Below are positions 1-64,000 of a stretch of 64,000 nucleotides of DNA, one piece after another. The notes beneath the pieces are model-generated. The model saw only the letters and a program-made list of their open reading frames with translations, was not told the DNA's origin and did no database searches. How positions within the stretch are numbered: position 1 is the first letter of the stretch; each line of letters begins with the position of its first letter. Origin of the DNA: Solirubrobacteraceae bacterium (lineage in GTDB: Bacteria > Actinomycetota > Thermoleophilia > Solirubrobacterales > Solirubrobacteraceae); NCBI GenBank assembly GCA_017744415.1, contig JAGIBJ010000117.1, forward strand, positions 1 to 64,000, in the 5' to 3' direction. The position numbers and the translations under genes were made by a program.

Positions 1-782
1 CCGTTGGAGCCCGTGAGCGTGTGGGAGCCGAAGCTGACGGTCGAGGGCGCGGTGAGGTTGAGGCCGCCCTGGGCGCACGGCATCGGTGCCAGGATGAAGG
101 TCTGGAGACCGAGGTGGCCGTTGTCGTCGAGCGTGAATCCGCGGGTCGCGGTCGTCCCGACGCCGGTCGACTCGTAGGCGGTGCCGATCGACGCGTCGCT
201 GCCGGACTCGTTGTCCTCCACGCAGAGCGTCGTCAGGCCGGAGCCCATTGTCGTCGTCGAACCGTCGTCGATGCCGATCGCGGAATAGCGCATGCTGCCC
301 GCCGCCACGCCCGTGCTGTTCGGAAAGTTGCCGCTCGTCGCGAGCGAGGAGACGATCGTTTGCGCCGGCGTGCCGTCGATCGGCGACGTCGTGTCGACGC
401 CCCGGAAGGACGCGAGGCTGGCCGAGGCCACGTCGGCCCCTGACCCGCCCGTAAAGGTGTAGTTGGCCGCGGGCGCGGCGCTGAGCACCCGGTAGTACGT
501 GATCAGCTCTTGGTTGGCGCCGAACGAGGCCTTGAGGTTCGGCACCTGCGTCCAGCCCGACGGGGCAGACGTCGAGCCGCTCACGCCGGCGTACGCCACG
601 CTCGCAACCATCACGTCACCGCTCGCCGTTCCGGCGGGGGTCGCCAGCGTGATCGAGCCGCTGGCGGCCTGGCCACACGTCTTGCTGCGGTAGGTCACGG
701 CGCCCTGCGCGAGCGAGGTACCGAACGTCGCCACGCTGGCGATCGCCGCGGTGAGCGTAGTGACGAGGGCTGACGCGTGCAT
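1..782 (-). CDS. Secreted surface protein entering a WxL-like domain (3' end off the window)
   Basis: The minus-strand frame is open from an ATG at 782 to the window edge, giving at least 260 residues with no stop, so the C-terminus is missing. Residues 1-27 form a signal peptide ending near SLAQG. Residues 30-230 are a beta-rich domain containing ITLATPAGTASGDVMVA, SGWTQVPN, YYRVLSA and FRGVDTTSPIDG. I recognise this pattern as a domain common in secreted actinobacterial proteins (SITxxxPAGTxxGDxLVA...GVDTxSPID). The last visible residues, LTAPSTVSFGSHTLTGSN, resemble the first strand of WxL-type domains, which bind the cell wall in Firmicutes. It is divergent from the cyclase / DUF916 cluster. 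The WxL assignment rests on about 18 residues plus the neighbouring DUF916 proteins, so it is tentative; the secreted status is firm. Confidence 0.72.
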   Translation of the reverse strand, partial: MHASALVTTLTAAIASVATFGTSLAQGAVTYRSKTCGQAASGSITLATPAGTASGDVMVASVAYAGVSGSTSAPSGWTQVPNLKASFGANQELITYYRVLSAAPAANYTFTGGSGADVASASLASFRGVDTTSPIDGTPAQTIVSSLATSGNFPNSTGVAAGSMRYSAIGIDDGSTTTMGSGLTTLCVEDNESGSDASIGTAYESTGVGTTATRGFTLDDNGHLGLQTFILAPMPCAQGGLNLTAPSTVSFGSHTLTGSN

Positions 783-1220
783 GGGGTGGGGGTAGGCGCG
801 CGCGTGGGCGCCCGTATTCCACACGTCGGTCCGTAGCGGCTGGCACCCCGCCATGGACGGCCATTCGTCTGATGAGCCGCCCCTCAACCTGGCGCTGAGG
901 CGCCAACTTCGGCGGAAATCGGTGTGAAGATCGGCCTCGGGAGCGACCGGCGTTCGGCGGAGAGGCTCGCCGGGCCGTGTTCGAGATGGGTCAGGGCTCG
1001 GCCGCGATCGTGAGATCACCAGCGATTGGCTCGCAGCGAGCAATGTCGCCGTCGGGCTTCCGAAGGAGGCGCTGAACCCTGGCGCACCACGGCTCGGTGG
1101 CACGCTCAACATCGACCGTTCGTCGACTCCGATGCCCCTCTGTGCGGTTCATACCGCGGTACCGCCCCGTTTCGTCCGGATCGGCTCAAAACTCGCGAGG
1201 GGGCCGCCGATCCTCCGAAC
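783..1220. other. Divergent intergenic region (438 bp) between the secreted protein and the first cyclase
   Basis: No convincing gene was found. The cyclase frame stays open upstream to a TTG at 1026, but that extension (Arg/Glu/Pro-rich, no hydrophobic segment) has no counterpart in the paralogous cyclase at 5615. The region probably holds the divergent promoters for the two transcripts. I found no clear sigma-70 hexamers and no recognisable c-di-GMP riboswitch. Confidence 0.4.
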
Positions 1221-2801
1221 GTGAAGTTGGCTGCCTCGCCCACCTCCGTTGATCTCGTTCCGCTCGGCGAACGGCTTCGGCTCATCTCTTACTTCCGCGC
1301 CGCGGCGATCGCCGTGCTGCTGGCGGCATGGATCCTGCTGCCGACCTCGCGTGGGATCGAGTTCGGTGCGCTCGCCGGCGTGTCGCTGGGCTACTTCGCC
1401 CTGATGGCCGCCATCGAGTGGTACTGGAGCCACTCCGGCCGCCGCGCACGCTTCATCTTCGGCATCTTCGCCATGAGCGACGCGCTGTTCATCGGCTGGG
1501 CCACCTACGGGCAGGCCGGCCTCGACACGCCGGTGCGCTCACTGATTCTCCTGCAGATCATCACGATCTGCCTCCTCGCCTCGTTCCGCACCGGCATCAA
1601 GCTCGCCCTCTTCAGCGCGTGGCTGCTCCTCGGCGCGGTGTACGTGCAGGAGGCCGGGATCCTCAACACGCTCGGCGGCGAGGTGGCCGCCTTCGGCGGC
1701 GACGACTACCGCGGCCTCGCGGTCGACATCACCGTCTACTTCCTCGTCGCGATCGCGACCACCGCCTTCGCGGCCGTCAACGAGCGAGAGCTGCGCCGCC
1801 GCCGCTACGACCTCGAGGCGCTCGCTCAGTTCGCACTCAAGCTCGATCAGGCGGAGACGCCCGGGCAGGTGGCGACGAGCCTCCTCGACGCCGTCGCCGA
1901 CATCTACGACTGCGAGCCGTCGCTCGTCGTCCGCAAGGACGGTGACCACGGCATCCGCGTGGTCGCGGCGCGCGGCATCCCGAGCACCGGTGCGCCGGTG
2001 CCGCTCAGCGCCGTGCCTGTCGTGTCCCGCGCGATGGAGTCCGACCAGACGCGTCTCGTCGCCCGCCGCGGTGAGGAGACCGATGCCCTGCTCGCTCGCT
2101 TTGCGCCCACCGCCAACGTCGCGGTGATGCCGCTCCACGGCCATCACGGCGCCGCCGCCGGTGCCCTCCTCCTCGAGCAGCCAGCCCGCCGCGGCTCGCG
2201 CATCGAGAAGCGGATCATCGGCATGCTCGAGCAGTTCACGTCGCACGCGTCGCTCGCGCTCGAGAACGCCAACCTTCTCGCCGAGGTGCGCGCACTCGCG
2301 ATCACCGATCCGCTGACGGGCCTCGCCAACCGCCGCCACCTCGACAACGTGCTCGAGCGCAGCACCTCGCAGGTGCGCCGCGGCAACGGCACCCTCGCGC
2401 TGATGATGATCGACATCGATCACTTCAAGAACCTGAACGACACCCACGGCCACCAGATGGGTGATGAGATGCTCCGTCGCGTCGCCCGCGCCCTCGAGGT
2501 GGATCTGCGCGCCGGCGATCTCGCCGCCCGCTACGGCGGCGAGGAGTTCAGCATCGTGATGCCCGGAAGCCGCGCTGAAGAGGTGCTGGACGCCGGGGAG
2601 CGGCTGCGCCGCTCGATCGCCGCACTTGATGGACCCGTCCCGGTCACCGTGAGCATCGGCGTCGCCTGGGCGCCGGAGCACGGCCTCTCGCGCGACGACC
2701 TCGTCAGGAACGCCGACGCCGCGCTCTATCGCGCGAAGGAAGGCGGGCGCAACCGCGTCGAGATGGCTGCCCCACCGATGAAGCTCGCCGATGCGAGCTA
2801 G
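1221..2801 (+). CDS. Membrane diguanylate cyclase (six helices, GAF-like, GGDEF), paralogue 1
   Basis: Makes c-di-GMP from two GTP at the membrane. The 526-residue product has about six hydrophobic helices (residues 28-190), a linker rich in Arg (NERELRRRRYD), a GAF-like region (about 205-330) and a GGDEF domain (about 350-515). The active-site motif GGEEF is intact at 439-443. An inhibitory-site RxxD (RAGD, 430-433) lies exactly five residues before it, so product inhibition is expected. DPLTGLANRRH marks the domain start. The GTG at 1221 was chosen because the N-terminus then lines up with the paralogue at 5615 (DLVPLxER in both, 526 and 528 residues); the Shine-Dalgarno is weak. The 3' end overlaps the next gene by 11 bp, implying co-transcription. 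The signal sensed by the helical part is unknown. Confidence 0.9.
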   Translation: MKLAASPTSVDLVPLGERLRLISYFRAAAIAVLLAAWILLPTSRGIEFGALAGVSLGYFALMAAIEWYWSHSGRRARFIFGIFAMSDALFIGWATYGQAGLDTPVRSLILLQIITICLLASFRTGIKLALFSAWLLLGAVYVQEAGILNTLGGEVAAFGGDDYRGLAVDITVYFLVAIATTAFAAVNERELRRRRYDLEALAQFALKLDQAETPGQVATSLLDAVADIYDCEPSLVVRKDGDHGIRVVAARGIPSTGAPVPLSAVPVVSRAMESDQTRLVARRGEETDALLARFAPTANVAVMPLHGHHGAAAGALLLEQPARRGSRIEKRIIGMLEQFTSHASLALENANLLAEVRALAITDPLTGLANRRHLDNVLERSTSQVRRGNGTLALMMIDIDHFKNLNDTHGHQMGDEMLRRVARALEVDLRAGDLAARYGGEEFSIVMPGSRAEEVLDAGERLRRSIAALDGPVPVTVSIGVAWAPEHGLSRDDLVRNADAALYRAKEGGRNRVEMAAPPMKLADAS

Positions 2802-4164
2802 CCTCCGCCAGGGCATGCGCCGCCTCCGGGCGGCGTTCGTCGTCGTCGCGGCCCTTGCCGCCGTGCCCTCGTCGGCGGTGGCCGATGGCGGCGTCGGCTA
2901 CCGGGTCGACGGCGAGCCGGGCTCGATGCTCGAGGACGGCTTCATCACGCTGCACCTCGGCCCCGGTGGCTCAGCGAGCGGCCACTTCGAGGCGACCAAC
3001 ACGAGCCGCTCGAACGCTCAGCTCAGCGTCTATTCGTCGGACGGCCTCACGGGTGACACGACCGGCATCGTCTACAGCGACGCCGGCTACAAGCTCAAGG
3101 ATGCCGGCGCCTGGCTCACACCCTCGGTCGGCGGCATGCTGCTCCCCGCCAACTCGTCGCGGCGCATCGACTTCTCCGTCCGCGTGCCCGCGAACGCGCG
3201 TACCGGCGACCACGTCGGCGGCATCGTCCTCGAGCAGCGCCGCACCGGCGGCGCGATCTCGCAGGTCGTGCGCAACGTGGTCCCCGTGCTCGTCGATGTG
3301 CAGGGCGGCGCCGGCACGTCGATCGATCTGCGCTCCGCGCTCGTGAGCCAGCTGCCGGGCACCGACCAGCCTGCGGTGATCGTGAAGATGGTCAACGACG
3401 GCCGGCGCATCTGCCGCCCGACGCTCACGGTCGCGCTCACCGGCCCGAGCGAGCGAGGCGCCCCGGTGAGCCGCCAGCTCGACGCGCTCCTGCCGGGCGA
3501 CGGCGTGCCATTCCCGCTGCCGTGGCCGCGCACCCTCGACGCCGGCACCTACCAGGCGTCGGTGACCACCACCGGCTGTGGTGCCACCGAGACCCTGCGC
3601 ACCGACGTGCGCAGCACGCTCCCCTACGAGACCGATCCGCCGCGCGGCAACAACGGCACCAACAGCGAGCCCGTCGTCACCGCTGCCCCGCCCGACACCG
3701 GCAGCTTCACCGCCCCCAGGGGTGGCGGCAAGAACGGCACCGACGAGGATCGCTCGCAGGGCAGCAACGTGCCGCCGTTCTCGGCCTCCGGTAGCGCGGG
3801 TGGCGGCACGCCGAGTGGCGCCTCCGGCTCGTCGTCGAAGGCGGCCACCGCCAAGGGCGGCAGCTTCACCGGTCCCGGCAAGCTCTTCAGCGATCTCGGC
3901 GACGTGGCCATCAAATACCTGCCGCCACTGCTGGAGCGCCTCGTTGCGCCGCTCTCGCTGCTCGGCCTGATGCTGCTCTTCCTCTTCGCCCAGGAGACGT
4001 TCGACCGCAAGGATCCGAAGCTGGCGCTCGCGCCGATCCACCGCGATCCAGACCTCGAGTTCCTGCCGCTCAGCCAGCTCGATGCGCCGTTCCAGCCTGA
4101 CGCCAGTCCGGGGGACCTCGAGGTCGTCCGTTCGCCGAGTGCACCGAGTCCGGCCCCCGGCTAG
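2791..4164 (+). CDS. DUF916-like (WxL-interacting type) membrane-anchored surface protein 1
   Basis: Exported protein of 457 residues. A signal peptide (residues 1-32) is followed by a DUF916-like beta domain (about 38-170) with the family's pattern: FEATNTSRSNAQLSVYSSDG, a segment before the strand WLTP, LLPANSSRRIDFSVRVP and GDHVGGIVLEQ. A second immunoglobulin-like module (about 180-270), placed like DUF3324 in WxL-interacting proteins, carries FPLPWPRTLDAGTY, with Cys208 and Cys263 placed for a disulfide. A Thr/Ser/Gly/Pro linker (275-375) leads to a helix (about 380-401) and the tail RKDPKLALAPI (DPK from 408). In Firmicutes such proteins bind peptidoglycan and WxL proteins; that role here is inferred. 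An in-frame ATG at 2815 is an alternative start. The family call is from pattern, not a search. Confidence 0.8.
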   Translation: MRASLRQGMRRLRAAFVVVAALAAVPSSAVADGGVGYRVDGEPGSMLEDGFITLHLGPGGSASGHFEATNTSRSNAQLSVYSSDGLTGDTTGIVYSDAGYKLKDAGAWLTPSVGGMLLPANSSRRIDFSVRVPANARTGDHVGGIVLEQRRTGGAISQVVRNVVPVLVDVQGGAGTSIDLRSALVSQLPGTDQPAVIVKMVNDGRRICRPTLTVALTGPSERGAPVSRQLDALLPGDGVPFPLPWPRTLDAGTYQASVTTTGCGATETLRTDVRSTLPYETDPPRGNNGTNSEPVVTAAPPDTGSFTAPRGGGKNGTDEDRSQGSNVPPFSASGSAGGGTPSGASGSSSKAATAKGGSFTGPGKLFSDLGDVAIKYLPPLLERLVAPLSLLGLMLLFLFAQETFDRKDPKLALAPIHRDPDLEFLPLSQLDAPFQPDASPGDLEVVRSPSAPSPAPG

Positions 4165-4246
4165 GTCGATCAACCGGCCAGTGCCTGTCGTCGCGTCAAG
4201 GTCCACCACGAGCGCCGCCCTCGCGCATAAGCTGCCCGTTACGAGC

Positions 4247-5458
4247 ATGTTCGCCTTGCCGAAGCCCGCCGCGGGTCATCGCCGTCGCCGCGCCGTCCGT
4301 GCCGCGCTCGCCGCCTCGCTTGCCTTCGTTGCCACCGGCGTCGCGAGCCCGGCTGCCCTCGCCGCGTCGGCCGAGCAGGCGGTGAAGTCGGGCAACGCCC
4401 CGCTCATCGGCGGGTTCAGCGCCCGCGCGCTCGACGAGAACGGCCAGGTGACGCCGAAGACCTACTTCGAGCTGAAGATGAAGCCCGGGGAGTCGTTCGA
4501 CGGCACCATCCTCGTCACCAATGCCGCGGAAGACTTCGTGCGCCTGCGCGTGGATTCCGTCGACGGCCTCACGGGCGAGACGAGCGGCACGGTCTACGCG
4601 AACCGCACCGATCCGCGCAAGGAGACGTCGCAGTGGATCGAGCCGAAGAAGGCGAAGCTGCGCATGGATGCCGACTCCCAGCGCCAGCTCGGCTTCCACC
4701 TGCACGTGCCGGATGACGCGGCGCCCGGCGATCACGTCGGCGCCATCGCCTTCCAGCGCATCATCAAGCCGAAGGAGGGCGCGCAGTTCTCCGTCCGGCA
4801 GGTGCTGCGCGTCGCGGTGGCCATCCAGATCCGCGTCGAGGGGCCGGCCGACGCCAAGCTCGAGCTTGGCGCCATTACCCTGAAGGCGCTCGGCGGCACG
4901 CAGATCCCGGCGGTGAACCTCGAGCTCAAGAACACCGGCCAGCTGTTGTGTCGCCCGGCGCTCAATGTCACGCTCGCCCAGGGTGGCGAGAGCCTCGGCA
5001 CCGTGAACCGCCAGCTCGACACGATCCTCGCGGGCGACACCATCAACTACCCGCTGCCGTGGCCCAAGCCGCTCGACCCGGGCACCTACGACGTGACCGC
5101 TGCCACCAGCGGCTGCGGCCCCGAGGCGAAGACCACCCAGAGCGTGAAACTCGAGGCCGCGCTGCGCGGCAGCACGGGTGCGCCCGGCCCCGACACCGCC
5201 GCCCTCTCCGACAACGGCGGCGGTATCCCGTGGTGGGCGATGCTCCTCGCGGTGCTCGGCGCCCTCGGCGTCGGCTTCTTCTTCGCTCGCCGCACCGGCA
5301 AGAAGAACGACGATCCGCCGGCGGCCGCGGCTGCTCCGGTGGAGCCCTCGCCGGCCTCGCCGGCCTCGCCGGCCGCTGAGGCCACGCCGGCCGAGCCTGT
5401 GCCGGCCGGCCAGGCCGTCGCCATCGAGCCTGAGAAGGCGCCTCGCGGCGAAGCTTGA
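4247..5458 (+). CDS. DUF916-like (WxL-interacting type) membrane-anchored surface protein 2
   Basis: Exported protein of 403 residues. A signal peptide covers about residues 1-40 (basic GHRRRRAVR, then a hydrophobic stretch ending AALAAS). The DUF916-like domain (about 50-190) has YFELKMKPGESFDGTILVTN, RVDSVDGLTGETSGTVY and PGDHVGAIAFQR, closely parallel to the preceding gene (SDGLTGDTTGIVY, TGDHVGGIVLEQ). The second module has YPLPWPKPLDPGTY and the cysteine pair 235/290, with the same 55-residue spacing as its neighbour. A Trp-flanked helix (GGIPWWAMLLAVLGALGVGF) anchors it and the tail is Pro/Ala/Glu-rich; it lacks the DPKLALAPI tail of the other two. The ATG at 4247 was chosen because it directly precedes the signal peptide. 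Likely a tandem duplicate of the upstream gene whose anchor has diverged. Confidence 0.8.
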   Translation: MFALPKPAAGHRRRRAVRAALAASLAFVATGVASPAALAASAEQAVKSGNAPLIGGFSARALDENGQVTPKTYFELKMKPGESFDGTILVTNAAEDFVRLRVDSVDGLTGETSGTVYANRTDPRKETSQWIEPKKAKLRMDADSQRQLGFHLHVPDDAAPGDHVGAIAFQRIIKPKEGAQFSVRQVLRVAVAIQIRVEGPADAKLELGAITLKALGGTQIPAVNLELKNTGQLLCRPALNVTLAQGGESLGTVNRQLDTILAGDTINYPLPWPKPLDPGTYDVTAATSGCGPEAKTTQSVKLEAALRGSTGAPGPDTAALSDNGGGIPWWAMLLAVLGALGVGFFFARRTGKKNDDPPAAAAAPVEPSPASPASPAAEATPAEPVPAGQAVAIEPEKAPRGEA

Positions 5459-5614
5459 GAGCGGTCACGCGCCTGGTCCTTGCGCGTACCCTCCCGATTT
5501 CCGGGTGAATCTGGCCAACCGTCGGATTCCATACTTGCGTGTCGCTCGTCACGTGCCGAGTACTGAGTCATAGAACTGGTCCAACCGGACGGTTCGCGAA
5601 CTTGGGGACGCAGC

Positions 5615-7201
5615 GTGCTGGGGAGCAAGCGCATTCACGATCTCGTGCCGCTCAACGAGCGCACGCGCATGATGGAAGGGGTCCGGGCGGGCTTGGCCAC
5701 GCTCGTGATCGTCGCCTGGCTCACGGTGCCGGCGACGCGCGGCACCAGCTTCCTCACCCTCGCGCTGGCCGCCGGCGGCTACGTGGCGGTGATCGCGATC
5801 GCGCAGCGCGCGTGGATCCGCCAGGGTCTCTCGCTCGCACTCTTCTTCGGCGTCGCCGTGATGCTCGACGCCGCCGCCCTCGCCTGGGCCTCCTACGGCA
5901 CCTCGGGCGTCGACAGCCCGCTGCGCCTCATCCTGATCCTGCAGCTCATCACGGTCTCGCTCGTGGGCAGCTTCCGGCTGGGCCTCAAGCTCGCGCTGTT
6001 CCAGGTGTGGATGCTGCTCGGCGCCGTCTACCTGCAGGAGCTCGGCGTGCGCACCCTCGGAGGAGAGCGTGTGTCGTTCGGCAGCCCGGAGTTCCGCACC
6101 GTCGGCCTCGAGCTCGCACTCACCGTGCTCGTCGCGGCCGTCACGACCGGCTTCGCGGCCGTCAACGAGCGCGAGCTGCGCCGCCGCCGCAGCGACGTGG
6201 AGGAGCTGGCCGCCCTCACGATGCGTCTCGACGATGCCGAGGGTCCGCTGGCGATCGCTGGCACGTTGCTCGCGGGCATCGAGGAGCTGCATGGCACCCC
6301 GCGCGGAATCGTCGTGCGTCGCTGCGAGGCCGGCGATTACGCCGTGCTCGCCGCCCGCGGCATGGAGCTCACTGCCGATCACGGCCCGTTCACCGCTGAG
6401 GCCGCGAGCCTCGTCGAGATGGTGCGCTCCGCTGGGCGCGCCGCCCTGCTCGTCCACCGCCAGGCCCACGGCGACGCGCTCCTCACGCACTTCCCCGATG
6501 GTGCCCGCTTGGCGCTCGTGCCGCTCGCGATCGACGACTCGGCCGGCGTGCTCATCGTCGAGCACCCGCCCGAGGCCGGTAGCCGCATGCAGCACCGCAT
6601 CCTCGCGCTGCTCTCCCGCTACGCCGCCCACGCCGCGATCGTGATTCGCAACGCCGAGCTGCTGGAGCGCGTGCGCGCCCTCGCGACCACCGACGGCCTC
6701 ACCGGCCTGCCGAACCGCCGCCACCTCGACGAGGCTCTCGATCGCGCGTGCGCGCAGGTGGCTCGCGGCCACGGCTCGCTCGGCGTGCTCATGATCGACG
6801 TCGACCACTTCAAGAAGCTGAACGACACCCACGGCCACCAGGTCGGCGATGAGGTGCTCAAGCACGTCGCCAAGGTGCTCGACAGCGAGCTGCGTGCCGG
6901 CGACATGGTCGCCCGCTACGGCGGCGAGGAGTTCACCGTCGTGATGCCGGGTGCGCAGGGCGTCGAGGCGAAGGGCGCAGCCGAACGCCTGCGGTGCGCT
7001 ATCGAGCTCGCCGCCGGGCCGGTCGACGTGACCGTCAGCGTCGGTGTCGCATGGGCGCCGCTGCACGGCACGTCACGCGTGGATCTCGTCGCGTCGGCCG
7101 ATGCAGCGCTCTATGAGGCCAAGCAGCGCGGCCGCAACTGCACCGCGCTGGCGAAGACCATCGACCCGTCGCCCCATCCCGTCGATGCGCAGGTGAACTG
7201 A
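5615..7201 (+). CDS. Membrane diguanylate cyclase (six helices, GAF-like, GGDEF), paralogue 2
   Basis: A 528-residue cyclase, colinear over its whole length with the protein at 1221-2801: DLVPLNER near the N-terminus, six hydrophobic helices, AAVNERELRRRRSDVEEL after the last helix, a GAF-like region, then GGDEF. GGEEF is at 436-440 and the inhibitory RAGD at 427-430, so activity and product inhibition are both expected. The GTG start has a good Shine-Dalgarno (GGGGA six bases upstream). The stop overlaps the next ATG by one base (TGATG), implying translational coupling to the surface protein that follows. The 156-bp gap upstream may hold a separate promoter. The membrane and GAF parts differ more between paralogues than the cyclase domain, which fits different inputs with the same output (inference). 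Confidence 0.9.
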   Translation: MLGSKRIHDLVPLNERTRMMEGVRAGLATLVIVAWLTVPATRGTSFLTLALAAGGYVAVIAIAQRAWIRQGLSLALFFGVAVMLDAAALAWASYGTSGVDSPLRLILILQLITVSLVGSFRLGLKLALFQVWMLLGAVYLQELGVRTLGGERVSFGSPEFRTVGLELALTVLVAAVTTGFAAVNERELRRRRSDVEELAALTMRLDDAEGPLAIAGTLLAGIEELHGTPRGIVVRRCEAGDYAVLAARGMELTADHGPFTAEAASLVEMVRSAGRAALLVHRQAHGDALLTHFPDGARLALVPLAIDDSAGVLIVEHPPEAGSRMQHRILALLSRYAAHAAIVIRNAELLERVRALATTDGLTGLPNRRHLDEALDRACAQVARGHGSLGVLMIDVDHFKKLNDTHGHQVGDEVLKHVAKVLDSELRAGDMVARYGGEEFTVVMPGAQGVEAKGAAERLRCAIELAAGPVDVTVSVGVAWAPLHGTSRVDLVASADAALYEAKQRGRNCTALAKTIDPSPHPVDAQVN

Positions 7202-8487
7202 TGCCGCCAAGCCAGCTCCTCACCAGCGCCGTGGTGGCCACGGTCCTCCTTGGTATTGGCACCCCCGCGGCTTCCGCGCAGGACGCCACGCCCGGCACAC
7301 CCACCACCGCCCGCGCCGGGCTCCTCGGCAGCGTCACCAAGCCGGTGACCACGACGCTCGACGGTGCTCTGCAGTCGGTGTCGTCGGCGACGGGTGGTGC
7401 GGTCACGCTGCCCTCGACCACCGATCTCACCTCGGGCGTCGTCGACACCGTCGATGGCACCGTGCAGGTGGTCGCGAGCACCGTCGATCAGGTCACCGCC
7501 CCGGTCACCCAGGCGCTCTCGGGCCCGCAGGCCGCGATCTCGCTGCCGGGCCTGGCTCAGCTCGATGGGGCTGCGGTGCTCGATCTCGTCGTCGGCAACG
7601 TCGGCACCGACGCGTGCGCTCCGGTCGCCGATCTCGCGATCACGGGCAAGGACGGCGTGAGGGTGGCCGGTGGCGTCACGCAGCTGCTCTCGATCCTGCC
7701 TGGCGCGAGCCGCGAATACGCACTGCCGTGGCCGTCGGGTCTGGATGCCGGCACCTACGCCGTCGGCGCCTCGGTGAGCGGCTGCGGCAGCCTCCAGGCG
7801 CTGTCGCTCTCCGTCACCGTTGGCGGCGACGAGGCCCAGCAGAGCCGCTCCGGCTCCGGCGGCGGCGGCACGGGCTCGACGGGCGGTACCGGCAGCGGGG
7901 GTTCGACTGGCTCGTCGTCGAGCGGTTCGACGTCTCAGTCCTCGGATGCCGGCTCCTCGTCCGGCGGCGGCAACCGGCAGACGGATTCCGGCTCGGCCGT
8001 TCGCAATGCGACTTCCGGCGGCGCCGGCGGGCCCGATTCGGGCACGCTCGTCGCCGATCACAGTGTGGGCAACCGCGCGGCGCGCACAGGCGGCCGCGCG
8101 CGTGCTCCACGCCCCGCGGCCGGTGGGGCGCTCGCTGCTGGCCCCGCGGCTCCGGCCGCCATGCTCGCCAACCCCGATCGCGATTCCGCCAAGCTCGCCC
8201 GCGCGTCCGGAGCCGTCTCCAGCACCGTCGCCGGCCCGCCGCGCAACACCATCGGCGAGACCGCCTCCGCCGTCGCCCGCGCGCTGCCCGCCGTCATCGA
8301 GCGCGCCGCCCCGGCCCTCGCCGTCCTCGGCCTCATCGGCGCCCTCTTCCTCCTCCAGGAGGGCCTCGCCAAGCGCGACCCCAAGCTCGCCCTCGCCCCC
8401 ATCGGCCCGGTCGAAGATCTCGACTTCGACGAGCCCGAAGGCTTGCTGCGCCACTTCGCGAAGCCGCCGGCGCCGCGCGGCGGGTAG
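7201..8487 (+). CDS. Exported C-terminally anchored surface protein, third LPWP/two-Cys family member, no DUF916 domain
   Basis: A 428-residue protein with a signal peptide (1-29, ending ASAQ) and a Thr/Val-rich low-complexity stretch (30-110) in place of DUF916. The shared module has YALPWPSGLDAGTY (LPWP from 175) and cysteines at 139 and 195 (spacing 56, against 55 in the two upstream proteins). A long Gly/Ser/Thr linker (about 210-350) leads to a helix (about 362-384) and the tail KRDPKLALAPI (DPK from 393), nearly identical to the tail of the protein at 2791. It is translationally coupled to the cyclase upstream. Function is unknown. The domain loss suggests it keeps the partner-binding module but not the wall-binding one, by analogy with the two-domain WxL-interacting proteins (inference). 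Confidence 0.72.
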   Translation: MPPSQLLTSAVVATVLLGIGTPAASAQDATPGTPTTARAGLLGSVTKPVTTTLDGALQSVSSATGGAVTLPSTTDLTSGVVDTVDGTVQVVASTVDQVTAPVTQALSGPQAAISLPGLAQLDGAAVLDLVVGNVGTDACAPVADLAITGKDGVRVAGGVTQLLSILPGASREYALPWPSGLDAGTYAVGASVSGCGSLQALSLSVTVGGDEAQQSRSGSGGGGTGSTGGTGSGGSTGSSSSGSTSQSSDAGSSSGGGNRQTDSGSAVRNATSGGAGGPDSGTLVADHSVGNRAARTGGRARAPRPAAGGALAAGPAAPAAMLANPDRDSAKLARASGAVSSTVAGPPRNTIGETASAVARALPAVIERAAPALAVLGLIGALFLLQEGLAKRDPKLALAPIGPVEDLDFDEPEGLLRHFAKPPAPRGG

Positions 8488-8500
8488 CGGCTGCGGGTGC

Positions 8501-8619
8501 TGAACCGCTGATTTCCCCGACTGGGGCGCGGCAAACCAGCGGCTCAGCGAATCCGAGCGCGCGCCAACTCGGTGAACCGCTGATTTCCCCGACCGGAGTC
8601 GGGGAAGTTCGCGGTTCAC
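8501..8619. repeat. Duplicated arm plus inverted copy; long hairpin between convergent genes
   Basis: A 21-bp sequence starting TGAACCGCTGATTTCC occurs at 8501-8521 and again, identical, at 8573-8593. The second copy is the left arm of an imperfect hairpin: GTGAACCGC (8572-8580) pairs with GCGGTTCAC (8611-8619), and CCCCGAC (8587-8593) pairs with GTCGGGG (8598-8604) around a CGGA loop. Lying between a plus-strand and a minus-strand gene end, it may act as a bidirectional terminator. The extra upstream copy is not needed for that. Confidence 0.75.
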
Positions 8620-8672
8620 CGGCTAGCTGCGGCGTGCGAATCTGCCGACAAGCAGGGGCGAACCGCCCGGGC

Positions 8673-9380
8673 CTAGTGGCGTTCTCGAAGGAGTTGCTCA
8701 AGGCGGCCGAGGCGCTCGTCCAGTGCAGCGAGCTGATCGGCGACGGCGGTGTCCTGGCTCGGACCCTTGATGAAGCGCTCGGCCGCGGCTGCGGTGACGA
8801 GCGCCACGAAGCCGATGCCGACGGTCATGACCGTCATGGCGATCACCCGACCAGCGGTTGTCTCCGGGCTGATGTCGCCGTAGCCCACCGTGGTGACCGT
8901 TGTCATCGCCCACCAGATGCCGTCCCACGTCGAGAGATGCTGAGCGCGCTCGACCGATGCAAATGCTGCGCCGCCGCCGAGCACGACGGAGACCGCGAGC
9001 ACCGCGGCGTCGCGGATGCCCTCGGCTGAGAGCAGCCGGCGCACGATGACCGCCGTCTTGACGAGCCGGAGGAGCCGCAGCAACCGCAGTACTCGCGCAG
9101 CCTGCAGTGCCGCCGGTAGGAACGGAGGCGTGAGCAGCACGATCGCCACATCGAGCGGGTGCTCGCGCAGGTAGCGCCCGCGGCGCTCGCTCACCGCGAG
9201 CATCGCGACAAGTTCCGCGGCGAAGACGAGCCAGATGACCCAGTTCAGCGCTGATGCGACGTCGTTCCATGGTTCCGCCGCCGACTGCTCGAGCGCGAGG
9301 GCCGGGATCACCAGGATCGCCGCCGCGATGGTCGGCCACTCGAAGGCCGACTTCCACCGGGCTGCGCGATCCTCGTTCAC
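8673..9380 (-). CDS. Voltage-gated-type potassium channel, six transmembrane helices
   Basis: A 235-residue ion channel. Helices S1-S3 occupy about residues 12-95, and an S4-like helix carries regularly spaced arginines (RVLRLLRLLRLVKT). After S5 comes a pore loop with the selectivity filter TTVGYGD (GYGD at 166-169), then S6 and a short C-terminal segment (LDERLGRLEQLL) that could form a coiled coil. Length and order fit the small bacterial Kv/KvAP-like channels that have no cytoplasmic nucleotide-binding domain. The GTG at 9380 was chosen because the frame upstream to 9764 is non-hydrophobic, Arg/Ser-rich and overlaps the antitoxin gene on the other strand. It probably sets membrane potential or K+ flux; no regulatory domain is visible. 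Confidence 0.88.
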   Translation of the reverse strand: MNEDRAARWKSAFEWPTIAAAILVIPALALEQSAAEPWNDVASALNWVIWLVFAAELVAMLAVSERRGRYLREHPLDVAIVLLTPPFLPAALQAARVLRLLRLLRLVKTAVIVRRLLSAEGIRDAAVLAVSVVLGGGAAFASVERAQHLSTWDGIWWAMTTVTTVGYGDISPETTAGRVIAMTVMTVGIGFVALVTAAAAERFIKGPSQDTAVADQLAALDERLGRLEQLLRERH

Positions 9381-9480
9381 GCAAGGGCTATTCGTCGCGC
9401 TCCGATCCGTTCCTCGCGCTCGGCGACGCGGGCGGATCCAGCCCCCATCGGAAAGTTGCCGGCGAGCTACGCTGTGGCGC

Positions 9481-9735
9481 GTGGCCCGGAGGATCACAGA
9501 GCGAGAGCTGCGGAATGACAGCGGCGAGATCATGCGGGCGCTCACCGCCGGCGAATCGTTCGTGGTGACCTCGGACGGTGTGCCGGTCGGCGAGCTCAAC
9601 CCGGTGCGGCCGACGCGCTCTGCCGACGCTTCCGAACTGGTCGCCACGTTCGCGGGTTCGCCGCGTCTCGACGCTGCGCGGTTCCGCGAGGACATCGACG
9701 CAGTCGTCGACCAAGCCATTGCCTTGCGCGCTTGA
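9481..9735 (+). CDS. Phd/YefM-family antitoxin without an adjacent PIN toxin
   Basis: An 84-residue protein with the Phd/YefM pattern ITERELRNDSGEIMRALTAG followed by ESFVVTSDGVPVGEL, which in this family is the DNA-binding and dimerising half. The C-terminal half (residues 45-84, acidic) would neutralise the toxin. The GTG at 9481 starts exactly at the conserved VARRITE. Family members of this subtype are usually followed, with an overlap, by a VapC-type PIN ribonuclease starting M-I-x-L-D-T-S. Here the next frame is unrelated to PIN, so the antitoxin is either orphaned or paired with an unusual partner. It is divergent from the K+ channel across a 100-bp gap. Confidence 0.82.
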   Translation: MARRITERELRNDSGEIMRALTAGESFVVTSDGVPVGELNPVRPTRSADASELVATFAGSPRLDAARFREDIDAVVDQAIALRA

Positions 9736-9752
9736 TCCCCGAGGCGAGCACG

Positions 9753-10118
9753 ATGATCGAGCAATGGACCGTCGAATCGATGTACGGCCTCATAATCATC
9801 GCTGATCCCGATAACAAAGCTGCGGAGATCCCCGAGACCGGGAGAGAAACCGTGTTTACGAACTCCGCCGTCGCGGTCCCGGTGCAGCCCTACGTCGACG
9901 GACCCGTCTCGCTGTGGCTGGGACCAGCCAGCGAGATGACCAGGAAGTTCGTGGTGTTCGATGGCGAACTCGAGTGCCCCACGGGGCGGCTCGGCATCGA
10001 GCTGCCCGAGGACGACGACATCGTTGCAATCGACGTACCGCGACCAGTGATGCGCGTAGTGATCTCCATCGATGACCTGGATTTCGCTACATCGGTTTGG
10101 GTCGGCGTCGACCTCTGA
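9753..10118 (+). CDS. Unrecognised 121-residue protein directly after the antitoxin
   Basis: I do not recognise this protein. It is acidic and predicted all-beta (alternating hydrophobic stretches such as GLIIIAD, PVSLWLGP, RVVISID), with FVVFDGELECPTGRLGI in the middle. It has no signal peptide, no helix-turn-helix and no PIN acidic residues. The ATG at 9753 is preceded by GAGG at 8-base spacing; a TTG at 9732 overlapping the antitoxin stop (TTGA) is the alternative. By hand count 9781-10080 is 186/300 G+C (62%), visibly lower than the flanking genes, which suggests recent acquisition. The shape resembles small beta-sheet immunity-type proteins, but no family can be named. Confidence 0.55.
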   Translation: MIEQWTVESMYGLIIIADPDNKAAEIPETGRETVFTNSAVAVPVQPYVDGPVSLWLGPASEMTRKFVVFDGELECPTGRLGIELPEDDDIVAIDVPRPVMRVVISIDDLDFATSVWVGVDL

Positions 10119-10166
10119 GCCTCGCTCGTCGGGAGCGACGACACGGCGAGCCCTGGGCGCCGCCTC

Positions 10167-10967
10167 CTACGTAAACGCGCTGCCCGCGATCCCGCACAGC
10201 GCTGGTACGTCGGCCACCGAGTCGATGAGCATCGTGGGCTGGATGCCGGCCTCGTCGAGGGCGTCCGGGCGGAACTTGCCGGTGCGGACTTGGATGCCGG
10301 CGATGCCGGCGTCGAGGGCGCCGCCGATGTCGGCCTCGAGGTCGTCGCCGATCATGGCGACGGTGGCGGGGTTGGCTTCGAGGTCGTCGATGGCGGCGTG
10401 GAAGTAGGCGGGGGAGGGCTTGCCGACGACGGTGGCGCCCTGGTCGGTGGCGTACTCGAGGGCGGCGACGAACGGGCCGGCATCGAGGACGAGGCCCTCG
10501 GGCCGGCGCCAGTAGCGGTTGCGCTGCAGGGCGATGAGGTCGGCGCCGCGGAGAAGCGAGCGGAAGGCACCGTTGAGGATGTCCCACGTGAAGCCGCGAC
10601 CGAGATCGCCGAGGATCACGGCATCAACGGCAGAGCCGCGGCTCTCGACGGCCTCGAGCTCCGAGAGATCCTCACGCAGCGCATGCGGGACGACGAGGGC
10701 GACGCGGTCGTAGCCACGCTCCTTGCAGAGCCGCACGGCCATCGAGGCGGGCGAGAGGATGTCGTCGGCGTCGAGGTCGAAGCCCATCCGCTGGAGGCGA
10801 TCGGCGATGGCGCTGCGCGGACGCGACGTGGTGTTGGTCGCCAGCCGGAACGGCACGCCACCACGCTTGATCTGCTCGATCGCGTCGACCGCTCCGGGCA
10901 CCGCCTCGTCGCCGACGTGCAGCACGCCATCGATATCGAGCAACAGTGCATCCCAGCGGGCCGGCAT
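10167..10967 (-). CDS. HAD-superfamily subfamily IIA hydrolase (NagD-like)
   Basis: A 266-residue phosphatase of the HAD IIA group. Motif I is LLLDIDGVLHVG (nucleophile Asp and general-acid Asp). Motif II is LATNTTSRPRS. GKPSPAYFHAAI supplies the motif III lysine, and MIGDDLEADIGGALDAG gives the motif IV acidic pair. The cap between motifs II and III has the size usual for this subfamily. Relatives dephosphorylate small phospho-metabolites (NagD nucleotides, 2-phosphoglycolate, PLP, or LHPP-type substrates); nothing in the sequence chooses among them. It is the first minus-strand gene beyond the ureAB terminator and probably has its own promoter in 10968-11158, where no other gene is visible. 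Confidence 0.87.
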   Translation of the reverse strand: MPARWDALLLDIDGVLHVGDEAVPGAVDAIEQIKRGGVPFRLATNTTSRPRSAIADRLQRMGFDLDADDILSPASMAVRLCKERGYDRVALVVPHALREDLSELEAVESRGSAVDAVILGDLGRGFTWDILNGAFRSLLRGADLIALQRNRYWRRPEGLVLDAGPFVAALEYATDQGATVVGKPSPAYFHAAIDDLEANPATVAMIGDDLEADIGGALDAGIAGIQVRTGKFRPDALDEAGIQPTMLIDSVADVPALCGIAGSAFT

Positions 10968-11158
10968 GACTCCAAACTAGCCCCGCAGGCGCGCCCGCTA
11001 TTTGGACAACCGGACAAACCACTCCCCTTGGGGGTTGAGGCGTGGATCGTGCGTTCGGTGGGCCGCCGACGAGACGCAGGTGTAGCCCTGCTACATCGAG
11101 GAACGAGGTGGCGCAGCGGACGTGCGAGGCGCCCCTCAAAGCCCGAGGGAAGGCCTGT

Positions 11159-11198
11159 GGCGCGGCCAGGTGGGTGTCCCGTCCCTCCTGGCCGCGCC
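11159..11198 (-). terminator. Strong hairpin directly after ureB
   Basis: A perfect 12-bp inverted repeat, GGCGCGGCCAGG (11159-11170) and CCTGGCCGCGCC (11187-11198), with a 16-base loop. On the minus strand it begins three bases after the ureB stop. No T-run follows, which is common in high-GC genomes. It implies that transcription of ureAB ends here. Confidence 0.7.
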
Positions 11199-11200
11199 GA

Positions 11201-11530
11201 TCAGTCCGCGTCGAGCGGGCCGGCGACGAGACCGCGAAGTCCCGCGACGACCCTGTGCCCCGCGATCGGGACGAGCGCGATCTCGCGCTCGATGCCTGGT
11301 TCGAACCGGACGGCCGTGCCGGCGGGAACGTCGAGCCGGAGGCCGCGGGCGGCGTCACGGTCGAAGTCGAGGACGGCGTTGGCCTCGGCGAAATGGAAGT
11401 GCGAACCGACCTGTACGGGGCGGTCGCCCGAGTTGGTGACGATGAGGGTGGTGACGGCGGCGCCGGCGTTGAGCTCGAGTGCGCCGTCGCCGACGAGCAC
11501 CTCGCCGGGGATGATGCCGTTGACCGTCAT
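11201..11530 (-). CDS. ureB: Urease subunit beta
   Basis: A 109-residue structural subunit of the nickel enzyme that hydrolyses urea to ammonia and carbamate. The family pattern is clear: [37 protein letters not shown] and [17 protein letters not shown]. The length is normal for a separate beta subunit. The start overlaps the ureA stop by four bases (ATGA), so translation is coupled. The gene is followed at once by a hairpin terminator; the catalytic alpha subunit gene (ureC), normally the next gene, is not present here or anywhere in the window. Confidence 0.95.
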
Positions 11531-11829
11531 GCGATGGGCTCGTGGATGGTGACGAGCTTGGTGCCGTCGGGGAACGTCGCCTCGACCTGCACCTCGTGGA
11601 TCATCTCGGGGATGCCGTCCATCACGTCGCCGCGGGTGAGGACGGTGCGGCCGGCGGCCATGAGGTCGGCGACGGTGCGGCCCTCGCGGGCGCCCTCGAG
11701 CACGTAGGCGGTGAGCATCGCCACCGCTTCGGGGTGGTTGAGCTTGAGCCCTCGGGCCTGGCGGTCTCGCGCGACCATGGCGGCCACGTGGATCATCAGG
11801 CGTTCTTGCTCTCGTCCGGTGAGCTTCAT
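11527..11829 (-). CDS. ureA: Urease subunit gamma
   Basis: A 100-residue subunit of the urease trimer, with the family sequence [41 protein letters not shown] and the ending [20 protein letters not shown]. Full length. It is the first gene of a two-gene ureAB unit and lies 74 bp after the thiC stop on the same strand, so it could be read through from thiC or have its own promoter in that gap. The urea ABC transporter genes lie beyond thiC, consistent with use of urea as a nitrogen source. Confidence 0.96.
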
Positions 11830-11903
11830 CGGTGCCTCGAAGGTAGGTGATGGTCAGGACGACGGGTTTCGCCCGTTGTCCAACACCGGCTGCCAGCTTG
11901 TCG

Positions 11904-13446
<1,543 letters not shown>

Positions 13447-13525
13447 TGGTTGAGCGACGATCCTGACACGCCGCACGGCGGGCGGCCCCTCGCTGCTCTG
13501 GCGAGGCGTCTCGACGCGCGAAGCG

Positions 13526-14221
13526 TCAGACGGCGATGAGCTCGCGCACCGTCGCGGTGGCGGCCGCATCCGCCGGGCCCGAGCTCACGACTTCGCCGTG
13601 CTCCATGAGCGCGTAGCGGTCGCCGATGGAGAGGGCGAACTCGAGGTGCTGCTCGACGAGGAGGATCGAGAGTCCGGAGGCCTTGTTCATCTCGGCGATC
13701 GCGGCTTCGATCTCGTGGATGATCGACGGCTGGATGCCCTCGGTCGGCTCGTCGAGGAGGATCAGCTTCGGCCGGGTGATGAGTGCGCGCGCGATGGCGA
13801 GCTGCTGCTTCTGGCCGCCGGAGAGGAAGCCGGCGTCGCGGGAGAGGATCGGCTTGAGGCGCGGGAACAGATCCAGGGCCTCGTCGATCGCGGAGGCCTG
13901 CTTGTGGCTGGTGGCCTCGAGGACGACCTTCATGTTGTCCATCACCGAGAGCTGCGGGAAGCCCATGCGGCCCTGGGGCACGTAGGCGATGCCGCGCTTC
14001 ACGCGTTGGCTCGGCGAGAGGCCGGTGATGTCTTCGCCTTCGAACGTGACCGTGCCGTTGAACGACTTCATCAGGCCCATCGTGGCCTTCATGAGGGTCG
14101 ATTTGCCGACGCCGTTGCGTCCGAGGAGCGCGACGAGCTCGTTGGCGCCCACGTCGAGCGTGGAGCCGAAGAGCACCTGCGTGCGCCCGTAGGCGACTTC
14201 GAGCTTGCTGATCTCGAGCAT
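13526..14221 (-). CDS. urtE: Urea ABC transporter ATP-binding protein UrtE
   Basis: A 231-residue ATPase of the LivF/UrtE type. Walker A is GRNGVGKST, the signature is LSGGQKQQLAIARAL, Walker B is LILLDEPTEGI and the H-loop is in LLVEQHLEFA. The segment GIAYVPQGRMGFPQLSVMDN is typical of UrtE rather than LivF. It is the last gene of urtBCDE, five bases after urtD. UrtD and UrtE together power the UrtB/UrtC channel that imports urea delivered by UrtA. Confidence 0.92.
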   Translation of the reverse strand: MLEISKLEVAYGRTQVLFGSTLDVGANELVALLGRNGVGKSTLMKATMGLMKSFNGTVTFEGEDITGLSPSQRVKRGIAYVPQGRMGFPQLSVMDNMKVVLEATSHKQASAIDEALDLFPRLKPILSRDAGFLSGGQKQQLAIARALITRPKLILLDEPTEGIQPSIIHEIEAAIAEMNKASGLSILLVEQHLEFALSIGDRYALMEHGEVVSSGPADAAATATVRELIAV

Positions 14222-14225
14222 GGCG

Positions 14226-14993
14226 TTACGCCCCTACCGTCGTCTCGTCTTCCGCGGCGACGCGGCTGCGGCCGAGGTAGACCTCTTGCACCGTCGGATC
14301 GGCCTGGACCGTCGCGACGTCGCCCTCGCAGAGCACCGACCCCTCGTGCATGACCGTCACCACGGAGGCGAACTGGCGCAGGAACTCCATGTCGTGCTCC
14401 ACCACCATCACGGTGCGGGTCTTGGCGATCTCGTGGAGGAGCTCGCCGGTGCTCTGGCGCTCGGGCTTGCTCATGCCGGCCACCGGCTCGTCGAGGAGCA
14501 GCAGCTTCGGGTCTTGCGCGAGCAGCATGCCGATCTCGAGCCACTGGCGCTGGCCGTGGGAGAGCTCGCCGGCGGGGCGCTCGGCGATGTCGGTCATGCT
14601 GATGAGCTCGAGGGCCTCGGCCACCTCGGGGCTGATCCCGCGGCGCTTGCGCATCATCTTGCGCAGCCCCATCCGGAAGCTGGCGGCGAGATCGATGTTC
14701 TCGACGACGGTGAGGTCGTCGAACACGGACGGGTTCTGGAACGTACGCCCGATGCCCATCTTCACGATGTCGAACTCGCTCTTGCCCGTGATCACTTCAC
14801 CCTCGAAGCTCACGGTGCCGGCGGTGGGCTTGGTGAGGCTCGTGATGACGTCGACGGCGGTGGTCTTGCCGGCGCCGTTCGGGCCGATCAGGAACCGCAC
14901 CTCGCCCTTGTTGATGGCGAAGGTGAGGCCGTTCAGGGCCTTGAAGCCGTCGAAGTCGACTTCGATGTCCTGCAGCTGGAGCAGTGCACTCAT
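14226..14993 (-). CDS. urtD: Urea ABC transporter ATP-binding protein UrtD
   Basis: A 255-residue ATPase of the LivG/UrtD type. Walker A is GPNGAGKTT, followed by GIGRTFQNPSVFDDLTVVEN. The signature is LSHGQRQWLEIGMLLAQ, the UrtD-specific form with SHGQ in place of SGGQ, and Walker B is LLLLDEPVAGM. The ATG at 14993 (MSALLQLQDIEVDFDG) was chosen; the frame stays open to 15134 but that part lies over urtC and is Arg/Pro-rich. It lies 40 bp after urtC. Confidence 0.93.
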   Translation of the reverse strand: MSALLQLQDIEVDFDGFKALNGLTFAINKGEVRFLIGPNGAGKTTAVDVITSLTKPTAGTVSFEGEVITGKSEFDIVKMGIGRTFQNPSVFDDLTVVENIDLAASFRMGLRKMMRKRRGISPEVAEALELISMTDIAERPAGELSHGQRQWLEIGMLLAQDPKLLLLDEPVAGMSKPERQSTGELLHEIAKTRTVMVVEHDMEFLRQFASVVTVMHEGSVLCEGDVATVQADPTVQEVYLGRSRVAAEDETTVGA

Positions 14994-15033
14994 CGCGTTG
15001 CCTTCGGGTCGGTGTGCGGGGTCGTCGGGGTGA

Positions 15034-16182
15034 TCACTCGAACCTCGTCTCGCCGTAGCCGGACGCGGCGGCCGCGCGCTCCTGACGCTCGGTGGCCGCC
15101 TCCGCCATGCGCTTGCGCCAAGCGCGGATGCCACCGGCGACGCCGGCCGGGATGAACGCGATCACGAGGATGAACAGCGCACCCTGGAAGTAGGTCCACG
15201 CACCGGGGAACTGCTCGGAGAGTCCGCTCTTGGCGTAGTTCACGACGAGGGCGCCGGCGACCGCTCCGACGAGCGTGGCGCGGCCACCGAGTGCCACCCA
15301 GATCACCATCTCGATCGACGGGACGATGCCGAGCATGGCGGGCGAGATGATGCCGACGATCGGGACGAACAGCGCACCCGCGAGGCCGGCGAGCCCGGCG
15401 GAGAACGTGAACGCGATCGTCTTCACGGTGGCGGGGTCGTAGCCGAGGAACCGCACGCGGTCCTCGCCGTCTCGCACCGCGATCAGCAGGCGCCCATAGC
15501 GGGAATGCACGAGCTGGCGGGCGAGGAGGTAGGCGACGCCGAGCGCGATCACGGCCATCGTGTAGAGGGTGGTGGTGGAGCCGGGATCGGTGAGGTCCAT
15601 CCCGAAGAAGCTCGTGATGTTGGTGAGGCCGTTCGTGCCGCCCGTCAGGCCCTGCTGGCCGATGAGGAGGATCACGAACGCGGCGGCGAGGGCCTGCGTG
15701 AGGATCGCGAAGTACGCGCCGCGCACACGGCGGCGGAACACGAGCGAACCCAGCAGGAAGGCCACGACCATCGGCACGAGGACGGTGGCGATGATCGCGA
15801 CCCACCCATACTGGAACGGCCCCCAGATCGCGGGGAGCTTTTCCACGCCCGACCAGCTCATGAAGTCGGGCACGTCCTGGCCGAGTTCCTTCGCCTCGGC
15901 AAGCTTGAGATGCATCGCCATGGCGTAGCCGCCGAGGCCGAAGAACACGCCTTGGCCGAGGACGAGCATGCCCCCGTAACCCCAGGCGATGTCGACGCCG
16001 ATCGCGATGATCGCGAAGCAGACGAACTTCGCGAGGAGATCGAGCCGGAAGTCCGTGAGGAGCGCCGGCATCAGGAACAGCAGGCACAGCCCCGAGACGA
16101 GGAAGCCCACGCGGCCCCGGGCGAGATCGCGGCCGAGCATCAGCGGCGTGCGCTTGCTCTCCACGGCGGTAACCGGACTCAT
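15034..16182 (-). CDS. urtC: Urea ABC transporter permease UrtC
   Basis: A 382-residue LivM/UrtC-type permease with about nine to ten hydrophobic helices. The family blocks CFAIIAIGVDIAWGYGGMLVLGQGVFFGLGG (start of the core), FAILTQALAAAF and LVGAVAGALVVNYAKS are visible. The C-terminus is basic and ends beyond the last helix with a short Ala/Glu/Arg tail. The start overlaps the urtB stop by four bases (ATGA), so the two permease subunits are translationally coupled. Confidence 0.93.
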   Translation of the reverse strand: MSPVTAVESKRTPLMLGRDLARGRVGFLVSGLCLLFLMPALLTDFRLDLLAKFVCFAIIAIGVDIAWGYGGMLVLGQGVFFGLGGYAMAMHLKLAEAKELGQDVPDFMSWSGVEKLPAIWGPFQYGWVAIIATVLVPMVVAFLLGSLVFRRRVRGAYFAILTQALAAAFVILLIGQQGLTGGTNGLTNITSFFGMDLTDPGSTTTLYTMAVIALGVAYLLARQLVHSRYGRLLIAVRDGEDRVRFLGYDPATVKTIAFTFSAGLAGLAGALFVPIVGIISPAMLGIVPSIEMVIWVALGGRATLVGAVAGALVVNYAKSGLSEQFPGAWTYFQGALFILVIAFIPAGVAGGIRAWRKRMAEAATERQERAAAASGYGETRFE

Positions 16183-17072
16183 GCGAAGGCCCTCGTCTTC
16201 TGGACTGCGAGGCCCTGGGGCCGGAACTGGAGGAAGGTGATGATGAGCGCGAAGAGGATCACCTTCGCGAGGCTCGCGTCGGTCCAGAGCTCGAGGTACG
16301 AGTTCAGGAGGCCGAGCACGAAGGCGGCGATCACCGCTCCGCGCAGCTGGCCGAGGCCGCCGCAGACGACCACCAGGAAGGCGTCGATGATGTAGCTCGT
16401 GCCGAGCGTCGGGCCGATCGACCCGAGGAGCGTGATGCCGACGCCCGCGATGCCCGCGAGGCCGGAGCCGATGAAGAACGTCGTGCGGTCGACCGGCGCG
16501 GAGGCGATGCCGCTCGCCTCAGCAAGGCCGCGGTTCTGGACGACGGCCCGCATGCGCGTGCCGTGCACCGTCTTGCTGGTGAAGATCCACACGGCGAGCA
16601 GCGAGAGGATCACGAGCCCGTAGATGAAGAGGCGCGCATACGAGATCGTCACCGAGCCGATGTCGAAGCCGCCCTCGAGCCAGCTCGGCGCCTTCACCTG
16701 CACGTTCGGGGCGCCGAAGAGATCGCGGTAGAGCTGCTGCAGCAGGAGGCTCACGCCCCAAGTGACGAGCAGCGTGTCGAGCGATCTGCCGTAGAGCCGA
16801 TGGATCAGCGTGCGCTCGAGAATCAACCCGAGGAGGCCGGCGACGAGGAACGCCACCGGCAGCGACACCACGAACGCGAGGCCCGTGGCACTGGCCGCGA
16901 ACACGCTCGTCTGGAGCACGTAGGTGGTGTAGGCGCCCGCGGCGATGAACTCACCGTGGGCCATGTTGATCACGTTCATCTGGCCGAACGTGAAGGTGAG
17001 GCCGAGGGCGATGAGCAGCAGAAGAGATCCGATGCTGATGCCCGCGACGAACTGCGAGAAGAACGTGGTCAT
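16179..17072 (-). CDS. urtB: Urea ABC transporter permease UrtB
   Basis: A 297-residue LivH/UrtB-type permease with about eight hydrophobic helices. Recognisable parts are TFGQMNVINMAHGEFIAAGAY near the N-terminus, LDTLLVTWGVSLLLQQLYRDLFGAPNVQV, and FLVVVCGGLGQLRGAVIAAF in the conserved cytoplasmic loop region. It is the first gene of the minus-strand urtBCDE unit and is divergent from urtA across about 240 bp. It lacks the long N-terminal extension found in some cyanobacterial UrtB proteins. Confidence 0.94.
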   Translation of the reverse strand: MTTFFSQFVAGISIGSLLLLIALGLTFTFGQMNVINMAHGEFIAAGAYTTYVLQTSVFAASATGLAFVVSLPVAFLVAGLLGLILERTLIHRLYGRSLDTLLVTWGVSLLLQQLYRDLFGAPNVQVKAPSWLEGGFDIGSVTISYARLFIYGLVILSLLAVWIFTSKTVHGTRMRAVVQNRGLAEASGIASAPVDRTTFFIGSGLAGIAGVGITLLGSIGPTLGTSYIIDAFLVVVCGGLGQLRGAVIAAFVLGLLNSYLELWTDASLAKVILFALIITFLQFRPQGLAVQKTRAFA

Positions 17073-17110
17073 GGGAGGCGCCGACGCTACGGACGCCTTG
17101 GAGGGGCTCC

Positions 17111-17128
17111 CTTGGACCGGTGTCCAAG
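17111..17128. promoter_or_regulatory. Inverted repeat in the urtB-urtA divergent region
   Basis: CTTGGAC (17111-17117) and GTCCAAG (17122-17128) form a perfect 7-bp inverted repeat around CGGT, 39 bases upstream of the urtB start. It could be a binding site for a nitrogen regulator or a small leader hairpin. I do not recognise it as a GlnR or NtcA site. Confidence 0.4.
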
Positions 17129-17312
17129 AGTTCTCCGACAGGTTTGCTCCGTCCGTCGGAGGGGCAGTACCCGTGCCGATTCATACATTGGCGCCGTCAT
17201 CTGGCGCCCCGGATCGGCCCGTGTTCGGCCGGGACGCGTCAGCGGCTCGCCCCCGCTCCTTGCCCGCGGGGGGTGCTGAATCCCACCCAGTCCGAAGAAG
17301 GAAGTGCCCTTC

Positions 17313-18569
17313 GTGTCCACCCTAGATCTCAAGCGCGTCTCGCTTGCTGCGCTGCTTGCGCTGAGTTGTTCTGCCGGCCTCGCGGCCTGCGGCGGCAGCG
17401 ACGAAAAGGACACGTCGACCGCGGCGGCCGACACGTCGGCCGAGCCCGGCGTCGACGGCGAGACCATCAAGGTCGGCGTCCTCCACTCGCTCTCCGGCAC
17501 CATGGCGATCTCGGAGGTTGCCGTGCGCGACGCCGAGCTCCTCGCGATCGACGAGATCAACAAGGCCGGCGGCGTGCTCGGCAAGCAGATCAAGCCGATC
17601 CAGGAAGATGGCGCCTCCGACTGGCCCACCTTCGCGGAGAAGGCCCAGAAGCTCATCTCGTCCGACAAGGTGGCCGTCACCTTCGGCGGTTGGACCAGCG
17701 CCTCGCGCAAGGCCATGCTGCCGGTCTTCGAGAAAAACAAGAGCCTGCTGTTCTACCCCGTCCAGTACGAGGGTCTCGAGGCTTCGCCGTACATCTTCTA
17801 CACCGGTGCGACGACCAACCAGCAGATCATCCCGGGCCTGGAGTACATGAAGGAGAAGGGCCTCACGAAGGTCTTCCTCGTCGGCTCCGACTACGTGTTC
17901 CCGCGTACCGCCAACAAGGAGATCAAGGCGTGGGCGAAGGCCAACGGCATGGAGATCCTCGGCGAGGAGTACACGCCCCTCGGCCACACCGAGTACGGCA
18001 CGGTCGTGAACAAGATCAAGTCGGCCAAGCCTGACGCGATCTTCAACACGCTCAACGGTGACTCGAACGTCGCCTTCTTCAAGCAGTTCAAGTCGGAGGG
18101 CATGAGCTGCGACAGCACGCAGGTCATCTCCGTCTCGATCGCCGAGCAGGAGGCCAAGGGCGTCGGCATCGACAACGTCAAGGGCTGCCTGACGGCGTGG
18201 AACTACTACCAGACCACCGATACGCCGGAGAACAAGACGTTCGTGAAGGCGTGGCAGGCGAAGTACGGCAAGGACAACCCGACGGACGACCCGATCGAGG
18301 CCGCCTACGTCGGTGTCCACCTCTGGGCCAAGATGGTCGAGAAGGCCGGCTCCACCAACCCGGAGAAGGTGAAGGAAGCCGCTGGCGGCATCACCTTCGA
18401 CGCGCCTGAGGGTCTCGTCACGGTGAACGGTGAGAACCACCACATCACTAAGACCGCCCGCATCGGTGAGATCAACGGCGAGGGCCTGATCGACGAGGTC
18501 TGGGCATCTGACGGCCCGATCGAGCCGGATCCGTTCCTCAAGACCTACGACTGGGCGAAGGGCCTCTAA
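17313..18569 (+). CDS. urtA: Urea ABC transporter substrate-binding lipoprotein UrtA
   Basis: A 418-residue urea-binding lipoprotein of the type 1 periplasmic-binding fold. The signal peptide ends in a lipobox, GLAACGG, with Cys26 to be lipidated. After a short Thr/Ala/Asp linker come [34 protein letters not shown] and TNQQIIPG, which are characteristic of UrtA rather than amino-acid-binding LivJ. The GTG at 17313 was preferred because AGAAGGAA then lies about nine bases upstream; the GTG at 17304 would leave it too close. It is transcribed away from urtBCDE rather than leading that operon, which allows the binding protein to be made in excess. Confidence 0.93.
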
Positions 18570-18614
18570 GGCTCACGCGTAGCGCCGGCTCCGCGACGGG
18601 CCGGACTCAAACGA

Positions 18615-18656
18615 CACAACACGCCGGCGGGCGGGCCTTCGGGCCCGCCCGCTGTG
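18615..18656. terminator. UUCG-loop hairpin between urtA and the ABC permease
   Basis: A GC-only stem, CGGGCGGGCC (18628-18637) and GGCCCGCCCG (18642-18651), is closed by a TTCG tetraloop, with weaker flanking pairing between ACAACACG and TGCGTTGT. It lies between converging genes (urtA stop at 18569, minus-strand stop at 18662) and probably terminates both. Confidence 0.8.
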
Positions 18657-18661
18657 CGTTG

Positions 18662-19462
18662 TCAGTCGGCGGTGCGGGCCCGGAACTTGCGCAGGCAGAG
18701 CGGCACGGCCACGGCCAGGATGCCGGCGGTCCAAAGCGCGCCCGTGAGGACGGGGTGCTGGAGGGGCCACGGCGCGTCGGCGGGCAGGCTCACCGGGTTG
18801 CCGAACAGCGTGCGCGTCGCGGTCACCATCGTCGAGACCGGATTCCACTCGGCGAACGTCTTCAGCACGGCGGGCATGCCGTCGATCGGCACGAACGCGG
18901 TGGAGACGAACGTGATCGGGAAGATCACGCCGAACGCGATGCCCTGCACGGCGTCGGCGCTGCGCACGCTCAGGCCGATGAGGGTGCCGAGCCACACCAT
19001 CGCGAGCCCAAAGGCCGCGAGGAGCGCGTAGCCGGCGAGGGCGTCGAGGATGCCGGCGTGGATCCGCCAGCCGACGACGAGGCCGCTGATCGAGAGGACG
19101 ATGAGCGCGAGGATCGTGCCGACCCACTCTGCCGCGGCGTGCCCGAGGAGGTAGGCGGCGCGGTTCATCGGCAGGGTGCGGAGGCGGTCGACGACGCCCT
19201 CGGCGAGGTCGGTGGCGATCGACACGCCGGGTCCCATCACGCCGAACGCGAGGGTCTGCACGAGGATCCCGCCGACGAGGTACTCGTGGTAGTTGCCGCC
19301 GGCGACGCCGATCGCGCCGCCGAACACATAGGCGAACAGCAGCGTGAACATCACGGGCTGCAGCGTCACGTCGAGGAGCTTCTCCGGGATCTGGCGGATG
19401 TGCTCGAGGTTGCGCCGCGCGAGCACCATCGTGTCGGCGGCGAGGGTGGTCGAGGCGCTCAT
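18662..19462 (-). CDS. ABC-2 type exporter permease (DrrB-like)
   Basis: A 266-residue ABC-2 permease with six hydrophobic helices. The order is that of daunorubicin-resistance-type permeases: an N-terminal amphipathic segment (ARRNLEHIRQIPEKLLDVTLQPVMF holds the family's Q-P-V-M-F), then GVMGPGVSIATDLAEGVVDRLRTLPM with the conserved E-G...R-L-P, and FAEWNPVSTMVTATRTLFGN near the C-terminus. It overlaps the ATPase gene by four bases and forms a two-component drug or lipid exporter with it. The substrate is unknown. Probably repressed by the TetR protein encoded divergently upstream. Confidence 0.92.
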   Translation of the reverse strand: MSASTTLAADTMVLARRNLEHIRQIPEKLLDVTLQPVMFTLLFAYVFGGAIGVAGGNYHEYLVGGILVQTLAFGVMGPGVSIATDLAEGVVDRLRTLPMNRAAYLLGHAAAEWVGTILALIVLSISGLVVGWRIHAGILDALAGYALLAAFGLAMVWLGTLIGLSVRSADAVQGIAFGVIFPITFVSTAFVPIDGMPAVLKTFAEWNPVSTMVTATRTLFGNPVSLPADAPWPLQHPVLTGALWTAGILAVAVPLCLRKFRARTAD

Positions 19463-20406
19463 GCGGGCACCATCTCCTTGCGGGTCAGCGTGAGGAACAC
19501 GTCGTCGAGGGTGGCCTCGCGACGGTGAAGGTCGACGGCTTCGATCTGCGCGTGGTCGAGCTCGCGGACGAGCTCGATGAGGCGGGTGCCGGGGCGCAGC
19601 GCGATGGTGAGGACCGCGCCGTCGACGCGGGCGTCGTCGCTCTCGGCGTGCGGGGCGAGGGCGACCCGCGCGGCATCGGCGTCGGCCGGGTCGGCGAGGG
19701 TGACGTCGAGGCGCTCGCCGCCGACCCGGCTCTTGAGCTCCGCTGGCGTGCCGCTCGCGATCACCCGACCGTGGTCGAGCACGACGATCTGGTCGGCGAG
19801 CTGATCGGCCTCCTCGAGGTATTGCGTGGTGAGCAGGAGCGTCATGCCGCGGGCGACGTGCTCGCGGAGGAGGTTCCAGAGGTCCTGGCGGCTGGCGGGA
19901 TCGAGGCCGGTGGTGGGCTCGTCGAGCATCAGCACGGGCGGGTCGGCGACGAGGCTTGCCGCGAGATCGACGCGTCGGCGCATGCCTCCGCTGAGCCGGT
20001 CGACGCGGCGGTCGGCGAACTCGCTCAGGCCGACTCGCTCGAGCAGCTCGTCGGCGCGGACCTTGGCCTGGGCCGGCGAGAGGCGGCTGAGCCGTCCGAT
20101 CATCACGAGGTTCGCGCGAGCGGTGAGGAGGCCGTCGACGGTGGCGCCCTGGCCGGTGACGCCGATCTTCGTGCGCACGGCCGCGGCGTCGGTGGCGACG
20201 TCGTGGCCGGCGACCGTGGCCGTGCCGGTGGTGGGCTCGCTGAGCGTGGTGAGGATGCGCACGGCGGTCGTCTTGCCGGCGCCGTTGTGGCCGAGGAGGC
20301 CGAGCACCGAGCCCTTGGGCACGGCGAGATCGAGGTCGCGCAGGGCCCAGAAGTCGCCGAAGCGCTTGCCGAGCCCGCTGGTGGTGATGCCGAGTTCTGT
20401 GGTCAT
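19459..20406 (-). CDS. ABC exporter ATP-binding protein (DrrA-like)
   Basis: A 315-residue ATPase. Walker A is GHNGAGKTT, the signature LSGGMRRRVDLAASLV, Walker B VLMLDEPTTGLD and the switch region LLLTTQYLEEADQLADQIVV. The C-terminal 90 residues form the DrrA-type regulatory domain (ELDHAQIEAVDLHRREATLDDVFLTLT). The ATG at 20406 starts the conserved part; the frame stays open far upstream only because it runs antisense to the TetR gene. It is divergent from the TetR gene across 63 bp that carry two operator-like palindromes. Confidence 0.94.
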   Translation of the reverse strand: MTTELGITTSGLGKRFGDFWALRDLDLAVPKGSVLGLLGHNGAGKTTAVRILTTLSEPTTGTATVAGHDVATDAAAVRTKIGVTGQGATVDGLLTARANLVMIGRLSRLSPAQAKVRADELLERVGLSEFADRRVDRLSGGMRRRVDLAASLVADPPVLMLDEPTTGLDPASRQDLWNLLREHVARGMTLLLTTQYLEEADQLADQIVVLDHGRVIASGTPAELKSRVGGERLDVTLADPADADAARVALAPHAESDDARVDGAVLTIALRPGTRLIELVRELDHAQIEAVDLHRREATLDDVFLTLTRKEMVPA

Positions 20407-20409
20407 GTT

Positions 20410-20442
20410 CGTATGGCGTACGTAGTTGTCGTACGGCGTACG
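20410..20442. promoter_or_regulatory. Twin 13-bp operator palindromes between exporter and TetR genes
   Basis: CGTATGGCGTACG (20410-20422) and CGTACGGCGTACG (20430-20442) are the same site with one difference; the second is a perfect odd palindrome (CGTACG-G-CGTACG). Their centres are exactly 20 bp apart, about two helical turns. They lie in the 63-bp gap between divergent starts, overlapping the expected promoters, and are the obvious binding sites for the TetR protein encoded at 20470. Confidence 0.75.
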
Positions 20443-20469
20443 TACGAAGCTAGCAGTACACTGTACGAA

Positions 20470-21198
20470 ATGTCCAGCGGTTCGATCTGGGCCCGGCCTG
20501 AGCCGGGTGCCCGCAAGGCGTCGCTCACCCGCGATCAGATCGCGCGCGCGGCCGTCGAGCTCGTCGACGCGGAGGGCGTCGAGGCGCTCTCGATGCGCCG
20601 TATCGCCCAGTCCCTCGGGGTCGGGACGATGACCCTGTACCACTACGTCGCCAACAAGGACGAGCTGCTCGCGCTCATCGACGACGCCGTGATGAGCGAG
20701 ATGGTGATCCCGGCCGACGAGTTCCCCGCCGGCTGGCGCGAGCGGCTCACGGCGATCGCGGTGAGCACCCGTGCGCTCCACCGGCGCCACCCTTGGCTGC
20801 TCGCTGCCGTGGGCGAGCCTCGGATGCAGATCGGCCCAGGCGGGCTGCGCCACGCCGAGCAGACGATGTCGGCGTTCGACGGCCTCGGCCTGCCGAGTGA
20901 GGACGTGATGGACATCGCCACGCTCGTCGACGAATACACCTTCGGCTACGTCTTCCACCGCCAGGGCGACGTGGGCGAGGACGTGTTCGACGATGCCACC
21001 GCCGACTTCTTCCGCGAGCATCTCGAAGGTGGCGACTACCCCGCGCTCGCCTTGCTCAAGCGCGAGGGCGAATCGTGGGAGCAGGCGTGGGCCCGCCTCT
21101 CGATCGCCACCCGCGACGACGCCCGCTTCGAGCGCGGCCTGGGTCGGCTGCTCGACGGGGTCGAGCTCGACCTGCGCCGTCGCGGCTTCCTGGATTAG
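20470..21198 (+). CDS. TetR-family regulator of the divergent ABC exporter
   Basis: A 242-residue repressor. The N-terminal helix-turn-helix (about residues 20-65) reads LTRDQIARAAVELVDAEGVE, then MRRIAQSLGVGTMTLYHYVANKDEL, the canonical TetR pattern. The C-terminal ligand domain (70-240) resembles the TetR_C class with AVSTRALHRRHPWLLAAVGE and is typical of repressors of drug exporters. The ATG at 20470 was chosen because it begins the protein just ahead of the DNA-binding domain and leaves the operators outside the gene. It probably represses both itself and the DrrAB-like exporter; the inducer is unknown. Confidence 0.93.
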   Translation: MSSGSIWARPEPGARKASLTRDQIARAAVELVDAEGVEALSMRRIAQSLGVGTMTLYHYVANKDELLALIDDAVMSEMVIPADEFPAGWRERLTAIAVSTRALHRRHPWLLAAVGEPRMQIGPGGLRHAEQTMSAFDGLGLPSEDVMDIATLVDEYTFGYVFHRQGDVGEDVFDDATADFFREHLEGGDYPALALLKREGESWEQAWARLSIATRDDARFERGLGRLLDGVELDLRRRGFLD

Positions 21199-21270
21199 CG
21201 CCGCTCCGCTCGGCAACCGAAGCCCGTTCGGCGTCCCCCGTGCGACGCCGAACCCGCTTAGGTTGATCGG

Positions 21271-22728
21271 TCAGACGCCTTCGGATTCGGCGATACGGGC
21301 TGCGCGGCGGCCGAAGTAGCTGGCGTCGCGGATGACGAGTGCCGCGCAGCCGAGCGCCCAGACGGTGACGACGAGCAGGTATTCGTTGGGCGCGAGCTCG
21401 TGGCGGAGCCGCGCAAGGAACACGGTGGCGACGAGGATCGCCGCGCGGAGTGCGCCCGACGGCCCGGAGTTGGCGAACATGAACGACCGCGTGCCGAAGA
21501 GGTAAAGCGCGAGACCCGCGCTGACGAGGACGTACGCGCCGCTGAGGTGGGGCGCGGCCGCGGTGCTGCCCTCATGCTCGATCAGCGCGCCAACGCCGCC
21601 GGAGATCAGGAGCAGCGCGAACGCCGGGACCATGTGGCCGACCGCGAAGATCGTCCGCGCGATGGCGGGCGAGCCACCGGCAAGGTCGAGCACCTGCCGG
21701 TTGATGTCGGCGGCGACGCTGAAGTAGAGCCACCACAGCGAGGCGGCGAGCACCATCGCGGCGCCGAGCGACACCCACTGCTGCGCGAGGATCTCGCGGT
21801 GATCGAGCGTGCCCTTCCCGGCCTCGAGCACCACCTCGCCGAGGAGGATGATCAGGAACAGGCCGAAGCGCTCGGCGAAGTGGTGGGCGTCGAGCCCGTC
21901 CTTCGGGTCCTTCGGTGCGAATCGGGCGAGCATCTCCGGGCCGGCCTGCTCGCGGTCGCGACCACGGCCGCGCTGGGCCCGCTGCTCGGCCTTGCGGTGG
22001 GCGCGGGCCCGCCGACGAGCGTCGCGCGCATGGGCGCGGAGCTGGCGGACCTCCTCGCGCGTGCGCCGCTGGCCGCGCTCGAACTCGGGCAGCTCGTCGC
22101 GGCGCAGGTCGTCGTCCAGGATCGCCCCGGACTCGGAGAGGATGATCACGCCCCACAGGATCAGTCGCGCGCGCTCGGGCAGCAGCAGTGACACGGCGAA
22201 CATGGTGCCCGAGACGGCGTAGATCGCCGACGCGCGCTGACGAGCGAGGTCGACGACGTGGCCCTTGTCGAAATGCGCGATCACGAGCACGAATCGGATC
22301 GCGGCGAGGGCGCCGGCCAGCACGGCGGTATCGCCGTCGGCAGCGGGGACGACGGCCACGGCCGCGATCCCGCCGGGCACGGTGGCTGCGAGGAAGGCGA
22401 AGCGCTGCCAGCGATCGTCGACGCCGTAGCGGTTGAAGAGCACGACGAACCCGATCCACGTCCACCAGAGCAGGAGGAAGAGACCGAGCGTGACGAGCAC
22501 CCGGTGACCCGTCGGTTCCTCGACGAGCAGCTGAGAGAGGCGCCCGACGGCGAGCACGAAGATCAGATCGAGGTAGAGCTCGACGAACGAGACGCGCTTG
22601 CCGTGCGACTCGGGCACCGCCGTGTCAGCAGTGGCCTCCGGGATCTCCTGATCGCCCCCCGCGACGGTGAGTCCGTCGCCAGGTTCCACGGGCTCGGGGC
22701 TGGCTGCGGGGGGATGGGCCGCGGGCAT
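21271..22728 (-). CDS. Low-temperature-requirement A (LtrA) family membrane protein
   Basis: A membrane protein of 485 residues with about eleven hydrophobic helices. LtrA hallmarks are [22 protein letters not shown] at the first helix and [23 protein letters not shown] in the middle. Between helices about six and seven is a strongly charged insert of roughly 60 residues ([21 protein letters not shown] and on), which is longer than I expect for the family and may be a cytoplasmic helix. The molecular function of LtrA proteins is not established. The ATG at 22728 has AGGA eight bases upstream; a TTG at 22752 is an alternative. It is divergent from ureG. Confidence 0.85.
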
Positions 22729-22913
22729 CACCGCATCCTGCCGGATGGGCAAGCGCCTGCGCGAGAGGTTTCAGACAACGGGCCAAACGCGACGTCGGCG
22801 CGCCCGGGCACACTGGATCCCCTCGCACCCGACGAACGAGATGGCCGGTTCTGCGGGCCGCGCGGCGTGTGCGCCGCTCGCAACGCAGGCGTCATCAAGG
22901 CAGGCCCCATCCC

Positions 22914-23612
22914 ATGCACCTCATCGACGGCGTTCCCCACCACGAGCTCCCGGATCCGCACGAGCCGCACGGCCACGCGTCGCGCCCGCTGCGCATCGGC
23001 ATCGGCGGCCCGGTCGGCAGCGGAAAGACGGCCCTCGTCGGCTCGCTCTGCCGCGCGCTCTCCGGCGAACTCGGTCTCGCTGTCGTCACCAACGACATCT
23101 ACACGACCGAGGACGCCGACCATCTGCGCCAGATCGGCGTGCTCGAGCAGCGCCGGATCGTCGCGGTCGAGACGGGCTGTTGCCCGCACACCGCGATTCG
23201 CGACGACATCTCGGCCAACCTCGATGCCGTCGAGCGTCTGGAGGAGGAGCTCGGCGACGTGCAGCTCTCCCTCATCGAGAGCGGTGGCGACAACCTCACC
23301 GCGATCTTCAGCCGCGGGCTCGTCGATCTCCAGATCTTCGTGCTCGACACCGCCGGCGGCGACGACGTGCCGCGCAAGGGTGGCCCGGGCGTGCGCGACG
23401 CTGACCTGCTCGTGATCAACAAGATCGACCTCGCCGAGTACGTCGGCGCCGACACGGCGATGATGGAGCGCGACGCCAAAGCCCGCCGCGGCGACAAGCC
23501 CGTCGCCCTCACCTCCATCGCGACCGGCGAGGCGCCGCCCCAGGTGGTGGCGTGGGTGCGTGAGCGCGTCCACGAGTGGGCCCACCAGCACGGGCTCGCC
23601 CACTCGCACTGA
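22914..23612 (+). CDS. ureG: Urease accessory GTPase UreG
   Basis: SIMIBI-class GTPase of 232 residues that drives nickel insertion into urease. The P-loop GGPVGSGKT spans about residues 31-39. Further motifs are [28 protein letters not shown] (the Cys-Pro-His nickel site), [31 protein letters not shown] and [15 protein letters not shown] (the NKxD guanine site). The N-terminus is His-rich ([14 protein letters not shown]) and the protein ends HSH, both plausible metal-binding additions. It stands alone: ureC, ureD, ureE and ureF are not in the window, and ureAB lie 11 kb away on the other strand. Confidence 0.95.
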
Positions 23613-23957
23613 GACCCAGCGGCCGAACGACGCTGGCGAGGCGCGCCAACGCCAGCAGCCGGTCTGCGACGAAGCTCCAACATGCCCGGGCGCTGTGCGC
23701 TGGGGGATGTTGGAGCTTTGCGCGTCGGCGTTGAAAGCTCCAACGTGCCTCGGCTCTGTGGGCTGGGGAATGTTGGAGCTTCGTGCGGCGCTGATTTCGG
23801 CTCGCGGCTTGCTTCCGCCCGCGCGGCGGCCCAACAGCCAGCGCCCGCCTGCGCCCGCAGGGCGCGGCGGGGCCGGGCGTACGGTCGGAGGGGTGGGCCG
23901 TCCCGCTCGCTGTGAGCCGACGGCGGCCTGGAACATCGCTGCCGACCGAGGGAGATC
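23613..23957. other. 345-bp intergenic region after ureG
   Basis: No gene was found. The left half carries the two related hairpins described separately (23672-23781). The right half, 23782-23957, is plain GC-rich sequence that ends in GGGAG just before the start codon of the next gene. Confidence 0.5.
23672..23781. repeat. Tandem pair of related hairpins (AAGCTCCAAC arms)
   Basis: First hairpin: AAGCTCCAACAT (23672-23683) pairs perfectly with ATGTTGGAGCTT (23707-23718). Second: AAGCTCCAACGT (23735-23746) pairs with ATGTTGGAGCTT (23770-23781) with one G-T wobble. The loops are also alike (CTGTGCGCTGGGGG and CTGTGGGCTGGGGA), so a unit of about 47 bp is repeated at a 63-bp period. The stem is kept although the sequence has drifted, which suggests selection on the RNA or cruciform. 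Confidence 0.8.
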
Positions 23958-24299
23958 ATGATGCCGCCGCGTGGCGTGAAGAAGGACAGCAAGCGAGGGC
24001 GCCAGTACGAGCACGTCAAGGAGAGCCAGCTCGAGCAGGGCAAGGACGAGGACACCGCCGAGGAGATCGCGGCGCGCGTCGTCAACAAGGAGAAGGCGCG
24101 CCACGGCGAGAGCCGGACGGCGTCCAAGACCTCGACGGAAGATCCCCTCAGCTCAGGTGAGCGCGGCGGCCGGCGCTCCGGCACGAACCGCGCCAAGGGC
24201 CGCACCCGCGACCAGCTCTACGAAGAGGCCAAGCACAAGAACGTCGCGGGCCGCTCGAAGATGAACAAGCGCGAGCTGGAGAAGGCCGTCGACGGCTGA
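23958..24299 (+). CDS. Small basic protein of the type often annotated as plasmid stabilization protein
   Basis: A very polar protein of 113 residues, rich in Lys, Arg and Glu. The pattern KRGRQYEHVKESQLEQG, EEIAARVVNKEKARHGE and TRDQLYEEAKHKNVAGRSKMNKRELEKAV is one I recognise from many actinobacterial chromosomes, where it is labelled plasmid stabilization protein without experimental basis. The C-terminal 35 residues resemble a Rho-N/SAP-like helical nucleic-acid-binding motif. The ATG at 23958 has GGGAG just upstream. Its stop is four bases from the converging HD-GYP gene. It probably binds DNA or RNA; nothing here points to a plasmid. Confidence 0.7.
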   Translation: MMPPRGVKKDSKRGRQYEHVKESQLEQGKDEDTAEEIAARVVNKEKARHGESRTASKTSTEDPLSSGERGGRRSGTNRAKGRTRDQLYEEAKHKNVAGRSKMNKRELEKAVDG

Positions 24300-24303
24300 T
24301 CGC

Positions 24304-25773
24304 TCAGGCGTGGGTGGCGATCGCGCCGCGGCGCGGCGGCTGCGAGCGCAGGCGGATCGCCGCGAGCTGCTCGCCGCCGATCACTTCGCGCAGGGCGGCG
24401 ACGCAGCGGCCGTCGAGGCCGCCGGTGGTGGCCTGGAGGTCGAGTTCGAGGAGCGCGTCCTCAGCGGAGCACGCCCGGCGGTAGGGGCGATCGGTGGTGA
24501 GGGCGTCGAAGACATCGGCGACGGCGAGGATCCGCACTTCCATCGGCAGGCCGGTGCCGGCGAGGCCATGCGGGTAGCCGGTGCCGTCAACGCGCTCGTG
24601 GTGCGACTCGACGAGCTCGAGGATCAGCGGGTGGAAGCCACCGAGCTCGGTGAGGAGGATGCGGCCGTCGGACGGGTGGCGCTGGACGACGTCGAACTCC
24701 TCGTCGGTGAGGCGTGCAGGCTTCTGCAGCACCTCGGTGGGGACGGTGAGCTTGCCGATGTCGTGGAGCAGGCCACCGGCGGCCAGCAGGCGCAGGCGAC
24801 CCGTCGGCAGGTGGAGGTGCTCGCCCATCTGCACGGCGAGGACGGCGACGCGTTCGACGTGGCCGGCGGTCGAGGGGTCCTTGTCGACGAGGCGGTCGAC
24901 GAGCGCTGACACGCGGGCGCCGAGGAAGTCGGCGGAGCGCTCGACGAGGGCGGTGGCGCGCAGGCCGCCGGTGAGCGAGCGCGAGGAGGTCTGGCGGGAG
25001 AGATCGACGGCGATCTGCACGGCCATCATCGCGAAGCCCGCGAACTGCAGCGCGTGGGCGACGGCCCAGCGGGCGTCTCCGGGGAGCGCCGTCGCCATGC
25101 CGGCCTCGGCCGGGATGAGCCAGATCAGGCCGACGCAGAGGACGGTGTCGAGCGGGCGTCGCGTCAGCAGCGCGGTACGCGTGGCGCTCCAGGCCGTGAT
25201 GAGCAGCAGCGCCGCGCTGACGGCGAGGAGGACGAGTGCGAACGGTGCGTCGGCCCGGATCGCGCCGCGGAAGAGGCTCGGGCTGGAGACGGCGAGGCCG
25301 CAGACCAGCGCGGTGACGAGCAGCGTGATCACGATCGTGCGCAGGACGACGAGTTCGCGGTCGGGGCGGACGACAGCCCGCAGGCGCGTCGCCAGCAGTA
25401 CGGCGCCGCCGACGGGGATCACCAGCAGGCCGGGCAGGCGCACGGGGAGCGAATTCACGGGGAAGTCGCGGGCGAGCGCGGTGGCCTCCGTGATCAGCAT
25501 CAGCGTCGCGAACCCCATGACGAATGCGCCCAGCATCGTGCGGGCATCCTTCCGGCGCCACGCAGTGGTGGCGATCCGGGCACCGAGTGTCGCGAGCAAC
25601 GCGGCCACGACGTACGTCGTCACGACATGCACCGATCGGGGCACGACGTCGCTCCCGGTCACGCCCATCACCAGGAACCACCCAGGGGCGGATCCGATGG
25701 CAATCACAAGTGGGACAAGGAGCTGCGACGCGGAGAAGTGAGTCCGCGTGCCGCGTGTGGGGGGACGCAGCAT
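24304..25773 (-). CDS. Membrane HD-GYP phosphodiesterase (c-di-GMP degradation)
   Basis: A 489-residue protein with about eight hydrophobic helices in residues 15-270 and a cytoplasmic HD-GYP domain (about 290-470). The metal-binding motif is LLHDIGKL (His337, Asp338), and HHERVDGTGYPHGL holds GYP at 399-401. Both are intact, so hydrolysis of c-di-GMP to pGpG or GMP is expected. ILAVADVFDALTTDRPYR is also typical of the family. It balances the two diguanylate cyclases at 1221 and 5615, although it is 17 kb away and separately transcribed. The start is uncertain: ATG at 25773 was chosen, with GTG at 25797 as an alternative. Confidence 0.9.
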   Translation of the reverse strand: MLRPPTRGTRTHFSASQLLVPLVIAIGSAPGWFLVMGVTGSDVVPRSVHVVTTYVVAALLATLGARIATTAWRRKDARTMLGAFVMGFATLMLITEATALARDFPVNSLPVRLPGLLVIPVGGAVLLATRLRAVVRPDRELVVLRTIVITLLVTALVCGLAVSSPSLFRGAIRADAPFALVLLAVSAALLLITAWSATRTALLTRRPLDTVLCVGLIWLIPAEAGMATALPGDARWAVAHALQFAGFAMMAVQIAVDLSRQTSSRSLTGGLRATALVERSADFLGARVSALVDRLVDKDPSTAGHVERVAVLAVQMGEHLHLPTGRLRLLAAGGLLHDIGKLTVPTEVLQKPARLTDEEFDVVQRHPSDGRILLTELGGFHPLILELVESHHERVDGTGYPHGLAGTGLPMEVRILAVADVFDALTTDRPYRRACSAEDALLELDLQATTGGLDGRCVAALREVIGGEQLAAIRLRSQPPRRGAIATHA

Positions 25774-25900
25774 CGTCCGCACAGTGTTCCACGTCACGCA
25801 AGCACCGTGGGAAAAATCACACAGCGATGTCGAAAGCGATCGCAATTCGACCTCGGAAATCCCCGTACGCGGTCTAATCAGCGGTGTATTGCGGTGCTTG

Positions 25901-25927
25901 TTGAGCCTGCGTTCAAAGCAGGCTCAA
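25901..25927. terminator. Perfect 10-bp hairpin after the helicase gene
   Basis: TTGAGCCTGC (25901-25910) and GCAGGCTCAA (25918-25927) pair perfectly around a 7-base loop, GTTCAAA. It lies about 80 bp beyond the helicase stop (26007) and upstream of the HD-GYP gene, both on the minus strand, so it probably ends the helicase transcript. No T-run follows. Confidence 0.65.
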
Positions 25928-26006
25928 TCCGAAGCCGATGTGGTGGGGCTGCAACCCGGGCATCCGAGGCGCGCCGGCGCGGCGCACCCCGCTTCGAACG
26001 CGCGGC

Positions 26007-27830
26007 CTAGCGCGGGCGAGGACCGCCGCCGCTGCGGCGCGGGCCGCCGGTGCGCGGACCGCGCGACTGCCAGCCGCCTTCGCTGCGGCCGTGCCGCTCG
26101 CCACCGCGGCGCGGGCCACGGTCGTCCTGGCGGGGGCCGCCGTGGCTGCTGCCGCGGTCGTTGCGGGGGCCGCGCTCGCCGTAGCCGCCGCCACCCTGCG
26201 GGCGGTCGTCGCGCTGACCACGGCCCGAGGTGTAGCCGCCCGACGGGCGCGACTCGTAGCGGCCGCGGGACTCGCCCTGACTGCCACGCGAATCACGGTC
26301 GCCATAGCCGCCGCGGTTGTCGCCACGCCCCTGACCGCCGCCGCGCGGGCCGCGGTCGTCCTGGCGGAACCCACCGCCACGGTTGTTGTCGCGACGCGGG
26401 CCACGGTCGCCGTAGCCACCACGGTCGCGATCGCCGTAGCCGCCGCGGTCCTGGCGCGGGCCGCGATCGTCCTGGCGGAAGCCGGCACGATCCTCGCCGC
26501 TGGTGCCGCGCGAGCCACGGTCGTCGAAGCTCCGCGGGGCGCGATCCTCGTAGCCCTGACGACGCGGGCGTCCGGCGCCACGCTGGCCGCCGCCCTCGTG
26601 GCGACGACCTTCTCCGGCCGGCCGCTGCTGCTGGCCGCCGCCGCGGTTGCCGCCCTTCTTCTTCTTGCCGCCGGCGCGCGCCTGCGGATCCATGCCGCCC
26701 TCCTCGAAGCGGTCGGCGAGCCCGAGATCCCGAGCGATCTCGGCCATGTCGCCGACCTGGTCCGGGGCGACGAGCGTGATGCCGATACCGTCGCGGCCCG
26801 CACGACCGGTGCGGCCGATGCGGTGCACGTACGTCTCGCGGTCCTCGGGGATGTCGTAGTTGATGACGTGCGTGATGTCGTCGATGTCGATGCCGCGCGC
26901 GGCGACATCGGTGGCGACGAGCACGTCGATCTTGCCGCGCTCGAAGGCGGCCAGGGCGCGCTCACGCTGCCCCTGCGTCTTGCCGCCGTGCATCGCGCCG
27001 GCGTTCACGCCGGCCTGATCGAGCCGACGCGAGAGGCGATCGGCGCCGTGCTTGGTGCGCACGAACACGATCGCGAGGCCACGCTCCTCGTGCTCGAGGA
27101 GGTCGAGGAGCAGGCCGACCTTGTCGCCGCCCTCGGTATCGACGAACCGGTGGTCCATCTCGGTGATCGGGCGGGTCGGCGGAGCGAAGACGTGCGTCGC
27201 GGCGTCCTCGGTGTAGGCCGTGGCGATCTTGCCGGCCTCGCCGTCGAGCGTCGCCGAGAAGAACAGCGTCTGGCGGTCGTCCGGAACGAGGCCCACGATG
27301 CGGTCGATCGCGGGCTTGAAGCCCATGTCGAGCATGCGGTCCGCCTCGTCGAGCACGAGGATCTCGACCTGCCCCAGATCGAAGGCGCGGCGCTGGAGGA
27401 GATCCTCGAGGCGGCCGGGCGTGGCGACGATCACGTGGGCGCGAGCGGCCTCACGGGCCTGCTTCTGGATACCGACACCGCCGTAGACGGCAGCGACGCG
27501 CAGCGCGAGCGCGTGGGCCACCTCGCGCGACTCCTCGACGATCTGCGAGGCGAGCTCGCGGGTCGGGGCGAGGATCAGCGCGGCGGGGCGGCCGGCATCG
27601 TTCGCGTTGAGGCAGTCGAGCAGCGGAACCATGAAGGCGAGCGTCTTGCCGGAGCCCGTGGGGCTCTTCGCGAGGATGTCGCGGCCTTCGAGGATGTCGG
27701 GGAGCACCATCGCCTGCACAGGCAGGGGGCGCTCGTAGCCGCGCTTCTCGAGGGCGCCGGCAGCTGCCGGGCTGACACCGAGTTCGCGGAAGGTGGCCGC
27801 CGTATCGGCGGGCGTGGGAATGGAAGTCAT
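26007..27830 (-). CDS. DEAD-box RNA helicase with long RGG/DRG-rich tail
   Basis: An ATP-dependent RNA helicase of 607 residues. The core (about 15-370) has the Q motif with YERPLPVQAMVLP, motif I SPTGSGKT, Ia PTRELA, Ib TPGR, motif II LDEADRM, motif III SAT, motif V VATDVAARGIDI and motif VI HRIGRTGRAGR. After residue about 385 a tail of some 220 residues contains dozens of RGG, DDRGPR and GGYGDR repeats and almost no hydrophobic residues. Such tails bind RNA non-specifically and favour phase separation. The ATG at 27830 has AGGA six bases upstream. The 320-bp leader may carry cold-shock-type control (inference), as such helicases often act in RNA unfolding at low temperature. Confidence 0.94.
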   Translation of the reverse strand: MTSIPTPADTAATFRELGVSPAAAGALEKRGYERPLPVQAMVLPDILEGRDILAKSPTGSGKTLAFMVPLLDCLNANDAGRPAALILAPTRELASQIVEESREVAHALALRVAAVYGGVGIQKQAREAARAHVIVATPGRLEDLLQRRAFDLGQVEILVLDEADRMLDMGFKPAIDRIVGLVPDDRQTLFFSATLDGEAGKIATAYTEDAATHVFAPPTRPITEMDHRFVDTEGGDKVGLLLDLLEHEERGLAIVFVRTKHGADRLSRRLDQAGVNAGAMHGGKTQGQRERALAAFERGKIDVLVATDVAARGIDIDDITHVINYDIPEDRETYVHRIGRTGRAGRDGIGITLVAPDQVGDMAEIARDLGLADRFEEGGMDPQARAGGKKKKGGNRGGGQQQRPAGEGRRHEGGGQRGAGRPRRQGYEDRAPRSFDDRGSRGTSGEDRAGFRQDDRGPRQDRGGYGDRDRGGYGDRGPRRDNNRGGGFRQDDRGPRGGGQGRGDNRGGYGDRDSRGSQGESRGRYESRPSGGYTSGRGQRDDRPQGGGGYGERGPRNDRGSSHGGPRQDDRGPRRGGERHGRSEGGWQSRGPRTGGPRRSGGGPRPR

Positions 27831-28151
27831 GCGAGTCCTATGGAGCGGCACGCGTGCCGCCGGGCGGCCTGCGCGCGGCGCAGGCGTCCGTATTCGGTTG
27901 AGGCCGCTGGCGTTGCGGCGGGGCGCTCGCGCCAGAGTGACGCGGTGCGTTTCGGGGAGTGGCGACTGACCCGAGACGCCTCAGAGGGCGGTGCACTGGC
28001 GAGCTGCCCGCGCGGAGAGAACCGCGCGCCCCTGCAACTTAGCAGGCCTCGCGAGCCCGTCCGCCGCTGGGTGACCACCTGCACGCCGGTGCCCACGAGG
28101 CGCGTGCGGCCCTCCTCGCAGCGCGGAACCCCTGCTCAGCGCGGAGGCGCG
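27831..28151. other. 321-bp leader region upstream of the helicase
   Basis: No gene was found. It contains a perfect 12-bp palindrome GGCACGCGTGCC, about 20 bases before the helicase start, and a further GC-rich inverted stretch around CGCGCGGCGC. It is probably the 5' untranslated leader and promoter of the helicase gene. No riboswitch family was recognised. Confidence 0.4.
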
Positions 28152-29795
28152 CTAGCGCAGCTTGAGCGAGGCGACGTCGGTGCGGGCGTCGCGGCCGCGG
28201 AGCACCACGCTGTAGGCAACGTCCCAGAAGTCGCGCTCCGCGAGTGAAGCCTGGGCGACGAGCCGGCCGCTGGCCGCCACGCGCTGCGGGAGGAGCTTGG
28301 CCTGGCTGCCGAGGCGGGCGGCCTCGTTCACCGGGTCGCCCATCACCGTGTATTCGAAGCGCTCCTGGGTGCCCATGTTGCCGGCGATCACCTCGCCGCC
28401 GGAGAGTCCGATCGTGGCGGGCGTCTCGGAGGCGTCGCGCACCAGCGCGTCGGCGAGTTCGCGTGCGCAGGCCAGCGCATGCGTCGCGTAGTCGTCCTGG
28501 GCCACCGGCGCGCCGAAGATGATCAGCGCGCCGTCGCCCGCGAACTTGTTCACCACGCCGCCGTGGCGGGCCGTCACCGTCACGATCACCTCGAAGAAGC
28601 GGTTGATGAGCTCGACCACCTCGCCGGCGGGGCGCTGCATCGCGATCGACGTCGAGCCGATCACGTCGACGAACATCGCCGCCACCTCGCGCGTCTGGCC
28701 GCCGAGCTCGGCGCCACGCTCGAGGGCCGTCTCGGCGATCTCGTCGCCCACGTGCCGGCCGAAGAGATCACGCAGCGCCTCGCGCTCCTCGATGCCCGTC
28801 GCCATCTCGTTGAAGCCGGCCTGCAGGAGGCCGAAGTCGGTGGCGTCGTTGATGTCGACGCGCGCGGCGAGGTCGCCTTCGGTGAGGCGGCGTACGGCGC
28901 GGCGCAGCTCGCGGATCGGGTCGCCGACGGCGCGCGCGGTGACGACCTCGGCGAAGAGCCCGGCCGTGAGGGTGATCGACGACAGCACGAACATCGTCCG
29001 GCCCAGGCGCCCGGCCGTGGTGCCCTCGATCGCGCCCGTGATCTCGAAGAGGCCGACGAGCCACACGCCGAGCACGGCGCTACCGGTGCCGAGGAGCCAC
29101 GTGAGGATCTGGCGGGTCGCGACGCTCGGCAGGGCGGGCGTGGCATCCGGGCGGTGGGTGAGCACCACGCGGGCCGCCGGGCGCATCACGCGCTCGACGA
29201 GCAGGTAGCCGAAGGCACTCGTGGACAGGCCACCGATCAGGCAGGTGAGGCCGAAGCGCACGGCGGTCTCACCCGAGTCGAAGGCGGTGATCACGATCGC
29301 GCCGATCGCGGCGATCATCCACAAGGAGACGAGCGTGCGCATCACGCGCAGCGGTGCTCGGAGCACCGCGAGCTCCTCCTCCAGCGTGGGTGCGCGGGCT
29401 TGGCGAAGCCACACCCACGCCTGGTTGCTCTGGCGCAGGATGAGCGCGCCGCCGAGGAAGAACGCGATCGTGATCCACGTCGCCGCGCCGATGAGCAGCA
29501 CCTGCCCGACCGTGCCGTCGGGCAGCGAGGCGCCGGGTACGACGAACAGGTTCAGGACGACGATGATCGCCGCGCCGATGAGGTTGGCGATCACGAGCGC
29601 GATGCCGGCGGTCACCTGGTAGGCGCGGAGGAGCTTCGGCCCGGGAAGGTGCGCGATCGGCCGCACGACGAACCGACCGAGGCGGGTCGACGGCTCCCAC
29701 GCGGCGGCATCTGCCACCTGAGGCGGCAGATCTGGATCGGAGGCACCCGCGTGGGTGGGGAGCGGAGGCTCCTCGTGTGGCGCGGTGGCGTTCAC
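28152..29795 (-). CDS. Membrane class III adenylate/guanylate cyclase with HAMP domain
   Basis: A 547-residue protein. The N-terminus is Pro-rich and cytoplasmic, followed by six hydrophobic helices (about 55-295), a HAMP domain (about 290-345, ending DFGLLQAGFNEMATGIEERE) and a class III cyclase domain (365-540). The catalytic segment AAMFVDVIGSTSIA supplies metal-binding Asp377, NKFAGDGALIIFGAP the second acidic region, and YTVMGDPVNEAARL the transition-state part. The layout matches the mycobacterial Rv1318c/Rv1319c/Rv1320c/Rv3645 group, so cAMP is the likely product. The start is GTG. With the c-di-GMP enzymes this gives the window a second nucleotide second-messenger system. Confidence 0.92.
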   Translation of the reverse strand: MNATAPHEEPPLPTHAGASDPDLPPQVADAAAWEPSTRLGRFVVRPIAHLPGPKLLRAYQVTAGIALVIANLIGAAIIVVLNLFVVPGASLPDGTVGQVLLIGAATWITIAFFLGGALILRQSNQAWVWLRQARAPTLEEELAVLRAPLRVMRTLVSLWMIAAIGAIVITAFDSGETAVRFGLTCLIGGLSTSAFGYLLVERVMRPAARVVLTHRPDATPALPSVATRQILTWLLGTGSAVLGVWLVGLFEITGAIEGTTAGRLGRTMFVLSSITLTAGLFAEVVTARAVGDPIRELRRAVRRLTEGDLAARVDINDATDFGLLQAGFNEMATGIEEREALRDLFGRHVGDEIAETALERGAELGGQTREVAAMFVDVIGSTSIAMQRPAGEVVELINRFFEVIVTVTARHGGVVNKFAGDGALIIFGAPVAQDDYATHALACARELADALVRDASETPATIGLSGGEVIAGNMGTQERFEYTVMGDPVNEAARLGSQAKLLPQRVAASGRLVAQASLAERDFWDVAYSVVLRGRDARTDVASLKLR

Positions 29796-29858
29796 GACTC
29801 CAAACCCTACGCATCGAGCCCACCCGGTCGCGGCCCTCGACGCCCACGGTGCGTCAGC

Positions 29859-31346
29859 TCACGGTACGGGTTGGTGTGCCGAGAGGGGAGTCGCGATCTC
29901 CTCCAGGCTCTTGCGCTCCGCGTTCACGGAGAGTGCGACGGCCACGAGCCCGGCGACCACCATGAGCGCGGCGCCGATGCCGAACGCCAGCACGACGTCA
30001 TCCGGATTGCCGGTCGCGGTGAGCCGGGAGAACACCTGCGGACCGGTGATCCCGCCCACGGCGGTGCCGAGGGCGTAGAAGAAGGCGATGGCCATCGCGC
30101 GCGTCTCCATCGGGAACACCTCGCTCACCGTGAGGTAGGCGGAGCTCGCGCCGGTCGACGCGAAGAACAGGACCACGCACCAGCAGGCCGTCATGCCGGT
30201 CGCGCTCAGCACGCCTGCATCGAAGAGCGCGGCGGTGCCGAAGAGCAGCAGGCCCGAGAGGATGTAGGTGCTCGAGATCATCACGCGCCGACCGAGCGAG
30301 TCGAAGAGGTGACCCAGCAGCACCGGGCCGAGGAAGTTGCCGATCGCGATCACGGCGTAGTAGTAGCCCGTGTGCGACGAGGGCACGTCGAAGTACTTGA
30401 TCAGGATGGTGGCGTACCCGAACGTGATCGCGTTGTAGAGGAACGCCTGCCCCACGAAGAGGGCGAATCCGAGCACGGTGCGGCGAGGGTAGGCGCGCAC
30501 GAGCGTCTGCGCGATCTCGCGGAAGCCGATCGCGTGGCGCGGGTGGATGGTGATCTTCTCGGTCACCGGCTCGAGCGGCGTGCCCGTCGAGCGTTCCACC
30601 TGCCGCTCGATGTCGTCGACGATCGCGTTCGCCTCCTCGGCGCGGCCGTGGATGAAGAGCCAGCGCGGGCTCTCCGGCACGTTGCGGCGGACGAGCAGGA
30701 TCACGACGCCGAGGATCGCTCCGAGCCCGAACGAGAGCCGCCAGCCGACGTCGCCCGCGAAGATCCCCTCGTTCAGCATCACCACGGACAGCAGCGAGCC
30801 GCCGACGGCGCCGAGCCAGAAGGAGCCGTTGATGACGATGTCGACCCGTCCGCGTACGCGGCTCGGGATGAGCTCGTCGATCGCTGAGTTGATCGCCGCG
30901 TACTCGCCGCCGATGCCGAAGCCCGTGAGGAAGCGGCAGACGAAGAACCACGTGGGTGAGGGGGAGAGCGCCGTGAGCGCGGTGGCGGCGAGGTAGACGC
31001 CGAGCGTGATGAGGAACAGCCGCTTGCGGCCCCAGCGATCGGTGAGCCAGCCGAAGAAGAGCGCACCGAGGCAGGCACCAGCCACGTAGAGCGAGGCGGC
31101 GAGGCCGCCGATGTCGGCCTCGGCGATGCGGATGCCGGCGCCCGGCTCGGTGAGGCGGGCGCCGACGTTGCCGACGAGCGTCACCTCCAGGCCGTCGAGG
31201 ATCCAGACGGTGCCGAGCCCGATCACCACCATCCAGTGCCAGCGCGACCACGGCAGGCGGTCCAGGCGCGCAGGAACGTCGGTCTCGATCGCGTTGCCGC
31301 CGCCCGCTCCGGCCACCGCCGGCTCGCTGCCCGTGCCGAACTTCAC
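29859..31346 (-). CDS. MFS sugar/metabolite-type transporter
   Basis: A 495-residue major-facilitator protein with twelve helices. Signature sequences include GWLTDRWGRKRLFL (motif A between helices 2 and 3), CRFLTGFGIGGEYAAINSAIDELIPSRVRGR (typical of the sugar/aromatic-acid symporter branch), a central cytoplasmic loop (residues about 230-290) and LFDSLGRRVMISSTY (second motif A). The GTG at 31346 was chosen as the only start close to the first helix that keeps clear of the divergent methyltransferase gene. The substrate cannot be told; relatives include metabolite:H+ symporters and putative niacin or glycolate-type carriers. Confidence 0.88.
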   Translation of the reverse strand: MKFGTGSEPAVAGAGGGNAIETDVPARLDRLPWSRWHWMVVIGLGTVWILDGLEVTLVGNVGARLTEPGAGIRIAEADIGGLAASLYVAGACLGALFFGWLTDRWGRKRLFLITLGVYLAATALTALSPSPTWFFVCRFLTGFGIGGEYAAINSAIDELIPSRVRGRVDIVINGSFWLGAVGGSLLSVVMLNEGIFAGDVGWRLSFGLGAILGVVILLVRRNVPESPRWLFIHGRAEEANAIVDDIERQVERSTGTPLEPVTEKITIHPRHAIGFREIAQTLVRAYPRRTVLGFALFVGQAFLYNAITFGYATILIKYFDVPSSHTGYYYAVIAIGNFLGPVLLGHLFDSLGRRVMISSTYILSGLLLFGTAALFDAGVLSATGMTACWCVVLFFASTGASSAYLTVSEVFPMETRAMAIAFFYALGTAVGGITGPQVFSRLTATGNPDDVVLAFGIGAALMVVAGLVAVALSVNAERKSLEEIATPLSAHQPVP

Positions 31347-31422
31347 GGGCGTGAGGCTACGTCGGCGCCACCGAGCCGGTGGGGGCGGAGCCGGTCGGAG
31401 CGGGCGGTCGTAGGCTCGTGCC

Positions 31423-32070
31423 ATGCCCGAGCCCCTCGCAGGCCCTTCGCACCCGCTCTTCTCCCGCGCGTGGGCGTTCGTGATGCGCCGCCTCGAGCCG
31501 CAGCAGTTGCGGGAGGGCCGGGAGCAGCTCGTGGCCGGGCTCGCGGGCACCGTGGTCGAGGTCGGCGCCGGAAGCGGCTCCATGTTCCCGCACTACCCGC
31601 GCGAGGTGGCGCGGGTGATCGCAGTCGAGCCGGAGCCCTACTTGCGTGAACAGGCGATCGCGGCCGCCGCCGATGCGGCCGTGGCGATCGAGGTGGTCGA
31701 CGGGATGGCCGACGCGCTGCCGCTCGGCGACGGTGAGGCCGATGCGGTGGTGGTCTCGCTCGTGCTCTGCTCGGTGCCCGACCAGGCCGCCGCGCTGGCC
31801 GAGGCTCGGCGCGTGCTGCGGCCGGGCGGCGAGCTGCGGTACTACGAGCACGTCGCCGAGCCGCGGGGCACGCGCGCCCGCCGCTACCAGGAGCTCGTCG
31901 ACCGCAGCGGCCTCTGGGCCCGCGCCGGCGGGGGCTGCCGCGTGGCACGGGAGACCGGCGACGCGATCCGCGCCGCCGGCTTCGTGGTCGAACGTGAGGA
32001 CGAGGTGATGTTCGGTCCGCGGGGCACGCCGGTGCGTCGCCACCTCGCCGGCGCCGCCGTCCGGCCCTGA
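31423..32070 (+). CDS. Class I SAM-dependent methyltransferase (type 11)
   Basis: A 215-residue methyltransferase. The SAM-binding glycine motif is VVEVGAGSGSMFPHYP; IAVEPEPYL gives the acidic residue for the ribose; ALPLGDGEADAVVVSLVLCSV and VLRPGGELRYYEHV are motifs IV and VI. This length and the RRYQELVDRSGLWARAGGGC segment match a group annotated as UbiE/phospholipid methyltransferase-like with unknown substrates. It is divergent from the MFS gene and 63 bp ahead of the glutathione peroxidase gene. Confidence 0.88.
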   Translation: MPEPLAGPSHPLFSRAWAFVMRRLEPQQLREGREQLVAGLAGTVVEVGAGSGSMFPHYPREVARVIAVEPEPYLREQAIAAAADAAVAIEVVDGMADALPLGDGEADAVVVSLVLCSVPDQAAALAEARRVLRPGGELRYYEHVAEPRGTRARRYQELVDRSGLWARAGGGCRVARETGDAIRAAGFVVEREDEVMFGPRGTPVRRHLAGAAVRP

Positions 32071-32133
32071 TCGGCCGCCGCGCGAGCCGCATCCGAGCCG
32101 GCCAGGCGCATCCGCCCGGCTAGCCTGGCTCTC

Positions 32134-32619
32134 GTGAGCCTCCTGAACGTTCCCCTCACCGCGCTCGACGGCAGCCCGCTGCCCGACGACGCCACCGACG
32201 GCAAGGTGGTGCTCGTCGTCAACGTCGCCTCGCGCTGCGGGCTCACACCCCAGTACACGGGCCTCGAGGCGCTCCAGCAGCGCTACGCCGACCAGGGTTT
32301 CACCGTGCTCGGCGCGCCGTGCAACCAGTTCATGGGTCAGGAGCCGGGGTCGGCCGAGGAGATCCAGACGTTCTGCTCCACGACCTACGGCGTGAGCTTC
32401 CCGCTCATCGAGAAGCTCGACGTGAACGGCGACGACCGCCACCCGCTCTACCAGCAGCTCACCGAGACCGCCGACGCCGAGGGCGCCGCCGGCGACGTGC
32501 AATGGAACTTCGAGAAGTTCCTCGTCGCCCCGGGCGGCGAGGTCCTCGCGCGCTTCCGCCCGACGGTGGTGCCCGAGGACGACGCCATCACCGGCGCCAT
32601 CGAGGCTGCCCTGGCGTAG
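32134..32619 (+). CDS. Glutathione peroxidase-family thiol peroxidase
   Basis: A 161-residue enzyme reducing peroxides, in actinobacteria most likely with thioredoxin or mycothiol rather than glutathione. The peroxidatic cysteine is in VNVASRCGLTPQY. The catalytic Gln is in APCNQFMGQEPG and the Trp in VQWNFEKFLV, completing the Cys-Gln-Trp triad. The extra cysteines in APCNQF and FCSTTYG fit the resolving cysteine of the thioredoxin-dependent type. The start is GTG. A hairpin terminator follows at 32654. Confidence 0.95.
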   Translation: MSLLNVPLTALDGSPLPDDATDGKVVLVVNVASRCGLTPQYTGLEALQQRYADQGFTVLGAPCNQFMGQEPGSAEEIQTFCSTTYGVSFPLIEKLDVNGDDRHPLYQQLTETADAEGAAGDVQWNFEKFLVAPGGEVLARFRPTVVPEDDAITGAIEAALA

Positions 32620-32653
32620 CACGTCCCCACTCGCATCACGCCTGGGCCCGCCC

Positions 32654-32675
32654 GCCCCGGGCGAAGACCCGGGGC
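32654..32675. terminator. Hairpin between converging peroxidase and HAD genes
   Basis: GCCCCGGG (32654-32661) pairs with CCCGGGGC (32668-32675) around CGAAGA. It lies 35 bp past the peroxidase stop, with the opposing gene ending at 32838. The rest of the 218-bp gap holds no gene that I can support. Confidence 0.7.
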
Positions 32676-32837
32676 ACCTCAGGGTGCGTTCCGGGGAGTC
32701 CCCCATGGCCCGCGCGGCTGCGTCGCGGCAGGGTTGTTCGCGTGCCGGGGAGTGCAACACCGCCGAACGCCCGATGGGCCGCCGTCGCCGAGCAGGCCGC
32801 CAGTGAGGCGGTGCGCGCCTGGCGGGCGTTCGCGCCG

Positions 32838-33392
32838 CTAGACGCCGAGTTGCTCGCGGATCCAGTCGAGCGCCTGGTCGAGGTGCTCGACGACGAGGTC
32901 GACGACCTCGGGCTGCTGCTCGTCGTAGCCGCGGTCGATGAACACGGTCTTCGTGCCGGCACGGCGGCCGGCCTCGATATCGCGCCAGCGGTCACCGACG
33001 GTGATGCTCGTGGCCAGATCGAGGTCGTACTTCGCGGCGAGGTCGAGCAGGAGGCCGGGATTGGGCTTGCGGCGAGGATCGGCGTCGTCGTCGGCCCAGG
33101 AAACGGCAAGATCGGTGATCCGCAGGGCCTGCACGACGGCGGTGTCGATCTGCTCGACGACGTACTGCGTGGTGAGGCCGCGGGCGACATCGGGCTGATT
33201 CGTCACGACGAAGAGCGGGATGCCGAGCTCCTCGAGCTCGCCGCACACCTGGCGGGCGCCCCGTGCGAGCGTCACATCGTCGACGCTGCGCACCGCACGC
33301 GGGCGTCCATCGACGATCGGCGCCTCGATGAGCGTGCCATCGCGGTCGAAGAACACCGCAGGACGGGATGAGCCAGCACTCACGCGGCTCAC
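32838..33392 (-). CDS. HAD subfamily IIIA phosphatase (GmhB / histidinol-phosphatase type)
   Basis: A 184-residue phosphatase. Motif I is FFDRDGTLIEAP (both Asp present), motif II VVTNQPDVARG, the motif III lysine is in RRKPNPGLLLDLA and motif IV is ITVGDRWRDIEAGRRAG. The family covers D-glycero-D-manno-heptose-1,7-bisphosphate phosphatase and histidinol-phosphate phosphatase. The metal-binding cysteine/histidine loop of classical GmhB is replaced here by SWADDDADPRRKP, so the zinc site is absent. Its position just outside the glycan locus makes a sugar-phosphate substrate plausible, but this is not shown by the sequence. Confidence 0.85.
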   Translation of the reverse strand: MSRVSAGSSRPAVFFDRDGTLIEAPIVDGRPRAVRSVDDVTLARGARQVCGELEELGIPLFVVTNQPDVARGLTTQYVVEQIDTAVVQALRITDLAVSWADDDADPRRKPNPGLLLDLAAKYDLDLATSITVGDRWRDIEAGRRAGTKTVFIDRGYDEQQPEVVDLVVEHLDQALDWIREQLGV

Positions 33393-33463
33393 CCTAGCCC
33401 GGGAGCCGGAACCTCAGTTGCTCCTGTGACCAACGTCCCGCGCACCGGCGGTCGCTCTTGGGG

Positions 33464-34762
33464 TCACACCACCTCGATCAGCACGCGCACCGCTCGCGAC
33501 GGATCGCCTTCATGGAACCACCTCACGCCTTCCTGAACGAGTCCCACGGTGAGCTCGTAGTGGCCAGCGGTCTCAGGGGTCGCGAGCTCGAGGATCACGC
33601 GCGCGCCGTCACCCGGCAGCAGGGGGTGGCCGAGCGCGGCGCGCGACTGCACGCGATCCTCGCCGCTTGCGCCGTGCCAGCGGGAGCCGACGTAGACGGG
33701 GAGCTCTCCCGAGCTGCTCAGCGTCGCGGTCCCGCCGTTCACGACCGACACCTCGACCGGCGACCACGAGCCGGCGGGCAGGCGGTCGAGCACGTTCACC
33801 GACGTGACGCTGGCCGCCGTGGAGGATCCGATCAGCGGAACGTCGCTCCGCAGGGTGTTGGCGATCGGCGGCGGATCGGCGCGCGTGTTCCCGGGAAGGT
33901 TCCCGAATCCCGCCTCGACGCCTGCGAGGAGCGCCTCGTCGATCCAGACGAGTGAGAACACCTCGTCGCTGGGCAACTCCCAGCGCGATCGCTCCTCGAA
34001 GGTATCGAGGTCGACCTCGACCACCGCTGCCCGGCCACCCTCGCCCTCGTGCCGGCGAGTGCTGACGCCCACGTAGACGACGCCGTCGTCCAAGAGCAGC
34101 CCGCGCGTCCATCCACCGAGCTCGACGCGCCGACCGACGACGCCCTGCGCATCGGTCCAGAGGAGCTCGAACCGAGCCGAGTTGCACACCAGCCACCCAC
34201 CGTCGTACGGCAGCGGGTCGTGCGGCCCGGTAAGCCCGGTCACGTGCCGTTCGCCGCTCTCGACATCGAGCACGAAGCCGGTGGCCTCGCGCGCTTTGAG
34301 CGGCGCCCGCCAGCCCTGGATCTCGTCGAACGCCCCGAAAGCGGTCACAACGAGCCTGCCGGACGCGTCGAGCGCCGGGCAGTTCAGGTGCCACGCGTCG
34401 ATCGCATCGGCGAAGCGATGCTCACGGATCGCGACGCCGTCGGCATCGAGCCAGTGCACCGCGTTGGTGCCCGTGCTCACGAGCGCGATCTCGGCATCGC
34501 TCGTCCACACGAGCCCATGCGGATCGGTGAGCCCGTCGAGCCGCCGGTACCAGCGCACGCCGGAGCGGTCGTACAGCAACACGTGCGTCTGCGAGTTGGG
34601 ATCGGCGTACCCCACGAGGGCGCGCACCAGTGCACGCCCGTCCCGGCTCACTGCGAGACCGACGGTCTCGAGGCGATCGATGCGCTCGAAGCCTCCCGGA
34701 CCGAGCTTGAACAGCCCGCCCCCGTCCGTACCGAATCCCGAGGCGACGAGCGTGCGCTCCAT
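33464..34762 (-). CDS. DUF4915-like beta-propeller protein with C-terminal beta domain
   Basis: A 432-residue protein. The first 290 residues look like a six-bladed propeller of the DUF4915 / TIGR03032 type: AWHLNCPALDASGRLVVTAF, GWRAPLKA, GLTGPHDPLPYDGGWLVCNS and GWTRGLLLDDGVVYVGVSTRR. The last 100 residues form a separate beta-sandwich (LPVYVGSRWHGASGE, then GHYELTVGLVQEGVRWF), a pattern I associate with domains attached to ABC-exporter Wzt subunits and glycan-locus proteins. It has no signal peptide. It is coupled to the glycosyltransferase upstream by a one-base overlap (34762). The function is unknown; a role in glycan recognition or modification is an inference from the locus. Confidence 0.7.
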   Translation of the reverse strand: MERTLVASGFGTDGGGLFKLGPGGFERIDRLETVGLAVSRDGRALVRALVGYADPNSQTHVLLYDRSGVRWYRRLDGLTDPHGLVWTSDAEIALVSTGTNAVHWLDADGVAIREHRFADAIDAWHLNCPALDASGRLVVTAFGAFDEIQGWRAPLKAREATGFVLDVESGERHVTGLTGPHDPLPYDGGWLVCNSARFELLWTDAQGVVGRRVELGGWTRGLLLDDGVVYVGVSTRRHEGEGGRAAVVEVDLDTFEERSRWELPSDEVFSLVWIDEALLAGVEAGFGNLPGNTRADPPPIANTLRSDVPLIGSSTAASVTSVNVLDRLPAGSWSPVEVSVVNGGTATLSSSGELPVYVGSRWHGASGEDRVQSRAALGHPLLPGDGARVILELATPETAGHYELTVGLVQEGVRWFHEGDPSRAVRVLIEVV

Positions 34763-35523
34763 CAGTCGAAGCGGAACTGCAGCAGCGCGCGGAGCGCTTT
34801 GATCCCGTCGCGCCAGGTGATCTTCTTGCCCTCGTCGAATGAGCGCCCGAAGTAGCTGATCGGCACCTCGTAGAGACGCACCTCGGGCTTGCGCAGCACG
34901 CGGGCGGTCATCTCGGGCTCGATCCGGAAGTCGTTGCTCGTGAGCGGCAGACTGCGGATCAGCTCGCCACGGAAGGCCTTGTAGCCGACCTCCATGTCGC
35001 TGAGCGTGGTGTTGAAGAGCGCGCGCGTGATGAGCGTGAGGAACTTGTTGCCCACGTAGTGCAGGAAGAGGTGGGCGCGCTGCGGCTGGCCGCCCGAGAA
35101 GCGTGAGCCGTAGACCACGTCGGCGTGGCCCGTGATGAGCGGCTCGAGGAGCGCAGGGAGGTCGCCCGGGTCGTACTCGAGGTCGGCGTCCTGGATGAGC
35201 ACGATGTCGCCTTCGCTGGCGTCGATGCCGGCGCGGACGGCGGCGCCCTTGCCAAGGTTCTGCGGCTGTGGCAGCGAGCGGACGATCGTGCGGCCGCTGC
35301 TGAACTCGCTCTCGAGCGCCTGGGCGATCTCGATCGAGCGGTCCTTGCTGCCGTCATCGACGATCAGGATCTCTTTGGCCACATCGAGCTGGGCGACGCG
35401 GCGGACCACGTGCTCGAGCGTGTCTTCCTCGTTGTAGACGGGGATCAGGACGCTCACGAGGGGATCGTCGAGCGGGGTCGGTCCTGGGACGTGGCTCGCG
35501 TGCAAAGGCGGGATGGCGGTCAT
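34762..35523 (-). CDS. Family 2 glycosyltransferase, polyprenyl-phosphate mannosyltransferase type
   Basis: A 253-residue GT-A enzyme. The nucleotide-sugar fold starts LVSVLIPVYNEEDTLEHVV; ILIVDDGSKDRS and VLIQDADLEYDPGD contain the metal-binding acidic residues; VVYGSRFSGG and SDMEVGYKAFRGELIRSL are typical of DPM1-like enzymes. There are no membrane helices after the catalytic domain, so it is of the soluble DPM1 kind. It probably loads a sugar onto a polyprenyl phosphate for use on the outer face of the membrane. It is divergent from the gtrA-type gene, whose product could flip that lipid. Confidence 0.92.
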   Translation of the reverse strand: MTAIPPLHASHVPGPTPLDDPLVSVLIPVYNEEDTLEHVVRRVAQLDVAKEILIVDDGSKDRSIEIAQALESEFSSGRTIVRSLPQPQNLGKGAAVRAGIDASEGDIVLIQDADLEYDPGDLPALLEPLITGHADVVYGSRFSGGQPQRAHLFLHYVGNKFLTLITRALFNTTLSDMEVGYKAFRGELIRSLPLTSNDFRIEPEMTARVLRKPEVRLYEVPISYFGRSFDEGKKITWRDGIKALRALLQFRFD

Positions 35524-35605
35524 GAGGGTTCGGCGGAGCCTATCGAGCGCCCGGGCGATGGGGCACGTCCGTCAGCCGGCGTCGGGACGGTAACGTCGCG
35601 TCGCG

Positions 35606-36037
35606 ATGGAAGATGCGGCTACACAAGCGGCCGGGGGTCGTCGGGCGCAGATCTTCGAGTTCGTCCGGTTCGCGATGGTCGGCGGCACGAGCAGCGCGGT
35701 GTTCCTCGGCGTCTACGCAGGGCTTGTCTCACTCGGCGTTCCGTACGGGATCGCGCAGACCGTCGCCTTCGTGACGTCCGCATTGTCGGGCTACCTCCTG
35801 CACCGCCACTTTACGTTCCGGGTGGCGCACGACGAGGGCGGCGCAGCGCGCGGGGCGCAGCTGGCGCGGTGGTTCGGCGTGCAGGGCAGCGCGATGGTGC
35901 TGAACCTCGTGGGGCTCTGGCTCCTCATCGAGGGCGCCGGCGCCGACGAGATCGTGGCGCAGCTCGTGTTGTTCCCGCTCATCCCCTTGTACACGTACTT
36001 CCTCAGCCGCCGACACGTCTTCGGCGCGGCGAGCTGA
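35606..36037 (+). CDS. GtrA-family membrane protein
   Basis: A 143-residue protein with four hydrophobic helices. It matches the GtrA pattern: FVRFAMVGGTSSAVFLGVY in helix 1, SALSGYLLHRHFTFR between helices 2 and 3, and PLYTYFLSRRHVFG at the end. GtrA proteins are thought to flip polyprenyl-phosphate-linked sugars. The polyprenyl-phosphate glycosyltransferase is encoded divergently 82 bp away, which fits a matched pair. It is the first gene of the long plus-strand glycan operon. Confidence 0.92.
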   Translation: MEDAATQAAGGRRAQIFEFVRFAMVGGTSSAVFLGVYAGLVSLGVPYGIAQTVAFVTSALSGYLLHRHFTFRVAHDEGGAARGAQLARWFGVQGSAMVLNLVGLWLLIEGAGADEIVAQLVLFPLIPLYTYFLSRRHVFGAAS

Positions 36038-36085
36038 CGCCCGGCCATGTGCGCGGGGCGTAGCGCGTCAGGTAGCCTGCCGCGC

Positions 36086-36892
36086 ATGCCGTCCGAAGGG
36101 AGTGTGCGGTTCGCTGACGCGATCCGGCGCACCGTCATTGTTCAGTCGAAGCGCGCGTACGTCGGTCACATCGGCTCGTCGCTGTCGATCGCCGATCTGG
36201 TCGCCGTGGTGTTCCACGAGCGCATCCGGCTCGAAGGTGGAGCTGACCGTGATCGCTTCGTCCTGTCGAAGGGCCACGCGGCGCTCGCGCTCTACGCAGC
36301 GCTCGACGAGCTCGGTCGCCTGCCGGACGGCGCGATCGACACGTACTGCGCCGACGGCTCGCAGCTCGGCGTGCACCCCGAGATCGATCTCGAGGGCATC
36401 GACTTCGCCAGCGGATCGCTCGGGCAGGGGCTCTCGATCGCCACCGGCGCCGCGCTCGCCGCGCGCGTCCAGGGCAGCGATCGGAAGGTCTACGTCGTCC
36501 TCTCCGACGCCGAGCTCAACGAAGGCAACGTGTGGGAGGCGATCATGTTCGCTGGCCATCACCGTCTCGAGAACCTCGTGCTGCTCATCGACCTGAACGG
36601 CCAGCAGGCGCTCGACTTCACGCCCGACGTGCTCGATCTCGGAGACGTCGCAGCGAAGCTCGCCTCGTTCGGATGGGATGCGGCCGCCGTGCCGGGGCAC
36701 GACCACGATGCGCTCGGCACCGCGCTCGACGCGCCGTCCGCCGGCAAGCCGCGGGCGATCGTCGCGCAGACCACCTTCGGGTACGGCGTCTCCTACATGG
36801 AGTCCGAGATCAAGTGGCACTACCTGCCGCTGTCCGACGAGCTGTTCGCAGATGCGCAGCGCGACCTTGCGGCATTGGAGGCCCAGCGATGA
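36086..36892 (+). CDS. Transketolase-like N-terminal subunit (TPP-binding half)
   Basis: A 268-residue protein matching the first half of transketolase: GHIGSSLSIADLVAVVFHE near the N-terminus, RFVLSKGHAALALYAAL, GSLGQGLSIATGAALAARV and the pyrophosphate/Mg2+ segment VVLSDAELNEGNVWEAIMFA. The usual GDGEL of that segment is SDAEL here, with the metal-binding Asp kept. The ATG at 36086 was chosen, just before the conserved part. It overlaps the C-terminal subunit by four bases (ATGA). Split transketolases inside glycan loci usually act on a special sugar precursor rather than in the pentose phosphate pathway (inference). Confidence 0.9.
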   Translation: MPSEGSVRFADAIRRTVIVQSKRAYVGHIGSSLSIADLVAVVFHERIRLEGGADRDRFVLSKGHAALALYAALDELGRLPDGAIDTYCADGSQLGVHPEIDLEGIDFASGSLGQGLSIATGAALAARVQGSDRKVYVVLSDAELNEGNVWEAIMFAGHHRLENLVLLIDLNGQQALDFTPDVLDLGDVAAKLASFGWDAAAVPGHDHDALGTALDAPSAGKPRAIVAQTTFGYGVSYMESEIKWHYLPLSDELFADAQRDLAALEAQR

Positions 36893-37812
36893 GGAATGAG
36901 TTCGTCGACGAACTCGGTGCCTTGGCGGCAGCAGACGAGCGCGTGGTCCTCCTCACCGGAGACCTTGGTTTCATGGTGCTCGAAGACTTCCAGCGCCAGT
37001 TCCCCGATCGATTCTTCAACGTCGGCGTGGCCGAGCAGAACATGGTCGGCATGGCGACGGGTCTCGCCGAAGCCGGCTTCGTGCCGTTCGTGTACTCCAT
37101 CGCCACCTTCGCGACGCTGCGCCCTTACGAGTTCATTCGGAACGGCCCGATCCTCCACCGGCTGCCGGTGCGCGTCGTCGGCGTCGGCGGCGGCTTCGAC
37201 TACGGCCACAACGGCATTACGCACCTCGCGCTCGAGGACTACGCCGTGATGCGTACGCAGCCCGGTATGACGACGATCGCTCCGGCCGATGCGCCGCAGG
37301 CGCGCGCGGCAATCCAGGCGACCCGCGACCATGAGGGCCCGATCTACTTCCGCGTGAGCAAGCGTGGCGACGCCCTCCCCGGCCTCGACGGCCGGTTCAA
37401 GTTGGGCGGCCTCGACGTGGTCCGCACCGGCGACGACGCGGCGATCATCTCGATCGGCTCGATCTCGCACGAGGCCGTGGCGGCGGCCGCGTTCCTCGCC
37501 GAGCGCGGGATCGAGGCGACGGTCGCCGTCGTCTCGAGCTTCAACCCGGATCCCGCCGAGGAGCTCGCCGAGCTGCTTGCGAACGTGCCGCTCGCGCTCA
37601 CCGTGGAGGCCCACTACGTCAACGGCGGCCTCGGCTCGTTCGTCGCCGAGGTGATCGCCGAGGCGGGTCTGGCCTGCCGGCTGCTGCGCGCAGGCGCGAC
37701 TTCGATGCCCTCCGGCGAAACGGGCACGCAGGCGCACATGGAGCGTCAGAGCGGCCTTGATGCCGGGTCGCTCGCCACGTCCGTGCAGCAGGCGCTCAGC
37801 CTCCGCCCCTGA
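36889..37812 (+). CDS. Transketolase-like C-terminal subunit
   Basis: A 307-residue partner of the preceding gene. It carries the pyrimidine-binding domain, with the catalytic Glu in FFNVGVAEQNMVGMATGLAEAG, then DYGHNGITHLALEDYAVMRT, and the transketolase C-terminal domain (about 180-300: GSISHEAVAAAAFLAERG, HYVNGGLGSFVAEVIAEAG). Together the two halves give about 575 residues, shorter than the roughly 660 of housekeeping transketolase and similar to DXS-like or other biosynthetic split forms. It is the third gene in the plus-strand glycan operon, and the next gene starts immediately. Confidence 0.91.
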   Translation: MRNEFVDELGALAAADERVVLLTGDLGFMVLEDFQRQFPDRFFNVGVAEQNMVGMATGLAEAGFVPFVYSIATFATLRPYEFIRNGPILHRLPVRVVGVGGGFDYGHNGITHLALEDYAVMRTQPGMTTIAPADAPQARAAIQATRDHEGPIYFRVSKRGDALPGLDGRFKLGGLDVVRTGDDAAIISIGSISHEAVAAAAFLAERGIEATVAVVSSFNPDPAEELAELLANVPLALTVEAHYVNGGLGSFVAEVIAEAGLACRLLRAGATSMPSGETGTQAHMERQSGLDAGSLATSVQQALSLRP

Positions 37813-37813
37813 C

Positions 37814-38833
37814 GTGAAGCTCAGCGCGATCATCGCGTGCTACCGGGATGCCCCGGCGGTGCCGATCATGCACGAGCGTCTCGTGGCTGCGATCACGGGC
37901 GCGGGCTGCGACTACGAGATCATCTTCGTCAACGACGGATCTCCCGACAACGCCTCGGAGGTGCTGGCGGAACTGGCACAGCGCGATCCCAAGGTCGTGG
38001 TGGTCAACCACGCCCGCGCGTTCGGATCGCAGAGCGCATTCACCTCGGGCATGCGGATTTGCACGGGCGACGCCGTGGTGTTGCTCGATGGCGACCTGCA
38101 GGATCCGCCGGAGGTCATCCCGCAGTTCGTTGAGAAGTGGCGCGAGGGATACGACGTGGTGTACGGCGAACGCGTCCAGCGCGAGGCGCCGCTCCACATG
38201 CGGCTCTTCTACAAGGCCTTCTACCGGGTGTTCAGTCGCCTCGCGTACATCAACGTCGCGCGCGACGCAGGTGACTTCGGTCTCATCGACCGGCGCGTCG
38301 TCGACGCGATGAACGCGCTTCCAGAGACCCACCGATTCCTGCGGGGCCTGCGGGCGTGGATCGGCTACAAGCAGATCGGCGTGCCGTACGTGCGCCCCGA
38401 GCGGATGTTCGGCACCACCACGAACAACTTCCGCAAGAACCTCGGATGGGCGCGCCGCGCCGTCGTCTCGTTCTCCTACGCCCCGCTCGATCTCATCACC
38501 GGTATCGCGTTCTTCGTGGTGGCGTTCTCTGCGGTCGGCGGGTTCGTGCAGGTTGCGCTGCGCCTGGCAGCCCCGGATTCGGCGCCGCGCGGCTTCACCA
38601 CCCTGATCACCATCATCTTGTTCCTCGGCGGGATCCAGCTGCTGTGCCTCAGCATCATCGGGTCGTACCTCGCGCACGTGTACGAGGAGGTCAAACGCCG
38701 GCCGCCCTACATCGTGGAATCGATGCTCAACCCGCCGCCGGGCGTGCCGCTTCCGCCGGCGCCGCGGCCGCAGAGTGCCGAGGTCGAGGCCGCCGAACGC
38801 ACCCAGATCATCCCGGAGCGCGAACGACTATGA
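37814..38833 (+). CDS. Family 2 glycosyltransferase with two membrane helices (ArnC/GtrB type)
   Basis: A 339-residue enzyme. The GT-A domain (1-225) has LSAIIACYRDAPAVPIMHER, IIFVNDGSPDNASEV, VVLLDGDLQDPPEVIPQF and ARDAGDFGLIDRRVVDAM; the TTTNNFRKNLGWARRA segment leads to two helices (about 235-260 and 275-300). This order is that of GtrB/ArnC-like undecaprenyl-phosphate glycosyltransferases. The GTG at 37814 was chosen since the conserved sequence begins there, directly after the transketolase stop. The short Pro-rich C-terminus is cytoplasmic. It probably makes a second polyprenyl-phosphate sugar for the locus. Confidence 0.92.
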   Translation: MKLSAIIACYRDAPAVPIMHERLVAAITGAGCDYEIIFVNDGSPDNASEVLAELAQRDPKVVVVNHARAFGSQSAFTSGMRICTGDAVVLLDGDLQDPPEVIPQFVEKWREGYDVVYGERVQREAPLHMRLFYKAFYRVFSRLAYINVARDAGDFGLIDRRVVDAMNALPETHRFLRGLRAWIGYKQIGVPYVRPERMFGTTTNNFRKNLGWARRAVVSFSYAPLDLITGIAFFVVAFSAVGGFVQVALRLAAPDSAPRGFTTLITIILFLGGIQLLCLSIIGSYLAHVYEEVKRRPPYIVESMLNPPPGVPLPPAPRPQSAEVEAAERTQIIPERERL

Positions 38834-39753
38834 CCCAGGCTCCCGAGCTGCACGCGACCCGCTGCGCGATCTGCGGCACCACCGGCAACGCCACCGAGCG
38901 CTGGCCCGCGACCCTTACGCCCGAGGCGTTCTCCGTCGCGACCTTCTCGGCGCGCCGTCTCCCCGACCGCGTGCACTACCGAATGGTGACGTGCGACGCG
39001 TGCGGTCTCGTGCGCTCCGATCCCGTGATGGACTCCGAGCGCCTCGACGGGCTCTACGAGCAGTCGACGTTCGACTATGGCGATGAGCTCCCGAGCCTCG
39101 AGCGCACGTACGGTGAGGCGATCGGACTCATCGAGGAGCGGCTCGGCGACCTGCCGAAGTCGGGGATCGCCGACGTCGGCTGCGGCAACGGCTTCGTGCT
39201 CGATCAGGCGCTGGCCCGTGGCTGGTCGGAGGTGTGGGGCGTCGAGCCCAGCAGCGACGCAATTGGACACGCGAGCCCCGAGGTCGGCCCGCGGATCAAG
39301 CAGGCGATGATGACTCCCGGTCTCTTCGAACCCGGCAGTCTGAGCGGCATCACGCTGTTCCAGGTGCTCGATCACCTTCCGGATCCGCTCGAGCCGCTCG
39401 CCGCGTGCCGCGAAGCACTGCGCCCTGGCGGCGTGGTGCTGGCCTGGAACCACAACGTGCGCGCCGTCTCTGCGCGCCTGCTCGGTGATCGAAGCCCGAT
39501 CGTCGATGTCGAGCACACCTACCTCTACTCGCCCGACACGATGCGCAAGTTGTTCGAGAAGGCTGGCTTTGTCGACGTGAAGGTGCGCCCGGTGCGCAAC
39601 CGCTACTCGGTGAGTTACCTCACCCACCTCGTCCCGATCCCGCGCACGGCGAAGGAAGCCCTGCTGCCGCCACTGCGGCGCTCACGGATCGGTCGGCGCG
39701 AGCTGCGCGTGCCGCTCGGCAACCTGTGCCTGACCGCGATCAACCCCGGTTGA
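38830..39753 (+). CDS. SAM methyltransferase with N-terminal zinc-binding domain
   Basis: A 307-residue protein. The N-terminal domain (1-60) has CAICG and CDACG, a four-cysteine zinc knuckle. A class I methyltransferase follows: IADVGCGNGFVLDQAL (SAM glycine motif), VEPSSDA, LFQVLDHLPDPLEPLAACREALRPGGVVLAW. The zinc-plus-methyltransferase layout matches sugar C- or O-methyltransferases and the similar enzymes found in glycan and lipopolysaccharide loci. The start overlaps the previous stop by four bases. The sugar acted on is unknown. Confidence 0.88.
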   Translation: MTQAPELHATRCAICGTTGNATERWPATLTPEAFSVATFSARRLPDRVHYRMVTCDACGLVRSDPVMDSERLDGLYEQSTFDYGDELPSLERTYGEAIGLIEERLGDLPKSGIADVGCGNGFVLDQALARGWSEVWGVEPSSDAIGHASPEVGPRIKQAMMTPGLFEPGSLSGITLFQVLDHLPDPLEPLAACREALRPGGVVLAWNHNVRAVSARLLGDRSPIVDVEHTYLYSPDTMRKLFEKAGFVDVKVRPVRNRYSVSYLTHLVPIPRTAKEALLPPLRRSRIGRRELRVPLGNLCLTAINPG

Positions 39754-39760
39754 ACCGCTC

Positions 39761-40600
39761 ATGACGCTCGATCCGATGCGCGCCCCGGCGCTCCGCGGCC
39801 TAGCGCGCCGCGACTTCACCAAGCTCGAGCAGGCTGAGCGCTGGCAGCCACCGGCGTTCGGCTCTCCCACGACGCTCCGCGCGAAAGCGGTGGCCGTCGT
39901 GCGCCGTGCGCTCGATCTCCAAGCGGCGTCGATCTGGAACGACCTCGTGCCGCTGCTCGGCGCCGCGCGAGGCACCGTGCTCGATGTCGGCGCGGGCGCG
40001 CAGCCGTACCGCGGGCTGCTCAGCCCCGACGTGACCTACCGCGCGATCGACGTGAAGCTCGCGGAGGCGTTCGGGTACGACCAGCCGGACACCACGTATT
40101 ACGAGGGCGATCGATGGCCGGTGGATGACGCCAAGGTCGACATCGTCTTCGCGACCGAAACGCTCGAGCACGTGCCGGACCCGCCGGCTTTCCTCTCCGA
40201 AGCGCGTCGCGTGCTGGTCGATGGAGGCCAGGTGCTGCTGACCGTGCCGTTTTCCGCACGGTGGCACTACATCCCGCACGACTACTGGCGCTTCACGCCG
40301 TCAAGCCTGCAGAACTTGCTCGAGGAGGCTGGATTCGGCGAGGTGCAGGTGTATGCGCGCGGCAACGAGGTCACGGTCGCCGTCGCGAAGTCGCTCGGCC
40401 TGATCCTGGCGGCGCTGCTCCCGCCCGGCGGCGGCGTCAGCGTGCGGCGCCTGCTCGCTGCGCTCACGCTGCCCCTGGTCGCCGTGCTGGCTGCGGTCGG
40501 CCAGGTGTCGTTGCGTGGCCAGGGAGGCGACGACTGCCTCGGTTGGACCGTTCTGGCGACGGCCGCTCCCCGCGTGGCCGACGATGCTGCCCCGGAATGA
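39761..40600 (+). CDS. SAM-dependent methyltransferase in glycan locus
   Basis: A class I methyltransferase of 279 residues. VLDVGAGAQPYRGLL is the glycine motif, YRAIDVKLAEAFGYDQPD the ribose-binding region, and TETLEHVPDPPAFLSEARRV and GGQVLLTVPFSARWHYIPHD the later motifs. FSARWHYIPHDYWRFTPSSL is a signature I associate with methyltransferases in glycan gene clusters. Residues 205-255 include a hydrophobic helix (LLAALTLPLVAVLAAVGQV), which may tether it to the membrane. It overlaps the next gene by four bases. Confidence 0.86.
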   Translation: MTLDPMRAPALRGLARRDFTKLEQAERWQPPAFGSPTTLRAKAVAVVRRALDLQAASIWNDLVPLLGAARGTVLDVGAGAQPYRGLLSPDVTYRAIDVKLAEAFGYDQPDTTYYEGDRWPVDDAKVDIVFATETLEHVPDPPAFLSEARRVLVDGGQVLLTVPFSARWHYIPHDYWRFTPSSLQNLLEEAGFGEVQVYARGNEVTVAVAKSLGLILAALLPPGGGVSVRRLLAALTLPLVAVLAAVGQVSLRGQGGDDCLGWTVLATAAPRVADDAAPE

Positions 40601-42783
40601 TTGAGTCGAGCGCCGGGACCGGGTCCGACCGTGGGGTGGGGCCGTCCTCCGTCCCCGCTGCGCTGACGGCGGTCGTCTCCGGTGCCGGCGTCGTTCTTGC
40701 CCTGCTCGCACTCCAACTGCTCACTGCCGGGCCCTCCGAGGACGTCGAGTCCCGCACCTGGGTGGTCTCGTTCGCGATCGGCACCCCATGGGGGCTCTAC
40801 GCCACGCGTTCCGGCTCGGGCTCCTGGCGCGGCCTCGCGATCGCGGCCATCGCCGCGGCGATCGCCTGCTTTGTACGCTGGCGAGCGGGCGACGAGACCA
40901 TCGCCTACGTCGCCGGACTCGTCGCCGGCGTCGTGATCGCTGCGGCTCCGCTCGTCCTCCCAGACCGCGCGACGAACCGACGGACGGATCTCCTCGCGCT
41001 GTGCCTCGGTGTCGCCGCCGTCGCGCTGTTCGTCCCTGCATCGTCGCTGCGTCCGACGACCGTGTCCGGAGCCGTTGCGCTCGGCGTGGTCGCCTGGCTC
41101 GTGCTTGAGCGCCGCTCGATGGCGACGCCGCGCGCCGTGCGCGTCGGCACCGATCTCGTCACGGCGCTGGTGGTCATCGGAACGGTCGCCACCCTGCCAA
41201 ATCTGCAATCGCTCGGGTTCTCGGTCGTCCACCATCACGCCTTCTTCCTGGGGCCGGCCAACGACGCGCTCAACGGCCGACCCATGCTCGCCGGCGCGTG
41301 GTCGCAATACGGCGTCGGGCTGATCGAGGCGCTCGCGCTGTTCTTCAGCACCAACGCGATCGGGTACGGCCACCTCTTCGTGTTGTGCGTCGCGATCGCC
41401 GTGGTGCAGTTCGTCGTCGTCCAGCTCACGCTCCGGTTCGCCGGTCTCGGTCAGCGGCTCACCGCCATGGCCTTGGCCGTCGCGATCCTTGTGAACGTGT
41501 TCGCGCTGCAGGGCGTGTACGCGGCTTACCCGAGCACGACGTCGCTCCGCTTCGGCTGGGGCTACTTGGTCGTGCTCGCGGCGGTGCTGGCGGCGCGCCC
41601 TGGCGGTGCTCGCGCTTGGCGGTGGGCGGCGTACGCTGCCGTGGCGATCGCTGCGGTGTGGAGCCTGGAGTCATGGGTGTACGCCGCAGCGGCGCTGGCG
41701 GGCGTCGAGGCGGTCGCCGCGCTCGCCCACCCCGACGGCCGATGGCTCCGACGGATGGCGCGCAGCGCGGTGCTGGCACTCGCGGTGAGCGCCGTGGTCG
41801 TCGCCGTCTACAGCTTGGCGACGCTGCTGCTCGCCGGCGAGGTGCGGTGGGGCCCGTATCTCGACTTCGTGAGCGCGTACTCCGGTTCTGGCGTCGGCGC
41901 GCTTCCGGTGATCTTCTTCTCGCCGGGACCGCTGATGGGATTCGCGATCTTCGCGAGCACGGTCGTCGCGTTGTCGGTCGCGCGCACGGGTGCTCCGCAG
42001 ATCGCTCCGCAGACGCTGGCGGCGATCGGCGGCTTCTCCGGGTTCGCGATCGGCACGTTCACGTACTACGTCGGCCGATCCCACCCCAACAATCTGCTCA
42101 ACCTCGCAGTGCCGACCATCGCGCTCGGCTTCCTGTGGCTGCACGTCGCGCTCAGCCAGCGACACGTCGTCCCGGCCGGCCCCGGTGCCCGCCGTCCGGT
42201 TCCGACGATCCTGGCCGCTGCGCTGGTGGCCGTCGCGGCGTTGCTCGCCGCCTCGAGCTGGTCCTACGTAAAGCCCAAATGGGATGACACTGCCTTGGCG
42301 AAGGTGCTTCCGGGGAGCGAGAGCGCATCCCTCGGCGACTCGTTCCGGGCCCTGTGGAACAACCCCCTGATGGATCCGCGGGCGGGAATCGGCTCGAGGA
42401 TGCTGCGATCGACGATGCCGGGCGCCTCGCAGAGCCTCGTGCTCACGGAGCCCGACCTCGCCACCGAGGTGTTGCTGCAGGCGGATCGCGCGAATCTCCT
42501 CCCAATCTCGCACGCCGTGGAGGACAACGTCCTCCCGGCGGCCGCTCCTCGCGCCGCGGCCGCCGCTGAACGAGTGCGGCCTGGCACCTTGATGCTGTAC
42601 TCCTCCCCGGTCGCGCCAGGCACGATCGGGCCGCTGGGCGGTCCGTCCGAGCTGCTGCCGGTGCAGCGCGCAGCGCTCGACGTCCTGCAGCGCCGATTCG
42701 AATTCGCCCCGGTCGTCACCGATCCATCCGGTCTCGAGATCGTGCGGCTCCAGCGCAGAGTGCCGCGCCGCGCGGCGAAGTGA
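40597..42783 (+). CDS. Large multi-helix membrane protein of the glycan locus (GT-C-like)
   Basis: A 728-residue membrane protein with about fourteen to sixteen hydrophobic helices (residues 22-560) and a soluble C-terminal domain (560-728). Between helices lies SVVHHHAFFLGPANDALNGRPMLAG, a loop with acidic and aromatic residues as found in GT-C glycosyltransferases. I cannot name the family. In this position it may transfer a polyprenyl-linked sugar to the glycan on the outer face of the membrane. The C-terminal domain has no recognisable motif. Start at ATG 40597, four bases of overlap with the methyltransferase. Confidence 0.75.
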   Translation: MIESSAGTGSDRGVGPSSVPAALTAVVSGAGVVLALLALQLLTAGPSEDVESRTWVVSFAIGTPWGLYATRSGSGSWRGLAIAAIAAAIACFVRWRAGDETIAYVAGLVAGVVIAAAPLVLPDRATNRRTDLLALCLGVAAVALFVPASSLRPTTVSGAVALGVVAWLVLERRSMATPRAVRVGTDLVTALVVIGTVATLPNLQSLGFSVVHHHAFFLGPANDALNGRPMLAGAWSQYGVGLIEALALFFSTNAIGYGHLFVLCVAIAVVQFVVVQLTLRFAGLGQRLTAMALAVAILVNVFALQGVYAAYPSTTSLRFGWGYLVVLAAVLAARPGGARAWRWAAYAAVAIAAVWSLESWVYAAAALAGVEAVAALAHPDGRWLRRMARSAVLALAVSAVVVAVYSLATLLLAGEVRWGPYLDFVSAYSGSGVGALPVIFFSPGPLMGFAIFASTVVALSVARTGAPQIAPQTLAAIGGFSGFAIGTFTYYVGRSHPNNLLNLAVPTIALGFLWLHVALSQRHVVPAGPGARRPVPTILAAALVAVAALLAASSWSYVKPKWDDTALAKVLPGSESASLGDSFRALWNNPLMDPRAGIGSRMLRSTMPGASQSLVLTEPDLATEVLLQADRANLLPISHAVEDNVLPAAAPRAAAAAERVRPGTLMLYSSPVAPGTIGPLGGPSELLPVQRAALDVLQRRFEFAPVVTDPSGLEIVRLQRRVPRRAAK

Positions 42784-42859
42784 CTGGGTAGGGTGTGCGG
42801 CACGTGACGTTGATGCTGCGGACGGGCAAGGCCACTCCCTCAGATGTGCGGGGTGATGC

Positions 42860-43837
42860 ATGAGAGCGCTGGTAACCGGTGCCGGCGGGTTCGTCGGTAG
42901 CCACCTCGTTGGCACCCTGCTCAAGGCAGGGCATGACGTCGAGGCGTGGATCCGTCCCGGCGGCGACACCTGGCGTCTCGACCGGTTCGGCGACGCCATC
43001 CAGGTCCGAGAGGTCGATCTGCGCGACGGCGAGGCGATCGATCGGGCGGTCGACGAGCTCCGGCCGGAGTGGATCTTCCACCTTGCCGCGCACGGCGCCT
43101 ACTCCTGGCAGCGCGACTCCGAGCGGATCATGCAGACGAACCTCGTCGCGTTCGTCCGGCTGCTCTCGGCGTGTGAGCGCCACGGCTTCGCCGCGTTCGT
43201 CAACACAGGTTCGTCGTCGGAGTACGGGTTTCAGGACCATGCGCCCCGGGAGACCGAGCTCGTCGAGCCGAACAGCGACTACGCCGTCATGAAGGCCGCC
43301 GCCACGCTGCACGGGCGTTTCGTGTCGACGCGCGACGACATGCACATCGTGACGCTCCGCCTCTACTCGGTCTTCGGCCCCTGGGAGGAGCCGGGCCGGC
43401 TCATGCCGACCCTGGTGGCGCGCGGGCTCGAGGGCCGGCTTCCGCCGCTCGTCGCCCCCGACACCCCTCGCGACTTCGTCTCGACGCGCGACGTCGACCG
43501 TGCATTTCTCCTCGCCGCTGAGCGCACCGATGTCGCGCGCGGAAGTGTCTTCAACATCGGCAGCGGGCGGCAGACGACCCTGCGCGAGGTGGTCGAGGTC
43601 GCCCGGGCTGAGATGGGCATCACGGCCGAGCCCGAGTGGGGCACCGAGCCGCAGCGTCAGTGGGATGCCACCGTCTGGGTGTCGGATCCGTCGCGCGCGG
43701 CCCAGGATCTCGGATGGGTCGCTGAGGACGATGTGGCGACGGGCTTCGCGGCCCTCGCCGACTGGCTCCGCGAGCACCCGGAGAACTGGCCGCGCTTCAA
43801 CATCTCGGCGCCGGCCGGCACCGGTCGCCGTAGCTGA
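42860..43837 (+). CDS. NAD-dependent sugar epimerase/dehydratase (extended SDR)
   Basis: An extended short-chain dehydrogenase of 325 residues. The nucleotide-binding glycine motif is VTGAGGFVGSHL; IFHLAAHGAYSWQ is the downstream strand; the active site is YAVMK with the preceding Ser in NTGSSSEYG. LRLYSVFGPWEEPGRL and SVFNIGSGRQTTLREVVEVA are typical of NDP-sugar epimerases and dehydratases. It acts on a nucleotide sugar used by the locus. The sequence alone does not say whether it is a 4-epimerase, 4,6-dehydratase or 4-reductase. It lies 76 bp after the membrane protein and ends 18 bp from the converging gene. Confidence 0.92.
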   Translation: MRALVTGAGGFVGSHLVGTLLKAGHDVEAWIRPGGDTWRLDRFGDAIQVREVDLRDGEAIDRAVDELRPEWIFHLAAHGAYSWQRDSERIMQTNLVAFVRLLSACERHGFAAFVNTGSSSEYGFQDHAPRETELVEPNSDYAVMKAAATLHGRFVSTRDDMHIVTLRLYSVFGPWEEPGRLMPTLVARGLEGRLPPLVAPDTPRDFVSTRDVDRAFLLAAERTDVARGSVFNIGSGRQTTLREVVEVARAEMGITAEPEWGTEPQRQWDATVWVSDPSRAAQDLGWVAEDDVATGFAALADWLREHPENWPRFNISAPAGTGRRS

Positions 43838-43855
43838 CGGCCCCCCGGGAAGCGG

Positions 43856-46144
43856 TCAGCGTTTCCCGAGGCTGTCCTCGAGCTTCGCGAGCGCGGGGTT
43901 TGCGACGCGGAGCTCATCGACGCGCATCCGTAGATCTCGCGTGTCGCCTTCGGCCGGCGGGCCGTTGGTTGCGAACGCGAGCGTGCTGGCACCCGGCGGG
44001 AGCATGAGCGAGAGGGACACCTTGCGTGGCTTGTCGCCCGGTCCGTCGAACACCTTGCGCGATCCGTCCGGCAGCGTGATGGTGACCCGGTTGGACTGGT
44101 GGCCGACGGTGCTGAGCGCGAAGGTCACCTGGGCGCGCTGCGGTGTGTGCGCCGCATTGGACAGGGCGAGGGTCGCCTTCGGGCCGGCCCAGTTCCATGA
44201 CGCCTCCCCCGCAGTCTCGGTGGGGTAGAAGCCCTCACCTAGCTGGAACGAGACGGCCTGCCCGAGCAGCGCGGCGCCTGCGTTCCGGATCGTCTCCGGG
44301 TCGGCTTCTTGCTGGATCCTCGCGGCCAGCGGACCCAGGTCGTAGTAGAGCAGGCGGTCGTCATCGCTCACCGCGTATGGGCCGACGCCCAGTAGACGCT
44401 GGATCTCGCGCTCGACCTTGGCGCCGCCGTCTTCGTAGCCGTAGCGATCGACCGACAGTCCGGTGAACCCGGCCGCGGTCGCGCCGGCCAGCAGGCGGGC
44501 CGTGGGAAGATCGGTGGTGCTCGCCTGCCAGTCCTCCGGGAACTGGCCGCGCACGGCGCCACCGGACCACCGCAACGTCTTGCTGTGCAGGTAGCCCCGC
44601 TGGTTGTCGTAGTCCAGCATCCGCACCTGGGGTGGCGATTCGGGGAACGCCACGTACGGCAGCTGCAGGATCATGCCGCCCGGGTCATGCGACTCGATCG
44701 CCTGCACGTACCGACCGTCCGACCGCCACTGAGCTGCGATGGCCTCGTGGGCGAACACGTCGTTCTTCGAGGTCTGGTCGAGGAGCGCGAGCACGGCGAC
44801 GAGGGCGGCGGCGGCGCCGACGGCCGCGCGCGGTGCGCCGCGGCGCGCGAGCCACGCCAGCGCACGCTCGAGGAGCACCGCGAAGGCGACCATCGCAAAG
44901 AACGCGATCACGATCGACATCCGGTTCCATGCGCGGATCTGCGGACTCACGAGGTACGCGAGCAGCGTGCTCACCCCACCGATGGTCGCGATGGCGATGA
45001 GCAGCCACGACACCAGGCCCGCATCGCGCAGCAGCCGCATCCGCCCTTCGAGTTGGCGGCCCGCAGCGAGGAGGCCGGCTGCGAGGGCCGCCACGAGCGA
45101 CGTGATCAGGCCGACGGTCCCAGCGAGTCCGAGCGCGGGCTTGCCGCCCTCGCCGGTCGACACCGAGCGTGTCCAGTACTTGGCGCCGAGATCGTTCAGC
45201 GGCCCCAGGCGGTGACCGGGGATTGGGAGCACCATGTCGGTGAGCTCGAGGCCGAAGGTCTCGCTCTCCGTCGGTTGCCGCACCGCCACCGGGGTGCTGA
45301 TCGCGTCGGGCTCCGGCGGCGTGTAGAGGATCGACGGAAGCTGGACCGCCACAACGCTCGCGAGGATCACGCCGGACAGCACCGCGGGGGTGAGCGCGGC
45401 ACGCCAACGACGCTGGGCGATCATCGCGAACGGGGCCACCGCGAGGAGGGCGATCGTGCCGAAGATCGCGTAGTACGCGCCGGAGATGCCAGCGGCGACT
45501 GCCGCGAGGACCACGGCCGCGCTGCGCCAGCTGATCCAACCGCGAAGCCCGTCGACGTCGGAGCGCCGGGCGAACAGCCGGACGTGCCCGAGGACGCCGA
45601 GGACGAGCACCCCGATCACGGGGACCACGTAGTAGAGGCCCAAGAACGCGTGGCTCTGCGCGCGCGCGAAGTGGTAGTGCATCGTCGCGTAGAGGAAGCC
45701 GACGACGACCGCGGTGCTGCGCTTGAACCCAAGCACCCGGAAGGCGAGGTAGCCGACGCTGCCGCAGATGCCGAACCCCAGCACGTACAGGGCGTTCAGG
45801 ACCAGCGACGGGTCATCGCTGAAGAGCGCGAGTACCCAGGCGATGGAGAGCTGGGAGGCGTCGCCGTACTGGACCGAGAACTCGGGGAGGCTGCTGCCGT
45901 ACGGCGCCCCGAGGTGCTGATTGAAGCCGTACCAACCCTGCTCGACGAGCGTCTTGATATCGAGAAGCGTGACCGTCTGGTCGCCGCCCGGCGCGAACGG
46001 GATCCGCAAATGGCCGCGCCAGAGCTGCTGCACCCAGATGGCGGCGAGCATCGCGAGCACGCCCACCGCGGCGGCGATGAGCAATTCGACGAGGATCCGC
46101 GGGCGCCCGGGGCCCGCCTCGACGTCGTGGGAGCGGGCCGACAT
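43856..46144 (-). CDS. Large membrane protein with extracytoplasmic C-terminal domain
   Basis: A 762-residue protein with about twelve hydrophobic helices (residues 17-460) and a C-terminal part (about 480-762) that is largely beta-rich and probably outside the cell. Conserved-looking pieces are PFAPGGDQTVTLLDIKTLVEQ, GWYGFNQHLGAPYGSSLPEF after the first helix, and MILQLPYVAFPESPP at the start of the soluble part. The layout resembles bacterial YfhO/DUF2298-like GT-C proteins. ATG at 46144 chosen. It may attach or modify sugars on the exported chain; this is inference from neighbours. Confidence 0.72.
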   Translation of the reverse strand: MSARSHDVEAGPGRPRILVELLIAAAVGVLAMLAAIWVQQLWRGHLRIPFAPGGDQTVTLLDIKTLVEQGWYGFNQHLGAPYGSSLPEFSVQYGDASQLSIAWVLALFSDDPSLVLNALYVLGFGICGSVGYLAFRVLGFKRSTAVVVGFLYATMHYHFARAQSHAFLGLYYVVPVIGVLVLGVLGHVRLFARRSDVDGLRGWISWRSAAVVLAAVAAGISGAYYAIFGTIALLAVAPFAMIAQRRWRAALTPAVLSGVILASVVAVQLPSILYTPPEPDAISTPVAVRQPTESETFGLELTDMVLPIPGHRLGPLNDLGAKYWTRSVSTGEGGKPALGLAGTVGLITSLVAALAAGLLAAGRQLEGRMRLLRDAGLVSWLLIAIATIGGVSTLLAYLVSPQIRAWNRMSIVIAFFAMVAFAVLLERALAWLARRGAPRAAVGAAAALVAVLALLDQTSKNDVFAHEAIAAQWRSDGRYVQAIESHDPGGMILQLPYVAFPESPPQVRMLDYDNQRGYLHSKTLRWSGGAVRGQFPEDWQASTTDLPTARLLAGATAAGFTGLSVDRYGYEDGGAKVEREIQRLLGVGPYAVSDDDRLLYYDLGPLAARIQQEADPETIRNAGAALLGQAVSFQLGEGFYPTETAGEASWNWAGPKATLALSNAAHTPQRAQVTFALSTVGHQSNRVTITLPDGSRKVFDGPGDKPRKVSLSLMLPPGASTLAFATNGPPAEGDTRDLRMRVDELRVANPALAKLEDSLGKR

Positions 46145-46199
46145 CCGCGGGAACCCTACCGGTGGCCGCCCCCGCGTGCGTCGGTGAGGCGGGGGCCGA

Positions 46200-49100
46200 T
46201 CAGCCCTCGGCGCGGCGCGCGACCAGCGTGTAGCGCGTGCAACGCTGGCGGTCGTCGGGCCAATTGCCGGTGCCGTCGGGCGCGAACACATCGGCGGTGG
46301 TGAAGCCGACGCTCAGCGCGAGCGCAATGGCCGTCTCCGGAAAGACCGGTGCCCGGTGGGTCGGATCCACCCAGAACGTGGTGGCGGCGCTCGGCTCAGA
46401 CGGGTTGACCGTCTCGGTGAGGAGCACGCCGCCGGGCTTCAACACGCGGAACGCCTCTTCGAAGAGGCGCCGCAGCTGATCGACCTCAAGGTGCTCGATC
46501 ACGTGGATCGCCGCCACGGATCCGAGCTCGCCGGACGGGGTGTCGGTAAGCGCAGCGATCCCATCGCCGACGACGGCGTCGCGGCCGCGTTCCACCGCCT
46601 GCGCCACGAGTTCGGCGTCGAGATCGACGCCGCGCGCGTCCACGCCGACGCTCTCGGCGATCTCGAGCAGCTCGCCCCGCCCGCACCCGATGTCGAGCAG
46701 CGGGCCGTGGCCGCGAACGAGATCGGCATACGGGTGCAGGAGCTCGAGGACGCGCTCGAACGATCCGCGGAACGTCGCGAGGAAGTCGGCGTAGGCGGTG
46801 CCGGACGACACCGTCGCGTCACCACCGAGCACGATGCCGAGACCCGAACGACGGCGCTCCGCGATGCCGCTGTTGGGGGCGGTCCACGGGACCGCGGCGT
46901 GACGATCGAGGTGGTCGTTGAGTCGGTCTTCGACCGTCGTGAGCTGCTCGACGAGCTGGCCGGCGATGTCGGCGTCGCGCGTCACGGCCGTGTGAAGGTC
47001 GCCGAACTCGCTGCGCAGGCTGTCGAGTTCGGTGCGCTGCGTTCGGACCTCGCGCTCCACCTGTTCGCCGACGCGCGCCTCCGCGCTGCCGATCCGCTCC
47101 GAGTTGGAGTCGACGCGACTGGCGGTCTCGTCGAGGCGCTGTTGGAGCGCCTGGAGGCTCGGCGCCGTGCGCGAGTGCACGGCGCGGTCCATGAGCTTCC
47201 ACCACTTGCGGCGAGCCTCGGCGAGCCCGGGCACGGTACGCATGACCGTCTCGAGGGTGCGCCGCGCTGCCGTCTTCTGCTGATCTCGTGCGTCGGAGCG
47301 CAAGCGCGAGCGGGGTGGTGCCCCAGCCGCCCGGGTCTGCTGCACGATGGCGCGGAGCGCGCGCCCCGCCGCCTCCGGCGAATGATGGGTCTCGATGTAT
47401 GCACGAGCACGCTCGCCGAGGGCTTTGGCCTCGTCGGGGTGCGTGGCGACCCAGCGCAGGCGGTCGACGAGCTGGTCGTGATCCGGTTCCGCCCAGTGGC
47501 CGTCGGCGGGATACGGCGCCGCCTGCTCCCCGATCCGGACGAGTTCGTAGTCGAGCAGGATGCCGCGGTCGGGGGCCATGTAGTCGAGGTTTCCGCCGTA
47601 GCCCGTCGCGATCACAGGCTTGCCGAGGAGCATCGCCTCGGCGGGCGTGTGGCCGAAGCCCTCGGATCGGTGCGGCGACACGTAGCAGTCGCAGAGCTCG
47701 AGGAGGCGGTTCTTCGCATTCGACGGAAGGAACCGGTCGACCAGGATGATGTCCGACCGGTTGGCCATCTCGAGCAGCACGCGCTCGTGCGCCTCAGGAA
47801 GGTTCTCGTGGTTGATGCACTTGAGGACCAGCACGGCCTCGCCCTCGACGGGGAATGCCTCCTTGAAGGCCCGCGCGAGGCCTGACGGGTTCTTCCGAAC
47901 CTCCGACGAGTGGTAGTCCCACATGTAGAAGAACATGGGCACGTCATCCGGGATCCCGAAGTCCGAGCGCGGAAGCGGAGCCGACGGCACGAGCGACACC
48001 GGCATCGGGAACTGGCGGATCGGCACGTCGACGTGCGGGGCGATGAGCTCGCGGACGAACGAGGTGCCGACGTAGATCTCATCGACCCACCGCAGGGCGT
48101 CGAGCCACTCGTCGGCCGGGAACGGCTCGCATTCCCACCACCAAAGCGCGGCCGTGCGGCGCCCGGCGAAGAAGTTCTCGCCGACGTCGGACGCGAACGA
48201 CGGGACGATGTCGCCGTTGACGACGAGCAGGTTCACGTCGTGGTTGGCGGCCGCCGGCGCCTTGGGCGCGAACTCGGCCTCCTGGCGGGTCGACGGGCGC
48301 ACGAGCCCCTGGATCGGGGTGATCGGCTCGCCGGCGGCACTCAACGCGCTCGCGAGCTGCCGAGCGCCCTCACCGAGGCCGAGTTCAGAGGTGAAGTAGC
48401 CGGCGAGGTTCACCCCCGGCGTGTCGGCCCCGTGCGGGCCGCCCGGCGGGGGCGGCGGGACATTCGGCGGTAGGAGCCGGAGATCGAGTCCGCTCTGCTC
48501 GCCGTAGGCGTGGCCCCAGCCGATCAGGCCGTGCGCATCCGGACCATCGAGCACGGGGTAGGCGACCTGGAGCTCCGGGCGTGCGGCCCAGAATGCGAAG
48601 AGGTAGCGGTTGATGCCGAGAGACCCTCCGCGGTGCGCCGGCGCGCGGAAGTAGGCCTCCAGCTCGGCGCGGCCCTGCTCGGAGAACGGGGAGCGGGTGA
48701 GCTTCCCGGCGCGCCGGCCCGAACGGATCAGCGCGCGGACCCACGGCTCCAGCACGGGCCCGTCCGGGAGCCGCCCATAGCGACGGAGCTCGAGATGCGG
48801 CGAGCGACTCTGGCCATGCTCCACCTCGTGCTCGAGGAGCATCGCCGCGCGGCGGCGGGCGAGCGGTGCCAGGGCAGGCACGTCGGACATGCGCACATCG
48901 AGCCGGCCGGGGCGCAACACGGTTGGCTCTCTCGGATCGAAACGATCGAACGACACGGCGAACACGGGCTCGCCGTCGCGCTCGAGCCGATCGCCCTCAT
49001 CACTGAGGCGGGCGTCGATCGCGGCGATCGTGAGCAGGAGGCCCTTGAGGTGACGGGCGACGGCTCGACCTTGCAGGACGAGCAGCGTGATGGCCTCCTG

Positions 49101-49709
49101 CACCAGGTGGCCCACCTCGATCTCCTCGAGGGGCGGCGGCGTGCCGAGGTCGTACGGCCAGGCGTCGACGAGGCGGGTGGCCGCGGCGCGATCGTCGACG
49201 ACGAAGAGCCGCGCCGAGATCAGTCCGGAGCGATCTTCCTCGAGCACGTGCGCGAGGTGCTTCGGCGGCGGATAGCCGCTGGCGGCGTCAGGGTGCTGCG
49301 GCGCCGACTGGTGGAGGTGGTCGACGGTCACGAAGGTGCGGAGCTCGCCCTCCGCGCCTTCCCAGATCGGTGAGGGATCGCCGCAGATCTGCACCTCGGG
49401 GCGCAGCACGGCAACAGGGCCAGGCGTGTCCGTGAGGTACATGAGGGCCTCGGGGACCCCGATCCAGGCCACCTGCCGGCGGGGGAGGCTCACCCTGGCG
49501 AGATCGAGTGCGTCCGCGTCGAGGCCGAACTGCTCCGGCTGGAGCACCTCGTCGGCGGCGAGCAGCGGCGCGGGCGGCGCGCTCCGAGGCGACCAGAGGA
49601 CGACGAGCCGGTCGGCGGGCGCATACGTTCGCAGGGCCTCGATCGCCGCGCGAGCCGAGGCTGTCTCCTCGGCCATGCCCACGGGGATGAGCCACCGGCG
49701 ATCGCTCAC
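46200..49709 (-). CDS. Giant fused glycosyltransferase-coiled coil-methyltransferase (1169 residues)
   Basis: Four parts are visible. Residues 1-420 are unrecognised (no membrane helix, several conserved-looking Trp/Asp segments). Residues about 430-810 are a GT4 glycosyltransferase: GVNLAGYFTSELGLGEGA, WWWECEPFPADEWLDAL, HRSEGFGHTPAEAMLLGKPV and GNLDYMAPDRGILLDY. Residues about 860-960 form a coiled coil with heptads (QALQQRLDETASRVDSNSER). Residues about 985-1165 are a SAM methyltransferase (LLDIGCGRGELLEIAESVGV, HVIEHLEVDQLRRLF). This plan resembles the WbdD and WsaE-type enzymes, which extend and cap surface polysaccharides and measure chain length with a coiled coil. The GTG start overlaps the ABC gene by four bases. 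Confidence 0.85.
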   Translation of the reverse strand: MSDRRWLIPVGMAEETASARAAIEALRTYAPADRLVVLWSPRSAPPAPLLAADEVLQPEQFGLDADALDLARVSLPRRQVAWIGVPEALMYLTDTPGPVAVLRPEVQICGDPSPIWEGAEGELRTFVTVDHLHQSAPQHPDAASGYPPPKHLAHVLEEDRSGLISARLFVVDDRAAATRLVDAWPYDLGTPPPLEEIEVGHLVQEAITLLVLQGRAVARHLKGLLLTIAAIDARLSDEGDRLERDGEPVFAVSFDRFDPREPTVLRPGRLDVRMSDVPALAPLARRRAAMLLEHEVEHGQSRSPHLELRRYGRLPDGPVLEPWVRALIRSGRRAGKLTRSPFSEQGRAELEAYFRAPAHRGGSLGINRYLFAFWAARPELQVAYPVLDGPDAHGLIGWGHAYGEQSGLDLRLLPPNVPPPPPGGPHGADTPGVNLAGYFTSELGLGEGARQLASALSAAGEPITPIQGLVRPSTRQEAEFAPKAPAAANHDVNLLVVNGDIVPSFASDVGENFFAGRRTAALWWWECEPFPADEWLDALRWVDEIYVGTSFVRELIAPHVDVPIRQFPMPVSLVPSAPLPRSDFGIPDDVPMFFYMWDYHSSEVRKNPSGLARAFKEAFPVEGEAVLVLKCINHENLPEAHERVLLEMANRSDIILVDRFLPSNAKNRLLELCDCYVSPHRSEGFGHTPAEAMLLGKPVIATGYGGNLDYMAPDRGILLDYELVRIGEQAAPYPADGHWAEPDHDQLVDRLRWVATHPDEAKALGERARAYIETHHSPEAAGRALRAIVQQTRAAGAPPRSRLRSDARDQQKTAARRTLETVMRTVPGLAEARRKWWKLMDRAVHSRTAPSLQALQQRLDETASRVDSNSERIGSAEARVGEQVEREVRTQRTELDSLRSEFGDLHTAVTRDADIAGQLVEQLTTVEDRLNDHLDRHAAVPWTAPNSGIAERRRSGLGIVLGGDATVSSGTAYADFLATFRGSFERVLELLHPYADLVRGHGPLLDIGCGRGELLEIAESVGVDARGVDLDAELVAQAVERGRDAVVGDGIAALTDTPSGELGSVAAIHVIEHLEVDQLRRLFEEAFRVLKPGGVLLTETVNPSEPSAATTFWVDPTHRAPVFPETAIALALSVGFTTADVFAPDGTGNWPDDRQRCTRYTLVARRAEG

Positions 49710-51013
49710 GGCGTGGCGCTCCCCGCCGCTCGCCGCGCAGCAAGCACCTCACGGACCTCGTCGTGCGACGCGAAACGCTGGGTCCATCGGCCGTCGAACG
49801 GGAGATCGACGATCGCGCTCTGCTGCCGGACGCTGCTGACGGTGAGCCAGACGGCTTCGTCGATCTGGTCGACGATCTCCTGCGCATCACCATCGGTGAC
49901 GCGGGCGAAGAGCCGCAGTCGCCCGGAGCGGAACGGGAGCGCGACGCGCGCCGAGAACTGCCAGACCGTGCCGGGTGCGGGGCGTTCGTCGGCGGGAAGG
50001 AGTCCGTTGTGGACCTCGAGCACGTCGTTGCCGCGATCGTCGCGCAGCCAGAGCCGGACGCGCGGCGCGATGAGTGGATCGACGATGACGACGTCGGCGG
50101 TGAGCGTGACCTCGCCACCGGTCGCGATGTGCCGAGTCGGGTGGAGATCGTCGTCGAGCGCCTCCACGTTCACGAGGTACGCGCTGTGGCTTCCGATGCG
50201 GTCCTCGACATCGGGCTCGGATTCGTCGGAGCCGGAGCTGCTCTCCGGCAGCCGGGCGGGCGCGGTGGTGCGGCCGAAGTTGTACTCGAGGTAGGCGTTG
50301 CCGACGGTCTCCGGGTCGCCGATCGCCGTGATCACGCCGTCTTCGACGAGCATCGCGCGGTCGCACTGGTCGACGACGGTACTCATGTCGTGGGTGACGA
50401 GCACGATGGTCTTGCCGCGCTCGCGCAGCTGGCGGAACACGTCGAAGCACTTCGCCTGGAACGACGCATCGCCGACGGCGAGCACCTCGTCGATGAGCAG
50501 GACATCGGCCTCGATCTGCGTCATCACGCTGAACGCGAGCCGCACCTGCATCCCGGAGGAGTAGTTCTTGAGCTTGACGTCCGCGTGCTCCTCGAGCTCG
50601 GCGAACGCGATCACCTCGTCGACACGGGCAGCCGCCTCGCGCGGTGTGAGGCCGAGCATGATGCCGTTGAGGATGATGTTGTCGCGCGCGGCGAGATCCG
50701 GGTTGAATCCGACGCCGAGCTCGATGAACGTCGAGAGGCGACCGGCGATGCGCACGCGCCCGTGGTCCACCTTGTAGATGCCGGCCATGCACTTCAGCAG
50801 CGTGGACTTCCCGGAGCCGTTGCGGCCGACGATCCCGAAGAACTCGCCCTGGTACACCTCGAAGCTGACGTCACTCAGCGCGTGGAAGATGTGCGCCTCG
50901 CGGTCGAAGCGGGGATTGACGACACGCTCCTTGAGCGTGTGACGTCGCTCGCTGGGAAGCCGAAAGTCCTTCGAGACCCCATCGACCGCGATGGCTAGAG
51001 GGCGTCCGCTCAT
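49706..51013 (-). CDS. Polysaccharide ABC exporter ATP-binding protein with Wzt-like C-terminal domain
   Basis: A 435-residue protein. The ATPase (about 1-245) has GRNGSGKSTLLKCMAGIY, LGVGFNPDLAARDNI, YSSGMQVRLAFSV (signature) and LLIDEVLAVGDASFQAKC, all typical of the Wzt/TagH type. Residues 280-435 form the beta-sandwich seen in Wzt proteins that recognise a finished glycan end (YLVNVEALDDDLHPTRHI, VRLWLRDDRGNDVLEVHN). The presence of this domain implies a chain with a terminal modification, in line with the methyltransferase domain of the gene next to it. The permease partner is on the other strand at 52707. Confidence 0.93.
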   Translation of the reverse strand: MSGRPLAIAVDGVSKDFRLPSERRHTLKERVVNPRFDREAHIFHALSDVSFEVYQGEFFGIVGRNGSGKSTLLKCMAGIYKVDHGRVRIAGRLSTFIELGVGFNPDLAARDNIILNGIMLGLTPREAAARVDEVIAFAELEEHADVKLKNYSSGMQVRLAFSVMTQIEADVLLIDEVLAVGDASFQAKCFDVFRQLRERGKTIVLVTHDMSTVVDQCDRAMLVEDGVITAIGDPETVGNAYLEYNFGRTTAPARLPESSSGSDESEPDVEDRIGSHSAYLVNVEALDDDLHPTRHIATGGEVTLTADVVIVDPLIAPRVRLWLRDDRGNDVLEVHNGLLPADERPAPGTVWQFSARVALPFRSGRLRLFARVTDGDAQEIVDQIDEAVWLTVSSVRQQSAIVDLPFDGRWTQRFASHDEVREVLAARRAAGSATP

Positions 51014-51025
51014 CGACTCGGCACC

Positions 51026-52033
51026 CTAGCGAGAACCGCTGTCGCGGGGAGGCGGTGCGCTCCACACGGCGCCGAGATCTGCCGGCGCTTGGCTCGTCGC
51101 CGGCGAGGGCGAGTTGACCAAGCGCTCCCGAAGCGCGCGCGGCTCGAGCCGGCCAGCCTCGAACACGGCGAAGAGGACGAGGACCCACACGATCGTCGCC
51201 AGGGCGATGTGCACCCAGACGACCTCGGCGGGCAGCCCGTTGTAGTACTGGTAGAGCCCGACGGCGCCCTGGATCGCGTAGACGCCGATGAGCGCGGCAA
51301 CTCGGGTCAGCAGCGGCTGCGGCGCGCGACGGCGCCAGAGCACGAACAGCACGATGGCCGTGAGGATCAGCGTCGCCGTGCCGAGGTGCCCGTGACGAAG
51401 GATGAGGGTGCGCAGCGTCTCCCCGCCGAACCAATTGATGCGGTTCACGACCTCGCCGGTGGCCGCGGAGCCCGGGTGCGGGCCAGCACCGGAGGCGAGC
51501 GCCCCGATCACGACGAGCAGCGACACGAGCGGGAGCAGCGCGCGGACCGACCAGACCGCGACGCGGTCGGTGGCGAGCGGCCGGCTGCCGGCGGGGTGGC
51601 TCGAACGCCAGACGAGGAGCGCGCAGGCGACGAGGATGAGGAATGCGAGCAGGAAGTGCGCTATCACGAGGCCGGGCGACAGGTGGGTGGTGACCGTGAC
51701 GACGCCGAGCGCGCCCTCGGCGGCCATACCGATCGGCGGCAGCGCCGAGATCCGCAGCAGCGTGGAATCCCGCGGCGCGCGGCGAAGCATCACGACGAAC
51801 ACGAACACCGACACCATGCCGATGGCGCCAGAGACGAGCCGGTTGCCGAACTCGATCCACTGCGGCGTGCTGGCGGTGATCACCTGGTCGTTGCACTGCG
51901 GCCATTCGGGGCAGGCGAGGCCGGAGCCCGTCAGTCGTACCGCCGCGCCGCTGAACACCGTCAGCACGAGGAGGACGAGCAGGGCCTGGGAGGCGCGGTG
52001 CGCCGCGTGCGGGGAGAACCGTGGGAGGCCCAT
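51026..52033 (-). CDS. ctaA: Heme A synthase CtaA/COX15
   Basis: Oxidises the C8 methyl of heme O to heme A for cytochrome aa3 oxidase. The 335-residue protein has eight hydrophobic helices. The N-terminal half has AVRLTGSGLACPEWPQCN, with the conserved Cys pair of the CtaA extracellular loop, then FGNRLVSGAIGM; IAHFLLAFLILVA holds a heme-ligand His. The second half has LRHGHLGTATLIL and HIALATIVWVLVL with the remaining His ligands. The ATG at 52033 precedes the first helix. It has no connection with glycan synthesis and sits between the Wzt-type gene and rmlC, 12 bp from the former. Confidence 0.92.
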   Translation of the reverse strand: MGLPRFSPHAAHRASQALLVLLVLTVFSGAAVRLTGSGLACPEWPQCNDQVITASTPQWIEFGNRLVSGAIGMVSVFVFVVMLRRAPRDSTLLRISALPPIGMAAEGALGVVTVTTHLSPGLVIAHFLLAFLILVACALLVWRSSHPAGSRPLATDRVAVWSVRALLPLVSLLVVIGALASGAGPHPGSAATGEVVNRINWFGGETLRTLILRHGHLGTATLILTAIVLFVLWRRRAPQPLLTRVAALIGVYAIQGAVGLYQYYNGLPAEVVWVHIALATIVWVLVLFAVFEAGRLEPRALRERLVNSPSPATSQAPADLGAVWSAPPPRDSGSR

Positions 52034-52098
52034 GCCTGAAGCGTACGCACGTCGCCTCGTCACAGGTCTCGCGCCCGCGTCGCGATACGCTCGGCGCC

Positions 52099-52659
52099 GT
52101 GCAGGTGACCGAACTTTCCATCCCCGGCGCCCTCGTGGTCCGGCCCGACGTGTTCGGCGACGAGCGCGGATTCTTCTGCGAGACCTACCGAGAGCCGTCG
52201 TGGGCTGAGCACGGCATCCCGACGACGTGGGCGCAGGACAATCACTCCCGCTCGTCCAGGGGTGTGCTGCGCGGGATGCACTTCGCGATCGGCGAGGGGC
52301 AGGCGAAGCTCATCCGCTGTGCTCGCGGCCGGATCCTGGACGTGATCGTCGATCTCCGCGCCGGCTCGCCGACCTACGGGCAGTCGGCGTCGACCGAGCT
52401 CTCCGACGAGAACATGCACCAGATGTACGTACCGATCGGATGTGCGCACGGATTCGTCGTGCTGAGCGACGTGGCCGACGTCGTCTACAAATGCTCGACG
52501 GTCTACGACCCCGCCGTCGAGCGGGGCATCGCCTATGACGATCCCGCGATCGGAATCGAGTGGCCGGACGTGTCCCCGCTCATCGTCTCCGAGCGTGATC
52601 GCACGGCTCCCACGCTGGCGAGCGTGGCGGGTCAGCTCCCGTTCCGCTACCCGGAGTAG
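52099..52659 (+). CDS. rmlC: dTDP-4-dehydrorhamnose 3,5-epimerase
   Basis: A 186-residue cupin epimerase of the dTDP-L-rhamnose pathway. Visible landmarks are LVVRPDVFGDERGFFCETYR, HGIPTTWAQDNHSRSSRGVLRG with MHFA (substrate-binding Arg and catalytic His), and KLIRCARGRILDVIVDLRAGS. MYVPIGCAHGFVVLSD and VVYKCSTVYDP bring the catalytic Tyr region, and GIEWP closes it. The GTG at 52099 was preferred; GTG at 52105 is equally possible. rmlA, rmlB and rmlD are not in this window. It indicates that L-rhamnose or a related 6-deoxyhexose is part of the glycan. Confidence 0.93.
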   Translation: MQVTELSIPGALVVRPDVFGDERGFFCETYREPSWAEHGIPTTWAQDNHSRSSRGVLRGMHFAIGEGQAKLIRCARGRILDVIVDLRAGSPTYGQSASTELSDENMHQMYVPIGCAHGFVVLSDVADVVYKCSTVYDPAVERGIAYDDPAIGIEWPDVSPLIVSERDRTAPTLASVAGQLPFRYPE

Positions 52660-52706
52660 CCCTCGGACCAGAGCGCGCTTCCCCGCCTCCGGGGTACAGT
52701 GGCGCG

Positions 52707-53609
52707 ATGGTCGTGACCGGTCCAGAGGTGGTCGACGCGCCGTCGGCCGACTCGCGTGAGGCGTTGCCCGCCGTCGCGCCGTTGCACGAAATCGAGGGCC
52801 CCACCGCCCTCGGTGGGAGTTTGCGGAGGTTCGCCTACCTCACGTTCACGATTGCGACGACGGAGTTCAGGCTCCGCTTCTACGGGTCGGTGCTGGGCTA
52901 CTTCTGGCAGCTCTTCCGCCCGCTGCTGCTGTTCGCGACGCTCTACGTCGTCTTCACGCACATGGTGAAGGTGGGCGGCGCCGTGCCCCACTACCCGGCG
53001 ATCCTGCTCATGAACATCGTCCTCTTCACCTTCTTCGGTGAGGGCGCCTCGGCCGTCACCTCGGTCGTCGATCGCGAGCAGCTGGTGCGGAAGATCCAGG
53101 TCCCGCGGCTCGCGATCCCGCTCGCGGTCACCGTCACGGCGCTCTTCAACCTCGCGCTGAACCTCCTGGTCGTCCTGCTGTTCGTGCTCGCCAACGGCAA
53201 CCCGGTGCGCTTGAGCTGGCTCGAGATCCCGGTGCTCGTCGGGGCGCTCACGTTCCTCGCCGCGGGCTTCGCGATGCTCGTCTCGGCGCTGTACGTGCGT
53301 TACCGCGACGTGAAGCCGATCTGGGACGTGTTCATGCAGGTGCTGTTCTACGCCACGCCGGTGATCTACGTGCTCGACGGGGTGGATGCGTTCAGCGACC
53401 GCTTCAAGGAGTACCTGGCGATGAACCCCGTCGCGACGGTGCTGATCCAGATGCGGCACAGCGTGGTCGACCCGTCCGCGCCCTCGGCGGCCGACGCGGT
53501 CGGCGGAGCGATCTGGCTGTTGGTTCCGATCGGCATCGCGCTGTTCGTGATCGTGCTCGGCTACCGCACGTTCAATCGCGAGGCCCCGCGGATCGCCGAA
53601 GAGCTGTAG
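52707..53609 (+). CDS. Polysaccharide ABC exporter permease (Wzm/TagG type)
   Basis: A 300-residue ABC-2 permease with six hydrophobic helices after a 40-residue cytoplasmic N-terminus. Typical blocks are LRFYGSVLGYFWQLFRPLLLF, VSALYVRYRDVKPIWDVFMQ with LFYATPVIYV, and YLAMNPVATVLIQMRHSVVD. It forms the exporter with the ATPase at 49706, although the two genes face opposite directions and are separated by ctaA and rmlC. The pair probably exports a lipid-linked glycan across the cytoplasmic membrane. Confidence 0.93.
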   Translation: MVVTGPEVVDAPSADSREALPAVAPLHEIEGPTALGGSLRRFAYLTFTIATTEFRLRFYGSVLGYFWQLFRPLLLFATLYVVFTHMVKVGGAVPHYPAILLMNIVLFTFFGEGASAVTSVVDREQLVRKIQVPRLAIPLAVTVTALFNLALNLLVVLLFVLANGNPVRLSWLEIPVLVGALTFLAAGFAMLVSALYVRYRDVKPIWDVFMQVLFYATPVIYVLDGVDAFSDRFKEYLAMNPVATVLIQMRHSVVDPSAPSAADAVGGAIWLLVPIGIALFVIVLGYRTFNREAPRIAEEL

Positions 53610-53639
53610 CCGGCTCGGGCACACCGGCACGAGGGGGAG

Positions 53640-55823
53640 ATGGCCGATCCAGCGAGCCAGGAGGCCGAGCTGATCTCGGCCCTGACGGCAGAGGCGAACG
53701 CGCGCGATGCGGTCCGCGCGGCTGACGCCGCTGCGGCGGCCACGGCGCACAGCGGCTGGTCGTGGCGGCGTCGGCGCATCCTGCTCCCGCTGTACCTCAA
53801 GCAGGAATCGTGGCGGACGGCCGCCCGCGGGCGCACCATCGGGCTCGGCGCACTGCCGACTTCTCCGCGGGCCCAGCGGCCGACCTGGCGGCACGAGCAG
53901 GTCGTCGGTGGAGTCGAGCGTCTTGCCATCAGCGTCGATCCGCCGACGAGCCTGCGGTGGTCGTTGGAATTGGCGCGGCCGGTCGCGGTCTGCGGCTGGT
54001 TCGCCCTGCGCTCCGAGGCGTGGGAGGCGTTTCGTGATCCGCTTGAGCTCGCGGTTCGCGCGCTCGACGAGCAGGGAGCGACCGTCGCGGAGACGGTGGT
54101 GCGCATCCAGCCGGCCACGCGCCCGCTCGACCGTCGCTGGATCCCGTGGCGGGCGGAGCTCCCGGCTGTGGGGGCGTGCACGCTCGAACTCGCGACGTAC
54201 GCTCCGCTCGGCTCCATGGACTATGCCTGGGCTGTCGTCGGCGACGTGCGCATCGATCTCGGCGGTTCTCCGCTCGCCGCTTCGTCGCGCATGGTCGCTC
54301 GCTCGCGCGCGTGGCTCGGGTCGGCTCGTCGTCGATCGCGGCCCCTGACGCCGACGTCGCCGATCGCGATCCTGATGCCCGTCCACGATCCGCCGCTTGC
54401 GCTTCTCGAGGCCACGATTGCGTCGGTGCTCGGGCAGACGTCGTCGGCCTGGGAGCTCTGCGTCGCAGACGACGGCTCCCGGAATCCGGTCGTGCGCGCG
54501 CGGCTGCAGGAGCTCGCGGCATCCGATCCTCGCGTTCGACTCGTCCGGCACGATGAGGCCGGCGGCATCAGCGCCGCCACCAACGCGGCGTGCGCACTCG
54601 CCTCCGCGCCCTACGTGGCGACGCTCGACCACGACGATCTCCTGCACCCGGAGGCCATCGCCAGCGTTGGCGCGGCGCTGGCCGCGGACGACACCATCGA
54701 CGTCCTGTACACCGACAATGATCTCGTCGCAGGCGAGCGGCTGCGGTTCTCGGCAGCCCTCAAGCCCGACTGGTCGCCCGACCTGCTCCGCGCGGTGATG
54801 TACACGTTGCACCTGGGCGTCTACCGGCGCTCGCTCGTCGAGGAGGCCGGGGGGTGGCGGAGCGCCTTCGACGGCGCCCAGGACCACGACCTCGTCCTGC
54901 GACTCAGTGAGCGCACCCAGCGGATCGCACACCTCCCCAAGGTGCTCGCGCACTGGCGCGCGCACGGCGGATCGGCGGCGCTCGGAGAGCTCGCGAAGCC
55001 GTTGGCCTACGACCGTGGCCGGGCCGCGGTGGCGGAGCACCTCGAGCGCACGGGGTTGGCCGGCAGCGTCGAGCGTCTGGAATGGGCGGGGCGGTACCAC
55101 GTGCGGCCCGAACGGACCCGGCCGGTGACCGTCCTGCTGCCCGTTGCGGCCGACGCGTCGGTCGTGGAGGCCTGGTCGTCGTCGGTGCGCGACGACGACC
55201 AGGTGCGCGTGGTCGGCGCCGGCCCCGGCCTCGCCGCCTGGCGCGACGCCCTCGACGGCGTCCCCGACGATGCCGTCGTCCTGATCGTCGAAGCTCCGTG
55301 CGTGCCATCCGGCGATGCGGCCGCCGCCCTCGACGAGCTGGTTGGGCACGTCGAGGCCGGTGCGGCTGCCGCCGGAGGGCTCGTCGTCGACGACGACGCG
55401 CGCGTGCTTGCCGGACCGGTTGCCTTTCCGGAGGGCCTGCCGATGGGCGTTCAGGTGGGCGCCGACGCGGACGACCCGTCCCGCCACCCATCGCTCACCG
55501 TGGCGTCGAACCGGCTCGCGGTGCGGGGCGTGGTCGCGCTGCGGGCGCAGAGCGTGCGCGACCGTTCGGTGCGGCAGGCCGGCTCCCTGGCTCTCGCGGC
55601 GGTCACGCTCGCGCTCGGTGCGGCCGGCGCCCGAGTGCTCTGCAGCCCGCACGCGCGGTTCACGGCCACCGACGCCGGCACCCAGATGCTCGGTCGGACG
55701 AGCATCAGCGAGCTGCTCGCGCTCGACCGTGGCCCGGCCTCCGACCCCTACTGGAACCCGCACCTGCGCCCCGACCTCAGCGACGAGTCGTACGACGAGC
55801 TCACCTACGAGGGGCGCGCGTGA
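53640..55823 (+). CDS. Large family 2 glycosyltransferase with N-terminal helical and beta domains
   Basis: A 727-residue protein. The N-terminus (1-40) is an Ala-rich helix; residues 85-215 look like a beta-sandwich (FALRSEAWEAFRDPLELAV); residues 235-470 are a GT2 domain (IAILMPVHDPPLALLEATIA, ELCVADDGSRNPVVRARL, YVATLDHDDLLHPEAI, YTDNDLV, FDGAQDHDLVLRLS). The last 200 residues appear to be a degenerate second transferase-like fold (TVLLPVAADASVVEAWSS) without the acidic motif. The HDDLLHPEAI type is common in rhamnan and O-antigen transferases. Good Shine-Dalgarno (GAGGGGGAG) before ATG 53640. The stop overlaps the next GTG by four bases. Confidence 0.85.
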   Translation: MADPASQEAELISALTAEANARDAVRAADAAAAATAHSGWSWRRRRILLPLYLKQESWRTAARGRTIGLGALPTSPRAQRPTWRHEQVVGGVERLAISVDPPTSLRWSLELARPVAVCGWFALRSEAWEAFRDPLELAVRALDEQGATVAETVVRIQPATRPLDRRWIPWRAELPAVGACTLELATYAPLGSMDYAWAVVGDVRIDLGGSPLAASSRMVARSRAWLGSARRRSRPLTPTSPIAILMPVHDPPLALLEATIASVLGQTSSAWELCVADDGSRNPVVRARLQELAASDPRVRLVRHDEAGGISAATNAACALASAPYVATLDHDDLLHPEAIASVGAALAADDTIDVLYTDNDLVAGERLRFSAALKPDWSPDLLRAVMYTLHLGVYRRSLVEEAGGWRSAFDGAQDHDLVLRLSERTQRIAHLPKVLAHWRAHGGSAALGELAKPLAYDRGRAAVAEHLERTGLAGSVERLEWAGRYHVRPERTRPVTVLLPVAADASVVEAWSSSVRDDDQVRVVGAGPGLAAWRDALDGVPDDAVVLIVEAPCVPSGDAAAALDELVGHVEAGAAAAGGLVVDDDARVLAGPVAFPEGLPMGVQVGADADDPSRHPSLTVASNRLAVRGVVALRAQSVRDRSVRQAGSLALAAVTLALGAAGARVLCSPHARFTATDAGTQMLGRTSISELLALDRGPASDPYWNPHLRPDLSDESYDELTYEGRA

Positions 55824-57016
55824 GCGCGCCGTCGCGGCCGCCCGTGCCCGGCGTGAACGTGATCGGGCAGTTCCGCGCGGAGTCGGGGATCGGCGAGGCC
55901 GCGCGCTCGGTGGTCGCGGCGCTCGACGCGGTCGGCATGCCGGTGCTCCCGGCCCTCCCGCCGGAAACGTCGCCCTCACGGCAGGGGGTCGCGTTCGACG
56001 TGGTGCCGCTCTCCAAGGCCACGTTCCCGGTGACCCTGTCGCTCCTCACGGCCTATGAGACGGGCCCGCTCGTCGCCGCCGCCCCCGACCACATCACCCG
56101 CGGGCAGCTCGTGGGCCTCTGGTGGTGGGAAGTGGAGGACCTGCCCGACTTCATGGCGGAGGCGTTCGCGCACGTCGACGCCGTCTGGGCCGGCACCGAG
56201 CACGTGCAGCGGGCGCTCGCCCGCTCGGCGGGGGACACGCCGGTCGACCGGATCCGTTACGCCGTGCGCCGGCCCGAGCCGACCGGTGTCGATCGCGAGG
56301 CGCTCGGGCTGCCCACCGACGGGTGCCTGTTCCTCACCCTCTTCGGCTTTTACAGCGCCATGGCCCGCAAGAACCCGCAGGGCACGATCGCGGCGTTCGT
56401 GCGGGCGTTTCCCCGGGCCGAGCCCGGCGGGCCGCAGCTCGTGGTCAAGGTGATCGACGAGGACGCGCACCCCGCCGAGCTTGCCGCCCTGGAGGCGCTC
56501 ATCGCGCCGCATCCGCACGTCCACCTCCTCACGGGTTATCGCGACCGGAGCGGGATCGACGATCTCCTCGCGGCCGCCGACGTGGTCGTGTCGCTGCACC
56601 GAGCCGAGGGATTCGGCTACGCGCCGGCGGAGGCGATGGCGCTCGGCCGCACCGCCCTCGCCACGGGCTACTCGGGCAACCTCGACTACATGAACGCCGA
56701 GAACTCGGTGCTGGTGCCGGCGGAGGTCGTGCCGATCGGGCCCGAAGGCGCGCCGTATCCGGCCGAGTCGCGGTGGGCCGAGCCCGATCTCGCAGCCGCC
56801 GCGGACGCCATGCGCCAGCTCGCCGCCGACCCCGCCCGCCGCGCCGCGCTCGGGGCGCACGCCGCCGCAGACATGGCCGCGGGCTTCACCGATCGTGCTG
56901 CCGGCGAGAGCATCCTCGCCGCCCTCGCGCGGCTTCCCGAAACGCCCGCGAGGCCGAGCTGGTGGGCGCGCCGGCGGGCCGATCGCCTGGCCGCCGAGCT
57001 GCGGCGGACTCGCTAG
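55820..57016 (+). CDS. Family 4 glycosyltransferase
   Basis: A 398-residue GT-B enzyme homologous to the GT4 module inside the giant protein at 46200. The shared blocks are GVNVIGQFRAESGIGEAARS, LWWWEVEDLPDFMAEAF, HRAEGFGYAPAEAMALGR, and ATGYSGNLDYMNAE with APYPAESRWAEPD. The E-x7-E donor-binding motif is in EGFGYAPAE. It starts at GTG 55820, four bases into the previous gene. It has no membrane segment, so it acts on the cytoplasmic face before export. Donor and acceptor sugars are unknown; a duplication of one ancestral transferase within the locus explains the similarity. Confidence 0.9.
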   Translation: MSAPSRPPVPGVNVIGQFRAESGIGEAARSVVAALDAVGMPVLPALPPETSPSRQGVAFDVVPLSKATFPVTLSLLTAYETGPLVAAAPDHITRGQLVGLWWWEVEDLPDFMAEAFAHVDAVWAGTEHVQRALARSAGDTPVDRIRYAVRRPEPTGVDREALGLPTDGCLFLTLFGFYSAMARKNPQGTIAAFVRAFPRAEPGGPQLVVKVIDEDAHPAELAALEALIAPHPHVHLLTGYRDRSGIDDLLAAADVVVSLHRAEGFGYAPAEAMALGRTALATGYSGNLDYMNAENSVLVPAEVVPIGPEGAPYPAESRWAEPDLAAAADAMRQLAADPARRAALGAHAAADMAAGFTDRAAGESILAALARLPETPARPSWWARRRADRLAAELRRTR

Positions 57017-57028
57017 GGTGCGTCGGCG

Positions 57029-57295
57029 ATGGCGTCCGACGAGAGCCTGGCCGACGAGAACGCCCGGTTGCGCGCGCGTGTGGCCCAGCTCGAAGACGAG
57101 CTGGCGGCCGTCAAGCAGAGCACCGCGGTAACGGTGGCCAGCGCCCAGGAGACGCTCTACTGGTTCGAGCGCTGGGGCGTCGACTTCAACCGCCTCTTCA
57201 GTCGCCGCGAGATGGAGGTCGTGCGGAAGGGCGTCCGCGGCGCGCGCCAGGTCTATCGCTCGGGCGTGTCGATCAAGCGGCGCATCGCGAGATGA
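57029..57295 (+). CDS. Small coiled-coil protein coupled to the next glycosyltransferase
   Basis: I do not recognise this 88-residue protein. Residues 6-32 form a short coiled coil (SLADENARLRARVAQLEDEL). The middle is amphipathic with two Trp-containing turns (TLYWFERWGVDFNRLFSRRE) and the end is strongly basic (VRKGVRGARQVYRSG). It starts 12 bases after the GT4 gene and overlaps the following transferase by four bases. It could be a scaffold that holds the large transferases together or to the membrane surface; this is inference. Codon use looks like its neighbours. Confidence 0.65.
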   Translation: MASDESLADENARLRARVAQLEDELAAVKQSTAVTVASAQETLYWFERWGVDFNRLFSRREMEVVRKGVRGARQVYRSGVSIKRRIAR

Positions 57296-59418
57296 CGACC
57301 CCGCCGTCGCTCACGGTGAGCGTCGTCGTGCCCGTGAAGGACGGCGGACCGCTCCTGGCTGAGCTGCTCGTCGCCGTCGCCGAGCAAGGGCCCGAGGAGG
57401 TGCTGGTCGTCGACTCCGGCTCCCGCGACGGCTCGGCCGACGTAGCGCGCCGTCACGGCGCGACCGTCGTCGAGATCGATCCACGGGCGTTCAAGCACGG
57501 TCCCACCCGCAACCTGGCCGCCGAGCAGACGACGGGCGACGTGATCGCCTTCCTCACGCAGGATGCGACGCCGGCGCCCGGCTGGCTCGACGCGATCCGC
57601 GCGGCGTTCGCCGCCGATCCCGACCTGGGCGTGGCCTACGGCCCACACCTGCCGCGCCCCGACACGAGCCCGATGGTCGCGCGCGAGCTCACCGAGTACT
57701 TCGCGACGTTCGAGGCCGAGGGCGGCGGGCCACGCGTGTTCGCGCCCGGCGATCCGACCTTCCTCTCGAACGTGAACGCCGCCTACCGCCGCGCCTGCTG
57801 GGAGGAGATCCGCTTCGAGGATCTCGCCTACAGCGAGGACCAGGCGTTCGGGCGAGCCGTCGCCGTGCACCCGCGCTGGCACAAGCGCTACGACCCGGCG
57901 ATCGCCGTGCTGCACGCGCACGACTACCCGCCTGGCGAATTCTTCAAGCGGTACTTCGACGAGTATCGCGGCCTCGCCGAGACCGTCGACCACCACGAGG
58001 AGATCCACCCGCTCCACGCCGTACGCGACTCCCTCGCGCGCGCCCGCGCTGACGCCGCCTGGGTCGGCCGGCAGGGCGCGACGACGCCGGAACAGCTCAA
58101 GGTGGCCGCGCGCGCGACCACCCACCACCTCGGTCGGCGCGTCGCCGCGGTGCTCGGGTCGCGGGCGGCCACGATCCCGGATCCCATCGAACGGCGTCTC
58201 TCCCTGGAGGGCCGCGCCAGCACCCGCGACGCCACCGCCGCGAGAGCCGCCGGCGCCGACCAGCCCGTTGCCACCCATCCGGGCGAGCGCAAGCAGAGCA
58301 ACTACGAGCACGTGGTCCAGAGCCTGCGCAAGGGCGAGGCGGCGCTCACCGCCGATGGCGCGCAGCGCGCCGAGCGAGAGCAGCTCCACGTCGCGGTCGT
58401 GATCCCGTGGTTCCGGATCGGCTCAGGCGGCCACATGACGATCTTCAGGCTCGTCGAGCAGCTCGAGTCCAAGGGCCACACCTGCACGCTCTGGCTCGAC
58501 GATCCGCTCGGCTACAATCCCGAGGGCGCCGCCGTGCTGCGTCGCACGATCCAGGAGCACTTCCGGCCGCTGAACGCCCCCGTGTTCAAGGGGTTCAGCG
58601 GGTGGTTCGGGGCCGATGTGGTCGTCGCCACGGGCTGGCAGACGGCGTACACCGTTCGCACGCTGCCGGGCTGCGGCGCCCGGGCCTACCTCGTCCAGGA
58701 CCGCGAGCCCGACTTCTACCCGGCGTCGGCCGAGCACCATCTCGCCGAGGACACCTACCGATTCGGGTTTCACGGCATCGCCGCGAGCCCCTGGCTCGCC
58801 GACATGGTCCGCGGCTACGGCGGGACGAGCGGCCACTTCGACCTCGCCGCCGACCACGACGTGTACTACCCGCGCGACGGGATCACCCGCGAGTCGGCCA
58901 CGGTCGCGTTCTACGCGCGCGCCGAGACGCCCCGCCGCGGCGTCACGCTCGGGGCGCTCGCGCTCGAGGAGGTCGTGCGGGCGCGGCCCGCGACGCGCAT
59001 CGTCACCTTCGGAACCCGCGACGCGGTCGGGATCGACGCGCCTTCCGAGGCCGCAGGCGTCCTCGATGCCGACGCGCTCGCGCGGCTCTACTCGCAGGCG
59101 ACGGTCGGCGTATGCCTCTCGCTCACGAACTACTCGCTGATCCCCGGCGAGATGCTCGCGTGCGGCCTGCCGTGCGTCGATGTCGACCATCCGAGCGCCG
59201 TCGGGGTGTTCGGTGACGACGGCCCGGTGGCGTTCTCGCGGCCCGACATCCTCGCGCTCGCCGAGGTGATCGGCCGCCTCCTCGACGATCCCGCCGAGCG
59301 CGACCGCCGCCGCGCGGCCGGCCTGGCCTTCGCCGAGGCCCACACCTGGGAACGCTCCGGCCGTCAGGTGGAAGCCGAGCTGCGCACGGCGCTGCGCCTC
59401 GCGGGCGCGCCCGACTAG
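57292..59418 (+). CDS. Bifunctional GT2-GT4 glycosyltransferase (708 residues)
   Basis: Two complete transferases in one chain. The GT2 half (1-270) has LTVSVVVPVKDGGPLLAELL, VLVVDSGSRDGSADVA, TRNLAAEQTTGDVIAFLTQD, ATPAPGWLDAI and EDLAYSEDQAFGRAV; it resembles rhamnosyltransferases. Residues 270-360 are a linker with KQSNYEHVVQSLRKGE. The second half (365-708) is GT-B: HVAVVIPWFRIGSGGHMTIF, RLVEQLESKGHTCTLWLDDP and SLTNYSLIPGEMLACGLPCV, a pattern I connect with the WsaF type. Such fusions make repeating disaccharides. The stop codon interlocks with that of the converging hydrolase gene (59415-59418). Confidence 0.87.
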   Translation: MTTPPSLTVSVVVPVKDGGPLLAELLVAVAEQGPEEVLVVDSGSRDGSADVARRHGATVVEIDPRAFKHGPTRNLAAEQTTGDVIAFLTQDATPAPGWLDAIRAAFAADPDLGVAYGPHLPRPDTSPMVARELTEYFATFEAEGGGPRVFAPGDPTFLSNVNAAYRRACWEEIRFEDLAYSEDQAFGRAVAVHPRWHKRYDPAIAVLHAHDYPPGEFFKRYFDEYRGLAETVDHHEEIHPLHAVRDSLARARADAAWVGRQGATTPEQLKVAARATTHHLGRRVAAVLGSRAATIPDPIERRLSLEGRASTRDATAARAAGADQPVATHPGERKQSNYEHVVQSLRKGEAALTADGAQRAEREQLHVAVVIPWFRIGSGGHMTIFRLVEQLESKGHTCTLWLDDPLGYNPEGAAVLRRTIQEHFRPLNAPVFKGFSGWFGADVVVATGWQTAYTVRTLPGCGARAYLVQDREPDFYPASAEHHLAEDTYRFGFHGIAASPWLADMVRGYGGTSGHFDLAADHDVYYPRDGITRESATVAFYARAETPRRGVTLGALALEEVVRARPATRIVTFGTRDAVGIDAPSEAAGVLDADALARLYSQATVGVCLSLTNYSLIPGEMLACGLPCVDVDHPSAVGVFGDDGPVAFSRPDILALAEVIGRLLDDPAERDRRRAAGLAFAEAHTWERSGRQVEAELRTALRLAGAPD

Positions 59419-60581
59419 AGCACGTGCAGCTGGGGCCGCGCGACCGACGCGCCGGCCTCTTCCACCGACACGCGCCGGCTCGGCACGCGCTTGCGGATCT
59501 GGCGGGTGTCCCACCAGCCCTGGAACTCGTCGAGCTCCTTCCACGTCGTCGTCTTGGCCGTGGGGCCGGCGAGCACGGCGAGGTGGCCGCCCGGCGCGGT
59601 GCGGAGGCGCACCTCGGCCGACTGCGGCAGCAGGGTGCTCACGGCGTGCACGGCCATCTCGGGCGCGAGGATGTCCTCGGTACCCGCGATCGTGAGGAAG
59701 GGCTGGCGTAGGGCGCCGAGGTCGAGGAACTCGCCGTGGAGCTCGGCGGGCCGCTCGTCGAGCTCGTTGACGGCGATGAACCGCGCGTAGATCTCGCCGA
59801 TCGAGCGGCCGGTGTAGGTGCGCAGGTCGCGCTTGATCGCCTCGGTGGCCTGGATCTGCGCGAGCGCCTCACGGTCGTGGAGGTTGAGCAGCAGCGCGGT
59901 GGGGTAGGAGAGTTCCTTCGGGAGCGTGAGCGCGCGCATCCCACTGCGCACGATCGGCGCGGCGACGGGATTCGTCATCGCGTGCGTGAGCGCCGCCTGG
60001 ATGAAGCCCTCCGAGAGCGCGCCGACGGCGGAGAGCGGCGCGATCGTCGCGCGCAGCCGCATGCGGTGCATGTCGAACGGGGCAGCGATCACCGACACCG
60101 TCTGCACCGGCAGCGACTGGTCGTTGGCCACGGTGAGGGCGGCGAGCACGCCGCCAAGGCTCCAGCCGACGAGGTGCAGCGGCCGGTCGCCCGCGTCCTT
60201 CGAGGCCTCGCGGATCGTGCGCGGGAGCACGAGCTCGACCCAGCGCTCGAGGGCGAGGTCGCGGTCGCTGAACTTCTGCCGGCCGAAATCGACCATGTAC
60301 GTGCGCGCGCCGCTGCCGAGCAGGTGCTCGACGAGCGAGTTGCCGTGGCGCAGGTCGAAGCATGAAGGTGGCGCGCCGAGCGTCGGGACGAGAAGGACGG
60401 GCAGTCGCTCAGGATCTGGGTCGGTGGTCTCGAGGTAGCGGTAGAGCGTGCGGTGGCGCGCCTCCGTGAGGATGCGCCGCGCCTGCGGGCGCGTATCGGC
60501 GAGCCCCCCGTGCATCGCCGCATCCCAGAGGTTGGCCGCAGCGGAGCCGAGCTGGCTCGGAGCTAGGGGATTGAAGACCAC
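59415..60581 (-). CDS. Alpha/beta hydrolase resembling PHA synthase, with serine nucleophile
   Basis: A 388-residue alpha/beta hydrolase. The order of blocks is that of class III PhaC: LVPTLGAPPSCFDLRHGNSL, MVDFGRQKFSDRDLALERWV, HLVGWSLGGVLAAL and PFLTIAGTEDILAPEMA, with the catalytic His in APGGHLAVLAG. In PHA synthases the elbow is G-x-C-x-G with a cysteine; here it is GWSLGG with serine, as in lipases and esterases. So it is probably a hydrolase acting on an acyl ester or polymer rather than a polymerase. GTG at 60581 chosen. It shares three bases with the converging transferase gene, an unusually tight convergence. Confidence 0.82.
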   Translation of the reverse strand: MVFNPLAPSQLGSAAANLWDAAMHGGLADTRPQARRILTEARHRTLYRYLETTDPDPERLPVLLVPTLGAPPSCFDLRHGNSLVEHLLGSGARTYMVDFGRQKFSDRDLALERWVELVLPRTIREASKDAGDRPLHLVGWSLGGVLAALTVANDQSLPVQTVSVIAAPFDMHRMRLRATIAPLSAVGALSEGFIQAALTHAMTNPVAAPIVRSGMRALTLPKELSYPTALLLNLHDREALAQIQATEAIKRDLRTYTGRSIGEIYARFIAVNELDERPAELHGEFLDLGALRQPFLTIAGTEDILAPEMAVHAVSTLLPQSAEVRLRTAPGGHLAVLAGPTAKTTTWKELDEFQGWWDTRQIRKRVPSRRVSVEEAGASVARPQLHVL

Positions 60582-60753
60582 CGAATGAGCGTAGCCAAGG
60601 GTCCGGGGCCTCGCCAGGAGATCAATTGTCCATCTGGTTTCTGGGGTGACGGCATGCCCGGGCGGCGCCCGGTTCCCGGCCCATCGACGGGGAGACGCCG
60701 GCTGACCGCGCGGAGCGGAGCACGGCAGCGCGCGGACGCATACGCTGCAGTTC

Positions 60754-61527
60754 GTGCCTCTCGTCAGCGCCGTCATCGACCGCGTCACCTCGGCCGGCAG
60801 CGATGTCGCCGAGCGGTTCCTCCGGCCCTCCGGGCTCGATGGGCAGCGGTTCTTTCTCGACGTGCTCGAGGATCTCCGCGCCGATCCCACGTACGCGCTC
60901 GAGACGATCGCGCTGCGGTCGGTGGAGGTGCACGGCGCCGCGGCGAAGGCATGGCTTGCCGAGAGCAAGAGCGTGCCGTACTCCCAGGAGCAGCTCGCCA
61001 AGATCGCGGTGAAGCGCTCGACCAACCTCGCGCGGCTCGAGGGCGCAACGCTCGGCTTCGGCGGCTTCCTCACGGTCGCTCCCGACCTTGCCGCGCTGGT
61101 GTACATCCTCACGCGCGAGGTGGTGTTCGTCGCTGCGGCGTATGGCCACGACCCCACGCACCCCGATCGCGCCGCCGAGCTGCTCGTCGTCACCCAGGTG
61201 TACGGCTCGATCGAAGAAGCGCAGGCCGGCCTCGACCGGCGGGGCGAGCGGATCGCCGTGCGCCTCGCGAAGAACCAGGTGAAGGCGGCACTGCCGGGCA
61301 GCGGCGCGAAGCGCCAGCGCACGCTCAGCGAACGCCTGATCCGTTATGCCGGGCGGCGAGCAGCCAAGCGCTACGGCGGCCGGCTCGTGCCCGGGATCGG
61401 CGCGGTGCTCGGGGCGATCGACAACGGTGCCGCGGCCCGGGAGACAGGCGAGCGCGCGATCGAGTTCTACCGCCCGCACGGCACCGTTTCGCGCGGTCGC
61501 CTGCGCCCGAAGGCCCGCGCCCGCTAG
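60754..61527 (+). CDS. EcsC-family protein
   Basis: A 257-residue protein matching the EcsC pattern: AIKRSTNLARLEGATLGFGG appears here as AVKRSTNLARLEGATLGFGG, followed by FLTVAPDLAALVYILTREVV and the later segment RYAGRRAAKRYGGRLVPGIG, VLGAIDNG. Two or three hydrophobic segments suggest membrane association. EcsC was named as a companion of the EcsAB ABC transporter in Bacillus; its molecular role is unknown. No EcsA or EcsB homologue is next to it. It starts at GTG 60754, divergent from the hydrolase across a 172-bp gap where I see no other gene. Confidence 0.82.
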   Translation: MPLVSAVIDRVTSAGSDVAERFLRPSGLDGQRFFLDVLEDLRADPTYALETIALRSVEVHGAAAKAWLAESKSVPYSQEQLAKIAVKRSTNLARLEGATLGFGGFLTVAPDLAALVYILTREVVFVAAAYGHDPTHPDRAAELLVVTQVYGSIEEAQAGLDRRGERIAVRLAKNQVKAALPGSGAKRQRTLSERLIRYAGRRAAKRYGGRLVPGIGAVLGAIDNGAAARETGERAIEFYRPHGTVSRGRLRPKARAR

Positions 61528-61580
61528 CGCTCGTCGGGTGTTGGCGCACGTCGTCCGCCGCTCTCCCTAGGCTCGACGAC

Positions 61581-62942
61581 GTGCCCATCCGAGACCTCAC
61601 CGACGGCAGCGGTTGCGACCTCGTACTGCTCGTCCGTTCGGTCGAGCGGAGGCAGCGCGCGAACGGCGACGACTTCCTCAAGGTCACCTTCGCCGATCGC
61701 ACCGGCACGCTGTCCACGAACGTGTGGGACGACGTCGAGCAGGTCGAGTCCCTCCTCGCGGTCGGCCAGTCCTATCGGGTCTACGGCAAGTACGAGGTGC
61801 ACGAGCGCTTCGGTCCGCAGCTGCGCCTCGAGGGCTTCGATCCGGCCGCCGAGGGCTCCTACGATCCGTCGGAGCTGCGGGCTGGTCCGCCGGTGCCCGT
61901 TGCCGAGCTGGAGCGACGTCTGCGCGAGCTCGTCGCGTCGGTCCAGGATCCGCACATGAGCGCGCTTCTGGAGGCCGTGCTCGGCGAGGACACGCCGACG
62001 TGGGCCGAGTACCGCATCGCGCCGGCCGCCAAGCGCGTGCATCAGGCCTACCGTCACGGCCTGCTCGAGCATTGCCTCACGGTCGCCGAGGCCGTCGCCG
62101 GTGCGGCGCAGGTCTTTCCGGGCATCGATCGCGATCTCGCGGTGTCGGCCGCGCTTGTTCACGACTTCGGCAAGCTCGAGGCCTACGAGCTCGTCGAGGG
62201 CGATTCGGTGGAGCTCACCGACGCCGGCCGCCTGCGTGGCGAGATCGTCCTCGGGTACGAGCGCCTGCATCGCGAGCTTGATCGCATCCCCGGGATCAGC
62301 GAGCAGCGCAAGCAGGAGTTCCTTCACATCATCCTCAGCCACCACGGCAAGCTCGAGCACGGCAGCCCCGTGGTGCCGCAGACGCGCGAGGCGTTCCTCG
62401 TCCACACGATGGACAACCTGGGTGGCAAGCTCGGGATCATCGATCGACTCGAGCAGGAGCGCCCCGCCGGCTCGGACTGGTCGGGCTTCGACCGCGCGTT
62501 CAGCGGCTCCGTGTACTTCCCGCCGGCCGACGGCGAGGAGGGTGCGCCCGCCAGCCGGTCGTCGCTCTCGGACGCGGCCGTTGCGAGCGCCACGGCCGCT
62601 GCCGCGCCGACTGCTCCGCCCGCGCTCCCCGAGGTGCCGCGTGGCGCCTTCGAGGATTCCGGCGCCTGGCAGCCGCCGCACCCGGATGAACTCGACGGTC
62701 CGCCGCTGCCGACCGAGACGCTCACCGCTCCTCCCGAGCACGAGGCGAGCGCCGTCGCCGCGCCCGAGGCCCAGACCGCGAAGCCGGCGCCGCCCGAGCG
62801 CACCGACATCGCGCCGACCGCGGGGCGTCTGCCGACGTCGCCGCAGCACACCGGCGCGGAGACGCCCGGCGCGCAGCGCCGCGTGCCGGCTGCCGAGGCC
62901 GATCGTCCCGGCCCGGCCGAGCCCGAGCCGCTGCCCTTCTAG
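61581..62942 (+). CDS. YhaM-like 3'-5' exoribonuclease (OB-fold + HD domain) with disordered tail
   Basis: A 453-residue protein. Residues 1-95 form an OB-fold nucleic-acid-binding domain (FLKVTFADRTGTLSTNVWDD, YRVYGKYEVHERFGPQLRLE). Residues 120-295 are an HD domain (HQAYRHGLLEHCLTVAEAV with the first His, AALVHDFGKLEAYEL with HD, ILSHHGKLEHGSP with further ligands), in the order of YhaM/Cbf1. The last 145 residues are Pro/Ala/Glu-rich and without structure, which is not part of the family. It probably degrades RNA or single-stranded DNA from the 3' end. The start is GTG 61581. Confidence 0.9.
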   Translation: MPIRDLTDGSGCDLVLLVRSVERRQRANGDDFLKVTFADRTGTLSTNVWDDVEQVESLLAVGQSYRVYGKYEVHERFGPQLRLEGFDPAAEGSYDPSELRAGPPVPVAELERRLRELVASVQDPHMSALLEAVLGEDTPTWAEYRIAPAAKRVHQAYRHGLLEHCLTVAEAVAGAAQVFPGIDRDLAVSAALVHDFGKLEAYELVEGDSVELTDAGRLRGEIVLGYERLHRELDRIPGISEQRKQEFLHIILSHHGKLEHGSPVVPQTREAFLVHTMDNLGGKLGIIDRLEQERPAGSDWSGFDRAFSGSVYFPPADGEEGAPASRSSLSDAAVASATAAAAPTAPPALPEVPRGAFEDSGAWQPPHPDELDGPPLPTETLTAPPEHEASAVAAPEAQTAKPAPPERTDIAPTAGRLPTSPQHTGAETPGAQRRVPAAEADRPGPAEPEPLPF

Positions 62943-62955
62943 GGCGCGGTAGTTC

Positions 62956-63071
62956 GCGGGGTCGGGGTGCTCCCTCCGGTGCCTAAACCGCTGGCGCTGT
63001 GTATCGCTCGCCTAGCGGCTCCCTAATACACAGCGCGCTCCACGGCCCCTGCGGAAGCACCCCGACCCCGC
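62956..63071. repeat. Nested 116-bp palindrome between converging genes
   Basis: The outer arms GCGGGGTCGGGGTGCT (62956-62971) and AGCACCCCGACCCCGC (63056-63071) are perfect 16-bp complements. Nested inside, GCGCTGTGTAT (62994-63004) and ATACACAGCGC (63026-63036) are perfect 11-bp complements. It lies between the exoribonuclease stop (62942) and the minus-strand TetR stop (63105), so it may terminate both. The two separate perfect stems are more than termination needs. Confidence 0.85.
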
Positions 63072-63104
63072 TTTGGCGGTGGCCGCGTTCTCGGAGGTAC
63101 CGGA

Positions 63105-63740
63105 TTAGGCGGGCGTCTCGCTGAGCAGCAGGCGCTCGGCCAGCTCGATCACCGGCGCGGTGAGTCGGCCGAGACGCACCGTGAGCGTGTCGGGCGGGCC
63201 GGTGACGATCGCCTGAAGTACGAGCTCGTTGATGCCGCCGACGAGCGCGGACGCCATGTTGTCGTCGAACGGGCGGGCGTAGCGGCCGTCGGGCAGCTGG
63301 TCGCCCGGCTGGCCGACGGATTCTGCGACGAGGTCGGCCATCATCGACGCGAAGCGCTGGTTCACCTTCACGCGAAGTTCGAGGCCGGCAGGGCCGACGG
63401 CGTTGATCTCCGTGAGGAACGCGCGCGCCACCTCGGGCTGGTCGCCGAGGGCCTGGAAGTAGGCGGCGGTGGCGGCGTGCACGCGCTCGAGGCCGGCCGG
63501 CACGCTGCGCGCGGCCGTCACCACCTGCGTGATGAGGGTGTCCGACATCATCGAGTAGGCGGCCAGGAAGCAGGCCTCCTTGTCGGCGAAGTGCTCGTAG
63601 AGGGTGCGGCGCGAGATGCGGGCGGCCTTGGCGATGTCGGCAACCGTCGTCGCCGCGTAGCCCTTCTCCTCGACGGCCATCACCATGCCGGCCATCACGC
63701 GCCCACGGACTTCCTCGGCGGGTGCGGCGGCAGCAGGCAT
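63105..63740 (-). CDS. TetR-family transcriptional regulator
   Basis: A 211-residue regulator. The DNA-binding part (about 10-60) reads VRGRVMAGMVMAVEEKGYAA with TTVADIAKAARISRRTLYEHFADKEACFL, an archetypal TetR helix-turn-helix. The ligand domain (65-210) has LGDQPEVARAFLTEINAVGP and ends with LIAPVIELAERLL-like helices (LTAPVIELAERLLLSE). The ATG at 63740 was chosen, which leaves an operator-like site 11 bp upstream outside the gene; the frame stays open to 63995 but that part is not TetR-like. Targets are probably itself and a gene beyond the right edge, where a matching site lies. Confidence 0.93.
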   Translation of the reverse strand: MPAAAAPAEEVRGRVMAGMVMAVEEKGYAATTVADIAKAARISRRTLYEHFADKEACFLAAYSMMSDTLITQVVTAARSVPAGLERVHAATAAYFQALGDQPEVARAFLTEINAVGPAGLELRVKVNQRFASMMADLVAESVGQPGDQLPDGRYARPFDDNMASALVGGINELVLQAIVTGPPDTLTVRLGRLTAPVIELAERLLLSETPA

Positions 63741-63750
63741 GGCCCGAAAT

Positions 63751-63766
63751 GGTACGCGCTCGTTCC
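63751..63766. promoter_or_regulatory. Operator-like site upstream of the TetR gene
   Basis: GGTACG (63751-63756), CGCT, CGTTCC (63761-63766): an imperfect palindrome with the same arms and spacing (one base different) as the site at 63956-63971. It lies about 11 bp upstream of the TetR start and would allow autoregulation. Confidence 0.5.
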
Positions 63767-63808
63767 GACGCCGCGTCCACTGCCGCAACCACCCCGCTCG
63801 CCGCCCCC

Positions 63809-63897
63809 GCTTGTTCTGGCATGCGTTTCTCGTCAAAGCGGCGAGAAACGCATGCCAGAACGAGCCCGTGGGGAGAAACGCATGCCAGCACGAGCCC
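63809..63897. repeat. 24-bp hairpin followed by a direct copy of its arm
   Basis: GTTCTGGCATGCGTTTCTCG (63813-63832) and its exact complement (63842-63861) pair around a 9-base loop, and the stem extends outward to 24 bp with one G-T pair. A 25-bp stretch of the right arm and flank (63843-63867) recurs at 63873-63897 with one change, 30 bp further on. So there is one inverted and one extra direct copy of an arm. It lies upstream of the TetR gene, not at a gene end. Confidence 0.85.
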
Positions 63898-63955
63898 AGC
63901 ACGGGTGGCTCCGCGCCTGTGTGTCCATCAGCGCTCGCCAAGCGCGATCGGTGTT

Positions 63956-63971
63956 GGTACGGTTTCGTACC
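63956..63971. promoter_or_regulatory. TetR-type palindromic operator at the right edge
   Basis: GGTACG (63956-63961), GTTT, CGTACC (63966-63971) is a perfect 6-bp palindrome with a 4-base spacer. It matches the imperfect site next to the TetR start, so it is a likely binding site of that regulator, probably controlling a gene that begins beyond 64000. Confidence 0.6.
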
Positions 63972-64000
63972 GGAACGCGACACGAGGCTGTCCACGAGCC

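What the first reader, a model, noticed from the sequence alone, without database searches (positions are those of the whole stretch)
1..8487. WxL-like surface-protein system interleaved with two diguanylate cyclases outside the Firmicutes
Seen: a secreted protein that enters a WxL-like domain, two tandem DUF916-like anchored proteins, a third anchored relative, and two paralogous membrane GGDEF proteins placed alternately (cyclase, surface, surface, cyclase, surface) with overlapping or touching genes at three of the four junctions. Known: in Firmicutes, WxL proteins and DUF916/DUF3324 proteins form wall-bound complexes; I know of no described version tied to c-di-GMP. Inference: the cyclases report on or control assembly of this surface complex. 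The gene order suggests a duplicated cyclase + surface-protein module.
Basis: partly seen in the sequence, partly recalled or inferred. Interest (0 to 1): 0.82.

Follow-up and report, generated by a model that had tools for sequence, protein, structure and literature searches.

The report
Surface protein paired with signalling enzyme
In a soil-type actinobacterium, two cell-surface proteins each sit beside their own membrane enzyme that would make the messenger c-di-GMP; the same pairing, marked by a conserved "DPKLALAP" tail on the surface protein, recurs across Actinomycetota and looks like an undescribed two-protein receptor.

Summary
The window (a Solirubrobacteraceae-type genome; it starts at a contig end) carries two intact GGEEF diguanylate cyclases (DGC1, DGC2) and three anchored surface proteins, inside a real WxL/WxLIP cluster. 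The first protein at 2791 matches the solved Enterococcus faecium WxLIP fold (E = 3.8e-13). The WxL link is only one version of something broader. A scan of 84,980 genomes with the cyclases' six-helix + GAF sensor found 36 loci in Actinomycetota (two in Chloroflexota). In 31, the neighbouring gene encodes an exported protein ending in one transmembrane helix and the tail Q-x-R-I-D-R-x-D-P-K-L-A-L-A-P; three lack it because the contig ends, and two are real exceptions. Ectodomains vary (WxLIP, NHL propeller, Ig, fn3, none recognised). Conversely, 17 of 20 informative tail loci in a 396-genome sample lie beside this sensor. In one class the sensor carries a histidine kinase instead of GGDEF, so the tail protein probably supplies the input. 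Best reading: a split receptor, in which an exported protein signals through its cytoplasmic tail to a six-helix enzyme. Physical contact, direction and ligand are inferred, not shown. No Pfam or NCBIfam model covers the tail, and I found no description in the held papers.

The parts
1..785 (-). N-terminal part of a large WxL protein (signal peptide, about 230-residue N-terminal domain, start of the WxL domain); cut by the contig end, continues in contig C130 of the same genome
   Evidence: in-frame join, WNL and WTF motifs; PF13731 22.6 bits, E 1e-4, under the 25-bit cut-off
1227..2801 (+). DGC1: cytoplasmic N-terminus with DLVPLGER, six TM helices, GAF, GGDEF (GGEEF, I-site RAGD). An in-frame GTG at 1221 is an alternative start
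   Evidence: pLDDT 90; GAF fold
2298..2756 (+). GGDEF domain of DGC1
2791..4164 (+). WxLIP-A: signal peptide, two-domain WxLIP fold, Gly/Ser linker, one TM helix, conserved cytoplasmic tail
3928..4161 (+). TM helix and cytoplasmic tail of WxLIP-A (AQETFDRKDPKLALAPIHRDPDLEF; DPKLALAP at about 4012-4035)
4247..5458 (+). WxLIP-B: ordinary WxLIP with TM helix, without the DPKLALAP tail
5615..7201 (+). DGC2: paralogue of DGC1, same architecture, GGEEF and I-site intact
6683..7138 (+). GGDEF domain of DGC2
7201..8487 (+). SurfC: partner of DGC2; signal peptide, stretch resembling the second WxLIP domain, long low-complexity linker, TM helix and DPKLALAP tail; no DUF916 domain
8314..8484 (+). TM helix and cytoplasmic tail of SurfC (LQEGLAKRDPKLALAPIGPVEDLDF; DPKLALAP at about 8377-8400)

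Best explanation
Each cyclase and the tail-bearing surface protein beside it form a two-protein (split) receptor. The exported protein holds its ectodomain outside (here WxLIP domains bound to WxL proteins on the wall), is anchored by one helix in the bacterium's own membrane, and places a short tail, D-x-x-D-P-K-L-A-L-A-P...L-x-F, on the inner face. The enzyme has six membrane helices with only short outer loops, so it lacks a large sensor of its own. Its most conserved segments lie on the inner face, where the tail could dock. Binding, loading or loss of the outer complex would shift the tail-enzyme contact and change c-di-GMP synthesis through the GAF linker, so the cell reads the state of its surface or attachment. 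SHOWN: gene content, domains, tail, reciprocal association, inner-face conservation, output swap, duplication. INFERRED: physical contact, outside-to-inside direction, what is sensed, and that c-di-GMP rises on stimulation.
For: Sensor to tail: of 36 loci found with the 6TM+GAF profile, 31 have an adjacent gene ending in the tail, 3 are cut by contig ends (L060, L063, L082), 2 lack it (L064, L079). Tail to sensor: in 396 genomes of the phylum, 17 of 20 informative tail loci outside the window's genome are beside the same sensor. Within 111 family genomes the tail occurs only in genomes that also have this DGC, or whose contig ends where it would be. Coupling: in most loci the tail gene stops 9-92 nt before the enzyme's conserved LVPL motif; in the WxLIP clade the order is reversed yet the pairing is kept. 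Modularity: ectodomains are NHL, Big_13, fn3, WxLIP or unassigned. Seven partners carry a histidine-kinase C-terminus instead of GGDEF, confirmed by Pfam as HisKA_3 + HATPase_c in the five scanned, which argues that the tail protein is input. Topology: AF2 of the sensor at pLDDT 90 gives six TM helices and a GAF fold. Conservation is 3.3-3.6 bits in three inner segments and 1.3-2.3 in outer loops. Catalysis: all 34 GGDEF-type proteins keep GG[DE]EF, 31 keep the I-site.
Against: No complex was predicted or measured. Three tail loci lack the sensor (L129, L131, L134) and two sensor loci lack the tail, so the pairing is not absolute. The histidine-kinase swap is seen in one class only and is probably one event. 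Two of the three conserved inner segments include the motifs used for the genome scan, so part of that conservation is ascertainment (the loop 118-126 is not). Many loci are from draft MAGs. WxLIP-B beside them has no tail, so the WxL complex as such does not need a cyclase.
Confidence: 0.62

Rival explanations
1. Inside-out control: the cyclase makes c-di-GMP locally and this acts on the tail of the surface protein to control its display, release or assembly, as LapD does for LapA in spirit.
For: Same pairing and tight gene coupling. Control of adhesins by c-di-GMP is well known (general knowledge).
Against: The tail is about 25-60 residues and matches no Pfam or NCBIfam family, so no known c-di-GMP receptor domain. 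In one class the same tail proteins are paired with a histidine kinase that makes no c-di-GMP.
Confidence: 0.17
2. The tail is a membrane sorting, retention or assembly signal and the 6TM enzyme is only co-regulated with it; there is no direct signalling contact.
For: C-terminal TM plus conserved motif resembles sorting signals in layout; five exceptions to the pairing exist.
Against: A general sorting signal should occur without the enzyme, but it is almost confined to genomes and loci with it. WxLIP-B and the C130 WxLIPs have TM helices and no such tail. No sorting model matches.
Confidence: 0.13
3. A WxL-specific system as first proposed: cyclases dedicated to WxL complexes.
For: In the window and its Solirubrobacteraceae relatives the tail protein is a WxLIP and large WxL-type genes are adjacent.
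Against: Most loci with the same sensor and tail have no recognised WxLIP domain. Other WxL/WxLIP clusters of the same genome have no such cyclase.
Confidence: 0.05
4. Chance or passive adjacency in a genome with about 60 GGDEF domains.
For: 60 GGDEF matches in the genome.
Against: Only these two carry this sensor domain, and the pairing recurs across the phylum in two gene orders.
Confidence: 0.01

Closest known systems
YfiBNR (TpbB) of Pseudomonas aeruginosa (PMC2837407, PMC4655355)
   Same: A membrane diguanylate cyclase whose activity is set by a separate envelope protein encoded beside it.
   Different: There the partner is a periplasmic repressor (YfiR) and an outer-membrane lipoprotein. 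Here it is a single-pass exported protein with a conserved cytoplasmic tail, interchangeable ectodomains and, in one class, a kinase output.
WxL / WxLIP clusters of Bacillota (PMC10599100, PMC9772566)
   Same: WxLIP-A and B have the WxLIP fold and lie with WxL genes.
   Different: WxLIP-A carries a conserved cytoplasmic tail and a partner cyclase. The published proposal that the WxLIP helix inserts in the host membrane does not fit a helix followed by a tail paired with a membrane enzyme of the bacterium itself.
Histidine kinases with accessory membrane proteins, such as WalK with YycH/YycI (PMC7355866)
   Same: An accessory membrane protein modulates a membrane signalling enzyme.
   Different: Different families; there the partner is conserved as a whole, here only TM + tail is conserved and the ectodomain is exchanged.
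LapD-LapG-LapA (general knowledge)
   Same: Links c-di-GMP and a large adhesin at the membrane.
   Different: LapD is a c-di-GMP receptor acting through a periplasmic protease; no such parts were seen in this neighbourhood.

Membership tests
WxLIP (PF06030 + HBD + TMH) | PGBD (DUF916) domain | tested here: met
   WxLIP-B 41.9 bits over the 27.3 cut-off; WxLIP-A 23.1 bits, under the cut-off, but PDB fold match 9i1y E = 3.8e-13; not met for SurfC
WxLIP (PF06030 + HBD + TMH) | HBD (DUF3324) second domain | tested here: inconclusive
   No Pfam match, but the fold match to whole WxLIP spans 257 columns covering both domains
WxLIP (PF06030 + HBD + TMH) | C-terminal TM helix | tested here: met
   WxLIP-A model H369-407
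WxLIP (PF06030 + HBD + TMH) | Clustered with WxL proteins | tested here: met
   C130: small WxL, WxLIP and large WxL genes, joined in frame to the window's first gene
WxL domain protein (gene at 1-785) | PF13731 with two WxL motifs | tested here: inconclusive
   22.6 bits against a 25 cut-off; first motif WNL, second WTF
Diguanylate cyclase | GGDEF domain with GG[DE]EF and I-site | tested here: met
Diguanylate cyclase | c-di-GMP synthesis | not testable with these tools
   needs enzyme assay
YfiBNR-type system | Periplasmic YfiR-type repressor and outer-membrane YfiB partner | tested here: not met
   No such family matched among the window genes scanned or the ten partner proteins scanned
LapD-type inside-out system | Degenerate GGDEF-EAL receptor and periplasmic protease | tested here: not met
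   Cyclases keep GGEEF and have no EAL domain; protease not searched for genome-wide
Known C-terminal sorting signals (NCBIfam/Pfam) | Match of the tail to a curated model | tested here: not met

The most novel reading that the evidence does not exclude
A phylum-wide class of split transmembrane receptors: exchangeable exported ectodomains (WxLIP, NHL propeller, Ig, fn3) plugged through one TM helix and a universal DPKLALAP tail into a six-helix GAF sensor whose output is itself exchangeable (GGDEF or histidine kinase), letting actinobacteria read surface complexes into c-di-GMP or phosphorelay.
Probability: 0.5. Interest if true: 0.88.

Novelty: new variant of a known kind. Interest (0 to 1): 0.76.

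Why it matters
If right, it gives a sequence-based rule (tail + six-helix partner) for pairing surface proteins with their signalling enzymes in Actinomycetota and some Chloroflexota, where inputs of c-di-GMP enzymes are largely unknown. It also makes testable an open point about WxLIP proteins: whether their terminal helix sits in the bacterium's own membrane, as a paired cytoplasmic tail implies, or in the host membrane, as proposed in PMC10599100.

Tried and rejected
Chance adjacency: rejected because only two of about 60 GGDEF domains in the genome carry this sensor and the pairing recurs. A WxL-specific link: rejected as the general rule. Tail as a known sorting signal: no model in Pfam or NCBIfam. 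A solved-structure sequence search with WxLIP-B found nothing useful; the fold search did. A text search for the motif together with 'diguanylate cyclase' listed no paper holding the motif among those shown; other searches for a described tail-protein/cyclase or WxL/c-di-GMP pair gave nothing relevant. A search for NarL regulators beside the kinase-type partners by simple motif gave no hit, so their downstream step is unknown.

Full report
WHAT IS THERE. The window is contig C117, bases 1-64000, of a 4.1 Mb draft genome. Its nearest named relatives at this locus are Solirubrobacteraceae MAGs, so it is an actinobacterium. On the + strand lie DGC1 (1227-2801), WxLIP-A (2791-4164), WxLIP-B (4247-5458), DGC2 (5615-7201) and SurfC (7201-8487); on the minus strand a secreted protein (785 to below 1) runs off the contig. 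The two cyclases are 47% identical along their whole length, with GAF and GGDEF domains, GGEEF and an intact I-site.

THE WxL PART IS REAL. The genome has eight WxL and five WxLIP_PGBD matches. Contig C130 (10,987 bases) holds small WxL genes, two WxLIPs and a large WxL protein, and ends with the C-terminal part of a WxL domain. Joined to the window's start it continues the minus-strand gene in frame, giving a complete protein with WNL and WTF motifs (PF13731 22.6 bits, just under the cut-off). The exact join (zero missing bases) is an inference. WxLIP-B passes the PF06030 cut-off and WxLIP-A is just below it. The model of WxLIP-A (pLDDT 66 overall because of its disordered linker; most residues of the two folded domains score 80-95, loops lower) has as best PDB matches the solved E. 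faecium WxLIP, alone and bound to WxL (9i1y, 9i25).

CONSERVED ADJACENCY. The same cyclase next to WxLIP-A occurs in G021, G046 and G053; in G039 the contig starts inside WxLIP-A. In G039 and in G053's contig C1193, WxLIP-B is followed directly by the HAD phosphatase gene that lies at 10167-10967 in the window. The DGC2-SurfC pair of the window is thus an extra module at this place.

THE COMMON PART IS A TAIL. WxLIP-A and SurfC, but not WxLIP-B or the WxLIPs of C130, end in a TM helix and a conserved tail, (F)(L)xxQ-x-x-x-D-R-x-D-P-K-L-A-L-A-P...D-L-x-F. More distant relatives of the cyclase's sensor (G002, G225) lie beside giant Ig-repeat proteins with the same tail. I therefore searched both ways.

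TEST 1, FROM THE SENSOR. A scan of one genome for each of 84,980 species with the 6TM+GAF profile (the GGDEF domain left out) gave 36 loci: Solirubrobacteraceae, Acidimicrobiia, Frankiaceae, Pseudonocardiales, Kineococcus, Cellulomonas, Acidothermus, Nitriliruptoraceae and two Chloroflexota. Thirty-one have an adjacent gene ending in the tail. L060, L063 and L082 are cut by contig ends; L064 and L079 are real exceptions. In most loci the tail gene stops 9 to 92 nt before the LVPL motif at the enzyme's N-terminus; in the WxLIP clade the order is reversed.

TEST 2, FROM THE TAIL. In 111 genomes of the family, tails occur in five genomes, all with the sensor gene except G039, whose contig ends there. 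G002 has a third tail protein whose downstream neighbour is another Ig giant running off the contig. In 396 genomes of the phylum, 19 have tails (the window's own among them). Of the 21 tail loci outside the window's genome, 17 lie beside the sensor, three do not (L129, L131, L134), and one is at a contig end.

WHAT VARIES. Ectodomains: NHL propellers, Ig-like Big_13, fn3, WxLIP_PGBD, or nothing known. Output: GGDEF in most. In seven loci the same 6TM+GAF is fused to a histidine-kinase C-terminus; the five scanned match HisKA_3 + HATPase_c. All seven belong to one class of 27 searched genomes, so this is probably one event. What stays constant is TM + tail on one side and the membrane sensor on the other. 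That is what one expects if these two touch.

HOW IT PROBABLY WORKS. The sensor model (pLDDT 90) has six membrane helices with short outer loops, a long exit helix and a GAF fold. An even helix number with cytoplasmic GAF and GGDEF puts the N-terminus inside. The three most conserved segments, residues 9-16 (DLVPLGER), 118-126 (ASFRTGIKL) and 181-200 (FAAVNERELRRRR...), then lie on the inner face at 3.3-3.6 bits, against 1.3-2.3 bits for outer loops. The first and third contain scan motifs, so only the second is free of ascertainment. The tail also starts on the inner face. I infer that the tail docks there and that the exported domain acts as the missing sensor: in the window, loading of WxLIP-A with WxL proteins or wall would set c-di-GMP output. 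The kinase swap argues for outside-in, because a c-di-GMP-driven control of the surface protein would lose its signal in those genomes. None of this shows contact, direction or ligand.

COMPARISON. It works somewhat like YfiBNR (an envelope partner setting a membrane cyclase) but shares none of its parts. WxLIP-A belongs to the WxLIP fold family; SurfC fails the PGBD test and is only a WxLIP-derived relative. No Pfam or NCBIfam model covers the tail, and the paper searches found no description; the library is open-access only, so absence is not proof. The published suggestion that the WxLIP terminal helix enters the host membrane (PMC10599100) is hard to reconcile with WxLIP-A.

LIMITS. Draft MAGs and contig ends; small alignment for the WxLIP-A model; exceptions in both directions; a single output-swap lineage; no multimer prediction available here.

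Noticed in passing
window 13347-13452 (-): TPP riboswitch just upstream of a ThiC-like gene (11904-13358, minus).
   Followed up: no
window 9235-9735 (+): Reading frame ending in a Phd/YefM-like antitoxin sequence, opposite the start of the ion-channel gene 8673-9764 (minus); the name rests on reading by eye.
   Followed up: no
window 10167-10967 (-): HAD-type phosphatase gene that stays near the WxLIP genes in related genomes (L022, L026, L028); useful as a synteny anchor.
   Followed up: partly
G000 contig C54:41730-53564, also C7, C64, C113: Tandem arrays of GGDEF-containing genes (over ten GGDEF matches in 12 kb on C54), an unusual density of c-di-GMP genes.
   Followed up: no
L014 7259-9784; L015 7589-9367; L017 6373-8148: Large WxL proteins whose N-terminal part is a repeat ending in SCPSTT.CYA (YCF48/propeller-like), at three separate places of this genome.
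   Followed up: no
L046 7379-8065 (-); L047 6408-7499 (+): SipW-like signal peptidase genes next to two of the tail/cyclase loci (G016 and G002).
   Followed up: no
L014 4840-6492: Two tandem small WxL genes, the first apparently in a broken or shifted frame (WxL match at C130:5195-5581 in another frame than its surroundings).
   Followed up: no
L134 816-1505: Tail-bearing gene without the enzyme, followed by a gene whose start looks like a small exported SipW/TasA-type protein; one of the three exceptions.
   Followed up: partly
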